DNA of 64,000 bases from Priestia megaterium (GTDB lineage Bacteria > Bacillota > Bacilli > Bacillales > Bacillaceae_H), in assembly GCF_009497655.1 (NCBI RefSeq), contig NZ_CP023317.1, positions 3,687,501 through 3,751,500 on the forward strand. Direction: 5' to 3'. The notes below the pieces were generated by a model. That model was not told where the DNA came from, searched no databases, and saw only the letters and a list, made by a program, of their open reading frames with translations. Position 1 is the first letter of the stretch. Each line of letters opens with the position of its first letter. Shown here piece after piece: positions 1 to 64,000 of this stretch. Made by a program: the position numbers and the translations under genes.

Positions 1-935
1 TCATCTTTGCTGTCCGGCTGTTCCTTTAGATGCGTCACAATGGCTGTCCCCGTATATTCAGGGTACAAATCAATTTCCTTGTTACGCAGAGCCTCAAATA
101 CAAATACCGTTTTCCCAAGCGACGAACGAAGGTTTACTTTCATATCGGTTTGATCTTCAATTAATTCTTTGTACATATTGATTAAAATATCTTGTTCTGC
201 GCCAATTTTCCCTCCGATAACAAGGTCTGGTTTTGTTGCGCTCATCGCTGCAAACGGAGAAACAAGAATAAGTACTAATACGATGATCATGATGAACGAG
301 CGTTTTTTGGACCCTTTTTTAGCAGAGTGTTCAATCGTTCGCAGAATTCCATCAAAAATAAGCGCTAATAATGCTGCTGGAACGGCTCCTAATAAAATCA
401 AACTATTATCGCTTCGGTCAATACCAAGCAAAATTAAGCTTCCGAGTCCGCCTGCTCCGATAAGAGCCACGATTGTCGCTGTACCAATAATGAGTACCAT
501 CGCTGTGCGAATTCCGGCCATAATGACAGGAAGCGCTAGAGGAAGTTCTACTTTGATTAATCGTCTCCACGAGTTCATCCCCATGGCTTTGGATGCTTCA
601 ATTAAAGATGGGTCCACTTCTTTGATTCCGGTATATGTATTTCGTACAATAGGAAGAAGCGAATATAAAAACAGTGCAATAACCGCGGGAAAGGTTCCAA
701 TTCCGACAAGAGGAATCAGTAATCCTAATAAAGCGAGTGAAGGAATGGTTTGCAGTACGGCTGTTACGCCAATGATCGGTTCAGCAATGCGGTCATGCCT
801 CGTTAAGTACAGTCCAAGCGGCACTGAAATTAATACGGCGATCACAAGAGCCAGTACTGAAATTTGAATGTGTTCAAGAAGAGCTTGAAACAGGGCATCT
901 CCTCGTTGATCTAATAATGCGCTTAGTGCATTCAT
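1..935 (-). CDS. opuFB: Osmoprotectant ABC transporter, fused permease/substrate-binding protein (partial, OpuFB-like)
   Basis: The first 311 codons are present; the gene runs off the left edge. Residues 1 to about 215 form an OpuC/ProW-type permease with several membrane segments and the inner-membrane signature region around MNSWRRLIKVELPLALPVI. After a further hydrophobic segment the chain continues into an OpuAC-type binding domain (begins KPDLVIGGKIGAEQDILIN). Permease and binding protein are therefore one polypeptide, as in the OpuF systems of Bacillus, which import glycine betaine-type compatible solutes. The ATG overlaps the stop of the upstream ATPase gene (TAATG), so the two are translationally coupled. 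Substrate specificity cannot be read because the ligand pocket is cut off. Confidence 0.85.
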   Translation of the reverse strand, partial: MNALSALLDQRGDALFQALLEHIQISVLALVIAVLISVPLGLYLTRHDRIAEPIIGVTAVLQTIPSLALLGLLIPLVGIGTFPAVIALFLYSLLPIVRNTYTGIKEVDPSLIEASKAMGMNSWRRLIKVELPLALPVIMAGIRTAMVLIIGTATIVALIGAGGLGSLILLGIDRSDNSLILLGAVPAALLALIFDGILRTIEHSAKKGSKKRSFIMIIVLVLILVSPFAAMSATKPDLVIGGKIGAEQDILINMYKELIEDQTDMKVNLRSSLGKTVFVFEALRNKEIDLYPEYTGTAIVTHLKEQPDSKD

Positions 936-1897
936 TACAGCGTTCCTCCTTCTTTCGTTTTATCAGAAAGAAACGCTAATAGAGTTTTGCGCGTTACAAC
1001 GCCAATGCGTTTGCTCCCTTTTTTCACAGCTATTGCTTCATGGTCGTAAAGGGCGTCCATTGCCTGCTGAACAGTGGCGGTTGAAGCTAGCTCTTCAGTA
1101 GGTTCTACGTCTGGCTGTTCACTTTCTTTGACAAACATATCCAATGTCTCAAATAAAGCATTTCCTTGATTTCCAATAAATGTTTTTACAAACTCATTTT
1201 TAGGCTTTTGAATGAATTCCTCCGGGGTGCCAACTTGAACAATTTCCCCATCTTTCATCAGGCAGATACGATCTCCAAGCGTCATGGCTTCGCTCATATC
1301 ATGCGTAACAAACACAAATGTTTTTTTGATTTTTTCCTTTAAGCTAATAACATCTTGTTGAAGCTGTTCGCGGCTTAACGGATCGAGGGCACTAAAGGGT
1401 TCGTCCATTAAAATAACGGGGGGATCAGCTGCGAGGGCACGTGCTACACCTACACGTTGCTGCTGGCCACCTGAGAGCTCAGACGGCTTTCGGTTTCGAT
1501 ATTGCTTTGGGTCTAGTCCTACCAAGGTAAGCAGTTCATCAATACGCGTTTTGATTTTGTTTTTCTTCCAATGCTTCATCTCCGGTACAATGGCTATATT
1601 CTCAGCAATGGTCATATGAGGAAAAAGAGCAATCTGCTGTAGCACATAACCAATGTTCCAGCGTAGCTCATGTATGTTGTGGTCCGATACGAGCTTATCT
1701 TTTATGTATAGTTCTCCTTCGGTAATATCATGAAGACGGTTAATCATTTTTAAGGTGGTTGTTTTCCCACATCCACTCGGACCAATTAAAACGAAAAACT
1801 CTCCTTCTTTTATTTCTAGATTAATATTTTTCACGGCGGTCGTACCGTCTGGATATTGCTTTGACACATTCTTAAACGTAATCAAATTATCGTTCAC
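935..1897 (-). CDS. opuFA: Osmoprotectant ABC transporter ATPase (OpuFA-like)
   Basis: ATPase of 320 residues that powers uptake of compatible solutes with the fused permease/binding protein encoded immediately downstream. Walker A is GPSGCGKTT (about residues 39-47), the ABC signature is LSGGQQQR, and Walker B is VILMDEP. A C-terminal CBS-like segment (about 270-315, ending before KTKEGGTL) resembles the ionic-strength-sensing domains of OpuA/OpuC ATPases; only one copy is obvious. The frame opens with GTG at 1897, but the ribosome-binding site AGGGAG lies only one base before it. An in-frame TTG at 1885 is 12 bases from the same site, so the exact start is uncertain. A sigma-B-like promoter lies at 1930-1955. 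Confidence 0.9.
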
Positions 1898-1929
1898 ACT
1901 CCCTGTTGAAATTTAACCCCTAGTTTCGT

Positions 1930-1955
1930 GTACCCAATACTTAGAGGCAATAAAC
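1930..1955 (-). promoter_or_regulatory. Sigma-B-type promoter of the opuF operon
   Basis: On the minus strand GTTTAT (1950-1955), a 14-base spacer and GGGTAC (1930-1935) match the general-stress sigma-B consensus (GTTTaa, N12-15, GGGtAt). It places the transcription start about 25 bases before the opuFA start, which fits osmotic or general-stress induction. It is a sequence match only. Confidence 0.65.
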
Positions 1956-2110
1956 ATTCTTTTAAGAATATTTCTAAATATGATTCATAAGACATAGTGG
2001 AAAAGATACACATGTTTTCTAACAGCCTCCTAATAAGGCTATCAAACTGTTAAAGTTTTCACAAGGCGGGGAAGAATAATTCGGAGAATAAATTTAAAGC
2101 CAATCCAAAT

Positions 2111-2147
2111 AAAAAAACCTTCTTTCAACAAGAAAGAAGGTTTTTGA
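2111..2147 (-). terminator. Terminator of tRNA-Thr
   Basis: A perfect 10-bp stem (2117-2126 with 2132-2141) with a 5-base loop is followed by a U-run on the minus strand, directly after the tRNA. Confidence 0.8.
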
Positions 2148-2150
2148 GTA

Positions 2151-2223
2151 TGCTAGCGACAGGGATCGAACCTGCGACCTCTTGCTTACCATGCAAGTGC
2201 TCTACCTACTGAGCTACACCAGC
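2151..2223 (-). tRNA. tRNA-Thr (anticodon GGU)
   Basis: The minus strand folds into a 73-nt cloverleaf. The acceptor arms GCTGGTG and CGCTAGC pair with one G-U and one U-G. The D arm contains GCTCAGT-AGG, the anticodon stem CTTGC/GCAAG encloses ATGGTAA (anticodon GGT, decoding ACC/ACU), and the T arm carries GGTTCGATCC. CCA is not encoded. A TATAAT -10 box on the minus strand at 2234-2239 and a terminator directly after it suggest a monocistronic tRNA gene. A lone tRNA outside the rRNA-linked clusters is less usual in Bacillus. Confidence 0.95.
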
Positions 2224-2433
2224 GTCTTGGAAAATTATATCACGTTTAAATTTATTTAGGAAGCGCTTTTTTAAATTTTTTTATTGGTATATTCTCTAAT
2301 TTGCGTCTTCTGAAATTCGCACTTTCTACAAAGTTCCATATTTCATGTTAGAACTTCTTACATAAATTGTGTGAATTTTCTTTTTTTATATTACCCTTAG
2401 TAAAAGAGCTTACAAAAGAAGGGAAGAAAATAG

Positions 2434-3486
2434 ATGGAACAACAACCAACCATGACAAAATCAAAAACGGCAACTCCCTACCCAAGAGACTGCACGTTCA
2501 GCCTGGAAGATTGGACGACGCTTGCTAAGTATTGGTACCCCGTCGCACGCTGCAGTGATGTAACAGAAAAACCAACGTCCGTAAAATTACTAGATGTAAA
2601 TCTAGTTTTATACCGCACCACACACAAAGTTGTAGCGGCACGTGATTTATGCGTTCACCGAGGCACCCCGCTTAGCATGGGCTGGGTGGAAGATGATGAA
2701 ATTGTCTGTCCTTACCACGGCTTCCGCTACGCAACGGACGGCGCATGCACGTCAATTCCAGCTCACCCTGACGCCAACATTTCTCCCCGTCTCTGTATGG
2801 CCGTCTATCCAGTTATTGAACGATATGGATTAGTGTGGACGTCCCTGACAGGAGAACAAGATAACCTGCCTTATTTCGATGCGTGGGAGGACCCTGATTT
2901 TCAGCAAATTGTTTGTCCGAGCTTTGATATCATGGGTTCAGCCGGTCGTCAAATGGAAGGCTTTTTAGACGTAGCTCATTTTGCTTGGGTTCACACAGAC
3001 ACATTTGGTGATCGAAACAACGCCTTTGTGCCTAAATATAAAGTAAGCGATACAGACTATGGGCTTCATGTAGAATATACGAGCACCGTGAGCAATTATT
3101 CCAAAGAACAGCAGCATTTAAATCCAACTGATTTTAAATGGCTTCGCGTCTTTGATGTTTATCCCCCGTTTACAGCTACGCTAAAAGTATACTTCCCAGA
3201 AGGCGCAGAGCTGTGGATTATGAATGCAGTCTCTCCTATTTCAGCCCGCGAAACACGTTTATTCGCGCCAATCGCTCGAAACTTTGACAAAGATTCTCCC
3301 GTTGAAGGTGTGTATGACTTTAACCTTCGCGTCTTTGACGAAGACCGTGAAATGGTGGAAAACCAAAAACCTGAAGACTTGCCTTTAGACCTGCAGATGG
3401 AAGCGCATATTATGGCTGATCAAACGTCCATCGGTTACCGGAAATTATTAAAGAAAATGGGCTTAAGCTTTAGATATACAAGCTAA
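2434..3486 (+). CDS. Rieske [2Fe-2S] aromatic-ring/pheophorbide-a-type oxygenase
   Basis: Oxygenase component of 350 residues. The N-terminal Rieske domain shows Cys73-x-His75 and Cys92-x2-His95 (CVH ... CPYH), which bind the [2Fe-2S] cluster. The catalytic domain carries the mononuclear-iron motif E-x3-D-x2-H-x4-H at residues 175-187 (Glu175, Asp179, His182, His187). The best family fit is the VanA/TsaM/pheophorbide-a-oxygenase-like group, which hydroxylates or demethylates aromatic or chlorin substrates using electrons from a reductase. No ferredoxin or reductase gene is nearby, so the substrate and electron donor are unknown. The gene stands alone and ends in a terminator shared with the convergent MFS gene. 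Confidence 0.85.
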   Translation: MEQQPTMTKSKTATPYPRDCTFSLEDWTTLAKYWYPVARCSDVTEKPTSVKLLDVNLVLYRTTHKVVAARDLCVHRGTPLSMGWVEDDEIVCPYHGFRYATDGACTSIPAHPDANISPRLCMAVYPVIERYGLVWTSLTGEQDNLPYFDAWEDPDFQQIVCPSFDIMGSAGRQMEGFLDVAHFAWVHTDTFGDRNNAFVPKYKVSDTDYGLHVEYTSTVSNYSKEQQHLNPTDFKWLRVFDVYPPFTATLKVYFPEGAELWIMNAVSPISARETRLFAPIARNFDKDSPVEGVYDFNLRVFDEDREMVENQKPEDLPLDLQMEAHIMADQTSIGYRKLLKKMGLSFRYTS

Positions 3487-3520
3487 AAAAATCCCCGCTG
3501 TCTCAGCGGGGATTTTTTTT
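3485..3520. terminator. Bidirectional terminator between Rieske and MFS genes
   Basis: A GC-rich stem (TCCCCGCTG/CAGCGGGGA) is flanked by A- and T-runs and serves both convergent genes; it overlaps the last codon of the MFS gene. Confidence 0.85.
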
Positions 3521-5042
3521 ATTTAGCAAACTGCTCGCGTGCTGCTTTTTCCTTTATCACTTCATCTTCACTTGCCGGCGTTGCGCGTTTCATGAAGAAT
3601 GAAAGAATTAAGGCAACCACCACTAGGACTACTGAGACAGCAAACGCATCGTTAATCCCTTGTACCATTGCCTGCATCCCAATCTGTTCTTTCATTTGAG
3701 CTGCCCCGGCTGCGGTTGCATTAGCTGCTCCTGCTCCGCTCATTGCATCTTGAGCGAGCTCTTTTGCATGAGTAGCTGTACGGTTTGACATCACCGTTAC
3801 TAAAAGAGCCGAACCAATAGCTCCCGATACTTGTTGAAGCGTATTGTTCATCGCAGTACCATGCGGATTAAAACGCTGCGGAAGCTGATTTAATCCGTTT
3901 GTCATAACCGGCATCATCACCATAGACATTCCGAACATACGAAGCGTGTAAAGCGTAATGAGCGTTGTATAGGTCGTATCAAGCTCTAAGTTACTGAAGA
4001 AATACGTCGTAACGGCTGTAATCGTTAGACCCGTTACAGCCAATGCACGCGCTCCGAATTTATCAAATAATTTTCCGGTAATCGGTGACATCACACCCAT
4101 TAGCAGCGCACCTGGAAGCATTAGTAATCCTGAATGAAGCGGAGAGATGCCTCGTACCGTTTGAACATAAATTGGCATTAGCAGCATGGCTGAGAATAAT
4201 GCCATTGTAATTACCATCGAAATCGTTGATGATAAAGCAAACATTGGATATTTAAAAATGCGGAATTCAAGCATCGGTGTTTTAAGCTTGAACTGACGCG
4301 TAATAAATAAAATCAGAGCCACAGCTCCTACGATAATGGTACCGTATACTTCCACAGAATCCCAGCCTTTATCCCCTGCTGAGCTAAACCCGTATAGAAG
4401 TCCGCCAAATCCAATTGTAGATAGCAAAAGGGATAAAAAATCCAAATTGATTTCCACTTTTTCTTTTTTGTCTTTTAATAGGAAGAAAGCGCCTATTAAT
4501 ACAATGGCTGCGATTGGCGTAACAAGGTGGAACAGCATTCTCCACTCATAGTGTTCAATTAGCCATCCTGATAATGTAGGACCAATTGCCGGAGCAAAAA
4601 TCATAACTAAACCGAAAATCCCCATCGCAGCTCCGCGTTTTTCTAATGGAAAACTTGTGAGCAATACGTTCATTAAAAGCGGCATCATAATAGCTGCGCC
4701 TGACGCTTGAATAATACGAGCGGTTAACAACACAGAAAATACTGGCGAAGCACCTGCAAGTATTGTTCCTGCTGTAAATAAAGTCATCGCCGTTAAAAAT
4801 AAGCCTCTGACAGAATAGCGCTGAATTAAAAAAGCGGTAGTTGGAATCATAATACCATTCACTAACATATAACCAGTAGAAAGCCACTGGACAGTTGACG
4901 TTGTCACATCTAAGTCTTTCATAATAGACGGCAGCGCCACATTTAATAACGTTTCATTCAATAATGAGATAAAAGCGCCAATTAACAAAATAGCAATTAT
5001 GCCATAAGGCGGCTTTTCCATTTGATTTATCGATCGACTCAT
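3519..5042 (-). CDS. DHA2-family MFS multidrug efflux transporter (EmrB/QacA type)
   Basis: Transporter of 507 residues with about 14 predicted membrane helices, typical of the proton-coupled DHA2 drug exporters. Visible family motifs include LDVTTSTVQWLSTGYMLV near residue 45, the motif-C-like stretch in helix 5 (FAPAIGPTLSGWLIEHYEWR), and the motif-A-like GKLFDKFGAR. It is divergently arranged with a TetR regulator at 5308-6228, the usual layout of a substrate-inducible efflux pump. The exported compound cannot be predicted. An ACACGTGT palindrome lies between its promoter and its start. Confidence 0.9.
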   Translation of the reverse strand: MSRSINQMEKPPYGIIAILLIGAFISLLNETLLNVALPSIMKDLDVTTSTVQWLSTGYMLVNGIMIPTTAFLIQRYSVRGLFLTAMTLFTAGTILAGASPVFSVLLTARIIQASGAAIMMPLLMNVLLTSFPLEKRGAAMGIFGLVMIFAPAIGPTLSGWLIEHYEWRMLFHLVTPIAAIVLIGAFFLLKDKKEKVEINLDFLSLLLSTIGFGGLLYGFSSAGDKGWDSVEVYGTIIVGAVALILFITRQFKLKTPMLEFRIFKYPMFALSSTISMVITMALFSAMLLMPIYVQTVRGISPLHSGLLMLPGALLMGVMSPITGKLFDKFGARALAVTGLTITAVTTYFFSNLELDTTYTTLITLYTLRMFGMSMVMMPVMTNGLNQLPQRFNPHGTAMNNTLQQVSGAIGSALLVTVMSNRTATHAKELAQDAMSGAGAANATAAGAAQMKEQIGMQAMVQGINDAFAVSVVLVVVALILSFFMKRATPASEDEVIKEKAAREQFAK

Positions 5043-5079
5043 TATTGTACCTCCTTATACTTTAGGTTCATTTTTTTAG

Positions 5080-5128
5080 ACACGTGTTCTACATAGAGTA
5101 TATTATACTGTGAGTTCAATTTATGCAA
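5080..5128 (-). promoter_or_regulatory. Probable promoter and operator of the MFS gene
   Basis: On the minus strand TTGCAT (5123-5128) and TATAAT (5102-5107), separated by 15 bases, form a plausible sigma-A promoter. The 8-bp palindrome ACACGTGT (5080-5087) lies about 10 bases downstream of the predicted start, a position suited to repression by the divergent TetR protein. The operator role is inferred from position and symmetry. Confidence 0.4.
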
Positions 5129-5307
5129 GTGAAAAATCTTACGTTCACGTTCTTTATTTTCTCAACTTTTTTAGTCCTATAATCCTTTTATACCAATATA
5201 TTGTCGTGATATCGTTCAGTTTTCTGAAAAGAACATTTGTGTAAACGCTTTAAATCATGTATCATAAAGTTGGACCATGAGTCTAATTTTACATTTAGGT
5301 GATAATA

Positions 5308-6228
5308 ATGAATAATCGAAAACAGCAAGTTGTAAAAAATGCACACCATCTCTTCGTTGAAAAAGGATTTCAAGCTACTTCTATTCAAGACATCATTGAT
5401 TATAGCGGCATTTCAAAAGGAACATTCTACAACTATTTTTCTTCAAAAAATGAATTATTAATCGCTGTTTTTACATGGCTTCATACGACCATTGAACAAG
5501 AGCGCAATCAGCTGCTGGTTGGTAAAAGTCTGACCGATGTAGATGTATTTATTAAACAGATCGATGCGCAGATGAAAAACCATCACAAACATAAATTTTT
5601 TACGTTACTTGAAGAAGTATTTGTTTCTAATGATCCTGATTTAAAAGCATACATAAAAAAAACCCAGTTCATTGAAGTAAACTGGTTCTACAAACGGTTT
5701 ATTGATTTATTTGGACAAGAAAAGAAACCTTATCTGCTAGATTGTGCAATTATGTTTCTTGGCATGCTTCACCGCAACTTTCACTATAATTTTATGGTCA
5801 ACGGTACAAATACTGATCCCCATGAGATTATAACTTACAGCGTTAAGCGTCTGCTTCCTCTTGTAGACGAAGTAGCAAGTTCAGGAGACATTTTGCTCGA
5901 TCCGCAAACGATCAAAGAATGGCTTCCATCTTGCCCAAATACTAAAAATCAAATAGAACAGGACATTTCCGCAGCACTTATCGATTTAAAAAAGCAAGCT
6001 CACAAACAATTTACGGATGAATTCGAACGTCAAAAATGCACAGAGCTTATTAGTTTTATTGAAGAAGAGATGTTTAAACAATCGAATCCACGCAAGTTTG
6101 TTGTGGATAGTGCCCTTCATTCATTAAAGCAGCTGCCTGTTAACAACCGTAAAACGAACCTAGAGGAACTGCAAACGATGATTGATCAGTATGTGAGTGA
6201 ACTTCAATCAACAGCTAGAAGCAACTAA
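5308..6228 (+). CDS. TetR/AcrR-family transcriptional regulator
   Basis: The N-terminal helix-turn-helix is clear (KGFQATSIQDIIDYSGISKGTFYNYFSSKNELL, about residues 19-51). The rest is a ligand-binding domain without an assignable ligand. At 306 residues it is about 100 longer than a usual TetR repressor; the extra C-terminal part is polar and probably helical. The ATG at 5308 is preferred over the in-frame GTG at 5299 because AGGTGAT precedes the ATG at good spacing. It is divergent from the DHA2 pump and probably represses it. Confidence 0.85.
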   Translation: MNNRKQQVVKNAHHLFVEKGFQATSIQDIIDYSGISKGTFYNYFSSKNELLIAVFTWLHTTIEQERNQLLVGKSLTDVDVFIKQIDAQMKNHHKHKFFTLLEEVFVSNDPDLKAYIKKTQFIEVNWFYKRFIDLFGQEKKPYLLDCAIMFLGMLHRNFHYNFMVNGTNTDPHEIITYSVKRLLPLVDEVASSGDILLDPQTIKEWLPSCPNTKNQIEQDISAALIDLKKQAHKQFTDEFERQKCTELISFIEEEMFKQSNPRKFVVDSALHSLKQLPVNNRKTNLEELQTMIDQYVSELQSTARSN

Positions 6229-6261
6229 ACATATGAAATTCACGCTCACCATAACAACAAA

Positions 6262-6299
6262 AAACGAACGATTATGATTTTTTAATTAATCGTTCGTTT
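6262..6299. terminator. Palindromic hairpin between TetR and sugar-operon ends
   Basis: A perfect 13-bp inverted repeat (6262-6274 with 6287-6299) lies between the convergent TetR gene and the last gene of the sugar operon. It is probably a bidirectional terminator, although the U-runs are weak. Confidence 0.6.
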
Positions 6300-6337
6300 G
6301 TAATTCCAACTAAAATACTTTTATCCCAGCCTCTTTT

Positions 6338-7159
6338 TTATTTTCCTCCAGTAAACGAAATTCCTTTAATGAAATATTTGTTAAAAAACGCATAAATGAG
6401 CAAAATTGGAAGTGTAAAAACCATGGAAGCTGCCATAATATAGTTCCAATAACTGATATACTGACCTTTAAATGTGTTAAGGCCTAAAGTCAACGTGAAC
6501 ATATTTTCATCAGACATCACAATTAAAGGCTTCATAAAATCATTCCAAAACCCCATAAATACAAAAATCGTTTGTGCTGCTAAGGCAGGTTTTGCAAGTG
6601 GAAGGACTATTTTGAAGAATGTTCCAAACTTCGATAACCCATCCAACTCCGCTGCTTCTTCAAGCTCTTTTGGGAAATTAATAAAAAATTGACGCATCAT
6701 AAATATAAAAGTCGCATTTACCATTCCCGGTACAATCATTCCCTGATAGGTATTTAACCAGCCTAACTCTTTTAAAATTAAAAAATTAGGAATCATCGTT
6801 ACTTGTCCAGGAATCATAAGCACCGCTAAAATAATAATAAATAAACTTTTCTTTCCCGGGAAACTGAGGCGTGCAAGGGCATAACCAGCCATTGAGTTAA
6901 ATAGCAAATTCAGAGCTGTTCCTACTACGGCAATGAATAAGCTATTAAACATCCAGCGAGGGAACAGCTTTTGTTCCACAAAAATTTGTTTATAATTGTC
7001 TAGCGTAAAGTGTTTCGGAATAAAGTTCACCGTACCTGACACAATTTCTTCTAGCGTTTTAAAAGAAGCGGACAGCGCCCAAATAAATGGAATCAGAGTA
7101 ATCAGCGCGTATATGCTTAAAATCGTATATAAAATGAGGACTCCTGTTTTTTTCTTCAT
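6338..7159 (-). CDS. Carbohydrate ABC transporter permease (MalG/CUT1 type)
   Basis: Inner-membrane permease of 273 residues with six helices. The EAA loop reads EAAELDGLSKFGTFFKIVLPLAKPA (about 168-192), the contact site for the transport ATPase. It is the last gene of the LacI-controlled operon and follows the MalF-type permease by 17 bases, preceded by a strong GGGGGGG ribosome-binding site. No ATPase gene is in the operon, so it probably uses a shared MsmX-type ATPase, as most Bacillus CUT1 importers do. Confidence 0.92.
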   Translation of the reverse strand: MKKKTGVLILYTILSIYALITLIPFIWALSASFKTLEEIVSGTVNFIPKHFTLDNYKQIFVEQKLFPRWMFNSLFIAVVGTALNLLFNSMAGYALARLSFPGKKSLFIIILAVLMIPGQVTMIPNFLILKELGWLNTYQGMIVPGMVNATFIFMMRQFFINFPKELEEAAELDGLSKFGTFFKIVLPLAKPALAAQTIFVFMGFWNDFMKPLIVMSDENMFTLTLGLNTFKGQYISYWNYIMAASMVFTLPILLIYAFFNKYFIKGISFTGGK

Positions 7160-7176
7160 CTTTTTCTTCCCCCCCC

Positions 7177-8079
7177 TTAGTACATACTTTCTTCTTTTGA
7201 AAACTTTCTCTGAATAACGGTTGCCACCAAAATCACGAGCGCCAGCATAAAGGCTAGTGCTGCAGCATACCCCATAGTACCTAAATTTTTAAATGCATAT
7301 TGATAAATAAGCAGAACAACAGTCAGAGTCGAGTTATTAGGACCTCCTGAACCTCCTGAGAAAATAAACGATTGATCAAATAACTGAAACGTACCAATCA
7401 GTCCCATGATCACTACGAATGATGTAACCGGTCGCAGATTCGGAACTGTAATATGCCAAAACCGTTGAAACACATTAGCCCCATCTAACTGAGCTGCTTC
7501 ATAAAGCGAATCTGGTACGTCTTGCAAAGCTGCCAAATAAATAACCATAAAAAATGGAGCTGTTGCCCAGATGTTCATAATCATAATGGCAATCAAAGCG
7601 ACCTGAGGATCTCCAAGCCAATTGTAAGTTGGAAGACCAACAAACTTTAAAAACTCGTTCACAATTCCATTTTGATTGTACATCCACATAAAAATAAGCG
7701 TTAATACAGCCGATGATGTAAGTGTAGGTAAAAAATAAATAATGCGAAAAACTTTTTCTGCTTTTAGCCCTGCATTTAATGTGGCCGCCAGTATAAGTGC
7801 CAATGCGGTTTGTACCGGTACAACAATTACTACATACTTCACCGTATTCCAAAGAGCAATTTTAGCTTTGTCATCTTCAAGAACCTTCATGTAGTTCTCA
7901 AGCCCTCGAAAATGAAACTCAGTTCCTCCCAGCAATTGAACTTTATGTAAAGACAAAAAGATGGCATAAAAAATAGGTGCAATAACAAACAGCAATAGTA
8001 CAAACAGTGTAGGTGTCATAAAAGCATATCCTTGCCCTACATCACGAGGTTTGTACGTTCGTATTTTTCCGTCTTTCAT
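7177..8079 (-). CDS. Carbohydrate ABC transporter permease (MalF/CUT1 type)
   Basis: Partner permease of about 300 residues with six helices and an EAA loop (EAAQLDGANVFQRFWHITVPNLRP). The start is placed at the ATG at 8079 because GGGGGAG sits eight bases before it; an upstream in-frame GTG at 8088 overlaps that ribosome-binding site. It forms the heterodimeric channel with the MalG-type protein encoded 17 bases downstream. The substrate is probably an oligosaccharide, judged from the linked debranching-type glycosidase. Confidence 0.92.
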   Translation of the reverse strand: MKDGKIRTYKPRDVGQGYAFMTPTLFVLLLFVIAPIFYAIFLSLHKVQLLGGTEFHFRGLENYMKVLEDDKAKIALWNTVKYVVIVVPVQTALALILAATLNAGLKAEKVFRIIYFLPTLTSSAVLTLIFMWMYNQNGIVNEFLKFVGLPTYNWLGDPQVALIAIMIMNIWATAPFFMVIYLAALQDVPDSLYEAAQLDGANVFQRFWHITVPNLRPVTSFVVIMGLIGTFQLFDQSFIFSGGSGGPNNSTLTVVLLIYQYAFKNLGTMGYAAALAFMLALVILVATVIQRKFSKEESMY

Positions 8080-8102
8080 TTCCTCCACTCCCCCGCCAAG
8101 CC

Positions 8103-9344
8103 TTATTCATAAATACTAATCTCTTGATTTGCCTGCTTTTGTGCTTTTTTCAAAGCTGTTTCTAAATCACTTTGTCCCAAAAAGGCGCTTAAAAACTGGT
8201 TATTAAAGTTATTCATGATAATAGGCAAATACGGACCATCTTGCCAGACAGTTGCATAAGCAGCTCCTTTTACTAATGGACCTCGTTTTTCGTCTTCAGC
8301 AAAACCAAGCTTATCCGCTACGGATTTTCTTGTTGGCAATGCATAACCCTTGCTTGTCCAAGTTTCCATTCCTTCTTTCCCGGTTAAGTACTGAATGAGC
8401 TCCCAAGATGCTTTTTTCTTTTTTGAGTCAGCATTCATTACATACGCGACCGTAAATGCCATCGTATTTTTGTGACCGTTTATTGTCGGAACTTCCGCTG
8501 TACCGTAATCAAGTTTTGGGAAGGACTCCTGTAAAAATGGAATCATCCAATTCCCTTCAATCACCATAGCTACTTTTTGTTGTGCAAACATGTCCGTACC
8601 TGAGTTTGCGCCTACATCAGAGGGCTGTACAGACGTTTTATCTTTTAAATGCTGATCGATGAGCGGCTGAAGAGAATCCACGACTTCTTTCGTAGCAAAG
8701 TTTGCCTTATTGTTCTTTACAACGTCTCCTCCGTTTGCCTGCGCCATGTAGAAGATACGCGCTAATTCCGGCGTGACACCAAACGCTTGAATCCCTTTCT
8801 TTTTAAATACTTTTGAAACTTCTTTAAACTCATCCCATGTTTTTGGTACTTCTACTCCTGCTTCTTTAAATAGCTTTTTGTTGTAAAATAAGCCTAATGT
8901 GGAGTAATCTTTCGGAAAACCATAAGTCTCTCCATTTTTTTGAAACGCTTTCAATAATGGTTTCTCAAAATCCTGAACATCAAAATCAGATTTTACATAA
9001 GAATTTAAAGGTTCTAAAACCCCTGTATTAATAAGACCCGGCGCTTCAAGTGCATCAAGATAAAAAACATCTGGACCATTTCCACCTATTAAACGCGTTT
9101 TTAAAATATCCATGTATTGATCAGTGATTACTTCATGCTTCACATGAATTGATGGATGGAGTTTTTCAAAGTCTTGAATAGTTTGATTAAGCAGCTTCGT
9201 CTCTGTTGGGTTGCCTCCCCAGCCGGCTAATACAATTTCGACTTGACCATTTTCCCCGGAAACTTCTTGTACATTTGAACATCCAGTTAAAGCTGCTCCA
9301 GCCACTGCCAGAACCAAACTTAAAGCGAGTATCCACTTCTTCAT
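8103..9344 (-). CDS. Extracellular sugar-binding lipoprotein of CUT1 ABC transporter
   Basis: Binding protein of 413 residues. The signal peptide ends in a lipobox LTGC (Cys22), so it is a lipoprotein anchored outside the membrane. The SBP-1 (MalE-like) fold is supported by PDVFYLDALEAPGLINTG and the C-terminal VAYVMNADSKKKKASWELIQYLTG. It lies 14 bases or more before the permease genes and 72 bases after the glycosidase. A hairpin at 9373-9403 lies in its leader. It delivers the sugar to the two permeases. Confidence 0.92.
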   Translation of the reverse strand: MKKWILALSLVLAVAGAALTGCSNVQEVSGENGQVEIVLAGWGGNPTETKLLNQTIQDFEKLHPSIHVKHEVITDQYMDILKTRLIGGNGPDVFYLDALEAPGLINTGVLEPLNSYVKSDFDVQDFEKPLLKAFQKNGETYGFPKDYSTLGLFYNKKLFKEAGVEVPKTWDEFKEVSKVFKKKGIQAFGVTPELARIFYMAQANGGDVVKNNKANFATKEVVDSLQPLIDQHLKDKTSVQPSDVGANSGTDMFAQQKVAMVIEGNWMIPFLQESFPKLDYGTAEVPTINGHKNTMAFTVAYVMNADSKKKKASWELIQYLTGKEGMETWTSKGYALPTRKSVADKLGFAEDEKRGPLVKGAAYATVWQDGPYLPIIMNNFNNQFLSAFLGQSDLETALKKAQKQANQEISIYE

Positions 9345-9372
9345 TAGCTGTCTCCTTTCATTTCATTGACCT

Positions 9373-9403
9373 GCGGCTTATTAATTGACGCTTAATAAAC
9401 CGC
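9373..9403 (-). promoter_or_regulatory. Intergenic hairpin upstream of the binding-protein gene
   Basis: A 12-bp inverted repeat with one mismatch (9373-9384 with 9392-9403) and a 7-base loop lies between the glycosidase stop and the binding-protein start. There is no U-run, so it is unlikely to be a terminator. A likely role is mRNA processing or stabilisation that favours the downstream transporter cistrons. Confidence 0.5.
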
Positions 9404-9416
9404 GGTCGAAGTAACA

Positions 9417-11537
9417 TTAACCTACATAATTTCTTACCTTACATTGAGATAGAAGCTCGTATTTTGTCGTATTTTCTTTCACGTAAATAATAGTTTCGCT
9501 TTCTTCTTTTTTAACCGTTAATGAAAGTTTCCCACTGCCAATCACAAGGTTTTCTACAGAGATTTCATTCATATCGTCTATGAGCAAAGGATTTATCTGT
9601 ATAGTACCTGCTGTACTATCAGGAAACAGTCTCAGCATCGCCTGTACGAAAGCTAAAGGCGTGCCGGCTGCCCAAGCTTGAGGTGAGCAGGCAACGGGAT
9701 ATTTGACAGGCTTGCCAAGGTTACTTGAATAGCCGCAGAATAGCTCTGGAAGACGGTCGTATTCAAAATGCTCAGCTGCATCAACCAGCCCTTTTATCAC
9801 TTTATTGACTTCTGTTTGCTTGTTCGCTTTACTCAAACCGAGAACAATTAAACTATTATCGTGCGGCCAAATGCTCCCGTCATGATAACTCATTGGATTA
9901 TAACCCGCTTCTCCTTCTGCCATTGTACGAATTCCATATCCCGAAAACATAGATTCTGATACTAGCCTTTCCGCTACTTTGTTCAGCTTCTCCTCATCCA
10001 TCATCTCGGCTAAAAGTACATGACCTGGATTTGACGTAATCGTTCCTACTTGATGTTTATGTTCATCAAGTGCAATGGCATAGAATGACACGTCTTCCAT
10101 CCAAAAGGCTTCATTGAACTTTTTACGCAGCAGCTCAGCTTCTTCACGTAAACTATTTGCTTCATTTGTTTTGTTTAACTGATCATATAAAGAAGCAATA
10201 CCCATTTTCGCTTGATATACGTAGCCTTGTACTTCCACTAAAGCAATAGGAGTTTTTGCATATTCACCGCTGCGATGGACAACAGAATCCCCTGAGTCTT
10301 TCCATCCTTGGTTAGCAATTCCTTTACTTGATTCTTGATGGTATTCAAGAAATAAATCACCGTCTCGATCTCCATATTCATTGATCCATGTCAAAGCTCC
10401 ATCGACAGTCATTTGCATTTCTTTTACAAACTCGAAGTCTCCCGTCCACTTCACATATTCCGTTAACAAAATTAAAAATAATGGTGTCGCGTCAACTGTT
10501 CCGTAATATGGAGTAAAAGGTATTTGATTTGTGTTGGCTAGTTCTCCGTAACGTATTTCATGCATAATTTTACCCGGCTGTTCATCACGCCATGGATCAT
10601 TTGCCGTTCCTTGATATGCTGCCATAGTACGTAGCGTTCCTTTTGCTACTTCCGGATTAAAAGCCAGCATTTGAAGCGCTGCAATTAGACTATCCCTTCC
10701 AAATGGCACACCAAACCAAGGCAATCCAGCTACAGGAAAAGCACCGAATCCTACATCCGTTAGCAGTACGCGCAGGTCGTTAAGTCCTCTTGTAATAAGG
10801 CGCTGCATTGTCGGATGGTCGGTTGTCACTTTTGTAGAAGATTTTTCCCACTTTTTATATGACTGCGTTAGTAAACTAAATGCTTCACCAGCTGATAAAA
10901 TATTTTCATTGATGTCTTCGCCTATTTGCGGCTGAACCATTAATGTAATTTCTTCTTCTTCCTGATGGTTCAGTTCGAAAGAAAACATAACCTCTCCTTG
11001 TTCATACACGTGTGAGGCTTTTTTATCCCAAGAAATCCGTGTCGAACGCTTGATATCATCTGATCCTTCGTATGTATATATTAAACTGCTTTCCCCTTTT
11101 ATTTGCCCTGTTCGTTTTCCGACATTTCCAGTTTGAAAACCTCTTACGATAAACATATCGTTAAAATCGACATCTGCTTGGATACTTAATGTAAAAGCAA
11201 TTTTTTTAGGAAAATAACTTTTCAATTTTATTTTTTCATAGAAAATACCCTCATATATAAAGCGCTTTCTTTCTATTTCTACAGACTCTCGCCACAGCGA
11301 TAGTTCTCCTTCTTTTTCCATATGCGGATTAGTAAGAAGAATTGTGGCTAACAGGTTTTCGTCGGCACTTGAGGACAATAACACAGGATCTGTACCGTTA
11401 ATTTTCAAATGAAATTTGCTCAAAAAACGCGTATCTTTCATATATAGCCCTAAACCATACTGATGGTTTTCAGTGATATTTCCTGCTTGATCTGTTAGTA
11501 AAAATAAGTCATTTTCTTTAATCACACGGTAATCCAT
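9417..11537 (-). CDS. Glycogen-debranching-type glycosidase (amylo-alpha-1,6-glucosidase family)
   Basis: Cytoplasmic protein of 706 residues with no signal peptide. The N-terminal part (about 1-200) looks like the bacterial debranching-enzyme N-terminal beta domain. The remainder is an (alpha/alpha)6 catalytic domain with conserved stretches WFGVPFGRDSLIAALQML, GWKDSGDSVVHRSG and YHDGSIWPHDNSLIVLGL; acidic residues in these are the likely catalytic set. The start is the ATG at 11537, six bases after AGGGGG, rather than the GTG at 11558. It probably trims alpha-linked oligosaccharides brought in by the linked ABC system. Exact bond specificity is not readable. Confidence 0.82.
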   Translation of the reverse strand: MDYRVIKENDLFLLTDQAGNITENHQYGLGLYMKDTRFLSKFHLKINGTDPVLLSSSADENLLATILLTNPHMEKEGELSLWRESVEIERKRFIYEGIFYEKIKLKSYFPKKIAFTLSIQADVDFNDMFIVRGFQTGNVGKRTGQIKGESSLIYTYEGSDDIKRSTRISWDKKASHVYEQGEVMFSFELNHQEEEEITLMVQPQIGEDINENILSAGEAFSLLTQSYKKWEKSSTKVTTDHPTMQRLITRGLNDLRVLLTDVGFGAFPVAGLPWFGVPFGRDSLIAALQMLAFNPEVAKGTLRTMAAYQGTANDPWRDEQPGKIMHEIRYGELANTNQIPFTPYYGTVDATPLFLILLTEYVKWTGDFEFVKEMQMTVDGALTWINEYGDRDGDLFLEYHQESSKGIANQGWKDSGDSVVHRSGEYAKTPIALVEVQGYVYQAKMGIASLYDQLNKTNEANSLREEAELLRKKFNEAFWMEDVSFYAIALDEHKHQVGTITSNPGHVLLAEMMDEEKLNKVAERLVSESMFSGYGIRTMAEGEAGYNPMSYHDGSIWPHDNSLIVLGLSKANKQTEVNKVIKGLVDAAEHFEYDRLPELFCGYSSNLGKPVKYPVACSPQAWAAGTPLAFVQAMLRLFPDSTAGTIQINPLLIDDMNEISVENLVIGSGKLSLTVKKEESETIIYVKENTTKYELLSQCKVRNYVG

Positions 11538-11557
11538 TTCCATCCCCCTAAATTTCA

Positions 11558-11571
11558 CCGAAACGTTTTGG
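11558..11571. promoter_or_regulatory. LacI-family operator (glycosidase proximal)
   Basis: CCGAAACGTTTTGG is an imperfect palindrome centred on CG, one mismatch from the operator at 11587-11604. It sits about 20 bases before the glycosidase start. Confidence 0.7.
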
Positions 11572-11586
11572 AAAAACGAAACACAA

Positions 11587-11604
11587 AACCGAAACGTTTC
11601 GGTT
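11587..11604. promoter_or_regulatory. LacI-family operator (perfect palindrome)
   Basis: AACCGAAACGTTTCGGTT is an 18-bp perfect palindrome between the regulator stop and the glycosidase start. Its ACGT core with GAA/TTC arms is typical of LacI-family sites. Paired sites 29 bp apart here suggest cooperative repression of the operon. Confidence 0.8.
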
Positions 11605-11624
11605 TTTACATTATATAAAAACCA

Positions 11625-12641
11625 CTAGCCGTGGTTTTTAGCTGTTGATTCTCGAATAATCAGCTGTGTATCAAGATAACGCTTCATATTTGTTTCTTTT
11701 CCTTCTAGCATCTCAATTAGTAAATCTGCAGCTTCATAGCCAATCTGATATACTTCCTGCCCTACAGTCGTCAAATTTGGAGACGAGTAAGAAGCAAGAA
11801 CAATATTATCATATCCGACAATCGAAACGTCTTTTGGTACATCAAGGCCAAGTTCTTTGCATGCTTTTAATGCTCCCAGTGCCATTAAATCACTTGCACA
11901 AAAAATAGCGGTGAGCTCTTCATACTTATTTAAAAGCTCACTGGCAGCTTTCTCTGCTTTCTTTTCTTCAAACTTTCCGCTTACAACCCATTCAGACCGA
12001 AACGACAAACCGCATTCTTTGAGGGCTTGTCTGTATCCGTTGAGACGTTCTTGGCTGACAAATGCGTCTTCATGTCCGTTAATCATCCCAATATGCTGAT
12101 GGCCAAGACTCGCTAAATGTTCAACCGCTTTTTTAGCTCCCAAGGCATTATCGGTGGTGACATAGCCTACTGAACTAGAATGGACGGGAATATCAACTAA
12201 AACACAAGGAATATCGCTTTCTACTACTTCTTTTAAATAAGGATCTTCTTTTTTGATGCCCTGAATAATTGCCCCGTCCACTCTTCGCTCTCGACAAAGC
12301 TGAGTATATGTTTTTTCTCGCTGCATCATCGTGTTTGTATTAAATAAAATCAAGTCATACCCCAAAGTAGATGCACGCTCATTTACACCGCACAATACTT
12401 CAAAAGTGAAATTATCTTTTACGCTCTCTCTGCTGATGCCTGAAACTAGTAGTCCAATTGTCTTTGACTTTTGCATAACCAATCCTCGAGCTAACGTATT
12501 GGGGCTATAGTCCAGCTCTCTTGCTACGGCTGCAATCTTTTGCCTTGTTTTTTCATTTACATCTGAATAACCATTTAAAGCCCGAGACACCGTTGTTACA
12601 GATACGCCGGCAACTCGCGCTATATCTTTAATCGTTGTCAA
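11625..12641 (-). CDS. LacI/GalR-family transcriptional repressor
   Basis: Repressor of 338 residues. The N-terminal helix-turn-helix (TTIKDIARVAGVSVTTVSRALNGYSDVN) is a clear LacI headpiece with the hinge helix SPNTLARGLVMQ. The remainder is a periplasmic-binding-protein-like effector domain. The start is TTG at 12641, eight bases after GGAGG. It is the first gene of the sugar operon. Matching operators occur before itself (12653-12666) and before the glycosidase (11558-11604), so it probably controls itself and the transport genes, with an imported sugar or its product as inducer. Confidence 0.92.
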   Translation of the reverse strand: MTTIKDIARVAGVSVTTVSRALNGYSDVNEKTRQKIAAVARELDYSPNTLARGLVMQKSKTIGLLVSGISRESVKDNFTFEVLCGVNERASTLGYDLILFNTNTMMQREKTYTQLCRERRVDGAIIQGIKKEDPYLKEVVESDIPCVLVDIPVHSSSVGYVTTDNALGAKKAVEHLASLGHQHIGMINGHEDAFVSQERLNGYRQALKECGLSFRSEWVVSGKFEEKKAEKAASELLNKYEELTAIFCASDLMALGALKACKELGLDVPKDVSIVGYDNIVLASYSSPNLTTVGQEVYQIGYEAADLLIEMLEGKETNMKRYLDTQLIIRESTAKNHG

Positions 12642-12652
12642 TCAAAATTCCT

Positions 12653-12666
12653 CCAAAACGTTTCGG
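12653..12666. promoter_or_regulatory. LacI-family operator (autoregulatory)
   Basis: CCAAAACGTTTCGG matches the two operators downstream of the lacI-type gene and overlaps its own leader, immediately before the ribosome-binding site. Confidence 0.7.
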
Positions 12667-12761
12667 ATAACTTTAAATAGATTGTAACGCTTTCATTTCT
12701 TAAATTCAATACTTTTTTAATAATCAGTTTACTTTTATCTATTTTTAAAATTTTTGCATAT

Positions 12762-12786
12762 AAAAAAAGCAGCCCTAAAGCTGCTC
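12762..12786 (-). terminator. Terminator of the histidine kinase gene
   Basis: AGCAGC/GCTGCT stem followed by a U-run on the minus strand, just after the kinase stop codon. Confidence 0.75.
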
Positions 12787-12787
12787 T

Positions 12788-14062
12788 TTACTCACAAAGA
12801 GGAAATTGAAGTGAAAAGCACGTTTCTTTTCCTTTTACGCTAGACACACTTACTTTTCCCTTCATATAATGAATAATACTGAAAGATACCATCGTTCCAA
12901 GCCCCGTACCTTTTTCTTTTGTTGTAAAATACGGTTCGCCTAACCGGTTGACTTGTTCTTGCGTCATACCGCAGCCTGTATCCATAATATCAACGATCAC
13001 AACTCCGCCTTCTTTTCCTACTTTAATAGTTAACGTGCCTCCGTTTTGCATGGCTTCAATACTATTTTTAAATAAGTTGATTAGACACTGCTGAAGCTTT
13101 CTTCTTTCTCCCATTACGAAGAACTTCACTTCTTCATCGAATGTAAAATCAATCGCGACTCCGTTCATATTGGCAAGAGGAGTCATAATATGGGTGACGT
13201 GATGAATTTCTTCTGACATATTCATTTTTTCATTTCGTTCTGGAGCGGAATTGGCAAATAGCAAGTAATCATCAATGATTTCTTTTGCGCGGTCTAGTTC
13301 ATTAATCGCAATCGAAATGTAGCGTTTTTTAGCAGGTTCTTTTTCATCTTCTTGCAGCATTTGCATAAATCCTCTGCTTGCAGTTAGAGGATTTCGCACC
13401 TCATGAGAGATGCTGGCGGCTAAATGACTGACAATTTCTAGCTTTTCTGCTTTCATCAGGCGCTGCAGCACTAATAAATTTGCCCGTATCGCTTCCCACA
13501 GTATGGTAATCACAAACATGCCTGCCACATCTAAAACAGCGAACTGAACCCACACGCTAATAGGAATGCTTGTTACGTGTAAGACGAAAATAGATACAAG
13601 CATAGCTAATAAAGAACCAATTACACTAAGACAGGTGCTCACGATAATTCTATTTTTTAATGAGAAATGTAAAAAGTATTTTGTTATGAAAAATAAAGGA
13701 ATGGATAAAATCGGAAGAGCAATTAATGTTGATAAAAATCCTACATCGTACCCGCCAATTAGCAAGCGCAGCAGTAAAATAAAGACAAAAAGCAAGCTTC
13801 CTAGCGGCCAGCCTCCATATAACGTTCCTAAAATATAAGGAATTCTTCGTAAATCCATTCGATAGTCATCCGGGACATAAGCTCCGTTAACCGGAAACAA
13901 AAGGCAAAAGGTAATAGCTAAAATCGGAAATACCGCGATATAGTGATCTTTCCACCAATGAACTTTTTTAGCATACTTGATCAAATAAAACATCTGCACT
14001 AAAAACAGCGCCAATAAAATAAATAAAAAATTAATTAACAAATCTTTCGTAACAAAACTCAT
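12788..14062 (-). CDS. Sensor histidine kinase, 5TMR-LYT type (sporulation kinase B-like)
   Basis: Membrane kinase of 424 residues. About six N-terminal helices include the 5TMR-LYT sensor pattern (GAYVPDDYRMDLRRIPYILG, then GGWPLGSL). The phosphoacceptor is His220 in SISHEVRNPLTASRGF. The ATP-binding domain has an N box around LINLFKNSIEAMQNGG, then DTGCGM and GTGLGTMVS. No response regulator is adjacent, and length and architecture match KinB of Bacillus subtilis, which feeds the Spo0F phosphorelay. A role as an orphan sporulation-type kinase is inferred, not shown; a kapB partner is not present. Confidence 0.85.
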   Translation of the reverse strand: MSFVTKDLLINFLFILLALFLVQMFYLIKYAKKVHWWKDHYIAVFPILAITFCLLFPVNGAYVPDDYRMDLRRIPYILGTLYGGWPLGSLLFVFILLLRLLIGGYDVGFLSTLIALPILSIPLFFITKYFLHFSLKNRIIVSTCLSVIGSLLAMLVSIFVLHVTSIPISVWVQFAVLDVAGMFVITILWEAIRANLLVLQRLMKAEKLEIVSHLAASISHEVRNPLTASRGFMQMLQEDEKEPAKKRYISIAINELDRAKEIIDDYLLFANSAPERNEKMNMSEEIHHVTHIMTPLANMNGVAIDFTFDEEVKFFVMGERRKLQQCLINLFKNSIEAMQNGGTLTIKVGKEGGVVIVDIMDTGCGMTQEQVNRLGEPYFTTKEKGTGLGTMVSFSIIHYMKGKVSVSSVKGKETCFSLQFPLCE

Positions 14063-14333
14063 GCATTCACCGGTCTTTCAAATGAGATAAAAATAAACTC
14101 TTTTATTGCATTTACATTTGTAACACAAATTAGAGCGTAATCATAGATAAATAAACGTATTCTATTTACTTTTTTATAACTTCCTATGACTTTATCGTCC
14201 GTTCCCTAAAATAGTGAAGACTAAGAAAACCTTTTCAACTTCACTAAAAATATTCAGAATTTTATTTACATACGGGTTACAATGCTCTATAATCAGATCA
14301 ATGTACTTGGTTTTGAGAGTAGGAGGACAAAAT

Positions 14334-15098
14334 ATGGAACTATCAATTACCTTAATGGGATTATTCGTTGGAACCCTTGTAGGCTTAACGGGGGTTGGAG
14401 GTGCCGCTTTATTAACACCTTTACTGATTGTACTCGGCATTAACCCTTCCATTGCCGTAGGAACAGATCTTGTCTACAATTCTATCACAAAATTATTCGG
14501 AGTCGCTCAGCACTACAAACAGCGAACCATTAACTTTAAATTAGCAAAATATTTAGCTTTCGGAAGTATTCCGAGCGCTGTGCTGGCTATTGTCACACTT
14601 CATGCATTCCCATCTTTTCACGAGCATCAAGAAACGATTATTAAGCACGCTCTCGGGTACGTCATGACGCTGGTTGCCATCTCAATTATCTTTCGCGTCT
14701 TTTTTGATAAATTAATTCGACCAAATCGGTTTCAGGAAATGGACTTAAATCAGAAAAAAGGATTAACAATCGGAATTGGCGTAGTCTTTGGGTTCATTGT
14801 CGGACTAACATCGATTGGTTCTGGCTCATTATTTGCCATTGCAATGCTGTACTTATTTAAGTTAAAAACATCTGAGCTGGTTGGTACTGATATTGCACAT
14901 GCGTTTCTTCTCGTTACGGTGGCTGGTATTTTAAATGCAAGCTTTGGAAGCGTTGATTATATGTTGACTGCTAACCTATTAACTGGATCTATTCCGGGTG
15001 TGTTACTCGGAAGCCGTTTATCAACGAAAGTGCCTTCAAGACCGCTTCAAGCCATTATGGCGACCATCATTTTAATTAGCGGAATTAAACTAATTTAA
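14334..15098 (+). CDS. TauE/SafE-family membrane transporter
   Basis: Protein of 254 residues with about seven to eight membrane helices arranged as two repeats; each repeat has the family glycine signature (VGLTGVGGAALLTPLL near 15 and VGLTSIGSGSLFAIAML near 165). Members export sulfite, sulfoacetate or other organic anions. The ATG at 14334 is chosen because AGGAGG lies eight bases upstream; the frame remains open further upstream but without a ribosome-binding site. It is monocistronic with its own terminator. A paralogue lies at 35575-36324. Confidence 0.85.
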   Translation: MELSITLMGLFVGTLVGLTGVGGAALLTPLLIVLGINPSIAVGTDLVYNSITKLFGVAQHYKQRTINFKLAKYLAFGSIPSAVLAIVTLHAFPSFHEHQETIIKHALGYVMTLVAISIIFRVFFDKLIRPNRFQEMDLNQKKGLTIGIGVVFGFIVGLTSIGSGSLFAIAMLYLFKLKTSELVGTDIAHAFLLVTVAGILNASFGSVDYMLTANLLTGSIPGVLLGSRLSTKVPSRPLQAIMATIILISGIKLI

Positions 15099-15105
15099 TA
15101 AATAA

Positions 15106-15135
15106 AAAGCACATGCCTTTGCATGTGCTTTTTAT
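15106..15135 (+). terminator. Terminator of the TauE/SafE gene
   Basis: Stem AAAAGCACATGC/GCATGTGCTTTT with a short loop and a trailing T-run. Confidence 0.85.
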
Positions 15136-15331
15136 TAGTTTTTTTAAAGATCTACATTAAAAATAATAATGTTTTAAACCACTCTCTTCCCTTCTTATAC
15201 ACTTCAACTAATATTTTTATTGAATTTTAGTCAAAGAGACCAATGACACCTCAAATAACCTTACGTTAAAATGTAAAAAAACATAACATCTATTGTAACA
15301 TCAAAAAAATTGTACGACGAAGGGAGAACAC

Positions 15332-16684
15332 ATGACACAAACAGCGGCAAAAAGTAAGCAAAAACCTTTTTATAAAGGTCTTTTCTTTCAAATTATGATG
15401 GCAATTGTACTTGGCGTAGCCGTAGGATATCTATGGCCAAGCTTTGGAAATGCTGTGAAACCGATTGGAGACGGTTTTATTAAGCTCATCAAAATGCTGA
15501 TTGCTCCTCTTATCTTTGGGGTAGTCGTTGTCGGAATTGCCAAGGTTGGAAACATTAAAACAGTTGGGCGTATTGGTGGAAAAACCATTCTTTACTTCGA
15601 AATTGTCACAACATTCGCTCTACTTATCGGTCTATTAGTAGCAAACGTAATGAACCCCGGCGCCGGTATGAATGTTGATCCTTCAAGCTTAAGCACAACT
15701 GAAGTGGACGCGAAGACAAACGGCTCCGAACTTCCGAGCGAAGGTGATTTTTTTCTTAATATGATTCCAGACAGTGCAGTTGGTGCTTTTTCAAACAACT
15801 CCATGCTTCAAGTGCTTTTAATTTCGTGTTTGTTCGGAATCGCTCTTGTCCATATAGGTGGAAAAACAGCGGAGACCCTTCTACACGTATTAGAAAAAGT
15901 AAATGATGTGTTATTTAAAATTATGGGATACATCATGAAGTTAACGGCTCTTGCCACGTTTAGCGCCATGGCATTTGCGGTTAGTCAGTACGGTCTTGGA
16001 ACACTTGCTGCATTTGGAAAGCTATTTATCGCTATGACAATTGCTTGTCTAGCATTTGTTCTTGTTTTAGCTGTTATTTTACGAACCTATTTAAAATTAA
16101 GCTTGTGGAAAGTTATTCTATATATACGAGAAGAAATTATGCTGGCATTTGCTACGGGTTCTACTGAAGCCGTTATGCCGCAGCTCATGGATAAATTTGA
16201 ACAAGCAGGATGCAACAAAGCAGTCGTTGGCCTTGTTGTGCCTACGGGCTATTCGTTTAACCTAGACGGTGCTTCTATCTACCTGTCTCTTGCTCTCGTC
16301 TTTTTAGCACAAGCAACGGGCGTGGACTTGAGCCTCACTGATCAGCTTTTAATGCTTGGTGTTCTTCTTCTTACGTCTAAAGGAATGGCTGGCATTCCAG
16401 GATCAGCTTTTGTTGCTCTTTCTGCTACCGCAGCAGCAACCGGATCCATTCCGGTAGCTGCCGTTGCTCTGATGCTTGCTCCTGATCGCTTTATGGGTAA
16501 TTACCGAACCACAGTTAATATTATTGGTTATGCGGTAGCCGCTTTTATTATCGCACGATGGGAAAATTTATTAGACCTACAAAAAGCCAATGATGTGCTG
16601 GACGGAAAAATTACGTATCAGCCCAAAAATGCTGAAATTTCTCTCCCTGAGAGTATTCCAGCAGCCAATGAAAAAGCATTTTAA
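15332..16684 (+). CDS. Dicarboxylate:cation symporter (DctA-like, DAACS family)
   Basis: Symporter of 450 residues with eight helices and two re-entrant loops. The substrate-binding segments read FATGSTEAVMPQLMDKFEQ, then VVGLVVPTGYSFNLDGASIY. The latter matches DctA-type C4-dicarboxylate carriers (succinate, fumarate, malate) more closely than glutamate carriers. The start has a good ribosome-binding site (GAAGGGAGAACAC). No DctS/DctR two-component pair is adjacent. It ends at a long hairpin shared with the convergent gene. Glutamate or aspartate transport is the alternative. Confidence 0.87.
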   Translation: MTQTAAKSKQKPFYKGLFFQIMMAIVLGVAVGYLWPSFGNAVKPIGDGFIKLIKMLIAPLIFGVVVVGIAKVGNIKTVGRIGGKTILYFEIVTTFALLIGLLVANVMNPGAGMNVDPSSLSTTEVDAKTNGSELPSEGDFFLNMIPDSAVGAFSNNSMLQVLLISCLFGIALVHIGGKTAETLLHVLEKVNDVLFKIMGYIMKLTALATFSAMAFAVSQYGLGTLAAFGKLFIAMTIACLAFVLVLAVILRTYLKLSLWKVILYIREEIMLAFATGSTEAVMPQLMDKFEQAGCNKAVVGLVVPTGYSFNLDGASIYLSLALVFLAQATGVDLSLTDQLLMLGVLLLTSKGMAGIPGSAFVALSATAAATGSIPVAAVALMLAPDRFMGNYRTTVNIIGYAVAAFIIARWENLLDLQKANDVLDGKITYQPKNAEISLPESIPAANEKAF

Positions 16685-16690
16685 TAAAAA

Positions 16691-16741
16691 AAATTCCTGG
16701 CCGAGACAAGTCTATTTTGCTTGTTTTTCGGGCAGGAATTT
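16691..16741. terminator. Long bidirectional terminator hairpin
   Basis: Outer arms AAATTCCTG (16691-16699) and CAGGAATTT (16733-16741) enclose further pairing (CCGA/TCGG, ACAAG/CTTGT). The stop codon of the minus-strand gene lies inside it. Confidence 0.75.
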
Positions 16742-17107
16742 AATTGTTACATGAAAGGCCTTTTGCTGAAATTTATTTTCTTCCAGTATTTTATATACCA
16801 TTTGTTTAATCGTTTCTTGCGTTTTGGCATCAGCTGAAACGGAAGGCTCCATATACACATCCAGCTCTACTCTGTCTTTTGAATAAAGGGAAGAATTCAC
16901 ACCCCTTGATTCATAGCCCGCTTCAGTTAAACCGCTGCTGATTTTATGCCAAATATCCAGTTTGTCCATTTGTTTAATAACAGGCTTTGCTTCTTCGTAC
17001 ACTTGTGCTTGCTGAGTCTTGGAAACTTCTTCTTTTTTAATAAAAACTGCATATCCTGAACCTACTATTAAAAACGTCATGATAGCAAATGCTCGCATTC
17101 TTTTCAT
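16712..17107 (-). CDS. Hypothetical membrane-anchored/secreted protein
   Basis: Protein of 131 residues, family not recognised. A basic start (MKRMR) and a hydrophobic stretch (residues 5-22) form a signal anchor or signal peptide. The rest is a soluble alpha/beta domain of about 100 residues that ends RFLPEKQAK-like and is rich in Lys and Glu. The start has AGGTGAGAG upstream. It lies between the DctA gene (convergent) and the nitronate monooxygenase gene (same strand, upstream). No function is assigned. Confidence 0.7.
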   Translation of the reverse strand: MKRMRAFAIMTFLIVGSGYAVFIKKEEVSKTQQAQVYEEAKPVIKQMDKLDIWHKISSGLTEAGYESRGVNSSLYSKDRVELDVYMEPSVSADAKTQETIKQMVYKILEENKFQQKAFHVTIKFLPEKQAK

Positions 17108-17177
17108 TCTCTCACCTCATTTAGAGATATAGATTATAAATATGCGAACAATTGCTACAGTATGACGGCTTGTATCT

Positions 17178-18149
17178 CTACTTCTTTTCTACTATACTCA
17201 ACAGTCGTTTAGAACCGGCGTGCACTTCTTCTATCATACTGTTAAACAGCTCTTGCACCGTTGGAATACTATCAATCAGTCCAACGACTTGGCCTGCCCA
17301 TCCATAGCCTTCATCGATTTTATTTTCATAAATATACCGGCAGTTTGCCCCTCCGCTAATGACGTCTTTTAACTCTTCGTATCTCTCTCCTTGCTGTTCA
17401 CGCTCAATAATGTCAAGAGTGTAGTGGGACTTCAATACGCGTCCAGGTGCCCCGAACGAACGTTTAATAACCACAGTATCGGTTTCTTTCGCTTCCACAA
17501 TAGCTTGTTTATACGCATCATGGGCATCTACACATTCTTTTGTCGCGATAAAACGTGTTCCCATTTCTATCCCTTCAGCGCCTAATGATAACGCTGCCAA
17601 TAATCCTTGTCCGTTTCCAATCCCTCCGCTTGCCAAGACCGGAATTGACACAGCCGCAGCTACTCGAGGAATTAATACCATTGTGCCTAGATCCTCACGT
17701 CCGATATGTCCTCCGGCTTCTTGCCCTACTGCCATGACAGCATCTGCTCCTAGCTTCTCAGCTTTTTGAGCTTGACGTACGTTGGCTACCAGCACGAGCG
17801 TTTTAATTCCCGTTCCTTTTAATCTTTCAAAAATAGGTGTGGGATTTGCTCCTGTTATGGAAATAACCGGAACACCTTCTTCTACTGCTGCGTCGAGAAG
17901 TTCTTTATAAGAACCTTCTGTTTGACCTCCAACAGCAAAATTAACGCCAAAAGGACGCTCAGTTAAAGAACGTACTTTCTTAATTTCAGCTCGAAGTTTC
18001 TCAGGTGTTCGGAGCGTCATAGCTGTAATTTGTCCAAGCCCGCCTGCATTTGAGACAGCAGCCGCAAGTTCTGCGTACGCTAGATACGCAAGACCTCCTT
18101 GTACAATTGGATATTGAATTCCTAATAAATCTGTTACCCGTGTTTTCAT
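17178..18149 (-). CDS. Nitronate monooxygenase (FMN-dependent, 2-nitropropane dioxygenase family)
   Basis: Flavoenzyme of 323 residues with a TIM-barrel fold. Family landmarks are YPIVQGGLAYLAYAELAAAVSNAGGLG at the N-terminus, GQEAGGHIGR mid-protein, and the FMN-phosphate loop ASGGIGNGQGLLAALSLGAEGIEMGTRF. It oxidises alkyl nitronates such as propionate-3-nitronate to aldehyde and nitrite. FabK-type enoyl-ACP reductases share this fold and are the main alternative. AGAGGGG precedes the ATG. It appears to be expressed alone. Confidence 0.85.
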   Translation of the reverse strand: MKTRVTDLLGIQYPIVQGGLAYLAYAELAAAVSNAGGLGQITAMTLRTPEKLRAEIKKVRSLTERPFGVNFAVGGQTEGSYKELLDAAVEEGVPVISITGANPTPIFERLKGTGIKTLVLVANVRQAQKAEKLGADAVMAVGQEAGGHIGREDLGTMVLIPRVAAAVSIPVLASGGIGNGQGLLAALSLGAEGIEMGTRFIATKECVDAHDAYKQAIVEAKETDTVVIKRSFGAPGRVLKSHYTLDIIEREQQGERYEELKDVISGGANCRYIYENKIDEGYGWAGQVVGLIDSIPTVQELFNSMIEEVHAGSKRLLSIVEKK

Positions 18150-18249
18150 CTATGTATCCCCTCTCCTTTTATTTTTGTATTTATGAATACTTATTCATAA
18201 TCATAACAAGAAAATAACGGATTTCCTACGAAAAAATTCCAACATTTCT

Positions 18250-18275
18250 GTTTGCTTCAACTTTTGATAGGGTAC
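18250..18275 (+). promoter_or_regulatory. Sigma-B-type promoter of katE
   Basis: GTTTGC (18250-18255), a 14-base spacer and GGGTAC (18270-18275) match the sigma-B consensus, 47 bases before the catalase start. Known sigma-B control of katE in Bacillus subtilis makes this match convincing. Confidence 0.8.
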
Positions 18276-18321
18276 ACATTTTGTAATGATTATTAACTGA
18301 AGATCAAGGAGGAAGACAAGC

Positions 18322-20364
18322 ATGACAAAAAAGCACCCTGTAAATGAAAAAAGCAAGCAAGAACAGCTCGAGCAGTTTAAAACAGACGATCGAAACCAAG
18401 CGCTCACAACCAATCAAGGGTTAAAGCTTTCCGAAGATGAATTTTCTTTAAAAGCAGGCGAACGTGGTCCAACCCTTATGGAAGACTTTCATTTCCGTGA
18501 AAAAATGACGCATTTTGACCACGAGCGCATTCCTGAACGCATCGTTCATGCACGAGGCTTCGCTGCTCACGGAGAATTTGAGCTGTATGACTCGCTCAGT
18601 GAATATACAAAAGCTAAATTTTTACAGAATCCGTCTGTAAAAACACCTGTATTTGTCCGTTTTTCTACTGTAGCAGGTTCTAAAGGTTCAGCTGAAACGG
18701 TTCGCGACGCACGTGGTTTTGCAACAAAATTTTATACAGAAGAAGGAAACTATGACTTAGTTGGAAATAACATTCCCGTGTTCTTTATCCAAGATGCGAT
18801 TAAATTCCCGGATTTAATTCACGCTGTTAAGCCTGAGCCACACAACGAAATGCCTCAGGCGGCTTCAGCACATGATACGTTTTGGGATTTTGTCGCTAAT
18901 AACCAAGAGTCTGCCCACATGGTCATGTGGACAATGTCAGACCGTGCAATTCCTCGCAGCTTGCGTATGATGGAAGGCTTCGGCGTACATACTTTTCGCT
19001 TAGTTAATGCGGAAGGAAAAGCTCATTTTGTCAAATTCCACTGGAAGCCTGTGCTCGGCACGCATTCCCTTGTTTGGGACGAAGCTCAAACCATTTCTGG
19101 GAAAGACCCTGATTTTCATCGCCGCGATTTATGGGAGTCAATTGAAAACGGAGACTATCCTGAATATGAGCTAGGGCTTCAAATCATAGCTGAGGAAGAT
19201 GAATTTAAATTCGACTTTGACATTCTCGATCCAACTAAGCTTTGGCCAGAAGAAGACATTCCCGTCAAATTGGTTGGAAAAATGACCTTAAATCGAAATG
19301 TAGACAACGTATTTGCCGAAACGGAACAAGTCGCATTCCATCCGGGGCATGTAGTACCGGGAATTGATTTTTCCAATGATCCTCTCTTACAAGGAAGATT
19401 GTTTTCATACACGGATACCCAGCTTATTCGTCTTGGCGGCCCGAATTTTCACGAACTTCCAATCAACCGTCCAGTGTGCCCGTTTCATAACAATCAACGC
19501 GACGGTTACGGACGTCAAACGATTAACAAAGGGCCTGTCAGCTATCACAGAAACTCTCTTGCAGCCAATACGCCGGCTCCTGTACCAGAGTCAGAGGGCG
19601 GTTATTCTCACTATCAGGAAAAAGTGGAAGGAAGAAAAGTTCGAAGCCGAAGCGAAAGTTTTAAAGACCACTTTTCACAGGCAACGCTATTTTGGAATAG
19701 CATGAGCGACCCTGAAAAAGAGCATATTATCAGTGCTTTCAGCTTTGAGCTTGGAAAAGTGAAAAGCAAGTCTGTTCAGCAACAGGTTGTTGATATGTTT
19801 GCCAACGTCAGTACAGTGCTAGCTAAACAAGTGGCACAAGCGATTGGTGCAACGCCTCCATCAGGAGAAGACGCGCCAGTGACCAAGTCGTCTCCGGCTC
19901 TTAGTCAGGAACAGACGATTAAAAAGCCGAATACGCGTAAAGTAGCTGTCATTGTAGCTAATGACTTTAGCGGTGACCTACCACAAGTGTTAAACAGTTT
20001 AAAACAACAGGGCATTCAGCCTGAAATTGTAAGCACAACCCTCCAAAACGTAAAAGGAACAGACGGGTCAGAACTTGAAGTACAGCACACGTTCTTAACA
20101 AGTGATTCTGTCTTATTCGATGCGGTTTATGTTGTCGGAAGTTCGTCAGCTGATGAGAAGTTTCGTAAAGAAGCACTGACGTTTGCTCAAGAAGCATTCG
20201 AGCATTTTAAACCAATTGGCGCCACAGATGAAGGTGTTAAGTGGCTAAAAGCTGCTGGCTTAGATAGTAGTCCCGGTGTCGTAACTGGAGATTCTACACG
20301 TTTTACAGATGAATTTGTTGAAGCTGTTTCAGCTCACCGCCACTGGAATCGTCACGTTATATAA
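18322..20364 (+). CDS. katE: Large-subunit catalase (KatE type, clade 2)
   Basis: Catalase of 680 residues that converts hydrogen peroxide to water and oxygen in the cytoplasm. Catalytic features are [12 protein letters not shown] (distal His), [11 protein letters not shown] (Asn), and the proximal haem ligand region [17 protein letters not shown] (Tyr). The length and the C-terminal flavodoxin/GATase1-like domain (about 540-680, beginning [15 protein letters not shown]) define the large-subunit type and separate it from KatA and KatX. A sigma-B promoter precedes it, so it is probably a general-stress and stationary-phase enzyme. Confidence 0.96.
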
Positions 20365-20370
20365 ATGACA

Positions 20371-20400
20371 AAAAAGATAGGGATCTTCCCTATCTTTTTT
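20371..20400 (+). terminator. Terminator of katE
   Basis: Stem AGATAGGGA/TCCCTATCT with a 3-base loop and a T-run. Confidence 0.85.
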
Positions 20401-20487
20401 ACATGGAGTCACAGCAATTGAAGAAAAGCCGATTTTTTGCTTATACTAGATAATGCACCTTAGATTTTCAGGAGGCAAAAGGAAGAC

Positions 20488-21201
20488 ATGCTCACAAACA
20501 AATCATCTTACTTTTTACAATTAACGAAACGATTCAAAAAAGCTGCAACGGCAAATTCAGTTATCCTTGGAATTTTGTTAGCTATTGTGGGAGGTTTTCT
20601 TGATGCTTATACGTATATAAGCAGAAACGGAGTATTTGCAAATGCACAAAGTGGAAATATCGTTTTATTAGGTGTAAAGGCAGCACAAGGTCAATGGACA
20701 GAAGCTTTTCTTCATATTCCGCCTATTTTAGCCTTTATCCTAGGCGTTGCTGTAACCGAAACATTTAAGCAGCCGCGATTTGTATCTGTACTCCCTGATA
20801 CTTCTCGTATTGTATTGCTTTTAGAAATTGTCGTACTCATTATTGTTGGGTTTTTACCACCTAGTGTTCCTAATATGTTGGTTACAGTAACAATTTCATT
20901 TGTTGCTGCTCTTCAAGTTTCTTCATTTAGAACTTTGATAAAATGGTCATATAATACAACAATGACAACTGGAAACCTTCGTACTGCTTCTCAAGCAGCA
21001 TACTATGCTATATTCAAACGCGACGAAAATGCTGCTTATCAGTGCCTTCGTTTTACGGCCATTATCCTCTCTTTTTTAAGTGGTGCGTTGTTAGGCTCTA
21101 TTTCTACTTTCACCCTCGGAACAAAAGCAATTTGGCTAGCTTCTGCTATTCTTTTTCTCGCTTTTGTCATTTTAAATTCAGAATCTCAAAAAAGCCTTTG
21201 A
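20488..21201 (+). CDS. DUF1275 (YoaK-like) membrane protein
   Basis: Protein of 237 residues with six hydrophobic segments. The family pattern is visible as GGFLDAYTYISRNGVFANAQSGNIVLLG near residue 35 and the middle TTMTTGNLRTASQAAYY. Members are inner-membrane proteins of unknown function; some have been suggested as small-molecule transporters. AGGAGG precedes the ATG. Its stop codon lies within the following bidirectional terminator. Confidence 0.85.
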   Translation: MLTNKSSYFLQLTKRFKKAATANSVILGILLAIVGGFLDAYTYISRNGVFANAQSGNIVLLGVKAAQGQWTEAFLHIPPILAFILGVAVTETFKQPRFVSVLPDTSRIVLLLEIVVLIIVGFLPPSVPNMLVTVTISFVAALQVSSFRTLIKWSYNTTMTTGNLRTASQAAYYAIFKRDENAAYQCLRFTAIILSFLSGALLGSISTFTLGTKAIWLASAILFLAFVILNSESQKSL

Positions 21202-21227
21202 AATCAATGATTTCAAAGGCTTTTTTA
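21188..21227. terminator. Bidirectional terminator (DUF1275 / GNAT)
   Basis: A near-perfect palindrome of about 19 bp per arm (AAAAAAGCCTTTGAAATC ...) is shared by the two convergent genes and overlaps the DUF1275 stop codon. Confidence 0.9.
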
Positions 21228-21725
21228 TTAAACGGATTTTCTAAATGCCATGACATGCAAATCTTTTACCGGATAAAAATCGTTATCAGGAAAGCGGACG
21301 TAACCTCTTTTAGTGTACAGCTTAATGGCATGTTCCATTGAATGATCTGTATGTAAACCTAAATAAGAACATCCTAGCTCCCGAGATTTTTTTTCACACG
21401 CTTCAAGAAGCGCATTGGCGACTCCTTTTCGGCGATGAGATGGAGCAACTGCCAGCAGACGAATTTCAGCCCATGGAAATGGTTTTAATAACCCTCCATA
21501 TACATCCGTATTCGGCGGATAAAACAAAACGCTTCCTGCCATTTCTCCATCGATTTCAGCTACCATGCATTCAAATTTTTTTTCTTCACTCAGGGTATGT
21601 AAAATTCCCTTTCGATATCTTTTCCAGTGTGCTTCCGATTTTACAGCTGCATATTGCTCATAAGCAGCAAGCGTTACTGTTTCAATAGATGATGTTTCTT
21701 CTTCTCTAGCTTTTCGAACGATCAA
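21228..21725 (-). CDS. GNAT-family N-acetyltransferase
   Basis: GNAT protein of about 165 residues. The acetyl-CoA site is LLAVAPSHRRKGVANALLEACEKKS (motif A with R-R-K-G-V-A), followed by YLGLHTDHSMEHAIKLYTKRGYVRF. The start is placed at TTG 21725, six to seven bases after GGAGGAG; the in-frame ATG at 21740 overlaps that site. The acceptor substrate is unknown. Confidence 0.82.
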   Translation of the reverse strand: MIVRKAREEETSSIETVTLAAYEQYAAVKSEAHWKRYRKGILHTLSEEKKFECMVAEIDGEMAGSVLFYPPNTDVYGGLLKPFPWAEIRLLAVAPSHRRKGVANALLEACEKKSRELGCSYLGLHTDHSMEHAIKLYTKRGYVRFPDNDFYPVKDLHVMAFRKSV

Positions 21726-21925
21726 TTTTTTCTCCTCCATTTACCTTCTTCGTTAATTCTTATTGTCTATGGTGAAGAATGTTTATGCAACACATTTGCA
21801 TTGCGAAACAGCTTCCTTTGCATATATTTAATCCGTGCATTATGGTTTCTAAAGCAGTCTTTGTGCTGAAACTCTGCTTGTCTTCATATACATATAAAGA
21901 GATTCATAGACAAGGATGAGACAGC

Positions 21926-22507
21926 ATGTACAAAAAATTAATTGCAATTGGAATTGGCAGTATGTTTGTTAGTATTGGAATTAACGTTTTTATTCTTCCG
22001 CTTCAGCTTGTAACAGGAGGCATTACGGGAATTAGCTTAATCATTAATTATTTACTTGGCTATAAAGTAGGCGTGATGATTTTTTGCTTAAACTTGCCGA
22101 TTTACCTTCTCGCTCTAGGTTTTAACCGCTCTTATTTTTTAAATGCTATCTATGGCATGGTTCTCTCAGCCGTTATGATTGATTTGCTGTTTCCGCTTCA
22201 CGGAATTTTTCACCTTCCCATTATCTTAAGCGCTTGCCTTGGAGGCGTTTTTAACGGAATTGGAACTGGCATCATGCTCCGGCAGCACGCAAGTCAAGGC
22301 GGGGTCGACTTATTTTCTCTGATACTTGCAAAATGGTTATCTTTAAACCCTGGCATCATCATTTTAGTGATTGACGCATCTATTATTATTTCAGGTATTT
22401 TACTGCTTCAAAACGATACAGCTATTTATTCATTATTCATTGTTGTATGCTCTGGTATAGTGACCAGTTTAATTACGTCATTCAAACGCATCATCGTCTA
22501 TGTATAA
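21926..22507 (+). CDS. YitT/DUF161-family membrane protein, short form
   Basis: Protein of 193 residues with five to six membrane helices. The family signature is seen in NVFILPLQLVTGGITGISLIINYL (about 20-43) and GTGIMLRQHASQGGVDLFSLIL (about 112-133). It lacks the C-terminal cytosolic DUF2179 domain of full-length YitT proteins (about 280 residues). Function is unknown. GATGAGAC before the ATG is a weak ribosome-binding site. It is monocistronic. Confidence 0.82.
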   Translation: MYKKLIAIGIGSMFVSIGINVFILPLQLVTGGITGISLIINYLLGYKVGVMIFCLNLPIYLLALGFNRSYFLNAIYGMVLSAVMIDLLFPLHGIFHLPIILSACLGGVFNGIGTGIMLRQHASQGGVDLFSLILAKWLSLNPGIIILVIDASIIISGILLLQNDTAIYSLFIVVCSGIVTSLITSFKRIIVYV

Positions 22508-22508
22508 G

Positions 22509-22542
22509 GAAAAAGCCTCGAGACATGCGTCTCGAGGCTTTT
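22509..22542. terminator. Bidirectional terminator (YitT / LCP)
   Basis: A perfect stem of about 15 bp (AAAAGCCTCGAGAC/GTCTCGAGGCTTTT) with loop ATGC lies between convergent genes. Confidence 0.9.
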
Positions 22543-22544
22543 CT

Positions 22545-23525
22545 TTATTTGTCATTTAAGAATTCTTGCAGCGCTTCTTTATTTTTATCTAAATCAATAT
22601 CAAGCACCATACCAACGCCGCTATACGTTTTGTTTTCAAATGATCCGTCTAAAGGCAGTCGTAGGCTTTGAACGTCTTTCATGTTTCCTGTTACCACATC
22701 TTTAGCTAGAAGCATCATGCTTTTTGTATCTAAATTTGTATCGATGTAAGGATCCATTACGCCGAGAAGCTTCGGTATTTTAAACACGCTGTTTAGGCTT
22801 GCTACTTCATCTTTGAGCTTTAAAACGACTTCTTGCTGGCGCTGAACGCGTCCAAAATCACTCATGTTATCATGGCGAAAACGTACGTAGCCAAGCAACT
22901 GTTCACCGTGTAAAACTTGGGTACCTTTGTGAAGCGTCATACCAATTCCCGAAGACATATCGTGAGGCACGGTTACTTCAATGCCATCAGGCGCAATCGT
23001 ATCTACAATTTTTGAAAATCCTTCGAAGTCCACAACTGCATAATAGTTAATATCAATATCAAAATTTTGTTTGATCGTTTGACGCAGCAGCTCAGGACCT
23101 CCGAACGCGTAAGCAGCATTCAGCTTTTGCTTGCCGTGTCCTGGAATATCCACGTACATATCCCTCATAAGAGAAACAATTTTCGGGTGTTTGCTTTTAG
23201 AATCGTAGTGAGCAATTAAAATAGAGTCTGTACGAGAATGCTTTTCCCCGCGCGAGTCACTTCCTAACAGCAGCATATTTACTTCTCCGTTATTCGGGAG
23301 ACTGCCTTGAAACTGTTCAAATGTCGTGCCGTCATCCGCAAATTTACCATCGCTTGCTATCGATAGCCCTTGCTTATATTGGAAATAGCTGTATATGCCC
23401 CCAACGATAATAAAAAGGAACAACAAAGCAAAGAACACTCTGCCCCATCGAACTCTTCTTCTTCTTTTGCGTCTTGTTCGCTCCACGTTTCTGTCACCAG
23501 CTTTCTTTTTCAATGAAGTTCTCAT
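22545..23525 (-). CDS. LCP (LytR-CpsA-Psr) family cell-wall polymer ligase
   Basis: Protein of up to 326 residues. A very basic N-terminus (RTRRKRRRRVRWGR) is followed by one membrane helix (about 29-46) and an extracellular LCP domain: NMLLLGSDSRGEKHSRTDSILIAHYD, VSLMRDMYVDIPGHGKQKLNAAYAFGG, and GYVRFRHDNMSDFGRVQRQQEV. LCP enzymes attach wall teichoic acid or other glycopolymers to peptidoglycan. The ATG at 23525 sits directly after the ltaS terminator with no ribosome-binding site; GTG at 23483, preceded by GGTGAC, is an attractive alternative start. It lies downstream of ltaS on the same strand. Confidence 0.9.
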   Translation of the reverse strand: MRTSLKKKAGDRNVERTRRKRRRRVRWGRVFFALLFLFIIVGGIYSYFQYKQGLSIASDGKFADDGTTFEQFQGSLPNNGEVNMLLLGSDSRGEKHSRTDSILIAHYDSKSKHPKIVSLMRDMYVDIPGHGKQKLNAAYAFGGPELLRQTIKQNFDIDINYYAVVDFEGFSKIVDTIAPDGIEVTVPHDMSSGIGMTLHKGTQVLHGEQLLGYVRFRHDNMSDFGRVQRQQEVVLKLKDEVASLNSVFKIPKLLGVMDPYIDTNLDTKSMMLLAKDVVTGNMKDVQSLRLPLDGSFENKTYSGVGMVLDIDLDKNKEALQEFLNDK

Positions 23526-23526
23526 A

Positions 23527-23575
23527 AAACAAGCAAGTAGCTAAGCTTTTAAAAAGCTCCTCTACTTGCTTGTTT
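23527..23575 (-). terminator. Terminator downstream of ltaS
   Basis: Arms AAACAAGCAAGTAG (23527-23540) and CTACTTGCTTGTTT (23562-23575) enclose a nested AGCTTTT/AAAAGCT hairpin. The outer arm abuts the annotated LCP start. Confidence 0.75.
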
Positions 23576-23600
23576 GGATTGTATGGTGTGAAAGCTTACA

Positions 23601-25523
23601 TTATTTTTCTGTTTCTTGGTCTTTTCCATACATGTATTTTGATGGATCGACCGGTTTAAAGTCATCTAATTTATTAAATCGTAATAAATCACCGTATAAC
23701 ACTTTATCAGAAAGTTCTAGCTCTCTTCCAACTTTCTTTTTATAAGCTTTCGCTTCGTCTGTTGCTGTGATTCTTTCTCCTGTGTTTGTATCGTAATACT
23801 TGCCGTCAATTGACGTGTATTTCGGAGAAACATAATCACCGTTTCTAAATGCTACTACCTGATCATGGTCTTTTGATAATAAATCTGTACCGAATTGAAC
23901 ATACTCTTTACTATCAATTCCCACTAGGTGAAGAAGCGTAGGCACTACGTCAATTTCACCGCCGTACGTATGGTTTACTCCACCTTTTACACCTGGTACG
24001 TGAAGGAAGAACGGTACGCGTTGAAGCTGAGCGTTTTTATATGGCGTGATTTTCTCGCCAAGAACTTTTTCCATTGCTTTGTTATGATTTTCAGAAATAC
24101 CGTAGTGGTCACCGTAAATCATAATAACTGAGTTGTCATATAAACCTGAAGCTTTTAGCTCTGTAAAGAATTCTTGCAGTGATTCATCCAAATAACGAGC
24201 CGTTTGGAAATAACGGTCTACCGTTCCATCTCCTGTGTTCGCCGGTTCAATGCTAGCATCACCTTTATCAAGAACGAATGGGAAATGGTTTGTTAATGTA
24301 ATCATATGCGCATAGAACGGCTGCTTCAATGACTGTAGCATTGGCATAGATTCTTTGAAGAATGGCTTATCTTTTAATCCATAGTTTACTTTGTTATCAC
24401 CAGTCATATTGTAATAACTTGCATCAAAGAATTTATCCACACCGAACTGTTTGTAAATTTCATTACGGTTCCAGAACGTTTTATAATCTCCGTGTAACAC
24501 AGCACTTGTATAGCCGCCCTCTTGATCTAAGATCGCTGGTGCTGCTTGGTACGTGTTGCGGCCTTTTAAGCTAAATGCTGATCCTTGAGGCAAGCCATAT
24601 AATGACGTATCCATCATAAGCTCTGCATCAGCTGTTTTACCTTGTCCTGTTTGATGGAAGAAGTTATCAAAATACATAAATTCATTTCCATTTGCTAATG
24701 AATTTAAAAACGGCGTTACTTCTTGTCCATTTAACTTGTAATTAATTAGGAATGACTGAAATGATTCTAGATGAATTTTAATAATATTTTTTCCTTTTGC
24801 TTTACCCGCATACTCAATATTCGGAGCTGCATAGTGACTTGTACTGAAGTTTTTCACTGTTGTTAAGTCATCACTGCTTGCGAATGCTCGTTGCTTTGAG
24901 TTTTGAAACGTTTGAACTGCATCATACACCGTGTAGTTGTATGCTCCTAAATATTTCACTAGGTAGTTGCGATCAAATGTTCTTGTTAATAATTCAGGGC
25001 GATCTTTTTCAGCATAGTGCAAGTTAATTGCAAATGCGACAGCTCCTGCCGCTAACACCATGAACGTATAGCGGAATTTAAGACGTGCTTTTGGCCATTC
25101 GATTTTTCTAACAAACAATAGCGCAATCAGTAAAATGATATCTACAAAGTAAAAAATATCGTGAGCTTTTACTAAATCAGCGATACTGCCTCCTAAATGA
25201 CCCACATTGCTTGTTTGCGTTAAAGTAGGCAATGTCACAAAGTCATTGAAGAATCGATAATATAAAATATTGCTGTACAAAATGACCGTCATGATTGTAC
25301 TAAGGATAAGCGTCCAAACGATGGCTCTTTTTCCTTTTGCAAACAATGCTAACCCTAAAAAGATCAAAGTTGAACTAATTGGATTAATAAACAATAACGT
25401 TTTTTGCATTGAGTCACTTATATCTAAGTTGAACTCCACTTTGTAAGACATGTAAGACTTGATCCACATGAATAAAACCGCTATAAAAAAGTAAAACAAC
25501 GGCTTTGAAAATAGTTTTTTCAT
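23601..25523 (-). CDS. ltaS: Lipoteichoic acid synthase
   Basis: Polyglycerolphosphate synthase of 640 residues. Five N-terminal helices are followed by a cleavable linker (AFASSDD near residue 215) and an extracellular sulfatase-like domain. The nucleophile is Thr297 (HQTGQGKTADAEL), the same number as in Bacillus subtilis LtaS; metal ligands include Glu in HLESFQSF and YGDHYG. It polymerises glycerol phosphate from phosphatidylglycerol onto the LTA anchor. The ATG at 25523 follows AAAGGA, whereas the upstream ATG at 25559 lacks a site. Paralogues such as YfnI share this layout, so which paralogue it is remains open. Confidence 0.93.
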   Translation of the reverse strand: MKKLFSKPLFYFFIAVLFMWIKSYMSYKVEFNLDISDSMQKTLLFINPISSTLIFLGLALFAKGKRAIVWTLILSTIMTVILYSNILYYRFFNDFVTLPTLTQTSNVGHLGGSIADLVKAHDIFYFVDIILLIALLFVRKIEWPKARLKFRYTFMVLAAGAVAFAINLHYAEKDRPELLTRTFDRNYLVKYLGAYNYTVYDAVQTFQNSKQRAFASSDDLTTVKNFSTSHYAAPNIEYAGKAKGKNIIKIHLESFQSFLINYKLNGQEVTPFLNSLANGNEFMYFDNFFHQTGQGKTADAELMMDTSLYGLPQGSAFSLKGRNTYQAAPAILDQEGGYTSAVLHGDYKTFWNRNEIYKQFGVDKFFDASYYNMTGDNKVNYGLKDKPFFKESMPMLQSLKQPFYAHMITLTNHFPFVLDKGDASIEPANTGDGTVDRYFQTARYLDESLQEFFTELKASGLYDNSVIMIYGDHYGISENHNKAMEKVLGEKITPYKNAQLQRVPFFLHVPGVKGGVNHTYGGEIDVVPTLLHLVGIDSKEYVQFGTDLLSKDHDQVVAFRNGDYVSPKYTSIDGKYYDTNTGERITATDEAKAYKKKVGRELELSDKVLYGDLLRFNKLDDFKPVDPSKYMYGKDQETEK

Positions 25524-25877
25524 TTTCAAATTCCTTTCACTAAAAAGTAGAGATTTCATGTTCAGCTAACCTCAGGAAAGTCCCCTACATTAAATCGTAA
25601 CGGTTAAGTCCTGCAAAAGATTACCTGAAAATGATTCAATTTGTCAAACAATATCATCTTCATCTCTTTTTTTAGTCATCTACAAAATTTACATTTTAAC
25701 TTGTAATCTCTTATTTTTTATCGTGATGTTAATATTACACAATTGTTAATTTGTAAATTTTGTTCTCCCTATATTGCATACATATTAATTTACCACATTT
25801 CTGCTCTGCAATAAAAGTATTTTTATTTTATTAGGCATAATATTTCACTTGCTGAATGAAAAGGTACTATTGTACTG

Positions 25878-25903
25878 GACGGTATTCTTCGCTTACTGTT
25901 AGG
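25878..25903 (-). promoter_or_regulatory. ECF-sigma-type promoter candidate upstream of ltaS
   Basis: On the minus strand CCTAAC (25898-25903), 16 bases and CGTC (25878-25881) fit the sigma-M/X/W pattern (AAC, N16-17, CGTC). It would give a leader of about 345 bases. The 400-base AT-rich gap between ltaS and the cupin gene holds no gene that I can see. Confidence 0.4.
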
Positions 25904-25929
25904 ACTAGTAAAAATAGACTTATCTATGC

Positions 25930-26283
25930 TTAGTCTTTATCTTCATCAACAGCTATGCGGTCTCCTTGTGCAAAAGGCTGTGAAATCACAAGAAACTCAA
26001 TCTCCTCACTCGAACGATTCATCATTTGATGAAGAATCGAAGGAAATACTTCTACTCCTTCGTGTGCTTTTACATCGTAAATAACTCCGTCTATTTCTAG
26101 AGCAGCTGTTCCTTTTAGTACAAAGAAAAATTGATGTGCTTTCAAGTGATAATGCCTTACCTCTTCCGTATAAGGGGGCATGCGCTCATGAATAATACTT
26201 ACGTCTTTATTTTTCACTAGGTGCCACCCATCGCATTTTCCTCCCCACACGTAGTGTTCTGCGTTTTGCTTACTAACTTTCAT
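25930..26283 (-). CDS. Small cupin-fold protein
   Basis: Single-domain cupin of 117 residues. Metal-ligand motifs are partly visible: RHYHLKAHQFFFVLKGTAALEIDG (His-x-His ... Glu) and EVFPSILHQMMN (His). Such proteins serve as isomerases, dioxygenases or sugar epimerase-like enzymes; no specific reaction can be assigned. AGGGGAG precedes the ATG. It follows the EamA gene by 52 bases on the same strand and may be cotranscribed with it. Confidence 0.8.
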   Translation of the reverse strand: MKVSKQNAEHYVWGGKCDGWHLVKNKDVSIIHERMPPYTEEVRHYHLKAHQFFFVLKGTAALEIDGVIYDVKAHEGVEVFPSILHQMMNRSSEEIEFLVISQPFAQGDRIAVDEDKD

Positions 26284-26335
26284 GACTAGCTCCCCTTTTT
26301 CTAATAAATGAACACCTGCAGATGAAATAGAAATT

Positions 26336-27235
26336 CTATGTGATCTTTTTTATCCTGCTATTGGAAATATTTTTTTCAGATGAAGGTTTTGGCTTCAAAG
26401 TAAAAAGCATTCCTAAAAAGATCAAAACAATGCCTGCAAGCTGCAAAAGCGTAGGGCGAAATCCCGTGAATGCTGTATCTAATAAAATGGCAACGGCTGG
26501 ATCTAAAAACACCAGAACCGAAATCACCTGAGTTTTTAAATAGCGCAGGCTGTCGAAAAACAAATAATACACTAAACCAGTATGTACAAAGCCTGTTACT
26601 AAAATAGATGTCCAGTTGGCCGTTGTTAGGAAATGAAAATCAGTAAAATGAACAAACGGCAATAATAGAAAAATTCCTAAAAAAGTCTGAAGAAATGTAA
26701 CAGCATAAGCACTCGTATGAATAATGCCTTTACCAAGCAGCGTCGTGCATGCATAAAACAAAGCGGCTAAAAGCGCCCAGAGTATTCCTGAAGACATGAA
26801 GCCGTCAATCGTAAGTTGCTCCACTCCAATAATTAGAAGTGTTCCTCCAAAACAAATGAAGATAGACATCACGCCAAGAACCGTTAATTTCTCCTTAAAC
26901 ATAAAGCTCCCCAGAAGCAATACTAAAACGGGTGCAAGATGATAAATAGAAATAGCAACCGTAACGGACATCATTTCAAATGCTTTAAATAGAAACACCC
27001 AGTTAAACACAAGAAATATCCCACACAGTAAAATCTGCTTTATTTCTTTAGCATTCCATTTTTCCCTTTTATATTCACCCGTTACGAACCAGCACATTCC
27101 GAGAAAAAGTGTTGCACAAATACAGCGAACAAATACTAAGTCAAAAGAAGGCAGTCCAGTTTGTGTGGAGAAAAAGCCAATTGAACCAAAAATACTCATT
27201 GAAATCATCATTTTCACCATTGGCTCTGCTTTCAT
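26336..27235 (-). CDS. EamA/DMT-family transporter (RhaT-like)
   Basis: Membrane protein of 299 residues with ten helices in two EamA repeats (repeat one ends near GGTLLIIGVEQ, repeat two ends LAGIVLIFLGMLF). Family members are drug/metabolite exporters or importers; the substrate is unknown. AGGTGAGAG precedes the ATG. It probably heads a two-gene unit with the downstream cupin gene. Confidence 0.87.
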   Translation of the reverse strand: MKAEPMVKMMISMSIFGSIGFFSTQTGLPSFDLVFVRCICATLFLGMCWFVTGEYKREKWNAKEIKQILLCGIFLVFNWVFLFKAFEMMSVTVAISIYHLAPVLVLLLGSFMFKEKLTVLGVMSIFICFGGTLLIIGVEQLTIDGFMSSGILWALLAALFYACTTLLGKGIIHTSAYAVTFLQTFLGIFLLLPFVHFTDFHFLTTANWTSILVTGFVHTGLVYYLFFDSLRYLKTQVISVLVFLDPAVAILLDTAFTGFRPTLLQLAGIVLIFLGMLFTLKPKPSSEKNISNSRIKKIT

Positions 27236-27330
27236 TCTCTCACCTCACTTTCAGAAAACTATTACTATTCAAACATAAAGAAGCCCATTTGTAAATTAAT
27301 GGTTCAAAAGCGCTATTCCATGAAAAAGCA

Positions 27331-27375
27331 AAAAGCGCAAAGACACGGGATCAGTCCCATCGTCTTTGCGCTTTT
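27331..27375 (-). terminator. Terminator of the YqiG-like gene
   Basis: Long stem AAAAGCGCAAAGAC/GTCTTTGCGCTTTT with an inner GGGA/TCCC pairing. Confidence 0.85.
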
Positions 27376-27386
27376 CTGTCTTTCTT

Positions 27387-28514
27387 TTAATCTTCAACCG
27401 GGAACCAGCCTGGTGTGTTAATAACGGCTTGCCACAGCGGGTCAGGAATCACAAGCTTTTCCTGATCTTTTTTGCTTAATGTTGTCACAATTTCATTTTC
27501 ACGGCCTTCTTTTACTTTTTGAACCCAGTCTGGATCCATAATTAATTCGCGGCCAATCGCAAGCAGTGGAATGCCCGTTTCAAGAGCGGCTGCTGCTTCG
27601 GCTGCTGTATGAATAGAACCTACGCCCATTACAGGTACACGGCTTCCTACTCGCTCTTGAATAATTTCAATACGTGAACGAGTATCTTCCACGCCTCGGC
27701 GCGGTTTTGACCAGAATTCCATTAGCGATACGTGAAGGTAATCAAGGTCTTTTTCTGCTAGTGCATCGACTAACTTCAACGTATCAGCCATTGTAATTCC
27801 TGGCGTTTCAGGCTCTTCTGGCGAGAAGCGATAGCCTACTAAAAATGATTCTTTTGCATGCTTAGAAACGGCTTGCTTTACTTTGTCTACGATTGCAAGC
27901 GGGAATGTTAAGCGTTTTTCTACGCTGCCGCCCCATTTATCTTCGCGGCGATTAGAATGCGGAGAAAAGAACTGCTGAATTAAATAGTTATTTGCTCCGT
28001 GAATTTCAACTCCGTCAAATCCTGCTTCAATGGCACGGCGCGTCATTTCACCAAAATCGTGAATAATGCCTTCAATTTCTTCATTTGTTAACTCTCGAGG
28101 TACCGGAGCTCCTTCTTGTTCTGCAGCAACAGCACTTGCGCTAACAACCTCTCCATTTGGAACAAGCTCAGGCGGACACATGCGGCCTCCGTGAAAAATT
28201 TGAAGAACTGCTTTTGCTCCTTGATCTTTAATGGCTGTTGCTAATCGACGCAGGCTAGGAATCATTTCATCGCTGTCTGCAGCAAACTCTCCGTGAAATC
28301 CTTTTCCGTTCGCCGTTCCGTATGTACATGCTGTAATGACCATGCTAACACCTTTTGAACGTCGTACGTAGTAGTCTACTTCTGCATTTGATACTGTCCC
28401 ATCTTCATTTGATGAAAAATTTGTCATAGGAGCAAGAATAACGCGGTTATCTAATTTGATGCCATTTGAAAAAGTAAATGGCTGTAAAAGCGGCTCATAC
28501 TTTTTATTTGTCAT
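27387..28514 (-). CDS. NADH-dependent flavin oxidoreductase (Old Yellow Enzyme family, YqiG-like)
   Basis: FMN enzyme of 375 residues with the OYE barrel: RVILAPMTNFSSNEDGTVS, then HGGRMCPPEL, then GFDGVEIHGANNYLIQQFFSPHSNRREDKWGGS (substrate-binding His-x2-Asn), and PVMGVGSIHTAAEAAAAL near the FMN phosphate. It reduces activated double bonds such as enones or quinones. The start is ATG 28514 after TTGGAGGG; the frame extends 28 codons upstream without a site. A striking inverted repeat and a sigma-A promoter lie upstream, so regulation by an electrophile- or quinone-sensing repressor is plausible. Confidence 0.9.
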   Translation of the reverse strand: MTNKKYEPLLQPFTFSNGIKLDNRVILAPMTNFSSNEDGTVSNAEVDYYVRRSKGVSMVITACTYGTANGKGFHGEFAADSDEMIPSLRRLATAIKDQGAKAVLQIFHGGRMCPPELVPNGEVVSASAVAAEQEGAPVPRELTNEEIEGIIHDFGEMTRRAIEAGFDGVEIHGANNYLIQQFFSPHSNRREDKWGGSVEKRLTFPLAIVDKVKQAVSKHAKESFLVGYRFSPEEPETPGITMADTLKLVDALAEKDLDYLHVSLMEFWSKPRRGVEDTRSRIEIIQERVGSRVPVMGVGSIHTAAEAAAALETGIPLLAIGRELIMDPDWVQKVKEGRENEIVTTLSKKDQEKLVIPDPLWQAVINTPGWFPVED

Positions 28515-28553
28515 TTTATTTCCCTCCAAAAATGATACGGTCAAAAATAGTGG

Positions 28554-28592
28554 CATATTATAGGTAGAGACTGTTTTCTTTCCTATAATATG
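28554..28592. promoter_or_regulatory. 11-bp inverted repeat in the YqiG-like gene leader
   Basis: CATATTATAGG (28554-28564) and CCTATAATATG (28582-28592) are perfect inverted arms with a 17-bp spacer. Each arm also contains TATAAT on the gene's strand. It is a candidate operator or overlapping promoter. Confidence 0.6.
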
Positions 28593-28627
28593 TGTCATTT
28601 AAAACTGTAACTTTAAAATATACTGTG

Positions 28628-28656
28628 ATTTTAATCTGTACAGTTTTGCCTGTCAA
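28628..28656 (-). promoter_or_regulatory. Sigma-A promoter of the YqiG-like gene
   Basis: On the minus strand TTGACA (28651-28656), a 17-base spacer and TAAAAT (28628-28633). Repeated ACTGT motifs at 28604, 28622 and 28639 surround the -10 box and may bind a regulator. Confidence 0.65.
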
Positions 28657-28676
28657 AGAATAAGACTTTCTAACAC

Positions 28677-28708
28677 AAAAAAGCACTCATATACTGAGTG
28701 CTTTTTTA
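28677..28708. terminator. Terminator of the fbpA-like gene
   Basis: Stem AAAAGCACTCA/TGAGTGCTTTT with T-runs on both strands, adjoining the fbpA-like stop codon. Confidence 0.85.
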
Positions 28709-28903
28709 TCATTGCGAAAGAGGTTCCTGATTATACATAAATGATTTTACTTTTACATATTGAGCTTCTAACTCTTGAAGTGTCAGTTCGTATAGATGCC
28801 GATTTCCTTTTTTATAAATACCAAAATTCAATAGCGCATTAATAAACCAATTTTTCTTATGTTCCGTTTCAGGCTGTGTATGTTGTTTCACGATTTCCAC
28901 CAC
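28709..28903 (-). CDS. Fur-regulated basic protein A (FbpA)-like small protein
   Basis: Small protein of 64 residues. The core KKNWFINALLNFGIYKKGNRHLYELTLQELEAQY fits the FbpA family, small basic proteins made under iron limitation that act with the FsrA sRNA in the iron-sparing response. AGGTGGTG before the GTG start gives a ribosome-binding site. I could not find a convincing Fur box in the short upstream region. The last 19 bases of coding repeat are duplicated 210 bases upstream (see 28943-29002). Confidence 0.75.
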   Translation of the reverse strand: MVEIVKQHTQPETEHKKNWFINALLNFGIYKKGNRHLYELTLQELEAQYVKVKSFMYNQEPLSQ

Positions 28904-28962
28904 CTAAGGTTCTCTCATTTTAATTTTGCAAAGCATTCGCTTTTACATAAATGATTTTACTT
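28734..28962. repeat. Direct repeat of 19 bp, 210 bp apart
   Basis: TACATAAATGATTTTACTT occurs at 28734-28752 inside the 3' end of the fbpA-like gene and again at 28944-28962 upstream of it. Confidence 0.85.
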
Positions 28963-29002
28963 CTATACGATGAAAAAACGGTGAAATAGAAAGCTTTTTC
29001 AT
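28943..29002 (-). pseudogene. Short open frame ending like FbpA (possible remnant)
   Basis: A 19-codon frame MKKLSISPFFHRIEVKSFM starts two bases after the stop of the DUF4405 gene and ends in VKSFM, the same residues as near the end of the fbpA-like protein. It is either a decayed fbpA copy or a very short leader peptide. The ribosome-binding site is weak (GCGGAAAT). Confidence 0.35.
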
Positions 29003-29003
29003 T

Positions 29004-29897
29004 TTAAATTTCCGCAGCAGGACCCGTTATTTTTTTACGTCTCTTCACACCTGCTAATATTTTTTCAATATAATAAATAACAATAATAAAAACTGACATA
29101 ATAGCAAAATAAGTACCGATTACAACAAAAGGATTTGGACTTTCAAAGCCGCTTTCTTTTCCTTTCATTCCTCTTTCCGGACCTCCGCCATCGTGATCAA
29201 AGTTTGGACGTTCGTGACCAGCAGATGCCGTCGCAGAAGATTTGTTCTCGCTAAATGAATGGCGATCAAAATTCGGCTTCCCACCGCCTTTTTGCGGCAT
29301 ATCTGAGGAACTTACATTCAGTACTCTCGCTACTCCTCCAAGTTTTCCAAGAAAACCCGTTTCATTTATTTCGTATATGCCAATGACTAACAGCGCAGCG
29401 GTTGTGAGCTTAGCTGCTATGCTCAAGCTTTTCTTTGACTTTTTGAATTTCGTCATATTTTTACATACATTTATAACCCATTGCCAATGAAGACCTATGT
29501 GAGCGGCTACTAAAATTAACACTAAAAATGATACGGAAATATGCGAAACCTTAAACCACTGTTCGTTCCCAACATTAATATTTGGAAATACTACTCTTGA
29601 AATAAAAATACCGCTAATCATAATAAATGACATCGTAATCAACAGCATGATATTTAAAAAGTAACCGAACTTTGTTCTGCGCGGAAGCCTGCGGTCAAAT
29701 AATTTAACCGTAACTTTCTTTACCCACTGCCAGTTTAGCAGCACGTGGGTAAAAAAGGCGACGGCAATCGCCAACCCCGCAATTTCATGAAATGTTAACC
29801 CTCCCAATACTTGCTTGTTAAAAAACAAAACAAACGTAACGGCCATTAAAAGATCCAGTCCAAACCGGACGTACATCATCTTTTTCACTCTATTCAT
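29004..29897 (-). CDS. DUF4405 membrane protein (cytochrome b561-like)
   Basis: Protein of about 297 residues with four helices containing paired histidines (HEIAG, THVLLNW, VSHISVS, AHIGLHW), suggesting membrane-embedded haem b, as in formate dehydrogenase/cytochrome b-like DUF4405 proteins. A Ser/Pro/Gly-rich extracytoplasmic loop (about 200-250) precedes a last helix. The ATG at 29897 is chosen because AGGTGA lies five bases before it. It may carry electrons across the membrane; partner proteins are not adjacent. Confidence 0.75.
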   Translation of the reverse strand: MNRVKKMMYVRFGLDLLMAVTFVLFFNKQVLGGLTFHEIAGLAIAVAFFTHVLLNWQWVKKVTVKLFDRRLPRRTKFGYFLNIMLLITMSFIMISGIFISRVVFPNINVGNEQWFKVSHISVSFLVLILVAAHIGLHWQWVINVCKNMTKFKKSKKSLSIAAKLTTAALLVIGIYEINETGFLGKLGGVARVLNVSSSDMPQKGGGKPNFDRHSFSENKSSATASAGHERPNFDHDGGGPERGMKGKESGFESPNPFVVIGTYFAIMSVFIIVIYYIEKILAGVKRRKKITGPAAEI

Positions 29898-30061
29898 TCT
29901 CCTCACCTATGTATTTGTCAAAACAACTCCTTTTTTATATTTCTTAATGTAAGCAGAGTTGGTGAAAATTAGGTGAAACGACTGATTTTTTTACCAAAAT
30001 AACCAGTCCTGAGTTCTATAAAAGTAGAATGGAATCATTTTTGCTTTTTCGAAAATAGCTG

Positions 30062-30090
30062 TTGACAAAGAAAAAAGAAGCACGTATAGT
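30062..30090 (+). promoter_or_regulatory. Sigma-A promoter of the T-box/permease unit
   Basis: TTGACA (30062-30067), a 17-base spacer and TATAGT (30085-30090), giving a start near 30097 at the head of the T-box leader. Confidence 0.8.
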
Positions 30091-30096
30091 AATGGT

Positions 30097-30398
30097 TATT
30101 CATCAAGAACTTTCAGATTTTAATCAAAAACACAGCGATTGGGAGTAGTAAAAGCTTATTATTCGGTCAAGAGAGCTACGGGTTGGTGTGACGTAGTCCA
30201 ATAATACTTTGAACTCGCCCAGGAGTGGTAATTCAGAAAGAATGCAGAAGTGTTCTCTAAGTTTTAACGTCTAACCTTCGTTATCAGGTTTTAAGCAGGG
30301 TTCTTTAAGAGCCAACAAGAGTGGTACCGCGGTTAGCTAAAGCTTATCGTCTCTTCTCTCATTTGATAATGAGGTAGGAGACGATAAGCTTTTTTTAT
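30097..30398 (+). promoter_or_regulatory. T-box leader, probable leucine specifier
   Basis: The leader has the T-box sequence AGTGGTACCGCGG (30320-30332) followed by a rho-independent terminator (30339-30353 with 30378-30392, then a T-run). Stem I can be drawn with lower helix TTGGG/CCCAG (30139-30143 with 30218-30222), upper helix TATTATT/AATAATA, an AGTA motif on the 5' side, and GAA-CTC-G on the 3' side. The specifier is then CUC (30214-30216), leucine. Uncharged tRNA-Leu would pair there and with the antiterminator bulge and allow transcription of the permease. ACU (threonine) is the shifted alternative, but CUC has the expected purine after it. Confidence 0.85.
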
Positions 30399-30424
30399 TT
30401 TATAAAAAAGTGGAGGGAAAAGTC

Positions 30425-31795
30425 ATGAAGAAGGACAACCAAGGTTTGCAGCGAACAATGACTTCACGTCACATTATGATGATGGCGCTAGGTGGAGCAA
30501 TTGGCGCTGGTTTATTTAAAGGAAGCAGCTCGGCTATTGATATGGCAGGACCATCAGTTATTATTGCCTATTTAATTGGCGGAATTATTTTACTATTCAT
30601 CATGCAAGGTCTTGCTGAAATGGCGGTTCGAAATAGTGAAGCACGAACGTTTCGTGATTTAGTTCAGTCGATTTTAGGAAGCTATCCCGCTTACTTTTTG
30701 GACTGGATTTACTGGAAAATGTGGGTGTTAAACATTGCAGCTGAAGCCGTTGTAGCCGCTATTTTTATTCAGTACTGGCTTCCTGATTACCCAATTTGGA
30801 TGCTTGCTTTAGGCGTATCCGTTATTGTTACAGCCATTAACTTGCTTTCAGTTAAAGCATTTGCTGAAACGGAATACTGGTTAGCTTTAATTAAAATCAC
30901 GGTCATTGTGATCTTTATTATCGCTGGACTTTTATTATTGTTTGTATCATTCGGTCATCATACCGCAGCGGGTTTTTCAAATTTAAGCGATCACGGCGGT
31001 TTTTTCCCAAAGGGACCAACCGGGCTAATTACGGCGATGTTAGTTGTCATCTACTCATACGGTGGAACTGAAATCATCGGAGTAACGCTAGCTGAAACAA
31101 AAAACCCTGAAAAAGTAGTACCTAAGGCTGTGCGCAGTACATTAACGCGTATCATTGCTTTTTATCTGTTCCCGTTTTTTATCATCGTGAGCTTGATTCC
31201 TTGGAATGAAGTGAACGGCGTTTCTCAAAGTCCTTTTGTAATGGTATTTAAAATGATTGGCATTCCCGGAGCAGATCATATTATGAATGCCGTGATCTTG
31301 TTAGCCGTTATTTCTTCTATGAACTCAGGACTTTACGGTTCATCACGTATTTTGTATACGCAAGCAGTAGACGGTCGAGTGCCGAAGATATTTTCGAAAC
31401 TTTCTGTTAACAAAGTTCCTGTCTATGCAATCTTAATGTGTACATCATCCCTTTATGTGGGCGTGTTGATTTCCTTATTTGCAGGAAGTAAGACATTTGA
31501 TTATTTGATGGGATCTTTAGGGTATACGGTATTGTTTATTTGGTTGATTATTGCGATTGCACACTTAAAGTCCCGCAAAGTTCAGCCAGAAGCATCGAGC
31601 AGCTACTCTGTTAAATGGTTTCCTTATACAACGTGGGCTGCCCTTATTGCACTAAGCGCTATTTTAATTGGTGTTATCTGCACAACATCCGTTGTTATTA
31701 CGACTATTACATTAGCTATCTATTTATTTATTACAGCTACGTATATCTTTAAAGGTCGTTTTTATCAATCTTCAGCAGTCAAGCACGCTAAATAA
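30425..31795 (+). CDS. Amino-acid permease (APC family, YvbW-like), T-box controlled
   Basis: Permease of 456 residues with 12 helices. The family N-terminus is RTMTSRHIMMMALGGAIGAGLFKGSSSAI and helix 6/7 holds YSYGGTEIIGVTLAETKNPEKVVPKA. The ATG at 30425 is seven bases after GGAGGG; the GTG at 30410 overlaps that site. The T-box with a CUC specifier argues for leucine or branched-chain amino-acid uptake, as proposed for YvbW of Bacillus subtilis. Uptake would rise when tRNA-Leu is uncharged. Confidence 0.88.
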   Translation: MKKDNQGLQRTMTSRHIMMMALGGAIGAGLFKGSSSAIDMAGPSVIIAYLIGGIILLFIMQGLAEMAVRNSEARTFRDLVQSILGSYPAYFLDWIYWKMWVLNIAAEAVVAAIFIQYWLPDYPIWMLALGVSVIVTAINLLSVKAFAETEYWLALIKITVIVIFIIAGLLLLFVSFGHHTAAGFSNLSDHGGFFPKGPTGLITAMLVVIYSYGGTEIIGVTLAETKNPEKVVPKAVRSTLTRIIAFYLFPFFIIVSLIPWNEVNGVSQSPFVMVFKMIGIPGADHIMNAVILLAVISSMNSGLYGSSRILYTQAVDGRVPKIFSKLSVNKVPVYAILMCTSSLYVGVLISLFAGSKTFDYLMGSLGYTVLFIWLIIAIAHLKSRKVQPEASSSYSVKWFPYTTWAALIALSAILIGVICTTSVVITTITLAIYLFITATYIFKGRFYQSSAVKHAK

Positions 31796-31836
31796 AAAAA
31801 CGCCTCCTTTGAGTCATCAGAGGAGGCGTTTTTTTA
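31794..31836. terminator. Bidirectional terminator (permease / DUF819)
   Basis: Stem AAAAACGCCTCCT/AGGAGGCGTTTTT with T-runs on both strands. Confidence 0.9.
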
Positions 31837-31837
31837 T

Positions 31838-33064
31838 TTAAAATGTTAAGTACCAATAGCCAAGTGCAAAGCCGATATAGTTACCAATAATATAGCCAAG
31901 CGTTCCTACTACCAAGATAGGACCAACCAAACTTCCCCATCCTTTAGCAATCGCCATCGCGCTTGCTGTCGTAGGTCCCCCTACCGTTGCATTGCTCGCC
32001 AGTAAAATATGTTCTAACTCAATTTTAAATACTTTTCCTAAAAGCAGCCCCACTATTAAATTACTCATCCCCACAATGAGCACAAATAGAATCAAAAGAG
32101 GTGCTTTTTCAACAATTAATGGAATGGACGCCGGCACTCCAATGACAACAAAGAAAATATAAATGAAGTATGTGCCGATTTCTTGGCTTCCGCTAATGTT
32201 TTTAAAATAAGAAGGAAACAGATAAATGACAAGAAACGTAAGTGTGGAAAGCAATAAGTATTTTTCGCTCAAAATAGTATGTAATAACGTTTGAACTACG
32301 GAAGCATTTGGACCGGCTGGAATGATTGTTCCAAACCATTCGGCTAATTTAAAAGATACAACCACTAGAAAAAATGATGTACCAATGGAAGCCGCCACGT
32401 CTTTTAACGAAATTTCTTTTTTTGCCCAATATTTTTCTGCAAGCGTATGACGATCATTTTCTCCATATTGCCTGGCCTCTACTTCTTGAATATGAGGTGT
32501 CTTAAAATGTTTCCTAAAAAACTTCATAGAAGGAACAAACATATACACGGCAAACAGTAAAGCCATGACCATATTATCAGCAACCACCGTCGCGGAAACC
32601 ATTTGACTTGATGGTTCAAATTTGGCCGTAACGGTAGCAAAGTTAACCCCTCCACCTACATAAGAAGCGCCAATAGCAGCTGCAATTTTTGCTAGTTCAG
32701 GAATATAATCTTTTAACAACAAGAAGCCTGCTGTGCTCCCTATGACCGTTCCTACTGCACAGATTAAGAAAATAAAAAGCAGTTTCCGGCTTTCTTGAAA
32801 TAATTCTTTCATATTGACTTGAAATAACAATAATGGAATGGCAAGCGGTACTAGATACGCCCAAACCGCATCATAGACTGGAGACTCTGTTGGAATAATT
32901 TTTAAATTTGATAGGATAAGCGCTCCTGCTAGCGCAATAATAGCTCCTGACAGAAAAGAAGCCCACTTATACTTTTGTTCGAGAAAAATACTAACAGAAG
33001 CCCAAATCGCTAGAATTCCCCATAGTGCCCACGTATCATCAGCTTGAATAATAGTAAAAATCAC
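31838..33064 (-). CDS. DUF819 (YjcL-like) membrane protein
   Basis: Protein of 408 residues with about ten helices in two inverted halves. Family pattern stretches include IGASYVGGGVNFATVTAKF in the first half and LLASNATVGGPTTASAMAIAKGW in the second, with their paired glycine/threonine signatures. Members are presumed transporters of unknown substrate, related to CPA/AT secondary carriers. The GTG start at 33064 follows AAAGGAGT. It is monocistronic. Confidence 0.87.
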   Translation of the reverse strand: MIFTIIQADDTWALWGILAIWASVSIFLEQKYKWASFLSGAIIALAGALILSNLKIIPTESPVYDAVWAYLVPLAIPLLLFQVNMKELFQESRKLLFIFLICAVGTVIGSTAGFLLLKDYIPELAKIAAAIGASYVGGGVNFATVTAKFEPSSQMVSATVVADNMVMALLFAVYMFVPSMKFFRKHFKTPHIQEVEARQYGENDRHTLAEKYWAKKEISLKDVAASIGTSFFLVVVSFKLAEWFGTIIPAGPNASVVQTLLHTILSEKYLLLSTLTFLVIYLFPSYFKNISGSQEIGTYFIYIFFVVIGVPASIPLIVEKAPLLILFVLIVGMSNLIVGLLLGKVFKIELEHILLASNATVGGPTTASAMAIAKGWGSLVGPILVVGTLGYIIGNYIGFALGYWYLTF

Positions 33065-33156
33065 GAGCTACTCCTTTCTTTCTTTTTAAAGAAATATAAT
33101 TTTCAGAAAATATACCTTTAAATTTTATCAATATATGCCAAATTCCGTCAATCCAT

Positions 33157-33199
33157 AAAAAAAAGCTTTCCACTCTAAAAGTGGAAAGCTTTTTTTTAT
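33157..33199. terminator. Terminator of the TetR gene
   Basis: Perfect stem AAAAGCTTTCCACT/AGTGGAAAGCTTTT with long A/T flanks. It overlaps the stop of the 188-residue TetR gene. Confidence 0.9.
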
Positions 33200-33762
33200 T
33201 TGCGAATCAGAACCGGAATCTGCTGCTGAATCTGCTGCAAAGGAGCGCTCGTTTTTTCTGTTAACGAACGCAAAATACCGCCTTCTATCAGACAGTTGAT
33301 TACAACTGCAAGCTCTCCTGCTTGCTTCTCTTGAAATCCGCTCTCTATCATTTTTTCTCTAAAAAGTTTTTCCCAATCTTGAAAAGCCACATAGCAGACT
33401 TCGCGCAGCGGTTCATTAATAAGCGCCGTTTCTCCAGCCATCAGTCCAACAGGCATACCAGCAATACTTTCTTCGTGTTCAAACTGCTTGGACAATTCTT
33501 CAATAAAATACTGAATAGCCTGTGCCGCGTCAGAAGATTTATTTAAACTTTCTTTAATTTGAACTTGGACGTATTTATTCGTATATTGAACAGCGTGAAT
33601 CGCCAGTTCTTCTTTCCCTTTTGGAAAATAATAATAAAGAGACCCTTTTGGCGACCCGCTCTCTTTAATAATTTGATTTAATCCCGTTGCATGATAGCCT
33701 TGCAGCTGAAAAAGCCGCGATGCTGTTTCTAAAATCTTATCGCGTGCATTTGCTTTCTTCAC
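33196..33762 (-). CDS. TetR/AcrR-family regulator (LmrA/YxaF-like)
   Basis: Repressor of 188 residues. The helix-turn-helix is GYHATGLNQIIKESGSPKGSLYYYFPKGKEEL (about 22-53). The C-terminal domain (SIAGMPVGLMAGETALINEPLREVCYVAFQDWE) and length match LmrA/YxaF of Bacillus subtilis, which repress drug-resistance and quercetin-dioxygenase genes in response to flavonoids. The start is GTG 33762, nine bases after GGGGAGG. Its neighbours (DUF819, racemase-like) are not drug pumps, so targets are unknown. Confidence 0.85.
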   Translation of the reverse strand: MKKANARDKILETASRLFQLQGYHATGLNQIIKESGSPKGSLYYYFPKGKEELAIHAVQYTNKYVQVQIKESLNKSSDAAQAIQYFIEELSKQFEHEESIAGMPVGLMAGETALINEPLREVCYVAFQDWEKLFREKMIESGFQEKQAGELAVVINCLIEGGILRSLTEKTSAPLQQIQQQIPVLIRK

Positions 33763-33784
33763 AAAACGATGCCTCCCCTATATA

Positions 33785-33811
33785 ATAAGTGGTTTCTATA
33801 ACACTACTTAT
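33785..33811. promoter_or_regulatory. Inverted repeat upstream of the LmrA-like regulator
   Basis: ATAAGTGGT (33785-33793) and ACTACTTAT (33803-33811) are 9-bp arms with one mismatch and a 9-bp spacer, placed just before the regulator's ribosome-binding site. Autorepression is inferred. Confidence 0.5.
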
Positions 33812-33883
33812 CATATAAGTAAATGAAATTTTTGTCAAAATAAAGTGAATATTTTACCATTTATTTTTCCTTATTTTCATTTC

Positions 33884-34522
33884 TTATGACCTAATAATTG
33901 TTTTTCTTACTTCTTCCGCTAACGGTTGAAGAGGCGTAATAATACGGTCGCTTACCTCCTCCGCCGCTTCTACCATCGAGAGCTGCGCCACTGAAACAAC
34001 AGTGTTATGCTCTTTTATTAGCTCATCTAAGACATGTTTCACCTTCTGTTTATACTTCTCTAGGTTTCCAGTCATTACTAGTTCAAAAGCACCTTCTATC
34101 ACAACAGGGTGAACTTTTATCTTTACATTTTGATAAAATGCAAATTCGTCTAGACGCTTCATCGTTCCTTCTACGGTCTCCGGATTTGTAAACACGATAA
34201 GCTGCGGTTCTTCTATTTCACATATTCGGCGAAAATAAGGCTCATCGATTTTAATAATTGGAACATCACTTGTAAATGCTTCTGGTAAAAGAGCAATGTA
34301 ATTCGTACACGTAAGTAAAATGGCATCCGCTGAACATTCTTCCATCCACTTTAACTGCTTCTCTACTTTTGCACCTGCTGACTCCGCTGCAAATTTAGGA
34401 TCGGTTTTTACCCGATGTACAAGTCCAGGGTCTACGAAATGCATACAGCTCGCAAACGGCAGCGCTTTTTCTATATAAGAGATGTTCGAATGATGAGCGT
34501 GCAGGCAAGCAATTTTCTTCAT
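33884..34522 (-). CDS. Aspartate/glutamate racemase-superfamily-like protein
   Basis: Protein of 212 residues. The LLTCTNYIALLPEAF segment (Cys72) resembles the first catalytic cysteine region of the Asp/Glu racemase and maleate isomerase superfamily. The second active-site cysteine usually found near residue 180 is absent; the equivalent stretch reads VVSVAQLSMVEAAEEV. It may therefore be a non-racemising relative (decarboxylase or binding role). Its ATG overlaps the TGA of the upstream LysR gene, so they are cotranslated. Confidence 0.65.
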   Translation of the reverse strand: MKKIACLHAHHSNISYIEKALPFASCMHFVDPGLVHRVKTDPKFAAESAGAKVEKQLKWMEECSADAILLTCTNYIALLPEAFTSDVPIIKIDEPYFRRICEIEEPQLIVFTNPETVEGTMKRLDEFAFYQNVKIKVHPVVIEGAFELVMTGNLEKYKQKVKHVLDELIKEHNTVVSVAQLSMVEAAEEVSDRIITPLQPLAEEVRKTIIRS

Positions 34523-35418
34523 CGTTTTCCTCCTGTATGATGGTCTTTGAAATACTGAATTAAAAATTCCTGGAACTTTTTCGCAACAGGAGTTAAGTAT
34601 TTATCCTTGTTCCACGCAATCCCGATTACCCTTGAAGCTGTGTCTTCTTTGAGCTTTATTTTTTTAATGCCTCGCAAGTCCACTCCCTTTATTTCAGGAA
34701 GCAAGGCAACCCCTAAATGAGCCGCTACAAAACCAATCACCGTCAAAAATTCTTCTCCTTCAAACGTAATATTTGGGACAATTTCAGCTTCTTCGAACAG
34801 CTGATCAAAAATTGTTCGGCTTCCGTATCCTTTTTTTAACGCGATAAACGATTCATGAGCCAACTCTGAAATCGAAAGCACTTGTCTTGAGGCAAAAGAA
34901 TGCGTATCAGGGACATACGCGTACAGCTCGTCTTTCCATAAATATTCCCACTGAATTCCTGCCCTAGATTCCGTTACGGAAGACATACAAAAATCAATTT
35001 CTCCCGTTTGAAGCTGATCGAGCATGATGTTCGTCGCGTTCTCAAAAATTTGAAATTGAACGTTCGGATACTCTTGTAAAAAAGCATGAACTAGTTTCGG
35101 AACGGACGAAGCGCCTAATGATTTTAAAAAAGCAAACGAAATGCTGCCGCGATGAGGATGAATCAAATCTGAAAGCTCACGTTTCGCTTCTTCCATTTCG
35201 TTTAATACTTTAGCCGTTCGTTCATAAAAAAGCCTTCCGTATCGATTTAAAATAACTTGCCTTCCTTTTCGTTCAAATAGCGGTACGCCAAGCTCTGATT
35301 CTAATTTAGAAATTGAGCGGCTGAGCGTAGGCTGCGCAATTGATAATTGTTCCGCTGCATTTGTGAAATGTTCCGTTTGAGCTACAACATTAAAATATTC
35401 GAGCTGCTGCCATTCCAT
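34519..35418 (-). CDS. LysR-family transcriptional regulator
   Basis: Regulator of about 299 residues. The N-terminal winged helix is LEYFNVVAQTEHFTNAAEQLSIAQPTLSRSISKLESELGVPLFERKGRQV, followed by a linker helix and an effector-binding domain. The ATG at 35418 has AAAGGA upstream at ten bases; the GTG at 35427 is too close to it. It overlaps the racemase-like gene and is divergent from the TauE/SafE gene at 35575, so it probably controls both. Confidence 0.9.
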   Translation of the reverse strand: MEWQQLEYFNVVAQTEHFTNAAEQLSIAQPTLSRSISKLESELGVPLFERKGRQVILNRYGRLFYERTAKVLNEMEEAKRELSDLIHPHRGSISFAFLKSLGASSVPKLVHAFLQEYPNVQFQIFENATNIMLDQLQTGEIDFCMSSVTESRAGIQWEYLWKDELYAYVPDTHSFASRQVLSISELAHESFIALKKGYGSRTIFDQLFEEAEIVPNITFEGEEFLTVIGFVAAHLGVALLPEIKGVDLRGIKKIKLKEDTASRVIGIAWNKDKYLTPVAKKFQEFLIQYFKDHHTGGKR

Positions 35419-35574
35419 TTTTTTCACATCCTTTACTTATTACATAATACTATCGATTTCATATAAATTATACATTGGACGTCATAAAAAATTCATGTTT
35501 AAATGAAGAACGTAGCACTTGCCGAAAATGTTATGTGTCTGCATAGAATAAGTGTTGAAAGAAGGAATTCGTTT

Positions 35575-36324
35575 ATGGATGTTTCAATTATTTTAACAAT
35601 GTTAGCCGTCGGACTGATCTTAGGATTTGTCGGAGCAGGCGGATCAGGTTTTATTATTTCAATTTTAACGCTGCTGTACGGCGTATCTGTACACGTTGCA
35701 CTCGCAACGGCTCTTACCGCAATGATTTTCTCTTCTTTATCTGGTGCCGTCAGTCATTACCGCGAAGGTAACGTATCTTTAAAATCTGGTATCTCTGTTG
35801 GTATCCTCGGTGCATTAGGCGCTTGGATTGGGTCTAACCTTTCATCCTTTATCCCAGAAGGCGAGCTAAAATGGCTCACAGCCGGCATGCTTTTATTATC
35901 TGGTGTTTTACTTTGGCTGCGAATGTTTTTATTTTCCCGTCAGCAAAAAGAACGTACTGTTCCAACAGGAGCTAAATTTGTCGTCTACTCTTTACTAATC
36001 GGCTTAATTACGGGCGCTCTGTCCGGAATGTTTGGAATTGGCTCAACTCCATTTATCCAGCTTGGCCTTATGATGGTGTTAGGCTTGTCTATTCGCCAGT
36101 CCGCCGGAACGACGATGCTCGTTATTATTCCGATTGCAATTGGCGGAGGAATGGGCTATTATCAGCAGGGCTTTTTAGATATCCCGCTGTTGATTCAAGT
36201 AGTTGTCGGCACAATGGTCGGTTCATATATTGGAGCAAAATTTACAAATCGTGTACCTGCTCCCGTATTAAAAACGTCCCTTGTAGCGCTGCCTATTTGC
36301 TCTAGCTTTCTCCTTGTTATATAA
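35575..36324 (+). CDS. TauE/SafE-family transporter (second copy in window)
   Basis: Protein of 249 residues with about eight helices. The repeat signatures are LGFVGAGGSGFIISILTLLYG and GALSGMFGIGSTPFIQLGLMMV. The start at 35575 follows GAAGGAATT; the frame extends upstream without a site. It is divergent from LysR and the racemase-like gene, suggesting export of an organic or sulfur-containing acid that LysR senses. It is not closely similar by eye to the copy at 14334. Confidence 0.85.
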   Translation: MDVSIILTMLAVGLILGFVGAGGSGFIISILTLLYGVSVHVALATALTAMIFSSLSGAVSHYREGNVSLKSGISVGILGALGAWIGSNLSSFIPEGELKWLTAGMLLLSGVLLWLRMFLFSRQQKERTVPTGAKFVVYSLLIGLITGALSGMFGIGSTPFIQLGLMMVLGLSIRQSAGTTMLVIIPIAIGGGMGYYQQGFLDIPLLIQVVVGTMVGSYIGAKFTNRVPAPVLKTSLVALPICSSFLLVI

Positions 36325-36358
36325 GAAAAAAGCTTGAACTCTTGTTCAAGCTTTTTTT
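36325..36358. terminator. Bidirectional terminator (TauE / GNAT)
   Basis: Perfect stem AAAAAAGCTTGAAC/GTTCAAGCTTTTTT with loop TCTT. It overlaps the GNAT stop. Confidence 0.9.
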
Positions 36359-36840
36359 ATGTTCATCTGATAAACAAACTGCTTTCCTTGGCTTCCAAAA
36401 ACATGCCGGTCTGTATCGACAAAGCCGCATCGTTTGTATAGGTGCTGCGCCGCCGTGTTTTTATGGTTCACGCCTAGCACCACTTTATTTTTAGTGCGAA
36501 AGTGATGGTTGATAAAAGAAGGAAGAAGTTTCAATGACTTTTTGCCAACTCCCTTTCCTTGATAATCAGGATGAATGGAATAAGACCGTATTAAAAGCGC
36601 GCCGGATCCCTCGGTATATTCTTTAACGGCTTCCCCTGCGTCGAGCACGAAAAAGCCGGCTAGTTTGTTTTCTGCCAAAATCAAAACGGGCGTTTTATCT
36701 CTTTCCTGCTTACACTTAGCTATAGCTTCAGCGGGAAGTGCCGTGTAAATGAGCTGCTCTTCAGGCAGCGTATAGCTATGTATAGATGACTCGTAGGCTT
36801 CACTATAAAACGTTAAGGCTACGTTTTCTTTATTCTCCAT
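36346..36840 (-). CDS. GNAT-family N-acetyltransferase
   Basis: Protein of about 164 residues. The acetyl-CoA loop is YSIHPDYQGKGVGKKSLKLLPSFI (Q-G-K-G-V-G), followed by VVLGVNHKNTAAQHLYKRCGFVDTDRHVFG. The ATG at 36840 has AGGAG about ten bases upstream and gives the normal GNAT length. The acceptor is unknown. A terminator separates it from the adjacent oxidoreductase gene. Confidence 0.83.
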   Translation of the reverse strand: MENKENVALTFYSEAYESSIHSYTLPEEQLIYTALPAEAIAKCKQERDKTPVLILAENKLAGFFVLDAGEAVKEYTEGSGALLIRSYSIHPDYQGKGVGKKSLKLLPSFINHHFRTKNKVVLGVNHKNTAAQHLYKRCGFVDTDRHVFGSQGKQFVYQMNIKKA

Positions 36841-36883
36841 TTTCTGCTGGACTCCTTTTCTTTTTCCATAGTATAACATGCAC

Positions 36884-36909
36884 AAAAAAAGCCGCATAAA
36901 GCGGCTTTT
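36884..36909. terminator. Terminator of the YwnB-like gene
   Basis: AAAAGCCGC/GCGGCTTTT with loop ATAAA, just after the oxidoreductase stop. Confidence 0.8.
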
Positions 36910-36912
36910 CCT

Positions 36913-37554
36913 TTATCTAGCGTCGGATACAACGGTAAAGCGTTCGTTTACATGCTCTCCTCGCTCAATTTCATCAATAACTGCAATGGCGTAATCCGCA
37001 TAGCTGACATGGCTGTTTCCTTCTGAGTTTAAAATAACATGATCTTTCCCTGTTTTATAAGCATCCGTTCGTTTTCCTGAAGGATTAAAAAATGCTGCTG
37101 GGCTAATGAACGTCCAATTAATATCGCTTGTACTTTCTAAGTCTTTTAAATTTTGGGCTTGGTTGTCAGCTGTCGCTTTGTACTCTTTTGGAAAATCAGG
37201 CGTATCTGCTAGACGCGTCGTTTTCTCTTCATCTACAAACAAACTTCCTGCTCCTCCTACAACAAGAAGACGAACGTCCGGAGCTTGTTTAAATACATGA
37301 ATTAACGATTGCCCCGCTTCTACATGCAGATGTTCCTTTCCTTCAGGAGCTCCAAACGCATTCACTACCGCATCGAAACCTTCAATATCGTTTGCCGTAA
37401 TATCGAAGATGTCCTTTTCCAGTGTACGAACATCCTTTTCTTCTACTTTGCCCGCATCACGTACAATTGCCGTCACGTCATGCCCGCGATTTAAGGCTTC
37501 TTTCACGATAAAACTTCCTGCTTTTCCTGTAGCACCTACAACTCCAATTTTCAT
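36913..37554 (-). CDS. ywnB: NAD(P)-binding oxidoreductase (YwnB-like, NmrA/SDR-a type)
   Basis: Rossmann protein of 213 residues, the same length as Bacillus subtilis YwnB. The nucleotide loop is MKIGVVGATGKAGSFIVKEAL, then DVTAIVRDAGKVEEKDV and the later LVVGGAGSLFVDEE and WTFISPAAFFNPSG. This atypical SDR group binds NAD(P)H and acts as flavin/biliverdin-reductase-like or quinone-reductase-like enzymes. The ATG at 37554 follows TGGAGG. Substrate unknown. Confidence 0.83.
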   Translation of the reverse strand: MKIGVVGATGKAGSFIVKEALNRGHDVTAIVRDAGKVEEKDVRTLEKDIFDITANDIEGFDAVVNAFGAPEGKEHLHVEAGQSLIHVFKQAPDVRLLVVGGAGSLFVDEEKTTRLADTPDFPKEYKATADNQAQNLKDLESTSDINWTFISPAAFFNPSGKRTDAYKTGKDHVILNSEGNSHVSYADYAIAVIDEIERGEHVNERFTVVSDAR

Positions 37555-37688
37555 TTTATAACCTCCAGTAAAATTCTCTATATTTAGGTAATAGCCTTTT
37601 TTTGCTATGATAAAACACAGCAAAACGGTTTAAGCAAGATAGAGAGAACAAATTGGATAAATGAGTTAGTATGGATTACTTTTAACAC

Positions 37689-37822
37689 CGCGGTTGATTT
37701 CCGTGCAAGGCTTCGCTTTCCGCAGGCGGCTGCTGAGCCTCCTCGTCGCTTATGCTCCTGTGGGGTCTCACCTGTTCCGCTTTTCCCGCAGGAGTCTTCG
37801 CCTTACCCTCCAATTAACCGCT
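37689..37822. repeat. GC-rich imperfect palindromic repeat element
   Basis: This segment of about 134 bp is clearly richer in G+C than its AT-rich flanks. Its ends are inverted (GCGGTTGATT at 37690-37699 and AATTAACCGC at 37812-37821). Internal arms CTCCTGTGGG and CCCGCAGGAG also pair, so the whole element folds back on itself. It resembles intergenic repeats I recall from several Bacillaceae genomes (TTGATTTCCG ... GGCTTCGCTTTCCGC ... GGGTCTCACC ... GCAGGAGTCTTCGCC). There is no transposase and no coding signal. Copy number cannot be checked here. Confidence 0.7.
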
Positions 37823-37932
37823 AGAAGCACCTACATACACGAATTCTACGTCCTCCATTCATCGTTCGGCCCTGCTCTTCCTTCAACTAAAATACATTTC
37901 TTCCAGTCTCTTTTGAAAAAATAAATAAGTGC

Positions 37933-38595
37933 TTATTCAATTTCAATAAATAACACGTGAGCCATAGAGTGAATCGATTTAATCAATTCTACTTTATTCC
38001 CTTTCTTTTTTGCCTTTCCTTTTATTTCAACAAAATAGAGCAGCTCACCTTGATGATGATCTTGGTGAATTTCGTAAGACGAAATCATAATATTTTCTTT
38101 TTCAATCTTATCAAGCAGCTCATAAATATCCTCTTGATTTGCTGCACGAAACTTAATTAAAATGGAATGAGTAGAAAGAGATGTAAACATTACGTTCAAT
38201 ATTTCTAAGCCAATCAGCACTAATATAGTTGCGCTAATGCCGACTGTATACATACCGGCCCCAATGGTTAAACCAATTCCCGACGTTGCCCATACGCCTG
38301 CGGCTGTTGTGAGCCCTCTAATATGCTGCTTTTGAATAATAATCATACCTGCTCCTAAAAAACCAATACCGCTTACTACTTGTGCGGCCACCCGGCTCGG
38401 ATCAAGAGCCATATGATCTTGATGAAGCACATCTGAAAAGCCATATTTCGAAATTAGCATAATCAGCGTGCTACCGACAGCAACTAAAAAATGAGTGCGA
38501 AACCCTGCTTCTTTAGCTCTAAACTCTCTTTCTAAACCAACCAAAGCTCCTAACAAACCTGATAGGGCTAGACGACTAATAAAAGCTGCGGTCAT
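37933..38595 (-). CDS. MgtC/SapB-family membrane protein
   Basis: Protein of 220 residues. Four to five N-terminal helices contain the family signature SGLLGALVGLEREFRAKEAGFRTHFLVAVGSTLIML and VVSGIGFLGAGMIIIQKQHIRGLTTAAGVWATSGIGLTIGAGMY; the C-terminal 80 residues form an ACT-like cytosolic domain. Homologues affect magnesium homeostasis, membrane potential and survival in low magnesium. GGAGGAGAAAG precedes the ATG. It is monocistronic and divergent from the methyltransferase. Confidence 0.9.
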   Translation of the reverse strand: MTAAFISRLALSGLLGALVGLEREFRAKEAGFRTHFLVAVGSTLIMLISKYGFSDVLHQDHMALDPSRVAAQVVSGIGFLGAGMIIIQKQHIRGLTTAAGVWATSGIGLTIGAGMYTVGISATILVLIGLEILNVMFTSLSTHSILIKFRAANQEDIYELLDKIEKENIMISSYEIHQDHHQGELLYFVEIKGKAKKKGNKVELIKSIHSMAHVLFIEIE

Positions 38596-38700
38596 TCTTT
38601 CTCCTCCTTTCTCTTCACTTTTTCACAAATGTACCTATTAACTATTTCTATTTTTGTTATAATTTACTATAACTATTTTTTAAAGTGGAGGCTAATCAAA

Positions 38701-39510
38701 GTGGATAAAGTTATCGATTATTACAGCAGATTTGATGAGTGGGGACGGTTAGAACGAGAACCTATTGAGTTTCAAGTAAACTGGCATTTCATAAAAAAAC
38801 ACCTTCCTCCTAGAGGCCATATTTTAGATAACGGTGCCGGACCGGGAAGATATGCCTTGAAACTAGCAGAAAACGGCTATGAAGTAACTTTAACTGATTT
38901 GACACCGCAGTTGGTTGAAAAAGCCAAAGAAAAAGCTTTAGAACAGCAAGTATATAATGTATTTCGTAATTTTCACGTGGCAGATGCACGAAACCTTCAC
39001 TATTGTTCAGATGAACAATTTCATGCGGCATTAATGCTTGGACCAATGTATCATTTACAGAAGAAACAAGACCGTATTCAAGCCGTTCGAGAGCTGTATC
39101 GGGTAACAAAGCCAGGCGGAACTGTTTTTATTTCATTTATGCCGCGCGTTCAGCACGTCATTTCTTCTTTAACATCGCCGGAGCGTTTAAAACCAAACAA
39201 CACGGCAAAAGCGCTTCATGATTTTTATGAATCAGGCTGCTTTAATCATGCAGAAGAAAGGCGATTTACTCACGCTTATTACACTAAAATTGAGGATATT
39301 ATTCCGTTTTTAAAGAAGCATGGATTTCGATGCATCGAGCTGATTGCCTCTAACGTTGCCTCGTCAGTTAATTCAAAAGAGTGGACGTACTGGCAGGAAA
39401 CTTCTTCTGAAGAAATGAACAACATCGTTCAGCTCCTTATTCAACAAGCATCGAACCCTTATCACCTTGGACTGTCTTCTCACTTACTTTATATCGGGCG
39501 AAAAAATTAA
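38701..39510 (+). CDS. Class I SAM-dependent methyltransferase
   Basis: Protein of 269 residues. Motif I is HILDNGAGPGRYALKLAENGYEVTLTDLT (SAM-binding Asp-x-Gly-x-Gly-x-Gly), followed by FHVADARNLHYCSDEQFHAALMLGPMYHL and VTKPGGTVFISFMP. The start is GTG 38701 with GGAGG upstream. Substrate unknown. The stop codon lies in the left arm of a 21-bp hairpin whose right arm ends at the start codon of the next gene, so the two may be translationally coupled. Confidence 0.85.
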   Translation: MDKVIDYYSRFDEWGRLEREPIEFQVNWHFIKKHLPPRGHILDNGAGPGRYALKLAENGYEVTLTDLTPQLVEKAKEKALEQQVYNVFRNFHVADARNLHYCSDEQFHAALMLGPMYHLQKKQDRIQAVRELYRVTKPGGTVFISFMPRVQHVISSLTSPERLKPNNTAKALHDFYESGCFNHAEERRFTHAYYTKIEDIIPFLKKHGFRCIELIASNVASSVNSKEWTYWQETSSEEMNNIVQLLIQQASNPYHLGLSSHLLYIGRKN

Positions 39511-39554
39511 TAATCACCTCTATTTATCATAGAATAAATAGAGGTGATTATTAA
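39507..39554 (+). promoter_or_regulatory. 21-bp perfect hairpin burying a ribosome-binding site
   Basis: Positions 39507-39527 and 39534-39554 are exact inverted arms with a 6-base loop. The left arm holds the stop codon of the methyltransferase; the right arm holds the Shine-Dalgarno GAGGTGAT (39541-39548) and ends on the A of the downstream ATG. No T-run follows. It probably gates translation of the poly-gamma-glutamate hydrolase. Confidence 0.7.
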
Positions 39555-40273
39555 TGAACCGTTTATTCAAATGGAGTACAAGCATTTTGCTATGTTTTAT
39601 GTACTGCTTTTTGATTTCCCTTCCCTCTTATGCAAGCGGTGACTATTACTCTTCCTATGCAGAACTGCAGCAGCACGAAATTCTCCATCAAGACTACGAT
39701 ATTCGCTACGAACATCGCTTTAGCTATTTATCCATTATGGCCATTCACGGCGGCGGAATTGAACCAGGTACATCAGAAGTTGCCAAAGAACTCGCCGATC
39801 GTTTTTCTGCTTCTTATTATTTATTTGAAGGCATCAAGTCCACTAACAACGGAGTTCTGCACATAACCTCAGAAAATTTTGACGAACCGATTGCTAGAGG
39901 AATGGCTCAGCAAAGCATGTCCGTTTTGACGATTCACGGCTACAGCGGCAGTCAGCCTATCGTGTATATAGGTGGAAAAAATCAGCTTTATAAAGAGCTG
40001 ATGAAGCAATCACTGCGCAAAAACGGCTTTACCGTCCGTGACGCTCCTTCTAACATAGCGGGAACAAGCGAACAAAACATTGTGAACGATAATCTGCTAA
40101 AAGCCGGAGTGCAGCTTGAACTCACAGCCGAACTAAGAAAATCATTTTTCGCAAACCATGACTGGTCGAGAAACAACCGCATGAATGTAACACCGCTTTT
40201 TTATACATTTGTTACTTCCTTACAAGAAGCATCCTCTTCCTATCAAACTTTCCTTTACCTACAGATCCACTAA
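39554..40273 (+). CDS. Secreted poly-gamma-glutamate hydrolase-family protein
   Basis: Protein of 239 residues with a signal peptide (about 1-28, cleavage near SYASG). The zinc motif AIHGGGIEPGTSE (His65, Glu70) and the second TIHGYSG (His127) match the PGA hydrolase (PghP/YmaC/YndL/YjqB) family, zinc peptidases that cut gamma-glutamyl bonds of poly-gamma-glutamate. Bacillus megaterium-group organisms can make this polymer as a capsule. The start is fixed by GAGGTGAT, which lies within a hairpin. Activity in capsule turnover or nutrient recovery is inferred. Confidence 0.85.
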   Translation: MNRLFKWSTSILLCFMYCFLISLPSYASGDYYSSYAELQQHEILHQDYDIRYEHRFSYLSIMAIHGGGIEPGTSEVAKELADRFSASYYLFEGIKSTNNGVLHITSENFDEPIARGMAQQSMSVLTIHGYSGSQPIVYIGGKNQLYKELMKQSLRKNGFTVRDAPSNIAGTSEQNIVNDNLLKAGVQLELTAELRKSFFANHDWSRNNRMNVTPLFYTFVTSLQEASSSYQTFLYLQIH

Positions 40274-40299
40274 TTTTCAAAAATTCTCGATTTCCAGAC

Positions 40300-40343
40300 A
40301 AAAAAACCAGCGCAGTCTGTGTAATCAAACGCGCTGGTTTTTA
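40300..40343. terminator. Bidirectional terminator
   Basis: AAAAACCAGCGC/GCGCTGGTTTTT between the PGA hydrolase and the convergent membrane-protein gene. Confidence 0.85.
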
Positions 40344-40834
40344 TCTATTTCTCTCGCTAAAATAGATCGTTTAAAGCCTTTTTGCTCAAAAAATTCTTTG
40401 ATTTCACTTGGACTTTGATAAGCAAGTCTAATCACATAGTAGTTAATATATTCAATCCAAGCAAACGCGTAAAGGCCTAGAAAAAAAGCAAGTCCCTTAA
40501 CCCCTAACTGCATATAGTGGTAAATGAGTACACCTAAACCTAACGTAAGAAGAATTTTATTCATTTTTTTAAAAAGCAGAAACAACTGAATGTAGCTGGA
40601 GGGCAAATGAGAATCTTCTTTTCGGCTCACCCGCCTCCATTTCATAAACCAGTACAAGCTTCCTTGAAACAGGATAAACTCAAGTATAATAAAAGCATAC
40701 ACACTTGAAAACGTTGTTAAATAAAAAGCCAGATGAGAAAACTCATTTAAGTACCCTATCCACAGCGCAGCAAACAGTAAAGCTGCCGTAAGCTCTCCTG
40801 TCCATAAACCAAACAATTTCCGCTTTACTTTCAT
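40325..40834 (-). CDS. Hypothetical four-helix membrane protein
   Basis: Protein of about 169 residues, family not recognised. Four hydrophobic segments (about 10-27, 33-55, 90-107, 112-132) are followed by a soluble C-terminal tail (SPSEIKEFFEQKGFKRSILAREIDKNQRV). The ATG at 40834 has GGGGGGA seven bases upstream; an earlier in-frame ATG at 40873 overlaps the MocR stop. It is cotranscribed with and follows the MocR regulator. Confidence 0.65.
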   Translation of the reverse strand: MKVKRKLFGLWTGELTAALLFAALWIGYLNEFSHLAFYLTTFSSVYAFIILEFILFQGSLYWFMKWRRVSRKEDSHLPSSYIQLFLLFKKMNKILLTLGLGVLIYHYMQLGVKGLAFFLGLYAFAWIEYINYYVIRLAYQSPSEIKEFFEQKGFKRSILAREIDKNQRV

Positions 40835-40856
40835 AGAAATCCCCCCAGCGTACCTC

Positions 40857-42266
40857 TCAATCCTTCTGTTCAAACCAAGCTTTAAACAGCAGGTTTACAC
40901 CTGTTTTTATTTCTCCATCAGACAATCCTGCAAATCCAAGCAATACATAGGGCGTGTTGTTTTCACCCGCACTATGATAATAAATAGATGTTGGATAAAT
41001 CGTTACCCCTTGTTTGGCAGCTGCTTCAATTAGTTTCTGTTCACTCATTCCTTTTTTTACCCTAAGAAGAATATGCAAGCCAGAATGTTCTCCAATAACA
41101 TCTACACGTTCTCCCATAATAGTAGTCAAACAATCTAGCAGCAGCGCTTGTTTTTTACGGTATGCTGTTCTCATTTTATTCAAGTGACGTTCCCAGTGCC
41201 CTTCTTTCATAAACAGAAAAAGCGTATGCTGATGAAGCCTTGAAACAGGCTGTTTAAAAAGTCCACAGTGTTTCATATAACTTGTAAGAAGCCGGTGTGG
41301 CAGCACGGCATAACTTATTCGAAGAGAAGGCATCAACGATTTTGAAAACGTACCCGTATAAATAACGCGATCGTCTTGATCTAATCCTTGAAGGGCCGGA
41401 ATCGGTTTTCCTTTATAGCGAAATTCTCCGTCATAGTCATCCTCTATGATATAGCCATTCGTTTCTGCCGCCCACTCTAATAGTTCAAGTCTTCTTGCTA
41501 TCGGCATGACCATCCCAACAGGAAATTGATGAGACGGCGTAATGTACACCGCATCCGCTCCGCCTTCTTTCAGTTCCTTCACTTTCAAGCCAGAACTATC
41601 AAGAGAAATAGGGACGACCGACATGCCTTGTTCTTGAAAAACGTGCCTCGTTCGGTGAAAGCCTGGGTTTTCGAACCCAATTATCTTTTCTTTTCCTAGA
41701 ATGACAGAAAGCAGCCACATGAGGTACTGTGTACCTGCACCTATCACAATTTGCTCCGCTGTGCAGCGCACTCCTCTTGAATGATAAAGATACGCTGCAA
41801 TTTCTTGACGAAGAAGCAGTTCGCCCTGTGGATGTCCGCTATAAAAAAGCTGGCTTTCATCATGATAAATAGTTTGAACCGTTAGCTTTTTCCACGTGTT
41901 ATACGGAAATTTTTCTACGTCTACCTTTCCATGGCTAAAGTCAATGACAGTTGATTTCCCTTCTTCTTCCGGTAAAGAGACATAGGCGGGAGGCTGTTTT
42001 TGAAGCACGACTTCATTTTTTATCTCTTTTACAAATGCTCCTTTCCTGGCTAGTATCTCGATATAGCCTTCAGCTTCTAACTGTACATAAGCCGCTTCAA
42101 CCGTATTTTGGCTAATGCTTAAATGAAGAGCTAACTTTCGTTTAGAAGGCAGTTTTTCATGAGGCGGAATGGTGCCTTTTTGAATTTGTTTTTTTATGTA
42201 AGTATAAAGCTGCATGTATAAGGGATCTGCTTTTCTTTTATCGAGCAAAGGCATTAACTCTAACAT
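40857..42266 (-). CDS. MocR-type (GntR HTH plus aminotransferase) PLP-dependent regulator
   Basis: Protein of 469 residues. The N-terminal GntR winged helix is PLYMQLYTYIKKQIQKGTIPPHEKLPSKRKLALHLSISQNTVEAAYVQLEAEGYI. The C-terminal class I aminotransferase-like domain has the PLP lysine in YTGTFSKSLMPSLRISY and DDYDGEFRY. MocR proteins such as GabR and PdxR use PLP and an amino compound as effectors. It is divergent from a GNAT gene at 42379, the most likely target. Confidence 0.9.
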   Translation of the reverse strand: MLELMPLLDKRKADPLYMQLYTYIKKQIQKGTIPPHEKLPSKRKLALHLSISQNTVEAAYVQLEAEGYIEILARKGAFVKEIKNEVVLQKQPPAYVSLPEEEGKSTVIDFSHGKVDVEKFPYNTWKKLTVQTIYHDESQLFYSGHPQGELLLRQEIAAYLYHSRGVRCTAEQIVIGAGTQYLMWLLSVILGKEKIIGFENPGFHRTRHVFQEQGMSVVPISLDSSGLKVKELKEGGADAVYITPSHQFPVGMVMPIARRLELLEWAAETNGYIIEDDYDGEFRYKGKPIPALQGLDQDDRVIYTGTFSKSLMPSLRISYAVLPHRLLTSYMKHCGLFKQPVSRLHQHTLFLFMKEGHWERHLNKMRTAYRKKQALLLDCLTTIMGERVDVIGEHSGLHILLRVKKGMSEQKLIEAAAKQGVTIYPTSIYYHSAGENNTPYVLLGFAGLSDGEIKTGVNLLFKAWFEQKD

Positions 42267-42378
42267 GATGTTCTTTCCTTTCTAACTGACCCTATTAAAT
42301 TTACTGTTTCTGACACTTATTCTCAGTTCAGATTCTTCATATACTGGACTATATCTTATAAATCAAGGAGATGACACA

Positions 42379-42777
42379 ATGACCATTACTTACAAAACCA
42401 ACGTCTCAATCCGTGCCGAACAAGCTGCTGAAGTGTTTGTACATTCAGGTATTAAACGTCCGGCACAAGATCTTGATCGGATTCAAAGAATGCTTGATCA
42501 TGCTTCCCTTACTGTTACCGCTTGGAAAGACAGCGAACTCATTGGCATAGCCAGAGCGTTAACAGATTTTAGCTACTGCTGCTATTTATCGGATTTAGCT
42601 GTCGTAAAAGACTATCAAAATCAAGGAATCGGCACACAGCTCATCAAGCACGTTCAATCAGAAATCGGTGAAGAAGCCGCGCTCATTTTACTTTCCGCTC
42701 CTTCTGCTATGAACTACTATCCAAAAGTCGGCTTTCATCAGATTGATAATGGGTTTAAAATTGGGAGAATTCGATAG
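42379..42777 (+). CDS. GNAT-family N-acetyltransferase (short)
   Basis: Protein of 132 residues with the acetyl-CoA loop DLAVVKDYQNQGIGTQLIKHVQSEIG and MNYYPKVGFHQIDNGFKIGR near the C-terminus. AAGGAGATG precedes the ATG. It faces the MocR regulator across 112 bases, an arrangement suggesting that the enzyme is induced by a PLP-reactive amine it acetylates. Confidence 0.83.
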   Translation: MTITYKTNVSIRAEQAAEVFVHSGIKRPAQDLDRIQRMLDHASLTVTAWKDSELIGIARALTDFSYCCYLSDLAVVKDYQNQGIGTQLIKHVQSEIGEEAALILLSAPSAMNYYPKVGFHQIDNGFKIGRIR

Positions 42778-42821
42778 ATAAAAAAGATAAAAAATTCCTT
42801 TTATTACTAAACTATTATTAT

Positions 42822-42850
42822 TTTACATCTTTTTGATATGATGTTACAAT
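42822..42850 (+). promoter_or_regulatory. Sigma-A promoter of the TerD-like gene
   Basis: TTTACA (42822-42827), a 17-base spacer and TACAAT (42845-42850). The predicted start near 42857 is the first base of the leader's outer stem. Confidence 0.7.
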
Positions 42851-42856
42851 ATTCAA

Positions 42857-42990
42857 AGATTAAGGCTATGATACTTCTTCCTTCTCATCCAACTCTTAGA
42901 ATTTAGAGGTATCGCTTTCCTTAATCTATTAACTTAACTATACATATATTCAAAGTCAGGAAGCACAGCGCCTGGCTTTTTCTGTGCAAA
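42857..42990 (+). promoter_or_regulatory. Structured leader RNA with terminator, unassigned class
   Basis: An outer helix AGATTAAGG/CCTTAATCT (42857-42865 with 42919-42927) encloses GATAC/GTATC (42870-42874 with 42909-42913) and CTCT/AGAG (42893-42896 with 42905-42908), leaving a pyrimidine-rich strand. Downstream AAAGTCAGG/CCTGGCTTT (42952-42960 with 42971-42979) plus a T-run looks like an intrinsic terminator, and GCACAG/CTGTGC (42963-42968 with 42982-42987) could form a competing hairpin. I do not recognise the fold as a known riboswitch class. Confidence 0.55.
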
Positions 42991-43010
42991 TCATACATGG
43001 TGGTGTTTGA

Positions 43011-45104
43011 ATGAAAAACGATATTTTTTTAAGAAGACAGTCTAAAGTAATTGTGAAGCAAGGATCAGATATATTACCCCCTGCTTATGTAGCTTCCATG
43101 TTAAAAAACATTGAGGCATTAGGATTTACAGCTTCAACTTCTTTAATTGATCGGTTACTCACTCTTCCGTTCTACGAATTTATGTCTTTTTATGAGCAGC
43201 TTCTCTTATCTTTAAAAAGACTTGTTGGCGCTCATGTCAAATATAAACCGATGTATCCTAACTTTCCAAACGAAGTCATGCAAGCTTCCGAAGCAGAACT
43301 ATACATAAATGCCGTACTTCACTATCTGACTGGGGTTTTACCAAACAGTGAAAAACAAGATGTTTTTCCACTGTTAGATACTACAGATTTACGGATTATT
43401 GACCTCGGAACAGATGAAGAATTTGACCTTATGATATGCCAATTAATTGGTGCCAATACCTCATTATCGCAAACGGATCGAGCAGACATCGAATGGTCTC
43501 TTATCAATTTACCGGCATTAGATCTACTTCCAGCAGTCATTCCTCAAAAAGAAAATGCTGCATTTGTTAGCTCAGTGTTAATTAAGACAAAAAAACTACC
43601 TATTGATGTCTTGTCTTCTTATTTTAAAACAGCAACAGATGTCTTACGTTTGGCAACCGCTTTATCTGATGGCGATATTAGCCTTTCATCACCCACTTTA
43701 TTTAAGAAGTTTAGTCGTTTTGAACGCCGAAGCTTGTTGCAGCTGCTAGAAAGCACTCCAAACGTAGAAGAAGATATGTTTCGTTATAAAGTAAAGTGGA
43801 TTCGTTTAGGTGAAATTTTACATCCTGGAGAATACAAACATCGATTTCCTCATGCTGCTAAAGGATTCGATACTGTTCGGAATCATAAAAGACCATTGAC
43901 GTTCTATAGTAAATTAGAGAAAGCACTCGAGCAACAAGACGTCTCAAAAGCAGTTTCACTTTTAGAAAAACGTCCAGGTGACTTTGCTAGACGAATTGAC
44001 CATTTGCTGCGCTTATCTACTGGGGAACAAGAAGCTGCTTCTATTATTACAGCATTTGCAGCGGTCGCTCATCACGTCTCTACGCCAGTACTGCTTCAGC
44101 TCTATTCACATATGAAACATCGACATCATAGACAAGATATGCGCGTAGTGTTTCCAAAAGGGAATGTGTCCAAAGTAATGGCGCTTGATAATCCCTTACC
44201 CTCTCTTCGTAAAAATCTTTGTGATGGTGTAATAGATGCATGCAAAGATGCTTTACATGACCGTTTTGCTAAGTTGCCACCTCTTGGAAATGTATGGCTT
44301 GATGAACGTTTGCGTGAACAAACTATACCGTTTTCACAGCGTTCAAGCAGCAAAACATTAAAAACGATTAGCAGGGGAAGTAAATTAACAATTCCTGAAG
44401 GCGATACGCTTCGTTTTTTCATTTGGTGGAAAGAAGGCTTTGCAAATGGTGAACATACCGGTAGTGTAGATATTGATTTATCTGCCGGAATTTACGATGA
44501 AAACTGGCAGTATAAAGAGCATATTTCTTATACAAACTTATCTTCAAAAAGCTTCAAAGCTTTTCACAGCGGAGATATTACATCTGCTCCTAACGGGGCA
44601 TGTGAATTTATTGACTTGCATATCCCTACGATTCTAAAAAAAGGCGGCCGTTATATATTGATGAACGTTTATTCATTTTCTGTCCAGCCTTTTGTTATGC
44701 TTCCCGAATGTTTTGGAGGATGGATGATGAGACAGCACATAGAGTCCGGCGAGATATTCGAACCTTCTACCGTACAAAATAAAGTAGATCTTGCTAGTGA
44801 TTCCACCATCTCCATCCCTTTAATTTTTGATTTACAAGAGCGAAAATTAATCTGGACGGATATTTCGCTGCATCACCATGTTGAATTTGAAAATAATCTT
44901 GAACAAAACAATGGTTCGGTCTCTCTTATGGGAAAAGCCATGACAAAGCTGTTAAAGCCAACGCTTTATGATCTTTTTTCATTTCACGCACAAGCTAGAG
45001 GAACACTTGTCCATGACAAACAAAAAGCTGACACTATTTATTCGCTTGATGAAGGTGTTACTCCTTATGATATTGAAACAATTATTGAAACCTATCTAAA
45101 CTAA
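43011..45104 (+). CDS. Large TerD-related protein (MXAN_6230/SCO0854-like), function unknown
   Basis: Protein of 697 residues with no signal or membrane segments. Its N-terminus (FLRRQSKVIVKQGSD, then LYINAVLHYLTG) resembles MXAN_6230/SCO0854-family proteins found with tellurium-resistance gene sets; the RING-like cysteine cluster of some members is absent. Residues of about 465-600 look like a TerD beta-sandwich: VDIDLSAGIYDENW, CEFIDLHIPTILKKGGRYILMNVYSF, and LIFDLQERKLIWTDISLHHH, with acidic residues that bind calcium in TerD. Ter-domain proteins are tied to stress, phage and toxic-oxyanion tolerance. No ter genes adjoin it. It sits behind a structured leader. Confidence 0.6.
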   Translation: MKNDIFLRRQSKVIVKQGSDILPPAYVASMLKNIEALGFTASTSLIDRLLTLPFYEFMSFYEQLLLSLKRLVGAHVKYKPMYPNFPNEVMQASEAELYINAVLHYLTGVLPNSEKQDVFPLLDTTDLRIIDLGTDEEFDLMICQLIGANTSLSQTDRADIEWSLINLPALDLLPAVIPQKENAAFVSSVLIKTKKLPIDVLSSYFKTATDVLRLATALSDGDISLSSPTLFKKFSRFERRSLLQLLESTPNVEEDMFRYKVKWIRLGEILHPGEYKHRFPHAAKGFDTVRNHKRPLTFYSKLEKALEQQDVSKAVSLLEKRPGDFARRIDHLLRLSTGEQEAASIITAFAAVAHHVSTPVLLQLYSHMKHRHHRQDMRVVFPKGNVSKVMALDNPLPSLRKNLCDGVIDACKDALHDRFAKLPPLGNVWLDERLREQTIPFSQRSSSKTLKTISRGSKLTIPEGDTLRFFIWWKEGFANGEHTGSVDIDLSAGIYDENWQYKEHISYTNLSSKSFKAFHSGDITSAPNGACEFIDLHIPTILKKGGRYILMNVYSFSVQPFVMLPECFGGWMMRQHIESGEIFEPSTVQNKVDLASDSTISIPLIFDLQERKLIWTDISLHHHVEFENNLEQNNGSVSLMGKAMTKLLKPTLYDLFSFHAQARGTLVHDKQKADTIYSLDEGVTPYDIETIIETYLN

Positions 45105-45130
45105 TTATTTATAGGAAAGTAAGAACAAAT

Positions 45131-45171
45131 AAACGAAAAGACCTCTTTCCAAGAAAGAGGTCTTTTCGTTT
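45131..45171. terminator. Bidirectional terminator
   Basis: Perfect 19-bp stem around CAA (AAACGAAAAGACCTCTTTC/GAAAGAGGTCTTTTCGTTT) between the TerD-like gene and the permease. Confidence 0.9.
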
Positions 45172-46573
45172 ACTTCACTAGCTTTTGCTCAGTCCCAGCT
45201 GAACCTTGACTTCGTTTATGAAATCCTTTTGCGTAGTACGCAATAATAAGACCGATAAACCATAGTGGTCCGATAACAACTGCAATTCTTGTATCTGGAT
45301 TGTACGCCATAAGAACAACCACCAGCGCTAGGAACGCAAGTGACACATAAGACGTTAACGGAAATAAAGGCATTTTGTATTTTAACTTTGCCTCTTCACC
45401 TTTTTTTAGCGTTTTGCGATACTTAATTTGAGAAAGCAAAATAATTCCCCAAGTCCAAATCGCACCGAATGTTGCAATGCTTGTTACCCACGTAAATACT
45501 TTGGCAGGCACAATGTAGTTTAACGCTACTCCGACTAATAACGCACCCGCTGATGCTAAAACAGCTTTTCCAGGTACGCCGCCTTTTGTCAGCTGACCGT
45601 ATCCTTTTGGAGCTTCTCCGTGCTCTGCTAAGTTAAACAGCATACGGCCTGTACTAAAAATACCGCTGTTACAAGAAGAAAGAGCTGCTGTTAGCACCAC
45701 AAAGTTAATAATGCCTGCCGCTGCTGGAATCCCGATTTTTTCAAATGTTAATACAAACGGGCTTCCCTGTGAACCAATTTCTTGCCAAGGATAAATCGAC
45801 ATAATGACAAATAATGCACCAACGTAGAAAATAAGAATACGCCAAAAGACCGAATCAATCGCTCTTGCTAGAGATTTTTCTGGATTTTTCACTTCTCCCG
45901 CGGTAACGCCGATCATTTCAATTCCTAAATATGCAAACATAACCATTTGCAGCGACAGTAAAATACCTTTGAATCCGTTCGGGAACAGCCCGCCGTTGTC
46001 CCATAAGTTTTTAATACCCGTCGCAACGCCGCCGTTCCCGATTCCAAACACAATCATTAATAATCCAACGGCAATCATTAACACAATCGCTAAAATTTTA
46101 ATAAGTGCAAACCAAAATTCCAGTTCACCATATGCCTTAACAGCTAAGAAGTTAACTGTTGTCATGATGACAAGCGCCGATAACGCCCAAATCCAGTTTG
46201 GTACATCCGGATACCAATATCCCATATAAATACCAACGGCTGTAATTTCAGCCATACATGTTACAACCCATAAAAACCAGTAGTTCCAACCTGTTAGATA
46301 ACCAGCAAGGGGCCCTAAATAGTCGCGCGCGTACTTGCTGAATGAACCTGCAACAGGTTTTTGAATCGCCATTTCTCCAAGTGCTCTCATAATAAAAAAC
46401 ATAATCATTCCGCTAAATCCATACGCCAATAATATTCCCGGCCCTGCTAATTTAATAGCAGATGCAGATCCAAGAAACAGCCCTACCCCTATGGCTGCTC
46501 CTAAGGACATCAGCGTCACATGTCTTTCTTCTAACCCGCGTTTCAATTCTTTCCCCTGAGTTTTCCCCTGCAT
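45170..46573 (-). CDS. Amino-acid permease (APC superfamily, AapA/YtnA/ProY-like)
   Basis: Permease of about 467 residues with 12 helices. It opens RGLEERHVTLMSLGAAIGVGLFLGSASAI and has the substrate-site region FAYLGIEMIGVTAGEVKNPEKSLARAI. The ATG at 46573 follows GGGGAG at six bases; the longer frame lacks a site. AapA (alanine), YtnA and ProY (proline) are the nearest subfamily by eye; the substrate is not decided. Confidence 0.88.
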   Translation of the reverse strand: MQGKTQGKELKRGLEERHVTLMSLGAAIGVGLFLGSASAIKLAGPGILLAYGFSGMIMFFIMRALGEMAIQKPVAGSFSKYARDYLGPLAGYLTGWNYWFLWVVTCMAEITAVGIYMGYWYPDVPNWIWALSALVIMTTVNFLAVKAYGELEFWFALIKILAIVLMIAVGLLMIVFGIGNGGVATGIKNLWDNGGLFPNGFKGILLSLQMVMFAYLGIEMIGVTAGEVKNPEKSLARAIDSVFWRILIFYVGALFVIMSIYPWQEIGSQGSPFVLTFEKIGIPAAAGIINFVVLTAALSSCNSGIFSTGRMLFNLAEHGEAPKGYGQLTKGGVPGKAVLASAGALLVGVALNYIVPAKVFTWVTSIATFGAIWTWGIILLSQIKYRKTLKKGEEAKLKYKMPLFPLTSYVSLAFLALVVVLMAYNPDTRIAVVIGPLWFIGLIIAYYAKGFHKRSQGSAGTEQKLVK

Positions 46574-46821
46574 AAACGTCTCCCCTTTTTCCAATCTGTC
46601 AAAACGAGATGAATACAGCTTTTTTGTTAGCGCTTTCATATAAATTTATGCTAAAAGTCAGCTAGGCTGTATATTTGTATTCTATCACCTTTCTCTCGTT
46701 TTTCTTTTGTCGAAAAACAAAAAAATTATCGTATCATTTTGTTTAAACGCACAATTAGACGTAGACACTGCTTTTTTACTATGTATTTATTATCGCACCT
46801 AAGTAATAGTATTTTTTTAAA

Positions 46822-46853
46822 AATAGAAAAACGCCGACTCAACTCCGTCAGCG
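46822..46853 (-). terminator. Terminator of the DUF1540 gene
   Basis: CGCTGAC/GTCGGCG stem (one G-U) followed by TTTTT on the minus strand. Confidence 0.75.
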
Positions 46854-46889
46854 CATCGTTCATTTTATGCTTTTTTATAAAACTAGCAT

Positions 46890-47048
46890 TTATCTCGCGG
46901 GTTCAAAAGTTTTACAGCCAGGTTCTTCCGTTTCAGAAACATGGTGACTACTTTCAGGACTCACAACGTAAATGGACTCTGCACTGCATTTATTTCCCGA
47001 TTTCCAATACATGCACTCATTCACTTCACATAATACACCTTGGGCCAC
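46890..47048 (-). CDS. DUF1540 small cysteine protein
   Basis: Protein of 52 residues with cysteines at 7, 12, 21 and 45 (C-x4-C-x8-C-x23-C), the DUF1540 layout; key parts are VLCEVNECMYWKSGNKCSA and GCKTFEP. The start is GTG 47048 after AAAGGAGGG. Members are common in spore-formers and may bind metal; the function is unknown. It is followed by its own terminator, which supports a real gene. Confidence 0.85.
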   Translation of the reverse strand: MAQGVLCEVNECMYWKSGNKCSAESIYVVSPESSHHVSETEEPGCKTFEPAR

Positions 47049-47116
47049 TGTTATCCCTCCTTTTTTTGTCTTATCTATTTACTACCCGAAATAGAACGCT
47101 TCTAACATTTACATGC

Positions 47117-47142
47117 AAAAAAACCGCTTGTTTATCAAGCGG
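47117..47142 (-). terminator. Terminator of the SAM-riboswitch-controlled gene
   Basis: CCGCTTG/CAAGCGG with loop and seven Ts on the minus strand. Confidence 0.9.
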
Positions 47143-47148
47143 ATCCTT

Positions 47149-47487
47149 TTACTGCGTGTGTTCAACATACTGTTTTTTAGCTAAATATAATTCACGACTC
47201 AGCGTGATCCGCCGTTCTCTCAAGTTCCTTAATTTAACTTGAAACTGTTCATTAGTTGGCTCTTCTTGAATTAAGCGATACGTAAAAGAAATATCTTCAT
47301 TTAACTGTTTAAAATCTTCCCATATTTCTTGAACGAGTGCGGATTGTTTGTCTTCAAATGAACGATTTTGCTTCGTTTTTAGCGCGGCTAAAATTTCCTG
47401 CTGCCACGTTTCGTCTTTTAGTTCTTTTGCTAACAAGTATAGATCTAAATAATCATCAACGCTTAGCGCCTGTTGTGTATTTTTCAA
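47149..47487 (-). CDS. Uncharacterised 112-residue protein under a SAM riboswitch
   Basis: No recognised family. The chain is highly charged, helical and soluble: MKNTQQALSVDDYLDLYLLA at the start and LRNLRERRITLSRELYLAKK near the end suggest long amphipathic helices, possibly a coiled coil. There are no cysteines. The start is TTG 47487 because AAAGGTGA lies five bases before it; the in-frame GTG/ATG at 47496/47493 overlap that site. It is the only gene behind the SAM-I aptamer at 47557-47658 and ends in its own terminator, so its synthesis is expected to rise when SAM is low. Confidence 0.75.
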   Translation of the reverse strand: MKNTQQALSVDDYLDLYLLAKELKDETWQQEILAALKTKQNRSFEDKQSALVQEIWEDFKQLNEDISFTYRLIQEEPTNEQFQVKLRNLRERRITLSRELYLAKKQYVEHTQ

Positions 47488-47495
47488 TGTCATCA

Positions 47496-47505
47496 CCTTT
47501 TCTAT
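47496..47505 (-). promoter_or_regulatory. Ribosome-binding site that can be sequestered (anti-SD at 47540-47549)
   Basis: ATAGAAAAGG on the minus strand (47496-47505) is complementary to CTTTTTCTAT (47540-47549), ten pairs with one G-U, so the site can be hidden when the upstream strand is free. Confidence 0.5.
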
Positions 47506-47522
47506 ACGAAATGTTTCTTCCT

Positions 47523-47658
47523 AAGAAGAGGATTTCATCATAGAAAAAGATTCCTCTTCTTATCTGTCAGAGCTAGGCTATGCTGGAATTAGCACCATTC
47601 AATGATTGTGGTTGCTGAGGCTTCAAAGGGCCAGTCCCTCCACCTCTCTAGATAAGAA
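47523..47658 (-). promoter_or_regulatory. SAM-I (S-box) riboswitch
   Basis: The minus strand carries the S-box core: GAGGTGGAGGGACTGGCCC, then GAAGCCTCAGCAACC, then GGTGCTAATTCCAGC, then CTGACAGATAAGA. P1 is TTCTTATCT/AGATAAGAA (47650-47658 with 47557-47565). Beyond the aptamer (47557-47658) the 3' strand of P1 can pair instead with TCCTCTTCTT (47523-47532). No hairpin with a T-run follows, so control is probably of translation rather than termination. Confidence 0.92.
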
Positions 47659-47685
47659 TATTTCGCTTTTAAATTATTTCTGACT

Positions 47686-47714
47686 ATTCTAATATGTTTT
47701 ATAGGTTACGTCAA
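47686..47714 (-). promoter_or_regulatory. Sigma-A promoter of the SAM riboswitch transcript
   Basis: On the minus strand TTGACG (47709-47714), a 17-base spacer and TAGAAT (47686-47691), with the start near 47679, about 20 bases before P1. Confidence 0.75.
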
Positions 47715-47779
47715 TAGCTTTTCAATAAAAAGAAAAAAGAAGTAAAATATGGTATGATTTTATAAAGGATGGTGAGCAC

Positions 47780-48076
47780 ATGAAACGATATATGTTATCT
47801 GCTTTTTTGGGAAGCTTGCTGCTGCTTCTTAGCATTGCTTTTTCATCTACTTTCCACGTTGCAATTGTCAAAACAACCGGAAGCATTGGAGGGATTATTT
47901 TAGCAGCGGCGGCTTTAGTTATGAACGCGCTTGAAGATCCCCCCTCCTCAGGTAATACAGGTGCCGGAGCTGTTGAATCACTGGATAAAAGCACCGTTTG
48001 GGCTACTTATTTGCTTTTACTTTCATTACCGAACCTCATCGCATGTATAACATCTTATGTTTTATGGACTCGCTGA
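47780..48076 (+). CDS. Small membrane protein (DUF5316-like)
   Basis: Protein of 98 residues with three hydrophobic segments (about 3-23, 28-48, 75-96) and a polar loop DPPSSGNTGAGAVESLDKST. It resembles DUF5316 proteins of Bacillus, function unknown. GGATGGTGAG precedes the ATG. It is transcribed divergently from the SAM-riboswitch unit and converges on a GNAT gene. Confidence 0.65.
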   Translation: MKRYMLSAFLGSLLLLLSIAFSSTFHVAIVKTTGSIGGIILAAAALVMNALEDPPSSGNTGAGAVESLDKSTVWATYLLLLSLPNLIACITSYVLWTR

Positions 48077-48088
48077 CATTCACCAACA

Positions 48089-48535
48089 TTACGGACGTTT
48101 TGCCACCTGTAGGCTCATTGATATTTGTTTATCTACAAATCCAAGTTCACGGTACACATGCTGTGCAAAATTCCCAGCATGAACGCTGAGTCTGATTTCA
48201 GGGTATCCTTTGATAGACAATTCATCAATTGCTTTTTGCATTAACGGCTTGGCTAGACCTTGCCCGCGGTATTCTGGTAAAACATATAACTCGTAGATAA
48301 AGCCAATTTCTGCTTTTGAAAAGAAGTCGGCAGATGGACCGACAAAAACCCAGCCTGCAAGTTTATTTTCTTGTCTAGATACTAAATAATAACACCCTTT
48401 TTCAAGGGCATTATCAATTAGTTCATTTACGCGTTCAGTTGACGGTTGAAACTGATGCGTTGTTCCTTCAAACAGCGCATCAGCAGATTTCGTCCGAATT
48501 TCCTGTATTTCTTCTTCAGTAGCTTTTGCAATCAT
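48089..48535 (-). CDS. GNAT-family N-acetyltransferase
   Basis: Protein of about 148 residues. The acetyl-CoA loop is LYVLPEYRGQGLAKPLMQKAIDEL (R-G-Q-G-L-A), followed by IRLSVHAGNFAQHVYRELGFVDKQISMS. GTG 48538 and ATG 48535 are both possible after AAAGGAGA; ATG is used here. Acceptor unknown. Confidence 0.83.
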   Translation of the reverse strand: MIAKATEEEIQEIRTKSADALFEGTTHQFQPSTERVNELIDNALEKGCYYLVSRQENKLAGWVFVGPSADFFSKAEIGFIYELYVLPEYRGQGLAKPLMQKAIDELSIKGYPEIRLSVHAGNFAQHVYRELGFVDKQISMSLQVAKRP

Positions 48536-48584
48536 CACAATCTCTCCTTTCGTGTTCGTTTTCCACATACAGAGATAAATTCCT

Positions 48585-48616
48585 GCAAAAAAAAGTCTTC
48601 GCCTAAGCGAAGACTT
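48585..48616 (-). terminator. Terminator of the secreted-protein gene
   Basis: AAAAGTCTTCGC/GCGAAGACTTTT with loop CTAA; it adjoins the stop of the gene at 48617. Confidence 0.85.
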
Positions 48617-49057
48617 TTATTTAAATTCAAAATGTTCTTGATGGTTGCCTTGTTCATCCGTCCAGTTAATCATGATGTCTAAGCCTGCCGCTTTTCCAGG
48701 AACAGCAAAATTGGCATAGCGAAAACGCTGACCGCTTTTGCTTAAGTTAGACCTTTCAATAGGAGAAAACAAGCTGTATTTCGCCTTATTTTTTCCTTCG
48801 TGCCTAAAAGCTTGGACCTGCACACGCTCTACGTCTTTTCCAATGTTTTCAACGGTTAATCCATATGTATGATAGACGTTATTTTTCCACTTTAGCTGAT
48901 TATCTCCCGTCATGCTCGCTTTTGTCAGTTCGACCGACCATTGTTCAGATGATTTCTTCATTGGAAGTTTCTCAATCGAAAGAGCGCTGACATGAATGGT
49001 TGCAAAAGCAAGCCAAACAAAACAAAAAGTGCTGACTGTATAAAGTAGTCTTTTCAT
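48617..49057 (-). CDS. Hypothetical secreted protein
   Basis: Protein of about 146 residues. A signal peptide (MKRLLYTVSTFCFVWLAFATIHVSA, cleavage about residue 25) precedes a beta-rich domain of about 120 residues (HTYGLTVENIGKDVERVQVQAFRHEG and DIMINWTDEQGNHQEHFEF) that looks immunoglobulin-like. No family is recognised. The ATG at 49057 follows AAGGAGATC. It lies downstream of the YkoT-like cluster but beyond a terminator. Confidence 0.65.
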   Translation of the reverse strand: MKRLLYTVSTFCFVWLAFATIHVSALSIEKLPMKKSSEQWSVELTKASMTGDNQLKWKNNVYHTYGLTVENIGKDVERVQVQAFRHEGKNKAKYSLFSPIERSNLSKSGQRFRYANFAVPGKAAGLDIMINWTDEQGNHQEHFEFK

Positions 49058-49132
49058 AGATTTTGATCTCCTTAGAAATTTTAGTAGTAGCATCTCCTAT
49101 TACCTTAAAAATTATGATAAACACTTTAACAA

Positions 49133-49162
49133 AAAAGCCTCTCCATTCAGGAGAAGCTTCTT
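49133..49162 (-). terminator. Terminator of the ykoT-like gene
   Basis: A stem around TCTCC/GGAGA extended by AAGC/GCTT with flanking A/T runs, just after the ykoT-like stop. Confidence 0.65.
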
Positions 49163-49164
49163 AA

Positions 49165-50154
49165 TTAATGCATCAGCAAATCTTTTTGTTTGTCTAACGA
49201 GTGTTTTGTATATAAATCTCTTTCAATCGCATATTTAGGACGCTGTTTCACTTCGTTGAAAATCTTGCCAATGTATTCTCCGACAAGACCTATTCCCATT
49301 AGCTGCAGGCCGCCTACAAGCCAAATTGATAAAATAAGAGACGTCCAGCCAATTTGCGTATGATCTAAATATTTTTGAATCAGCGCATAAATGCCAAACA
49401 AAATACTAAAGAGAAACGAAGCTCCTCCAAGCAGCGTCAGTAAGCGTATAGGTGCTACGCTAAAAGACGTAATCCCGTCAAATGCAAAAGCGAGCATTTT
49501 CTTTAGCGGATATTTTGACTCACCCGCCGTCCGTTCTTTGCGGTCATATGTGACTTCCGTGGAGCGAAATCCTACTAATGGTACAAGGCCCCGCAAAAAG
49601 ACGTTTCCTTCTTTATATTTCATGAGTTCACCAAGAGCACGTTTGCTCATAAGGCGAAAATCAGCGTGATTTTGAATGAGCTGAATTCCTAGCTTGTTCA
49701 TAAAACGATAAAACCCTACTGCCGTGGTTCGTTTGAAAAATGTATCGGTTTCTCTGCTGTCTCGAACGCCATATACAACTTCATACCCGAGCCAATATTT
49801 CTCTACAAAAGTACGAATGACGCTGATATCATCTTGCAAATCCGCGTCAATGGAAATGACGCAGTCAGATTGCTTATGAGCTACTTCTAATCCTGCAAGC
49901 AAAGCATTTTGATGTCCTACATTTCGCGCTAACTTTAACCCTTTTACAAACAAATTGCTGCAGCTTTCTTTTTCAATAAGCGACCACGTGCTGTCTTTAC
50001 TTCCATCGTCTACAAATAAAATAGTGCTTTCACTTGATACAAGTCGTTCATTAATCAGTTCTTTTACTACAGTAGTTAATTGAAAAGACGTCTCTGTGAA
50101 TACTTCTTCTTCGTTGTAGCATGGAACCACGATCGTTAAAATAGGTCTGTTCAT
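49165..50154 (-). CDS. ykoT: GT2 glycosyltransferase making polyprenyl-phosphate sugar (YkoT/CsbB/GtrB-like)
   Basis: Enzyme of 329 residues. The GT-A domain shows TIVVPCYNEEEVF, LFVDDGSKDSTW, GLKLARNVGHQNALLAGL and the DxD-type DADLQDD; two C-terminal helices (about 237-260 and 272-298) anchor it. Such enzymes load a sugar from UDP- or dTDP-sugar onto undecaprenyl phosphate. It follows the YkoS-like gene by 12 bases and belongs with the GtrA flippase-like gene, a complete set for glycosylating a cell-surface polymer. Resemblance to YkoT of Bacillus subtilis is strong from memory. Confidence 0.88.
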   Translation of the reverse strand: MNRPILTIVVPCYNEEEVFTETSFQLTTVVKELINERLVSSESTILFVDDGSKDSTWSLIEKESCSNLFVKGLKLARNVGHQNALLAGLEVAHKQSDCVISIDADLQDDISVIRTFVEKYWLGYEVVYGVRDSRETDTFFKRTTAVGFYRFMNKLGIQLIQNHADFRLMSKRALGELMKYKEGNVFLRGLVPLVGFRSTEVTYDRKERTAGESKYPLKKMLAFAFDGITSFSVAPIRLLTLLGGASFLFSILFGIYALIQKYLDHTQIGWTSLILSIWLVGGLQLMGIGLVGEYIGKIFNEVKQRPKYAIERDLYTKHSLDKQKDLLMH

Positions 50155-50166
50155 GTTATTGCCCCC

Positions 50167-51852
50167 TTACTTTGCTTCATATACATACACTTTCCAAGCG
50201 GACTGTTTATCGTTAAATGCTTTTAAAAAGTGCAAACCGTCGCTTTCAGCATTTTCAATTGGCACAGCTGAAAAAATATAGCGACCGCCCATTTTCTTAA
50301 ATTGGCTGATATTAAGCTGCAAATGACGGATTTTTTTCGTTGAGTCTTTTCGGTAATCATATTTTTTCCCTAGCTCGCTAACAAACACATAGCAGCGATT
50401 GCCCCAATGATCATAGTAGCTTTCTAGTTTTTTATTTTTATCAAGCTCTTTGGCAATAATTTTGCGAAACTCATGTTTATATGTTAACGGATAGAAGTTG
50501 TTATACGTATCTAGCGTATAAAAGCCGTTATACTGAGCAATTGATGGATGAAGCCCTATGCTCGCTACGCGATAAGATGATTTAGGTTTTCCAATATATC
50601 TGCTTATTTCATCAAATTGATGCACAGCATAAAATTCTTTGACTGAAGGCTCGTGATTGTAGCGATAGTAAAGTTCAGGATTTGCTATAAATAACAAAAG
50701 CAGCTGTAAAATCAAACATACCCACACAAACTTTTTCCACGCCTTGCTCCTTTTCCACAAAACATAGCCGCCAACGGCAAACATCAAATAAATAATGAGC
50801 GGGCGTAAAAAGTGAAATCTAGCAAAGTTGAACGTATTAAAAAGCTGATATTTTTCTTTTAGCGGCTCCCAACCTTTATAAAACCAAAACGCATACCAAA
50901 TCGACAGTAGTAGATTAAGAATAAATAACTGCAAAAACGTTTTTTCAAGCTTTTCCTTGCGATTTCGAGCAACAAACCACAATACGACAAAAGAAAGCGG
51001 TAAAATGACAAAAGTATGAAGCGTCATTACATGCGTATGCCCGAGCGTATAGTTCTTCAAAGCAAGGCGAACGGAATGTCCAAAGCTTAGAGTAGAGCTT
51101 AAAAATTCATTTCGACTCGTCGGGGCCTCCGGAAATAAAAGCGAATCAACAAGTCGGTATTCAATGAGCAGAAAGACAGCAGTCATCGCTGCAATACTGC
51201 TTAAAAAAGGAATATTCCACGCTCGTTTTTTTACTACGTCTCTTAGCCATAGCAGCCCCATCGCTGCTAAAAAGAAGAAAAACCCGAGCACAAAGCTCGC
51301 GTAAAACGGGAGCAGTAAAAGTGTAAGCCATTCCTTCCACGTTCCTTCGCGGTTTCGAATGGTTAAAAACGCCCACAGCGCCAGCGGCTGTCCTAATGTA
51401 CTCAGCATGCCCGAAGGCCAAAATGGCGTAAGTGCAAAAGCAAGCGATACAAGCACTCGAATCGCATACGCATCCTTGCTTTTAATAAAATGCTTTTTTA
51501 ATAACAAATACATTCCAATTAAAGCAAATACGCGCGTGATCGTTTGACTCAGGCTGTATGCAAGCATGGTCGGGAATAAACCATATAGCCACTGGATACC
51601 GCTAAATTCTGTTCCAAACGTATTCCTCGGCAATCCGTTAATAATTTGAGGTAATACGGCATGACTGGAGCCAAACAGCTCTCCGCTTCGATGCAGAACT
51701 TTATACCACGTAATATTTGAGTCTAAATTATCATGCACGCGTATATGTGAATTTTCCCCAAGCAAAAACATAGGAGATACATACGCAAGCAGCAAAAGGA
51801 AAGCGATAATAAGCAATGTTTTTTCTTTATTCATAGCTGTTTCTTTCTTCAT
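50167..51852 (-). CDS. ykoS: Multi-pass membrane glycosyltransferase-like protein (YkoS, DUF6044)
   Basis: Protein of 561 residues with about eleven helices in the first 400 residues and a soluble outer C-terminal domain. The first extracytoplasmic loop carries NSHIRVHDNLDSNITWYKVL, with the acidic Asp typical of GT-C enzymes. By analogy with YfhO in Bacillus it would take the sugar from undecaprenyl phosphate on the outer face and transfer it to a glycopolymer. Acceptor (teichoic acid, protein or other) is not known. AGGTG precedes the ATG; it lies between the GtrA-like and YkoT-like genes. Confidence 0.78.
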   Translation of the reverse strand: MKKETAMNKEKTLLIIAFLLLLAYVSPMFLLGENSHIRVHDNLDSNITWYKVLHRSGELFGSSHAVLPQIINGLPRNTFGTEFSGIQWLYGLFPTMLAYSLSQTITRVFALIGMYLLLKKHFIKSKDAYAIRVLVSLAFALTPFWPSGMLSTLGQPLALWAFLTIRNREGTWKEWLTLLLLPFYASFVLGFFFFLAAMGLLWLRDVVKKRAWNIPFLSSIAAMTAVFLLIEYRLVDSLLFPEAPTSRNEFLSSTLSFGHSVRLALKNYTLGHTHVMTLHTFVILPLSFVVLWFVARNRKEKLEKTFLQLFILNLLLSIWYAFWFYKGWEPLKEKYQLFNTFNFARFHFLRPLIIYLMFAVGGYVLWKRSKAWKKFVWVCLILQLLLLFIANPELYYRYNHEPSVKEFYAVHQFDEISRYIGKPKSSYRVASIGLHPSIAQYNGFYTLDTYNNFYPLTYKHEFRKIIAKELDKNKKLESYYDHWGNRCYVFVSELGKKYDYRKDSTKKIRHLQLNISQFKKMGGRYIFSAVPIENAESDGLHFLKAFNDKQSAWKVYVYEAK

Positions 51853-51889
51853 CTGTTAACACCTATTTCCATTTCATAATGACTAAAAG

Positions 51890-52309
51890 CTAATCGTGGA
51901 CGACTGCTTCTTTTTTTGTATTAAATACAAAGTATTTTTGACCCGTATAATTTAAAAGCGTATACAGACCTGTTCCAATTAATATACCGACGTCTTTTTT
52001 GAACGGACGCACCGCAACAGGAAGTTGATGCAATAACCAGCTGGAGAACTGCAGTCCAATATAGTAAGACAAGCCGTAGCAAATGCCAATAACTAAAATA
52101 AAACGCAGTATGCTTTTTGATAAATGAACTCCGCTTTTAAACGTAAATATTCGATTTAACACGTAGCTGACGACTGCCCCCGCTGCATTGCCAACGAACG
52201 TCGCTATCCAGTAATGATGAAAGATATGAAGCAACACATACATAATGGAGAGACCTACTGCTGTATTGACCAGTCCCACTACTAAAAAACGTACAAAAGA
52301 TCCTTTCAT
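51890..52309 (-). CDS. GtrA/GtcA-family membrane protein
   Basis: Protein of about 139 residues with four helices and the GtrA pattern RFLVVGLVNTAVGLSIMYVLLH, then GAVVSYVLNRIFTFKSG. Members are thought to flip undecaprenyl-phosphate sugar across the membrane. The ATG at 52309 follows AAGGAG at six bases. Together with YkoS-like and YkoT-like proteins it makes a three-component glycosylation system. Confidence 0.87.
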   Translation of the reverse strand: MKGSFVRFLVVGLVNTAVGLSIMYVLLHIFHHYWIATFVGNAAGAVVSYVLNRIFTFKSGVHLSKSILRFILVIGICYGLSYYIGLQFSSWLLHQLPVAVRPFKKDVGILIGTGLYTLLNYTGQKYFVFNTKKEAVVHD

Positions 52310-52428
52310 ATAAACTCCTTTTGATTTTGATACTTTCATAAAAATTACATATTATGACTTTAAATACAGTTTCAGTGTAGCAACTCCACTTAAAAATCTA
52401 ATGAAAATAACATTAAAAACAGATGAAA

Positions 52429-52472
52429 AAAAGCTAAAAGAATCAATAAAAATCAGGATTCTTTCAGCTATT
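52429..52472 (-). terminator. Terminator of the metallophosphoesterase gene
   Basis: AAAAAGCT-AAAGAATC / GATTCTTT-AGCT hairpin followed by a T-run on the minus strand. Confidence 0.65.
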
Positions 52473-53793
52473 TAGTAGAGCCTTCAATCATTAATTTTTG
52501 ATCGCTTTGATTATCAAACGCATCCACTGCCGCTACTTCTATTTGATACGCAGTATGAGGCTGCAAACCGGATAACGGAAGACTTAAAACATCCGGAACA
52601 GGATCGCTGTAATATTGAGAAAATGCATTATATGTTTTGACCACTTTTCCAGTTTCTTTATTTTTGACGGTAATGCGATAAGAATGAACCATCAGATTAT
52701 CCACCGCTTGCGTAAACTGGATATAAAGCTGATTTGCTGAAGCTTTTTCTTGTATAACAGAAATAGTAGAGCTTGGAAGAAAAATCGGTTTTACTAAATC
52801 TCGCTCATTCGTGTAGTGAAATTTTTTTGTATCTGCAGGTGTGTCAATTTCCCACGCTTCTCCCGTCCACTTATTGGCGTGAAAATCCCGCCTTTTAACG
52901 ACTACTTTTCGATTATAAACCTCTACAAGAAGACCTTGACTCACATCTCGGTAGCCAGGAGGAAGTTCACCTTGTAAATATCCAGCACCAGGCCATATAT
53001 ACCGAACAGAAGACGTTGCAAGAGAGGTGAAATCTCTTTGAAAAATAGTACGAGGGTCGTCCAACGGATGGTGGGTATGACCAGAAAACGTAATGACCTG
53101 CGGATAAGGTTTTAACGTATTGTAAAGAAGCTGTTCATTCACTTCTATCCCCCATCTGTTTTTCCCGTACAATGTATTGTTAATAGGCTGATGAATAAAG
53201 ACAAAAATCGGTTTTTTAGGATCGTCTCGCTTTGCTATCTTCAACTGTTCAGCAAGCCAGTTAATTTGTTTGATTGAATAATCACCGGCGGTCAGACGGC
53301 TTTCTGTTCCAAGCATGATAAAATGATATCCTTTTATCACTTGATGAAAGTAAAGAGACTTCATTTTGGTTTTAGATAAAAAACGCTGCTGCGCTTGCTG
53401 ATTGGTTACACTGTCCCGGTATTCATGGTTGCCAATTGTAAAAAGAGACACGGCCTGCGACTGTTTATTTTGATTATAAATAGAAAAAAAGCGATCGTAT
53501 TCTTTTAACGCGCCTGTGTCGGCCAAATCTCCTACGACTACGAATGCATCTTGTTTCGGTGCCTGTTCATTTAATTGCGTTAATGCATGTTGAAAAGTAC
53601 GCAAATCAAGCGTTCCTGTTTCCTTAATGTGAACATCACTGATCACAGGAAAAACTAGCTTTGGTTCGATGTATCCGCTTCGTCCGCTCTTCTCTTCAGC
53701 TCGTACATTTAAGGTAATCCCGCATATAAGAACACTTATTAATACTAAAGCGAGCCAGTCTTTTTTCAGCGTTTCCATAAAACCGCCGAGCAT
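52468..53793 (-). CDS. Secreted/membrane-anchored calcineurin-like metallophosphoesterase
   Basis: Protein of about 441 residues. One N-terminal helix (about 10-30) is followed by the phosphatase domain: VISDVHIKETG (metal-binding D-x-H), VVVGDLADTG (GD), IGNHEYRD (GNH), and ITFSGHTHHPLDD (GHTH). About 100 C-terminal residues (SVIQEKASANQLYIQFTQAVDN ...) look like a fibronectin-type III domain. ATG 53793 follows AAGGAGG. It may act on a phosphate ester at the outer surface; it is upstream of, and on the same strand as, the glycosylation genes. Confidence 0.85.
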   Translation of the reverse strand: MLGGFMETLKKDWLALVLISVLICGITLNVRAEEKSGRSGYIEPKLVFPVISDVHIKETGTLDLRTFQHALTQLNEQAPKQDAFVVVGDLADTGALKEYDRFFSIYNQNKQSQAVSLFTIGNHEYRDSVTNQQAQQRFLSKTKMKSLYFHQVIKGYHFIMLGTESRLTAGDYSIKQINWLAEQLKIAKRDDPKKPIFVFIHQPINNTLYGKNRWGIEVNEQLLYNTLKPYPQVITFSGHTHHPLDDPRTIFQRDFTSLATSSVRYIWPGAGYLQGELPPGYRDVSQGLLVEVYNRKVVVKRRDFHANKWTGEAWEIDTPADTKKFHYTNERDLVKPIFLPSSTISVIQEKASANQLYIQFTQAVDNLMVHSYRITVKNKETGKVVKTYNAFSQYYSDPVPDVLSLPLSGLQPHTAYQIEVAAVDAFDNQSDQKLMIEGSTK

Positions 53794-54014
53794 GATGCTT
53801 CCTCCTTCCTTCACTGCTGCGTCTCAGTCATTTTCTCTACGTGTATGAGCTTTTATTTTATGTAATTTCAAAATATATAATCGTATAGTTTCAATATTTC
53901 TTTTCGTGTTTGCATACACTATGTTCACAATCAATTCATTACACTTTTCCTAGTCATAGTGGTATGATTTTCGTATATTACAGACTAATTGTTGAAAATG
54001 TAGGAGTGAATATT

Positions 54015-55400
54015 TTGAAAACGGTCGCTGTTATTGGAGGAGGAATTACGGGCTTAACCACTCTGTACTATTTGCAGAAACTAAAACGAGAACGTAATCT
54101 TCCGCTTAAATTATTATTACTAGAGAAACATCCCCATCTAGGAGGGAAAATCAATACGCGTGAAGCTGGGGAATTTATTATGGAAACAGGGGCGGATTCT
54201 ATTGTGGCTCGAAAAGAAAACGTTATGCCTCTGCTAGAAGAGCTGTACTTAACAAACGATTTAGTCTATAACGAAACGGGCAAATCATTTATTTACTCTG
54301 CTAATGAGCTGCTTCCAATTCCTGAAGATACCATGTTCGGTATTCCAACAAGCGTGGAATCTCTTTTTAAAAGCGAGCTGATTTCTTCAAAAGCTAAAAT
54401 TACAGCTTTAAAAGACTTAATTACTAAAAATACAACGTTTACGAAAGACAGCTCGATTGGACTCTTTTTAAAACATTTTTTAGGAGAAGAGCTAGTAGAA
54501 AAGCAAATTGCACCTATTTTATCGGGCGTCTACTCTGGCGATTTAGACAAGCTCACGATTTCTTCGACTCTCCCGTATCTGCTCGACTACAAAAACACGT
54601 ACGGCAGCATCATCAAAGGAATGGGCGCCAATGAAAAAAAATTTAAAACGGCAGGAAATAAAAAATTCATTTCGTTTAAACAAGGTTTATCAACGATTAT
54701 TCACCGCTTAGAAGAAGAGCTTTCTGATGTAACGATTTTAAAAGATACGCCAACCACCAGCATAAAACAGTACGATGAGCGCTATCAAATCACTACGCCG
54801 GGGCAAGCCTATTCAGCGGATTACGTGGTGTTAGCTACACCGCACACGGCTGCTCAGCATCTGTTGAACGATCCCGAACTAAACGAAGACTTTGAGCAGT
54901 TAAAAGATTCTTCTCTCATTAGCGTGTACATCGGCTATGACGTTCCAGACGAATACCTTCCCGCTGAAGGCACCGGGTTTATTACCTCTCAATCAAGCAA
55001 CTTAATTGCCAATGCCTGCACGTGGACGAGCAAAAAATGGGCTCACACTTCTAAGCGAGGGAATTTGTTAGTTCGCCTGTTCTATAAAAGCACAAGTCAC
55101 CACTTTGACAGCCTGCGGACGATGTCAAAAGAAGAGCTGCTAGCAGTGGCACAAAAGGACATTAAAAACAGCTTAGGGATCAAAGAGCAGCCCATTGAAA
55201 GCGACGTAACAAATTGGGATAAATTGATGCCTACCTATCACCTTAAGCACGGTGAACTCGTACGCAGCTTGACTCGAAAATTGCATGACAAGCACCCCGC
55301 TATTACATTAGCCGGCTGTTCTTACTATGGAGTAGGCATTGCAGCGTGTATAACAAACGGCAAACAAACGGCCGAAGCTATCTCTCAACAGTTGACTTGA
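54015..55400 (+). CDS. hemY: HemY-like protoporphyrinogen/coproporphyrinogen III oxidase
   Basis: FAD enzyme of 461 residues. The dinucleotide motif is AVIGGGITGLTTLYYL, then LLEKHPHLGGKINTREAGEFIMETGADSI; the C-terminus has LAGCSYYGVGIAACITNGKQTAEAI, the FAD-binding end. HemY of Gram-positives oxidises coproporphyrinogen III to coproporphyrin III in haem synthesis. The start is TTG 54015, seven bases after AGGAGTGA; the frame is open upstream without a site. It is not next to hemE/hemH, so it is probably a second, stand-alone copy. Confidence 0.85.
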   Translation: MKTVAVIGGGITGLTTLYYLQKLKRERNLPLKLLLLEKHPHLGGKINTREAGEFIMETGADSIVARKENVMPLLEELYLTNDLVYNETGKSFIYSANELLPIPEDTMFGIPTSVESLFKSELISSKAKITALKDLITKNTTFTKDSSIGLFLKHFLGEELVEKQIAPILSGVYSGDLDKLTISSTLPYLLDYKNTYGSIIKGMGANEKKFKTAGNKKFISFKQGLSTIIHRLEEELSDVTILKDTPTTSIKQYDERYQITTPGQAYSADYVVLATPHTAAQHLLNDPELNEDFEQLKDSSLISVYIGYDVPDEYLPAEGTGFITSQSSNLIANACTWTSKKWAHTSKRGNLLVRLFYKSTSHHFDSLRTMSKEELLAVAQKDIKNSLGIKEQPIESDVTNWDKLMPTYHLKHGELVRSLTRKLHDKHPAITLAGCSYYGVGIAACITNGKQTAEAISQQLT

Positions 55401-55418
55401 ACAAGGTTTGAAAACAAT

Positions 55419-55461
55419 AAAAGGCCTGAAAATAAATATATTATTTTCAGGCCTTTTATTA
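55419..55461 (+). terminator. Terminator of the hemY-like gene
   Basis: AAAAGGCCTGAAAATAA/TTATTTTCAGGCCTTTT with a short loop. Confidence 0.9.
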
Positions 55462-55509
55462 CCTTTTCGTTAGCATATAAAGCTACTTTCCTTACTATTA
55501 ACAACTCTT

Positions 55510-55605
55510 TTATCGCTTTTCTTTTTGCAAAGCAGCAGTAGCAAACAATACAAGATAGCGCTCGTCTGAAGTTAATCTAAGCCAATGTTTCACTTTATAT
55601 CTCAC
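55510..55605 (-). CDS. Possible 31-residue basic peptide
   Basis: GTG 55605 opens a frame MRYKVKHWLRLTSDERYLVL followed by 11 residues (ends AALQKEKR). GGGAG lies nine bases upstream. It is rich in Lys, Arg and aromatic residues and not recognised. It lies in a 475-base gap that otherwise holds only the hemY terminator at one end and the VOC-gene terminator at the other; nothing else is visible at 55613-55846. Confidence 0.35.
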   Translation of the reverse strand: MRYKVKHWLRLTSDERYLVLFATAALQKEKR

Positions 55606-55846
55606 AGGTTTCCGCTCCCTTCCTTCAAGGTTTTATATGAAAAGACTTTATATAAAGATTCAATAACGATAAGAAACGATGCTTGATATGTATTTTATTC
55701 CCACGCACGCTTGTTTACAAACTTTTTTAAGCATAAGACTCTTCGTTTATTTCCCTGAAAATAACACTATTTTCGCCATTATCATCTTACTATTTGAGAA
55801 AAAAGTGTACATTTCTTGCCTATTTTGACGAACATTGCGATAAATA

Positions 55847-55871
55847 AAAGCTGCCAACTGCGGCAGCTTTT
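55847..55871 (-). terminator. Terminator of the VOC gene
   Basis: AAAAGCTGCC/GGCAGCTTTT with loop AACTGC. Confidence 0.85.
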
Positions 55872-55874
55872 ATG

Positions 55875-56726
55875 TTAAAGGACTAATCTAATTATATTTC
55901 CTGATGGATCTTTTGTGATGAAATCTTGGTTTTCTTTAGACACAGCTGCTCCGATTTCACGAAGCTGATTTATTGCCTGTTCCCTTGCTTCTTCAGCTGG
56001 AAAAACAAGTGCAAATGAGTCCAAACCAACGCTGCTTTCAAGAGGACTAGGCGCTCCAATTCCATTCCAAACGTTTAGTCCGATGTGATGATGATAGCGC
56101 CCAGTTGAAATAAACAAGGCTTGATTATGGTAATTGCTCACAACCTCAAAACCTAATCCATTTCGATAAAAGGTTTCCGTTTGCTTTAATTCAGAAACGT
56201 GAAGGTGAATATGTCCCATTAAGGTAGCTGAAGGTAATCCTGTCCATGGTTTACCGTTCCCTTCAGCTAATATCGCTTCTGCATCTAAAGGTTTTGTAGC
56301 CATTACTACTTCACTGTCATTCCATTCCCATGTACTTGACGGACGATCTCGATAAATCTCTATGCCGTTTCCATCTGGATCTGCCAAGTACAGCGCTTCG
56401 CTCACTAGATGATCAGACGCCCCTTGAAGCGGATAACCGCTATTTAACAGATGCTGCAGAATACTTCCTAAATCAGAACGAGTCGGCAACAATAGAGCAA
56501 AATGATATAAGCCTGTTGTACGAGGATGTTTTGCTGTAACGTTTTCCGGCTGTTCAATCGATAAAAGCGCCGTGCGTCCATCAGCTGTTAACAAGGCTTT
56601 GTTCTCTTTTCTCCCTAAAAGTTTAAACCCGATTATTTGCTGATAAAAAGCAAGTGAACGCTCTAAATTTTCTACTTTTAAATTTACTTTCCCAACAAAT
56701 ACATGGGGTGCACGGTGAAAGTTCAT
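55875..56726 (-). CDS. VOC-family extradiol (catechol-2,3-) dioxygenase-like protein (CatE-like)
   Basis: Protein of about 283 residues with two tandem VOC domains. Domain one holds GKVNLKVENLERSLAFYQQIIGF, YHFALLLP and LYLADPDGNGIEIYRD; domain two holds MGHIHLHVSELKQTETFYRNGLGF, HHHIGLNVW and FITKDPSGNIIRL. The His/Glu set fits Fe(II) extradiol ring cleavage or a glyoxalase-type reaction. It resembles CatE (YfiE), the thiol/catechol-induced dioxygenase of Bacillus subtilis. ATG 56726 follows AAAAGGAGA. Its promoter carries repeats that suit an electrophile-sensing repressor. Confidence 0.85.
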   Translation of the reverse strand: MNFHRAPHVFVGKVNLKVENLERSLAFYQQIIGFKLLGRKENKALLTADGRTALLSIEQPENVTAKHPRTTGLYHFALLLPTRSDLGSILQHLLNSGYPLQGASDHLVSEALYLADPDGNGIEIYRDRPSSTWEWNDSEVVMATKPLDAEAILAEGNGKPWTGLPSATLMGHIHLHVSELKQTETFYRNGLGFEVVSNYHNQALFISTGRYHHHIGLNVWNGIGAPSPLESSVGLDSFALVFPAEEAREQAINQLREIGAAVSKENQDFITKDPSGNIIRLVL

Positions 56727-56766
56727 GATTATTTCTCCTTTTAAATAGATCATTTTTTAATTAACT

Positions 56767-56830
56767 TACTTTATGTAACTTATTATATTTTTATAACTTT
56801 GTTTCGTCAAGTTATTTATTTTAGTATCAT
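56767..56830 (-). promoter_or_regulatory. Promoter and repeats upstream of the VOC gene
   Basis: On the minus strand TTGACG (56805-56810), 17 bases and TATAAT (56782-56787). Around it AAGTTA-type motifs recur, including an AAGTTAT/ATAACTT inverted pair around the -35 box and TTAC/GTAA arms just after the -10 box. Confidence 0.6.
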
Positions 56831-56862
56831 AACTTAAAACTCATATCACAGCATAACCAATT

Positions 56863-56909
56863 AAATAAGCCCGCCTGCTCATAATATAGTATGAACAGGC
56901 GGGCTTATT
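56863..56909 (-). terminator. Terminator of the MBL hydrolase gene
   Basis: AATAAGCCCGCCTG/CAGGCGGGCTTATT with an 18-base loop. Confidence 0.8.
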
Positions 56910-56933
56910 TACCATTATGCTATGCATAAACTA

Positions 56934-57800
56934 TTAAAACAGTTCTCTGCTTTTACGTTTGACATTTCCATTAACAAAATACTGTATTCTCTCTTTTTGC
57001 TCATTTGTTGGCTTCTTATACGTTTCACATTCAAACTGAAAACATGCTTTTTCTAAATCGACTTCATTTCCTACAATTTCTCCAATCGCACTCAATTGGT
57101 TTAAATCTCTCCAAAGTTCCTCAGAAGTTTCAGGGTCAAAATGAGATGAAAGATAATACTGCGCATCATATTTTTTAAGTTCTCTCTGAATCCGCTCAAG
57201 GTCTTCTTTATCATAACTCCAGTCACCGCTATAAAAATCTGGACATAGACAATCACCTAAAAACAGTACTTTTTCTTTGGGGACGTAGACAACGGACGAG
57301 TCCTGCGCGTGTACCCCTCCAATATGCTGAATGCAACAAGTGATTCCACCTAGGTCAACTTCCATATGATGATGAAACGTTACGTCCGGCTCCCGTAAAA
57401 TTAACGTCTCTCGACACGGCATTTCTTTCTTTATCATATCCCGGCAAAATTCGATTTCCTCCCCTTCCTGGACGCGTTTATCCAAGGAATCATCGTCCCA
57501 GCGCAGTGTCTTTAAATAGGCCAGCTTTTTCTTCGTCAAATGATGGCTGATTGTATATTTGTTCATTGCATGAATGCCAAATGTATGATCCCAGTGCCAA
57601 TGCGTAATAGCTACTCCTTTGATTGGAGGGGCTCCCATTTTTTCCACTTCTTCTAAAAATGATGATGCATGCGCAGGAGAATTCCCAGCATCTACGAGGA
57701 AACTATACTTCTCCCCGCATATAAGCCCGAGCACCGGCCGATCCGTTTCTTCAGAATGAGGAAAGTAATAAACGTGGTCCGTTAGTTTTTTCAGCATATT
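56934..57800 (-). CDS. MBL-fold metallo-hydrolase
   Basis: Protein of about 288 residues with the metal motif AITHWHWDHTFG (H-x-H-x-D-H), the bridging FLGDCLCPD and a final SSHFDPET. Zinc-dependent hydrolase; this loose subgroup includes lactonases, glyoxalase II-like enzymes and beta-lactamase relatives, and the substrate is not evident. ATG 57800 follows AGGTG at seven bases and begins MLKKLTDHVYYF; the longer frame has no site. Confidence 0.83.
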   Translation of the reverse strand, partial: NMLKKLTDHVYYFPHSEETDRPVLGLICGEKYSFLVDAGNSPAHASSFLEEVEKMGAPPIKGVAITHWHWDHTFGIHAMNKYTISHHLTKKKLAYLKTLRWDDDSLDKRVQEGEEIEFCRDMIKKEMPCRETLILREPDVTFHHHMEVDLGGITCCIQHIGGVHAQDSSVVYVPKEKVLFLGDCLCPDFYSGDWSYDKEDLERIQRELKKYDAQYYLSSHFDPETSEELWRDLNQLSAIGEIVGNEVDLEKACFQFECETYKKPTNEQKERIQYFVNGNVKRKSRELF

Positions 57801-57896
57801 TACACCTGCTTTATGTAGTTTAATAAAAACCTCTTTACTAAATGGTAAATAATGATAAATAAACTGTATCATACTCGGTGCTGCTTGCCTATCCCA

Positions 57897-58823
57897 TTAG
57901 CTGATATTCGACTTTTCTTGAAAAGCTATAACTTTTTCGGGCTCTGCTGCTTTGTACTTTAAGAAGATCATCACACTAATCATCACAATCATTCCTCCCG
58001 CTAGCTGAGAAACGGTTGTCATTTCTCCAATTAAGAAATAGGCGAGAATGATGGCACCAATTGGCTCGCCTAAAATAGCCATCGAAATCGTTGTAGCACC
58101 TACATACTTTAACAGCCAGTTAAATAAGGCGTGACCAAAAATATTAGGAATAAGCGCTAAAAGCAAAAAGATCCACCAATCTTTTGTGTCATACTGAGTC
58201 AGCGATACGTTTGTACAAATATTGTAGACAAATAGAACCAGTCCACCGATTAAAAAAACGGCGAAGCTATAGATGATTGGAGGCATTTTCCTGCATAGAT
58301 CTTGCCCCGCCAGCATATGAACAGAAACGGCCACTGTACCTAAAACAGAAAGTAAGTCTCCGTAAAGAGCCGTTTTAGATACTCCGATATCGCCCGATGC
58401 GATAATCACCGAGCCGCTAACAGCCATTAAAATACTGATGACTCCTACTTTGCTTGTTTTTTCTTTAAATAAAAAATAAGCTCCAATCACTACGAAGACC
58501 GGCTCGAGCGCAGTCAAAATCATAGCGCTAGCAACTGTTGTATGTGAAAAAGATTCCATCCAAAACAGAAAGTGAAGCCCTAAAAACACGCCTGATACAG
58601 CTAGCATTAGCCATTCTTTTACCGTGCTGTTTTTAAAAAGAATTTTCATTTTTCTCCATGGTAAAAACGGTAAAAATAAAAGGACGGTAAACAGCAGTCT
58701 ATACATTCCTAAAATAGAAGCAGGCGCATCCGACCATTTAATTAAAATAGAAGAAAAGGAAACGGCTAATACACCGATTAAAAGAAAGACAGGAGGCGGT
58801 AAAGGAAGAGTTGATTTATTCAT
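57897..58823 (-). CDS. EamA/DMT-family transporter
   Basis: Protein of 308 residues with ten helices, two EamA repeats (first around SILIKWSDAPASILGMYRLLF, second around HALFNWLLKYVGATTISMAILGEPIGAIILA). Substrate unknown. Its ATG overlaps the stop of the upstream GNAT gene (ATGA), with AAAGGAG within the end of that gene, so the two are cotranslated. Confidence 0.88.
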   Translation of the reverse strand: MNKSTLPLPPPVFLLIGVLAVSFSSILIKWSDAPASILGMYRLLFTVLLFLPFLPWRKMKILFKNSTVKEWLMLAVSGVFLGLHFLFWMESFSHTTVASAMILTALEPVFVVIGAYFLFKEKTSKVGVISILMAVSGSVIIASGDIGVSKTALYGDLLSVLGTVAVSVHMLAGQDLCRKMPPIIYSFAVFLIGGLVLFVYNICTNVSLTQYDTKDWWIFLLLALIPNIFGHALFNWLLKYVGATTISMAILGEPIGAIILAYFLIGEMTTVSQLAGGMIVMISVMIFLKYKAAEPEKVIAFQEKSNIS

Positions 58824-59302
58824 GCCATTGCTCCTTTTAAAATCTCTTTTTTCATATTTACTACGGGAATATTCACTCCCCCTCTACGTACGATTTCTTT
58901 TTTCTCTATGTAAAAGCCGATTGATTCATACAAAGCTATATTACGAGAAACACTCATTCTCACCTTGCATGATAAACTTTCCTTACCACACTCTTTAGCG
59001 TATGTTTCTAACCATTGAATAAGCCTTTTAGCCAGTCCTTTTCCTTGAAAAGCAGGAATAACAGACAAACGGTAAAAATATAAGCTCGTTTCTTCTAGCG
59101 TAAAACGCGCCATCGCTACGGGCTTATTTTCGACGTATAAAATGACAGCTTCTTTTCCATGCTTTAACGATTGCATAATAGATTCCGTTGTTTCATCAAG
59201 AGCACTGGAAGGTGGGACAGAATCGCGATAGACGGAGAAGGCTTGCAGCATAAGATCGTGAACTGTAGCAGCGTCCTCCGGCTGTGCTAAACAGTAGTTC
59301 AT
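58820..59302 (-). CDS. GNAT-family N-acetyltransferase cotranslated with EamA exporter
   Basis: Protein of 160 residues with the acetyl-CoA loop LSVIPAFQGKGLAKRLIQWLETYAKE (Q-G-K-G-L-A), followed by SRNIALYESIGFYIEKKEIVRRG. The stop overlaps the EamA start. Coupling to an exporter suggests that the two handle the same compound (acetylation and efflux), an inference from operon structure. Confidence 0.85.
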   Translation of the reverse strand: MNYCLAQPEDAATVHDLMLQAFSVYRDSVPPSSALDETTESIMQSLKHGKEAVILYVENKPVAMARFTLEETSLYFYRLSVIPAFQGKGLAKRLIQWLETYAKECGKESLSCKVRMSVSRNIALYESIGFYIEKKEIVRRGGVNIPVVNMKKEILKGAMA

Positions 59303-59522
59303 AAATTTTACCTTCTTTCTATAAAAATTAAGTATATCGAATTATTATACAACACCACCTATTTTTTTCCTACACCTTTTATTGATTTTTATTAAGGAGA
59401 ATAACCTCTTTTTAAGCTCTTATACCTTCTTAGCTTTACTCCATTAAACTATTAATTCATTAGCACACACTCTTGAGAACTTTTTGTCGAAATGGTTAAA
59501 ATTCTGTTGGGAGGGAATTATC

Positions 59523-60143
59523 ATGACATTTTCTTGGCTTATACCTTACATAGCCGTGTCACTTATCATTGTCTTAATACCAGGACAAGACATGATTTTT
59601 GTAATGACACAAAGTATTGCTTCAGGCGTCAAAGCAGGCATCAAAACCGTACTGGGATCCATTACGGGAACATTTGTACATACTCTTTTAGCCGCAGTGG
59701 GGCTATCTATTATCTTTCAAAAATCAATTATTGCCTTTACGATTCTAAAGGTTGTAGGTGTTCTGTACCTGCTGTTTTTAGCCTACCAATCGTTTCGCGA
59801 AAAAAGCGGTCCGTTGGAATTAACAGAAAACGTTCAGCACCACCATCACTTTAGAAAAGGATTTGTTAGCAACTTAACCAATCCAAAAGTAGCTATTTTC
59901 TTCATTACGTTCTTACCACAGTTTGTTAATTCGTCTCTTGGACATGTAAGTTTGCAGATGATTTTGTTTGGGATCATCTTTATCGCCGAAACGCTCATCA
60001 TCTTTTCACTTATTGCGCTATTTGCTTCTGGCCTTGGGAAAAAAGTCAAAAAAAGCCGTATCTTTCAGCACACATTAAAATATGTAAAAGGAACCGTTTT
60101 TGGGGTACTTGGCCTAAAACTTTTATTTTCTAGCAACAATTAA
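59523..60143 (+). CDS. LysE/RhtB-family amino-acid exporter
   Basis: Protein of 206 residues with five to six helices. The family N-terminus is VLIPGQDMIFVMTQSIASGVKAGIKTVLGSITGTFVHTLLAAVGLS, and the later FVSNLTNPKVAIFFITFLPQFVN is the second signature. These proteins export amino acids such as homoserine, threonine or leucine. ATG 59523 follows GGGAGGG. No LysG-type regulator adjoins it. Confidence 0.88.
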   Translation: MTFSWLIPYIAVSLIIVLIPGQDMIFVMTQSIASGVKAGIKTVLGSITGTFVHTLLAAVGLSIIFQKSIIAFTILKVVGVLYLLFLAYQSFREKSGPLELTENVQHHHHFRKGFVSNLTNPKVAIFFITFLPQFVNSSLGHVSLQMILFGIIFIAETLIIFSLIALFASGLGKKVKKSRIFQHTLKYVKGTVFGVLGLKLLFSSNN

Positions 60144-60420
60144 GTAAAACAAAATGAAATTTCTTTCATCCCTGCTGTTATCACCTTTTCATACCCGCTT
60201 CATTTGTCATATCACCCTATTTTTCCATGTGAGGTTAGTTGACAAAAGACCAAAATTATTATTTTATATATATATAAGGTTCAGATTTAGCAACAAGATT
60301 CGACAAGGATAATGAAGAAAAACAGCGGGGAAATAGGGAGATCTATCTAAATAGAGGGAAAATTCTATAAATTCACGTTTTTTATTATTATTCTACTATA
60401 ATTCATGAAGAGGTGAAACT

Positions 60421-61854
60421 ATGCAAGAAGTAGTTCAAGGTTTTGTTAGTTCAATCAACGAATTTCTTTGGTCCTACTTACTGATTGCGATGCTGATTGC
60501 ATTTGGTTTGTTTTTTACATTCAGGTCAAAGTTTTTACAAATTCGGTTATTAAGAGAAATGATTCGTGTATTAAAAGAAGGTGCGGATAGCTCTTCTAAA
60601 GACGGAATTTCGCCATTCCAAGCGTTTTGTATCAGTATGGCAGCCCGCGTTGGTACGGGGAATATTACAGGTATTGCGATTGCGATCGCTTTAGGGGGAC
60701 CTGGTGCTGTATTTTGGATGTGGGTACTTGCCGTTATTGGTTCAGCTTCAGCATTTGTCGAGAGTACGTTAGCACAAATATACAAAGTAAAAGACAAAGA
60801 CGGCGGCTTCCGAGGCGGACCGGCTTACTATATGGAAAAAGGGTTAAAAAAGCGCTGGATGGGCGGACTGTTTGCTGTCTTAATCACTTTATCCTTCGGC
60901 TTAATTTTTAATGCTGTACAATCGAACACGATTACCCTTGCGTTTGAAAATGCGTTCGGAACGAATCGTCTAGTGTTAGGAATTATTATGACAGTGGCTT
61001 TCGCTGCCATTATTTTTGGCGGAGTTAAGCGTATTGCAAAAATGTCAGAATACATTGTTGTGGTACTAGCTGTTGCCTACATTGCAGTAGCACTCTTCAT
61101 TATTATTATGAACATTCAAGAAATGCCTTCTCTTATTGCGTTAATCGTTAAAAATGCATTTGGTTTCGAGCAAATTGCTGGCGGTTCTCTTGGAGCAGCT
61201 CTTATGCAAGGAATTAAACGCGGATTATTCTCAAACGAAGCGGGTATGGGTAGTGCGCCAAACGCAGCCGCAGCTGCAACAACAAGCCACCCGGTAAAAC
61301 AAGGATTAATTCAAGCCTTTGGTGTATTAACGGATACGCTTATTATTTGTAGTAGTACTGCCTTTATCATTTTACTTTCAGGTGCTTATACAAATAAAAA
61401 TTTAAGCGGTATTGAATTAACACAAGCTGCTTTAAGCACTCATATTGGTTCTTGGGCAACAGGTGCTCTTGCAATTATGATTTTCCTATTTGCGTTTAGT
61501 ACATTAATTGGTAACTACTACTACGGAGAAACAAATATTGAGTTCTTGAACACAAATAAAGCTTGGCTGATGACTTATCGTGTTGCTGTGCTTGCAATGA
61601 TCGTGTTCGGTTCTATTTCTCAAATTCAGCTTGTATGGGACTTAGCAGACCTGTTTATGGGCTTTATGGTAGTAGTCAACTTAATCGCAATTCTCCTGCT
61701 CTCGAAAGTGGCCTTTGCCGCACTCAAAGATTATCTTGCCCAAAAGAAAGCTGGAAAAGACCCTGTCTTCTATCAAGACAGCATTTCTGGACTTGATAAT
61801 ATTGATGCATGGGATCATTCAAAAGATAAATCTAGCTCTAAAGAAGCGATCTAA
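60421..61854 (+). CDS. Alanine/glycine/glutamine:cation symporter (AGCS family, AlsT-like)
   Basis: Symporter of 477 residues with eleven helices. The AGCS signature regions are GISPFQAFCISMAARVGTGNITGIAIAIALGGPGAVFWMW and RGLFSNEAGMGSAPNAAAAATTSHPVKQG. It takes up alanine, glycine or glutamine with sodium or protons; which of these is not readable. GAGGTG precedes the ATG. The 277-base upstream region holds TTGACA at 60240 and an AT-rich stretch but no recognised riboswitch. It ends in a strong terminator. Confidence 0.92.
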   Translation: MQEVVQGFVSSINEFLWSYLLIAMLIAFGLFFTFRSKFLQIRLLREMIRVLKEGADSSSKDGISPFQAFCISMAARVGTGNITGIAIAIALGGPGAVFWMWVLAVIGSASAFVESTLAQIYKVKDKDGGFRGGPAYYMEKGLKKRWMGGLFAVLITLSFGLIFNAVQSNTITLAFENAFGTNRLVLGIIMTVAFAAIIFGGVKRIAKMSEYIVVVLAVAYIAVALFIIIMNIQEMPSLIALIVKNAFGFEQIAGGSLGAALMQGIKRGLFSNEAGMGSAPNAAAAATTSHPVKQGLIQAFGVLTDTLIICSSTAFIILLSGAYTNKNLSGIELTQAALSTHIGSWATGALAIMIFLFAFSTLIGNYYYGETNIEFLNTNKAWLMTYRVAVLAMIVFGSISQIQLVWDLADLFMGFMVVVNLIAILLLSKVAFAALKDYLAQKKAGKDPVFYQDSISGLDNIDAWDHSKDKSSSKEAI

Positions 61855-61855
61855 T

Positions 61856-61891
61856 AAAAAAAGCCGTGAATACTCACGGCTTTTTTTATTG
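61856..61891. terminator. Terminator of the AGCS gene
   Basis: AAAAAAGCCGTGA/TCACGGCTTTTTT with loop ATAC, located before the convergent membrane-protein gene. Confidence 0.9.
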
Positions 61892-61915
61892 TGCAAATTT
61901 ACTTCTTTTTTTCTT

Positions 61916-62368
61916 CTAGTGAAGCAGTCTAAGACTAACCAAATACCTATAGTATAAATAAATTACGCTGTACGGAATCCAGTAGGAAAAAAATGTCCAG
62001 CCGAGATTCCATCCGTTTCCGTATATAACTCTTTCCATATACATATACGTTCCTTCTAAAAATGTTGTAAACAGCGCTATAAGAAAAATAAAAAAATGAG
62101 GCTTTCCGATTCGCTGGATTAAAAAAATCATATAGCTGGCCAATACAGGATAAACACCTAAATTAAAAGGCAGCGCTTCTAATGCTTCATTTTCTAAAGA
62201 AGTCCGGAGTTTCCAAAAGCCATAATAGCTCCCTAATTCATTGATAACGATTGCTAAAATGCAAAAAGCAGTTCCTACTAAAGGCAGTAAACGACGATTT
62301 CTAGGATGTAAATAGAGGGTGCCAAAAATCCAAGGTAAAACAAACGCCAGCGCTATATTGATAAGCAA
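61916..62368 (-). CDS. Five-helix membrane protein (CBO0543-like)
   Basis: Protein of 150 residues with four to five hydrophobic segments and the conserved-looking LEALPFNLGVYPVLASYMIF and FLEGTYMYMERVIYGNGWNLGWTFFSYWIPY, which resemble CBO0543-family membrane proteins of Bacilli and Clostridia; function unknown. It starts at TTG 62368 with AAAGGT some ten bases upstream, a weak signal. Confidence 0.65.
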   Translation of the reverse strand: MLINIALAFVLPWIFGTLYLHPRNRRLLPLVGTAFCILAIVINELGSYYGFWKLRTSLENEALEALPFNLGVYPVLASYMIFLIQRIGKPHFFIFLIALFTTFLEGTYMYMERVIYGNGWNLGWTFFSYWIPYSVIYLYYRYLVSLRLLH

Positions 62369-62525
62369 GAATATCCGACCTTTTTCTTTCTAGTATGCCA
62401 CACCGCAGCTTTTTCTAATCATCTCATTATCTTGAACGCAGCAAGTGTAAAAGTATCTTATCTCTGATCGTTAAACCAGAGTGCTTACTTTATGATTACT
62501 GTGGTTCGTCCCTTGCTTTTTTCAT

Positions 62526-63491
62526 TTATTTTAATGAAGCAAATTCAGCGTCTTTTTTCTGGTAATAGTTTTGAACTAAACGCCCTGATAAAGCAGCTAA
62601 TACCTGCTGAAATAACATCCCTAATACGACCGGTACAGCAACGGGAGCTGGAAAATAAGATACGGCTAATACGGCTCCGGCGCTAATATTTCTCATGCCT
62701 CCGCAAAACGTAAGCGTCACAACTTTTGCTCGGTCCCATCTTAGCCATTTGCCAATCATCCAGCTGAAGAAATAACCAGCTGAACTCATTAAAAAGACGA
62801 TCACGATAATAAACAGCAGTTTTTTATCAATATGTTTTAAATAAGGTGCAATCACTCCCCCGTTTACCATAACCATCACACTTAACCCTATTTTCGAAAC
62901 AGGTGCCAGCTTTGGTCCTAAGGTCTGCTTAATTGTTCCTTTTGTATATTGATTTAAGCACATGCCTAACAAAGATGGAAGGACAATCATAAAACATAAA
63001 TCTTTGACTAACTTTAGCGCTTCCAAATGTACGGTGTCTCCAACCACCAATAAAAGCGTATAAGGAACGATAAGCGGTGCTAAAAGAGTATCAATTAAAA
63101 TAATGGATAGTGCAAGAGGAATGCTTCCTTTGTAAATCGAGACCCATATAAAACTAGTCACTCCCGTTGGAATAATTGCTGCTAGCAAAAGACCCGTGCT
63201 TGTAAATACATCATGTGGAAAAATCACTTGGCCAACGCTCCAAGCCCATGCTGGCATAAAAATATGTAAAACAAACAGAGCCATAATGATTGGAAATGGA
63301 CGATGTATCGTGGCATTTAATTGGTGAAAGTTTGAATTCAAACTTCCGGCAAACGTCATTAATGCAAAAAGCCATGGAATTAAGAAGGTATACTGACTTA
63401 ATGATGAACCGATAAGAACTCCTATGAGCAAGCTGAGCGGCGTAATAAACGGCATCAATTTTTCTAGCATTCTATTTAATTGACTTAACAA
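62526..63491 (-). CDS. yocS: Bile acid:sodium symporter-family transporter (YocS-like)
   Basis: Protein of 321 residues, the length of Bacillus subtilis YocS, with nine to ten helices. BASS-family signatures are FVWVSIYKGSIPLALSIILIDTLLAPLIVPY-like (TSFIWVSIYKGS at about 130) and CGGMRNISAGAVLAVSYFPAPVAVPVVLGMLFQQ, the latter near the sodium site. It probably carries an organic anion such as pantoate or a keto acid with sodium. The start is TTG 63491, six bases after GGGAGAAA. It is monocistronic. Confidence 0.87.
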   Translation of the reverse strand: MLSQLNRMLEKLMPFITPLSLLIGVLIGSSLSQYTFLIPWLFALMTFAGSLNSNFHQLNATIHRPFPIIMALFVLHIFMPAWAWSVGQVIFPHDVFTSTGLLLAAIIPTGVTSFIWVSIYKGSIPLALSIILIDTLLAPLIVPYTLLLVVGDTVHLEALKLVKDLCFMIVLPSLLGMCLNQYTKGTIKQTLGPKLAPVSKIGLSVMVMVNGGVIAPYLKHIDKKLLFIIVIVFLMSSAGYFFSWMIGKWLRWDRAKVVTLTFCGGMRNISAGAVLAVSYFPAPVAVPVVLGMLFQQVLAALSGRLVQNYYQKKDAEFASLK

Positions 63492-63783
63492 AGCTTTCTC
63501 CCTCCAACGAACGTTTTAAATAAATAATAAGATAAATTAACGTTTATAATATCACCTATTTATTATACAACTTATTTTCAGACTATTGTCTGTCTCTTTT
63601 ACTAAAAAGAGATATATTCATAATTATCACTTAAATAGATTTACAGGTATTTTTGTGCTATTTTAATAGGGAAGAAGCTTTTAAAAAGCATGAATTTAGG
63701 GTAAAGAACACTCTACATAGGAATGCTTTCAATTGACGGATATAAATGGACTGTAGCACAGTTTTGGTAACTAGGAGGATTGT

Positions 63784-64000
63784 ATGGATTTTTTGAAGTC
63801 TCTATCATCGTTAGATGATTGGAAAAAAATCGTGATTGCGATTGGGATCTTTTTGATCTTTTTAATTCTTCGCAAGCTTTTCACGACTTATTTGTTTAAG
63901 TTTATTATTGGTTTTGTCAAAAATAAAAAAATCAATTTAATTACGAGCGTTTTAGAAGCTTTTGAAAAGCCGCTGCGCTGGATTTTTGTGATTATTGGTT
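63784..64000 (+). CDS. MscS-family mechanosensitive channel (partial, N-terminus)
   Basis: The first 72 codons are present and the gene runs off the right edge. The start MDFLKSLSSLDDWKKIVIAI is followed by one helix (about 16-32) and a basic amphipathic stretch (KFIIGFVKNKKINL), then a second helix (RWIFVIIG). This resembles the N-terminus of YhdY/MscS-type small-conductance channels that release solutes during osmotic down-shock. AGGAGG lies seven bases before the ATG. The pore helix is outside the window, so the family call is provisional. Confidence 0.65.
   Translation, partial: MDFLKSLSSLDDWKKIVIAIGIFLIFLILRKLFTTYLFKFIIGFVKNKKINLITSVLEAFEKPLRWIFVIIG

Follow-up and report, generated by a model that had tools for sequence, protein, structure and literature searches.

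What does an S-box control, and at which level, when no terminator follows its aptamer and the gene behind it belongs to no known family? We asked this of a locus on the minus strand of a 64,000-nucleotide stretch of Priestia megaterium DNA (contig NZ_CP023317.1, positions 3,687,501 to 3,751,500; hereafter the window), for which an earlier note had proposed a SAM-I riboswitch gating translation. The features of the locus are listed below in the direction of transcription.

47686..47714, minus strand: promoter-like site TTGACG-17-TAGAAT, 27 nt upstream of the aptamer (consensus scan, 10/12 matches)
47557..47658, minus strand: SAM-I (S-box) aptamer, full length (RF00162, 93.8 bits)
47552..47562, minus strand: antisequestor 5' arm, TAAGAAGAGGA, with six nt in common with the P1 3' strand
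47525..47549, minus strand: sequestering rod 5' arm in the predicted minimum-energy structure, with the anti-Shine-Dalgarno (anti-SD) tract CTTTTTCTAT at 47540-47549
47522..47532, minus strand: antisequestor 3' arm, TCCTCTTCTTA, part of which is used again in the inner hairpin of the rod
47496..47520, minus strand: sequestering rod 3' arm, containing ATAGAAAAGG at 47496-47505
47492..47498, minus strand: Shine-Dalgarno (SD) sequence AGGTGAT, with AGG inside the rod and TGAT unpaired
47149..47487, minus strand: ORF of a 112-aa helical protein of the VDDYLDLY family (TTG start at 47487, stop at 47149)
47117..47142, minus strand: intrinsic terminator after the ORF (stem 47142-47124 plus a T-run; consensus scan)

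The aptamer, its gene and the place of the terminator

The aptamer match spans model positions 1-108 of RF00162 (E 3.2e-21; gathering score 44.4) and is certainly beyond chance. The genome (5.24 Mb) carries 13 S-boxes, and in an alignment the window aptamer kept 33/33 of the columns that are invariant across the 12 others, which, together with the score, bears out the textbook S-box core that had been claimed. The aptamer probably binds SAM. Another ligand, of the kind sensed by the spermidine-sensing SAM-I variants that the available part of PMC10853860 places in Gram-positive bacteria, would go with a target that is not a known methionine gene; however, there were 0 deviations at those 33 columns (which represent the genome's own S-box core rather than the variants' own positions), and neither the target nor the neighbours tested by Pfam (DUF1540, an amino acid permease and a DUF5316-like protein) are polyamine genes, so that we regard this reading as very improbable. 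The promoter-like site is to be taken as a consensus match only, since five such sites were found in the scanned region against 4.1 expected.

The TTG start codon lies 69 nt downstream of the aptamer, and because an intrinsic terminator directly follows the ORF, the transcription unit consists of one gene. The gene is present in 5/10 genomes of the genus (the window's genome counted), and the homologue of Priestia aryabhattai is 92% identical over the window protein. All five Priestia orthologues keep the TTG start, and an in-frame ATG two codons upstream is lost in one of them (L018). Over the ten pairs of these orthologues, dN/dS was 0.06-0.26, indicating purifying selection. This conservation, together with the wide spread of the protein family, is hard to square with the idea that the ORF is incidental and that the product is the leader RNA, acting in trans and depending on SAM. 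Listeria is known to have SAM riboswitches that act as small RNAs, and the genome of the window holds a gene-less S-box elsewhere; yet the window leader showed no terminator by which a short RNA could be released, and among the readings considered here we hold this one to be the most improbable.

Between the aptamer end and the gene, a consensus scan detected no intrinsic terminator in the window, nor did a stem-plus-T rule in any of the five Priestia leaders, the window included. Both scans thus agree with the earlier claim that no terminator follows the aptamer, and the window leader and the four other Priestia leaders lack the feature that marks a transcription-attenuating S-box, an intrinsic terminator after the aptamer. 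The same rule found a terminator in 11/11 gene-linked S-box leaders elsewhere in the genome, a control set that excludes the gene-less S-box (L007). According to the note, S-box control in Firmicutes is usually transcriptional, and the accessible portion of Barrick and Breaker 2007 (PMC2258182) describes transcription attenuation as dominant in Firmicutes.

In other families, the leaders that share this layout (L055, L056, L062, L066 and L080) have a terminator predicted inside the rod in 5/5 cases; there, the inner hairpin of the rod ends in a T-run, and in the window AACATTTCG stands in its place. Since these relatives outside Priestia carry a predicted terminator in the rod, the window leader is best read as a dual leader in which the terminator was lost while the sequestor and the control of translation were kept. 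Loss, rather than gain, seems to have occurred in Priestia. That transcription is still the main level of control, either at a terminator whose U-run is poor or by the action of Rho on the untranslated mRNA, with sequestration secondary, would fit both the five leaders that keep a terminator at that very place and the uniform terminator type of the 11 controls. However, the hairpin left in the window rod has 5 bp, is scored by neither scan, and the rule scores 0/5 Priestia leaders, which makes this alternative unlikely, although we rank it first among the alternatives.

Competing pairings and the proposed switch

The note had suggested that the 3' strand of P1 can pair with 47523-47532. This pairing exists, as an antisequestor of 11 bp (47562-47552 with 47532-47522) that takes six P1 nucleotides; P1 of the window therefore competes with an alternative helix of the expression platform, as in other SAM-I riboswitches. 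When P1 is closed, 47549-47525 and 47520-47496 are predicted to form a 22-pair rod, which in the ribosome-binding region covers AGAAAAGG. Its base is made of the ten pairs, one of them G-U, between CTTTTTCTAT and ATAGAAAAGG, so that the pairing of anti-SD tract and ribosome-binding site put forward in the note was recovered as part of a longer helix. In this predicted fold, the first 22 nt after the aptamer (nt 1-22) take up 8/11 nt of the SD window, and the SD is thus predicted to be paired in the ligand-bound form, as expected of a translation attenuator.

Pairing of the SD window with nt 1-22 after the aptamer (5-10 of 11 nt) was seen in 10/10 leaders of this layout, against 0-3 nt in the controls from the same genome, whose aptamer-to-start lengths are unequal (68-135 nt). 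The controls of 68-85 nt with a found start gave 3 nt (own01) and 0 nt (own06, own08, own11 and own13); the SD values of own04 (start not found) and own09 (start guessed) were not counted. SD pairing as such was rejected as a discriminator, the SD windows of the controls being paired at 0-10 of 11 nt; as many of these pair with other partners, only the partner tract discriminates. Since the single-sequence z-score of the window rod is modest (-1.94; 8/200 shuffles equally good), the case for the rod rests on its conservation in relatives.

The five Priestia leaders vary at 10 of 174 columns and differ pairwise by 0.6-4.0%, whereas the pairwise dS of the ORF in the same five is 0.08-0.39; the leader is thus far more conserved than synonymous sites. 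P1 was paired in 100% of cells and the antisequestor in 90.9% (50-70% with slid partners) over 10 leaders, both counted on a cross-family alignment (A2); the rod, whose region is gapped in A2 and was therefore counted on the five Priestia leaders, was paired in 99.1% of cells. Both the antisequestor and the rod are retained in the four other Priestia leaders. Compensation is thin: the rod shows one both-side change (G-C to A-U), which 97/500 shuffles equal or exceed, and the antisequestor two over the 10 leaders, which 81/500 shuffles equal or exceed, so that covariation in neither helix goes beyond shuffled controls by itself.

Folding with and without P1, a check named in the note, gave a divided answer. 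At equilibrium, the rod was predicted both with P1 open and with P1 closed, and the SD accessibility of the window was 0.40 with P1 closed against 0.46 with P1 open, a smaller predicted change than that of control own01 (0.13 to 0.51); equilibrium folding was accordingly rejected as proof of switching. The order of synthesis gave a different picture. Before the SD arm is made, the antisequestor of the window is favoured over P1 (-39.8 vs -37.4 kcal/mol), as it is early in L015, L017 and L018; in the fifth Priestia leader (L016), it is never favoured over P1 at that stage. At full length, P1 plus rod is ahead in the window by 2.2 kcal/mol (-50.4 vs -48.2), and in the other four Priestia leaders the antisequestor lies 0.7-1.8 kcal/mol above P1 plus rod. 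The corresponding gap in dual-type leaders was 6-12 kcal/mol (L062, L066 and L080) or 2.7 kcal/mol (L056); L055 was left without a comparable gap, the computation having chosen a different helix. By these calculations, it is only the order of synthesis that would favour the antisequestor when SAM is absent, and this holds for four of the five Priestia leaders.

A rod that forms at equilibrium whether P1 is open or closed is also what one would expect of a relic, that is, a leader that has lost its terminator, always folds into the rod and leaves expression constant. Against this stand the conservation of the leader well beyond that of synonymous sites, the upkeep of both alternative pairings, and an antisequestor that lies within 2.2 kcal/mol at full length and is favoured earlier. 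We consider a relic quite unlikely.

The reading that we prefer, with a probability of roughly 0.7, is that translation of one gene is under a SAM-I riboswitch working through an antisequestor/rod switch, the terminator of an ancestral dual leader having decayed. When SAM is scarce, the P1 3' strand would pair with TCCTCTTCTTA during RNA synthesis, and the antisequestor would keep the anti-SD tract in a loop and the SD free, so that the protein is made. With SAM in place, P1 would lock and preclude the antisequestor, and the anti-SD tract and the purines of the SD would be held in the 22-bp rod, keeping ribosomes off. The leader would share its ancestry with the dual leaders, where the rod's inner hairpin doubles as a terminator; in Priestia, this terminator would have decayed while the sequestor stayed. 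Beyond what can be read from the sequence (the aptamer, the lack of a recognisable terminator, both pairings with their conservation, and the coding ORF), we infer that SAM switches the leader and in this direction. As the SAM-bound form buries the SD, the protein would be made at low SAM or methionine. Taken together, the window leader is a real and canonical SAM-I riboswitch, and the level at which it acts is most likely translation; its gene belongs to an undescribed family that is linked to S-boxes recurrently.

Compared with the transcription-attenuating SAM-I riboswitches of Bacillales (RF00162), the window leader has the same aptamer and the same P1-competing helix and would be expected to follow the same OFF logic, but differs in that no terminator was found, in its SD-burying rod, and in a target that is not a known methionine, cysteine or SAM gene. 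According to the part of PMC7270179 available to us, the SAM-I riboswitch of the Xanthomonas campestris met operon controls mainly translation and also responds to uncharged initiator tRNA; that system is Gram-negative and governs a met operon, whereas the window leader is from a Gram-positive and its gene has no known family.

The protein family and its link to S-boxes

Searches of Pfam, NCBIfam and PHROGs gave the VDDYLDLY family no match above cut-off or with a convincing E-value, and the target thus stands as the note described it, a 112-residue protein of no known family with a TTG start. For DUF7667 (PF24704), the window protein reached 15.3 bits against a cut-off of 27 bits, four of five relatives 13.0-15.1 bits, and two solo-domain ORFs 16.3 and 16.6 bits. 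A PDB sequence search with the family gave a best E of 0.067, and no match to the protein was found in plasmid records. The structure model has three helices (10-22, 26-75 and 80-111; mean pLDDT 87, pTM 0.55), and Foldseek returned helical bundles and coiled coils among varied helical proteins; as the best E was only 0.53, the model suggests no role. A likeness to Sda-like or IDEAL-like hairpins was considered and set aside, no Pfam match supporting it. The window protein, small and helical, may serve as an adaptor or regulator and not as an enzyme.

Named homologues come from Priestia, Bacillus, Paenibacillus, Saccharibacillus and Sporolactobacillus. In 20 aligned sequences, 13 columns are invariant, seven of which form the motif DDYLDLY. 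On its own, the N-terminal hairpin makes up ORFs of about 50 aa in three genomes of family f50, and weak matches to it (E 1.5e-4 to 7.1e-4) lie close to the end of other proteins.

The class scan matched in 139/398 genomes, and the loci that it returned were scanned for S-boxes with Rfam. An S-box lies on the same strand at most 400 nt upstream in 19/82 distinct homologues from at least six families (f1, f42, f30, f40, f17 and f15, plus the family of L020), so the target is not a one-off. These 19 are the five Priestia loci (the window itself, L014, was labelled from its own RF00162 match), Bacillus sp. 03113 (L020), the five dual-type leaders and eight tandem loci of f15 (L063, L065, L073, L081, L082, L084, L085 and L086). 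Dropped before this count were L019 (same genome as L015), L026 and L088 (short), rows of identical sequence, and L054, L070-L072, L074 and L075 (other proteins with the motif). The note had held that homologues consistently lacking the aptamer would speak against its proposal; within Priestia the aptamer is present in 5/5, and among the homologues overall 63/82 lack it within 400 nt upstream. Most of these 63 are of Paenibacillus type (45: 18 from Paenibacillus, 4 from Saccharibacillus, 2 from 'Bacillus sp. FJAT' and 21 from f50), and four have an S-box farther up (L067 and L083 at about 480 nt, L069 at 690 and L106 at 1056). Placed on the tree, the S-box label requires seven changes, gains and losses taken together and not separable, at least six of them forced by well-supported branches, against a mean of 17.4 for shuffled labels.

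By title and abstract start, no open-access paper among the search matches reports a VDDYLDLY protein as a SAM-riboswitch target. The part of a regulon survey at hand (PMC3766115) mentions various Bacillales genes of unassigned function under SAM riboswitches. The mechanism is of a known kind, translational and tandem SAM-I riboswitches being known already; what is new is the target, which recurs. With it, an undescribed protein family, repeatedly found behind S-boxes, joins the SAM regulon of Bacillales, and this repeated occurrence points to an unknown step of methionine/SAM physiology.

Other elements were noted beside the homologues. At the Paenibacillus-type loci L021-L025 and L027-L046, a palindrome, CCNAGTATAATACTNGG, lies over the -10 box upstream in 22/25, and it recurs in L115-L122. 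It was tried as a clue to a regulon and rejected: it occurs once in 8/12 genomes, always beside a VDDYLDLY gene, and thus yields no further target. Shortly after the stop codon of the homologue, GCATGCAG or GGCATAC recurs in Paenibacillus loci (for example L021 3340, L027 3333, L029 3409 and L036 3359). A c-di-GMP-I riboswitch lies near the homologue in L047, L059 and L061, with an EAL-like ORF, recognised by eye, downstream in L047.

Leader wirings, tandem loci and partner ORFs

The S-box leaders of the family follow three wirings: (a) a predicted terminator inside the sequestering rod (L055, L056, L062, L066 and L080); (b) the same rod without a terminator (Priestia); and (c) a start codon 12-13 nt after the aptamer (nine loci, L020 and the eight tandem ones). 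In wiring (c), this short distance makes the SD border on the P1 3' strand or share bases with it, and leaves no room for a terminator, whose absence after these SD-proximal aptamers was therefore not counted as evidence. Opening P1 raised the predicted SD accessibility in 8/9 of them and lowered it in L081. The available text of PMC2258182 distinguishes dual, translational and direct translational attenuation, and describes SAM-I leaders with the ribosome-binding site in the P1 3' side. By these classes, as far as that text gives them, the five relatives of wiring (a) are dual, the window leader is translational and the nine others are direct; here, all three precede one protein family. The leaders thus form a natural series of one SAM-I platform with or without a terminator, useful for studying shifts between transcription and translation control.

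Tandem SAM-I riboswitches are on record in the accessible part of PMC9481103 (164 doubles and one triple), and the eight f15 loci likewise place two S-boxes before one gene. They differ from what that part describes in a predicted mixed mechanism: a hairpin meeting the terminator rule follows the first aptamer in 4/8 (L063, L081, L085 and L086), and the second lies 12-13 nt from the start codon in 8/8. By alignment, the SD-proximal aptamer is without a P4 stem in 8/8, and the upstream aptamers carry G-to-A and C-to-T at two otherwise invariant columns.

A motif search found an ORF of about 90-115 codons with a LysR-type HTH upstream of the homologue in 10/21 f15 loci (L063, L073, L081, L084, L085, L086, L069, L058, L060 and L078); one is also present in L047. 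Four of these ORFs lie behind an S-box (L063, L081, L084 and L069). The one tested, from L081, matched HTH_1 of Pfam (3.7e-20) and was read as a DNA-binding domain alone. A small FbpA-like ORF lies upstream of the homologue in L064 (1135-1335), L087 (1060-1353) and L088 (1144-1356; all in homologue orientation), identified by Fur_reg_FbpA of Pfam in L088 (2.2e-15) and by motif in the other two; an S-box is ahead in L088 only.

As a tentative proposal, somewhat more apt to fail than to hold, VDDYLDLY proteins could be regulators, small and helical, that are made when cells are starved of SAM. In several lineages of Bacillales they would have come under S-boxes of varied wiring: terminator plus sequestor, sequestor only, tandem with the second S-box blocking the SD directly, or an S-box before a gene for a partner, either an FbpA-like protein or a LysR-type HTH on its own. 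In Priestia, a dual switch would then have become purely translational.

Two further leader elements were seen. The gene-less S-box L007 (1501-1600; C1:936977-937076, plus strand) has, by eye, a TTGACA promoter-like sequence upstream and a hairpin with a T-rich stretch downstream, and downstream on its strand no 60-codon ORF begins ahead of a second hairpin that has a T-run; it is a candidate orphan S-box or SAM-dependent small RNA. Within the window, a T-box leader (119.5 bits) lies at 30126-30357 on the plus strand.
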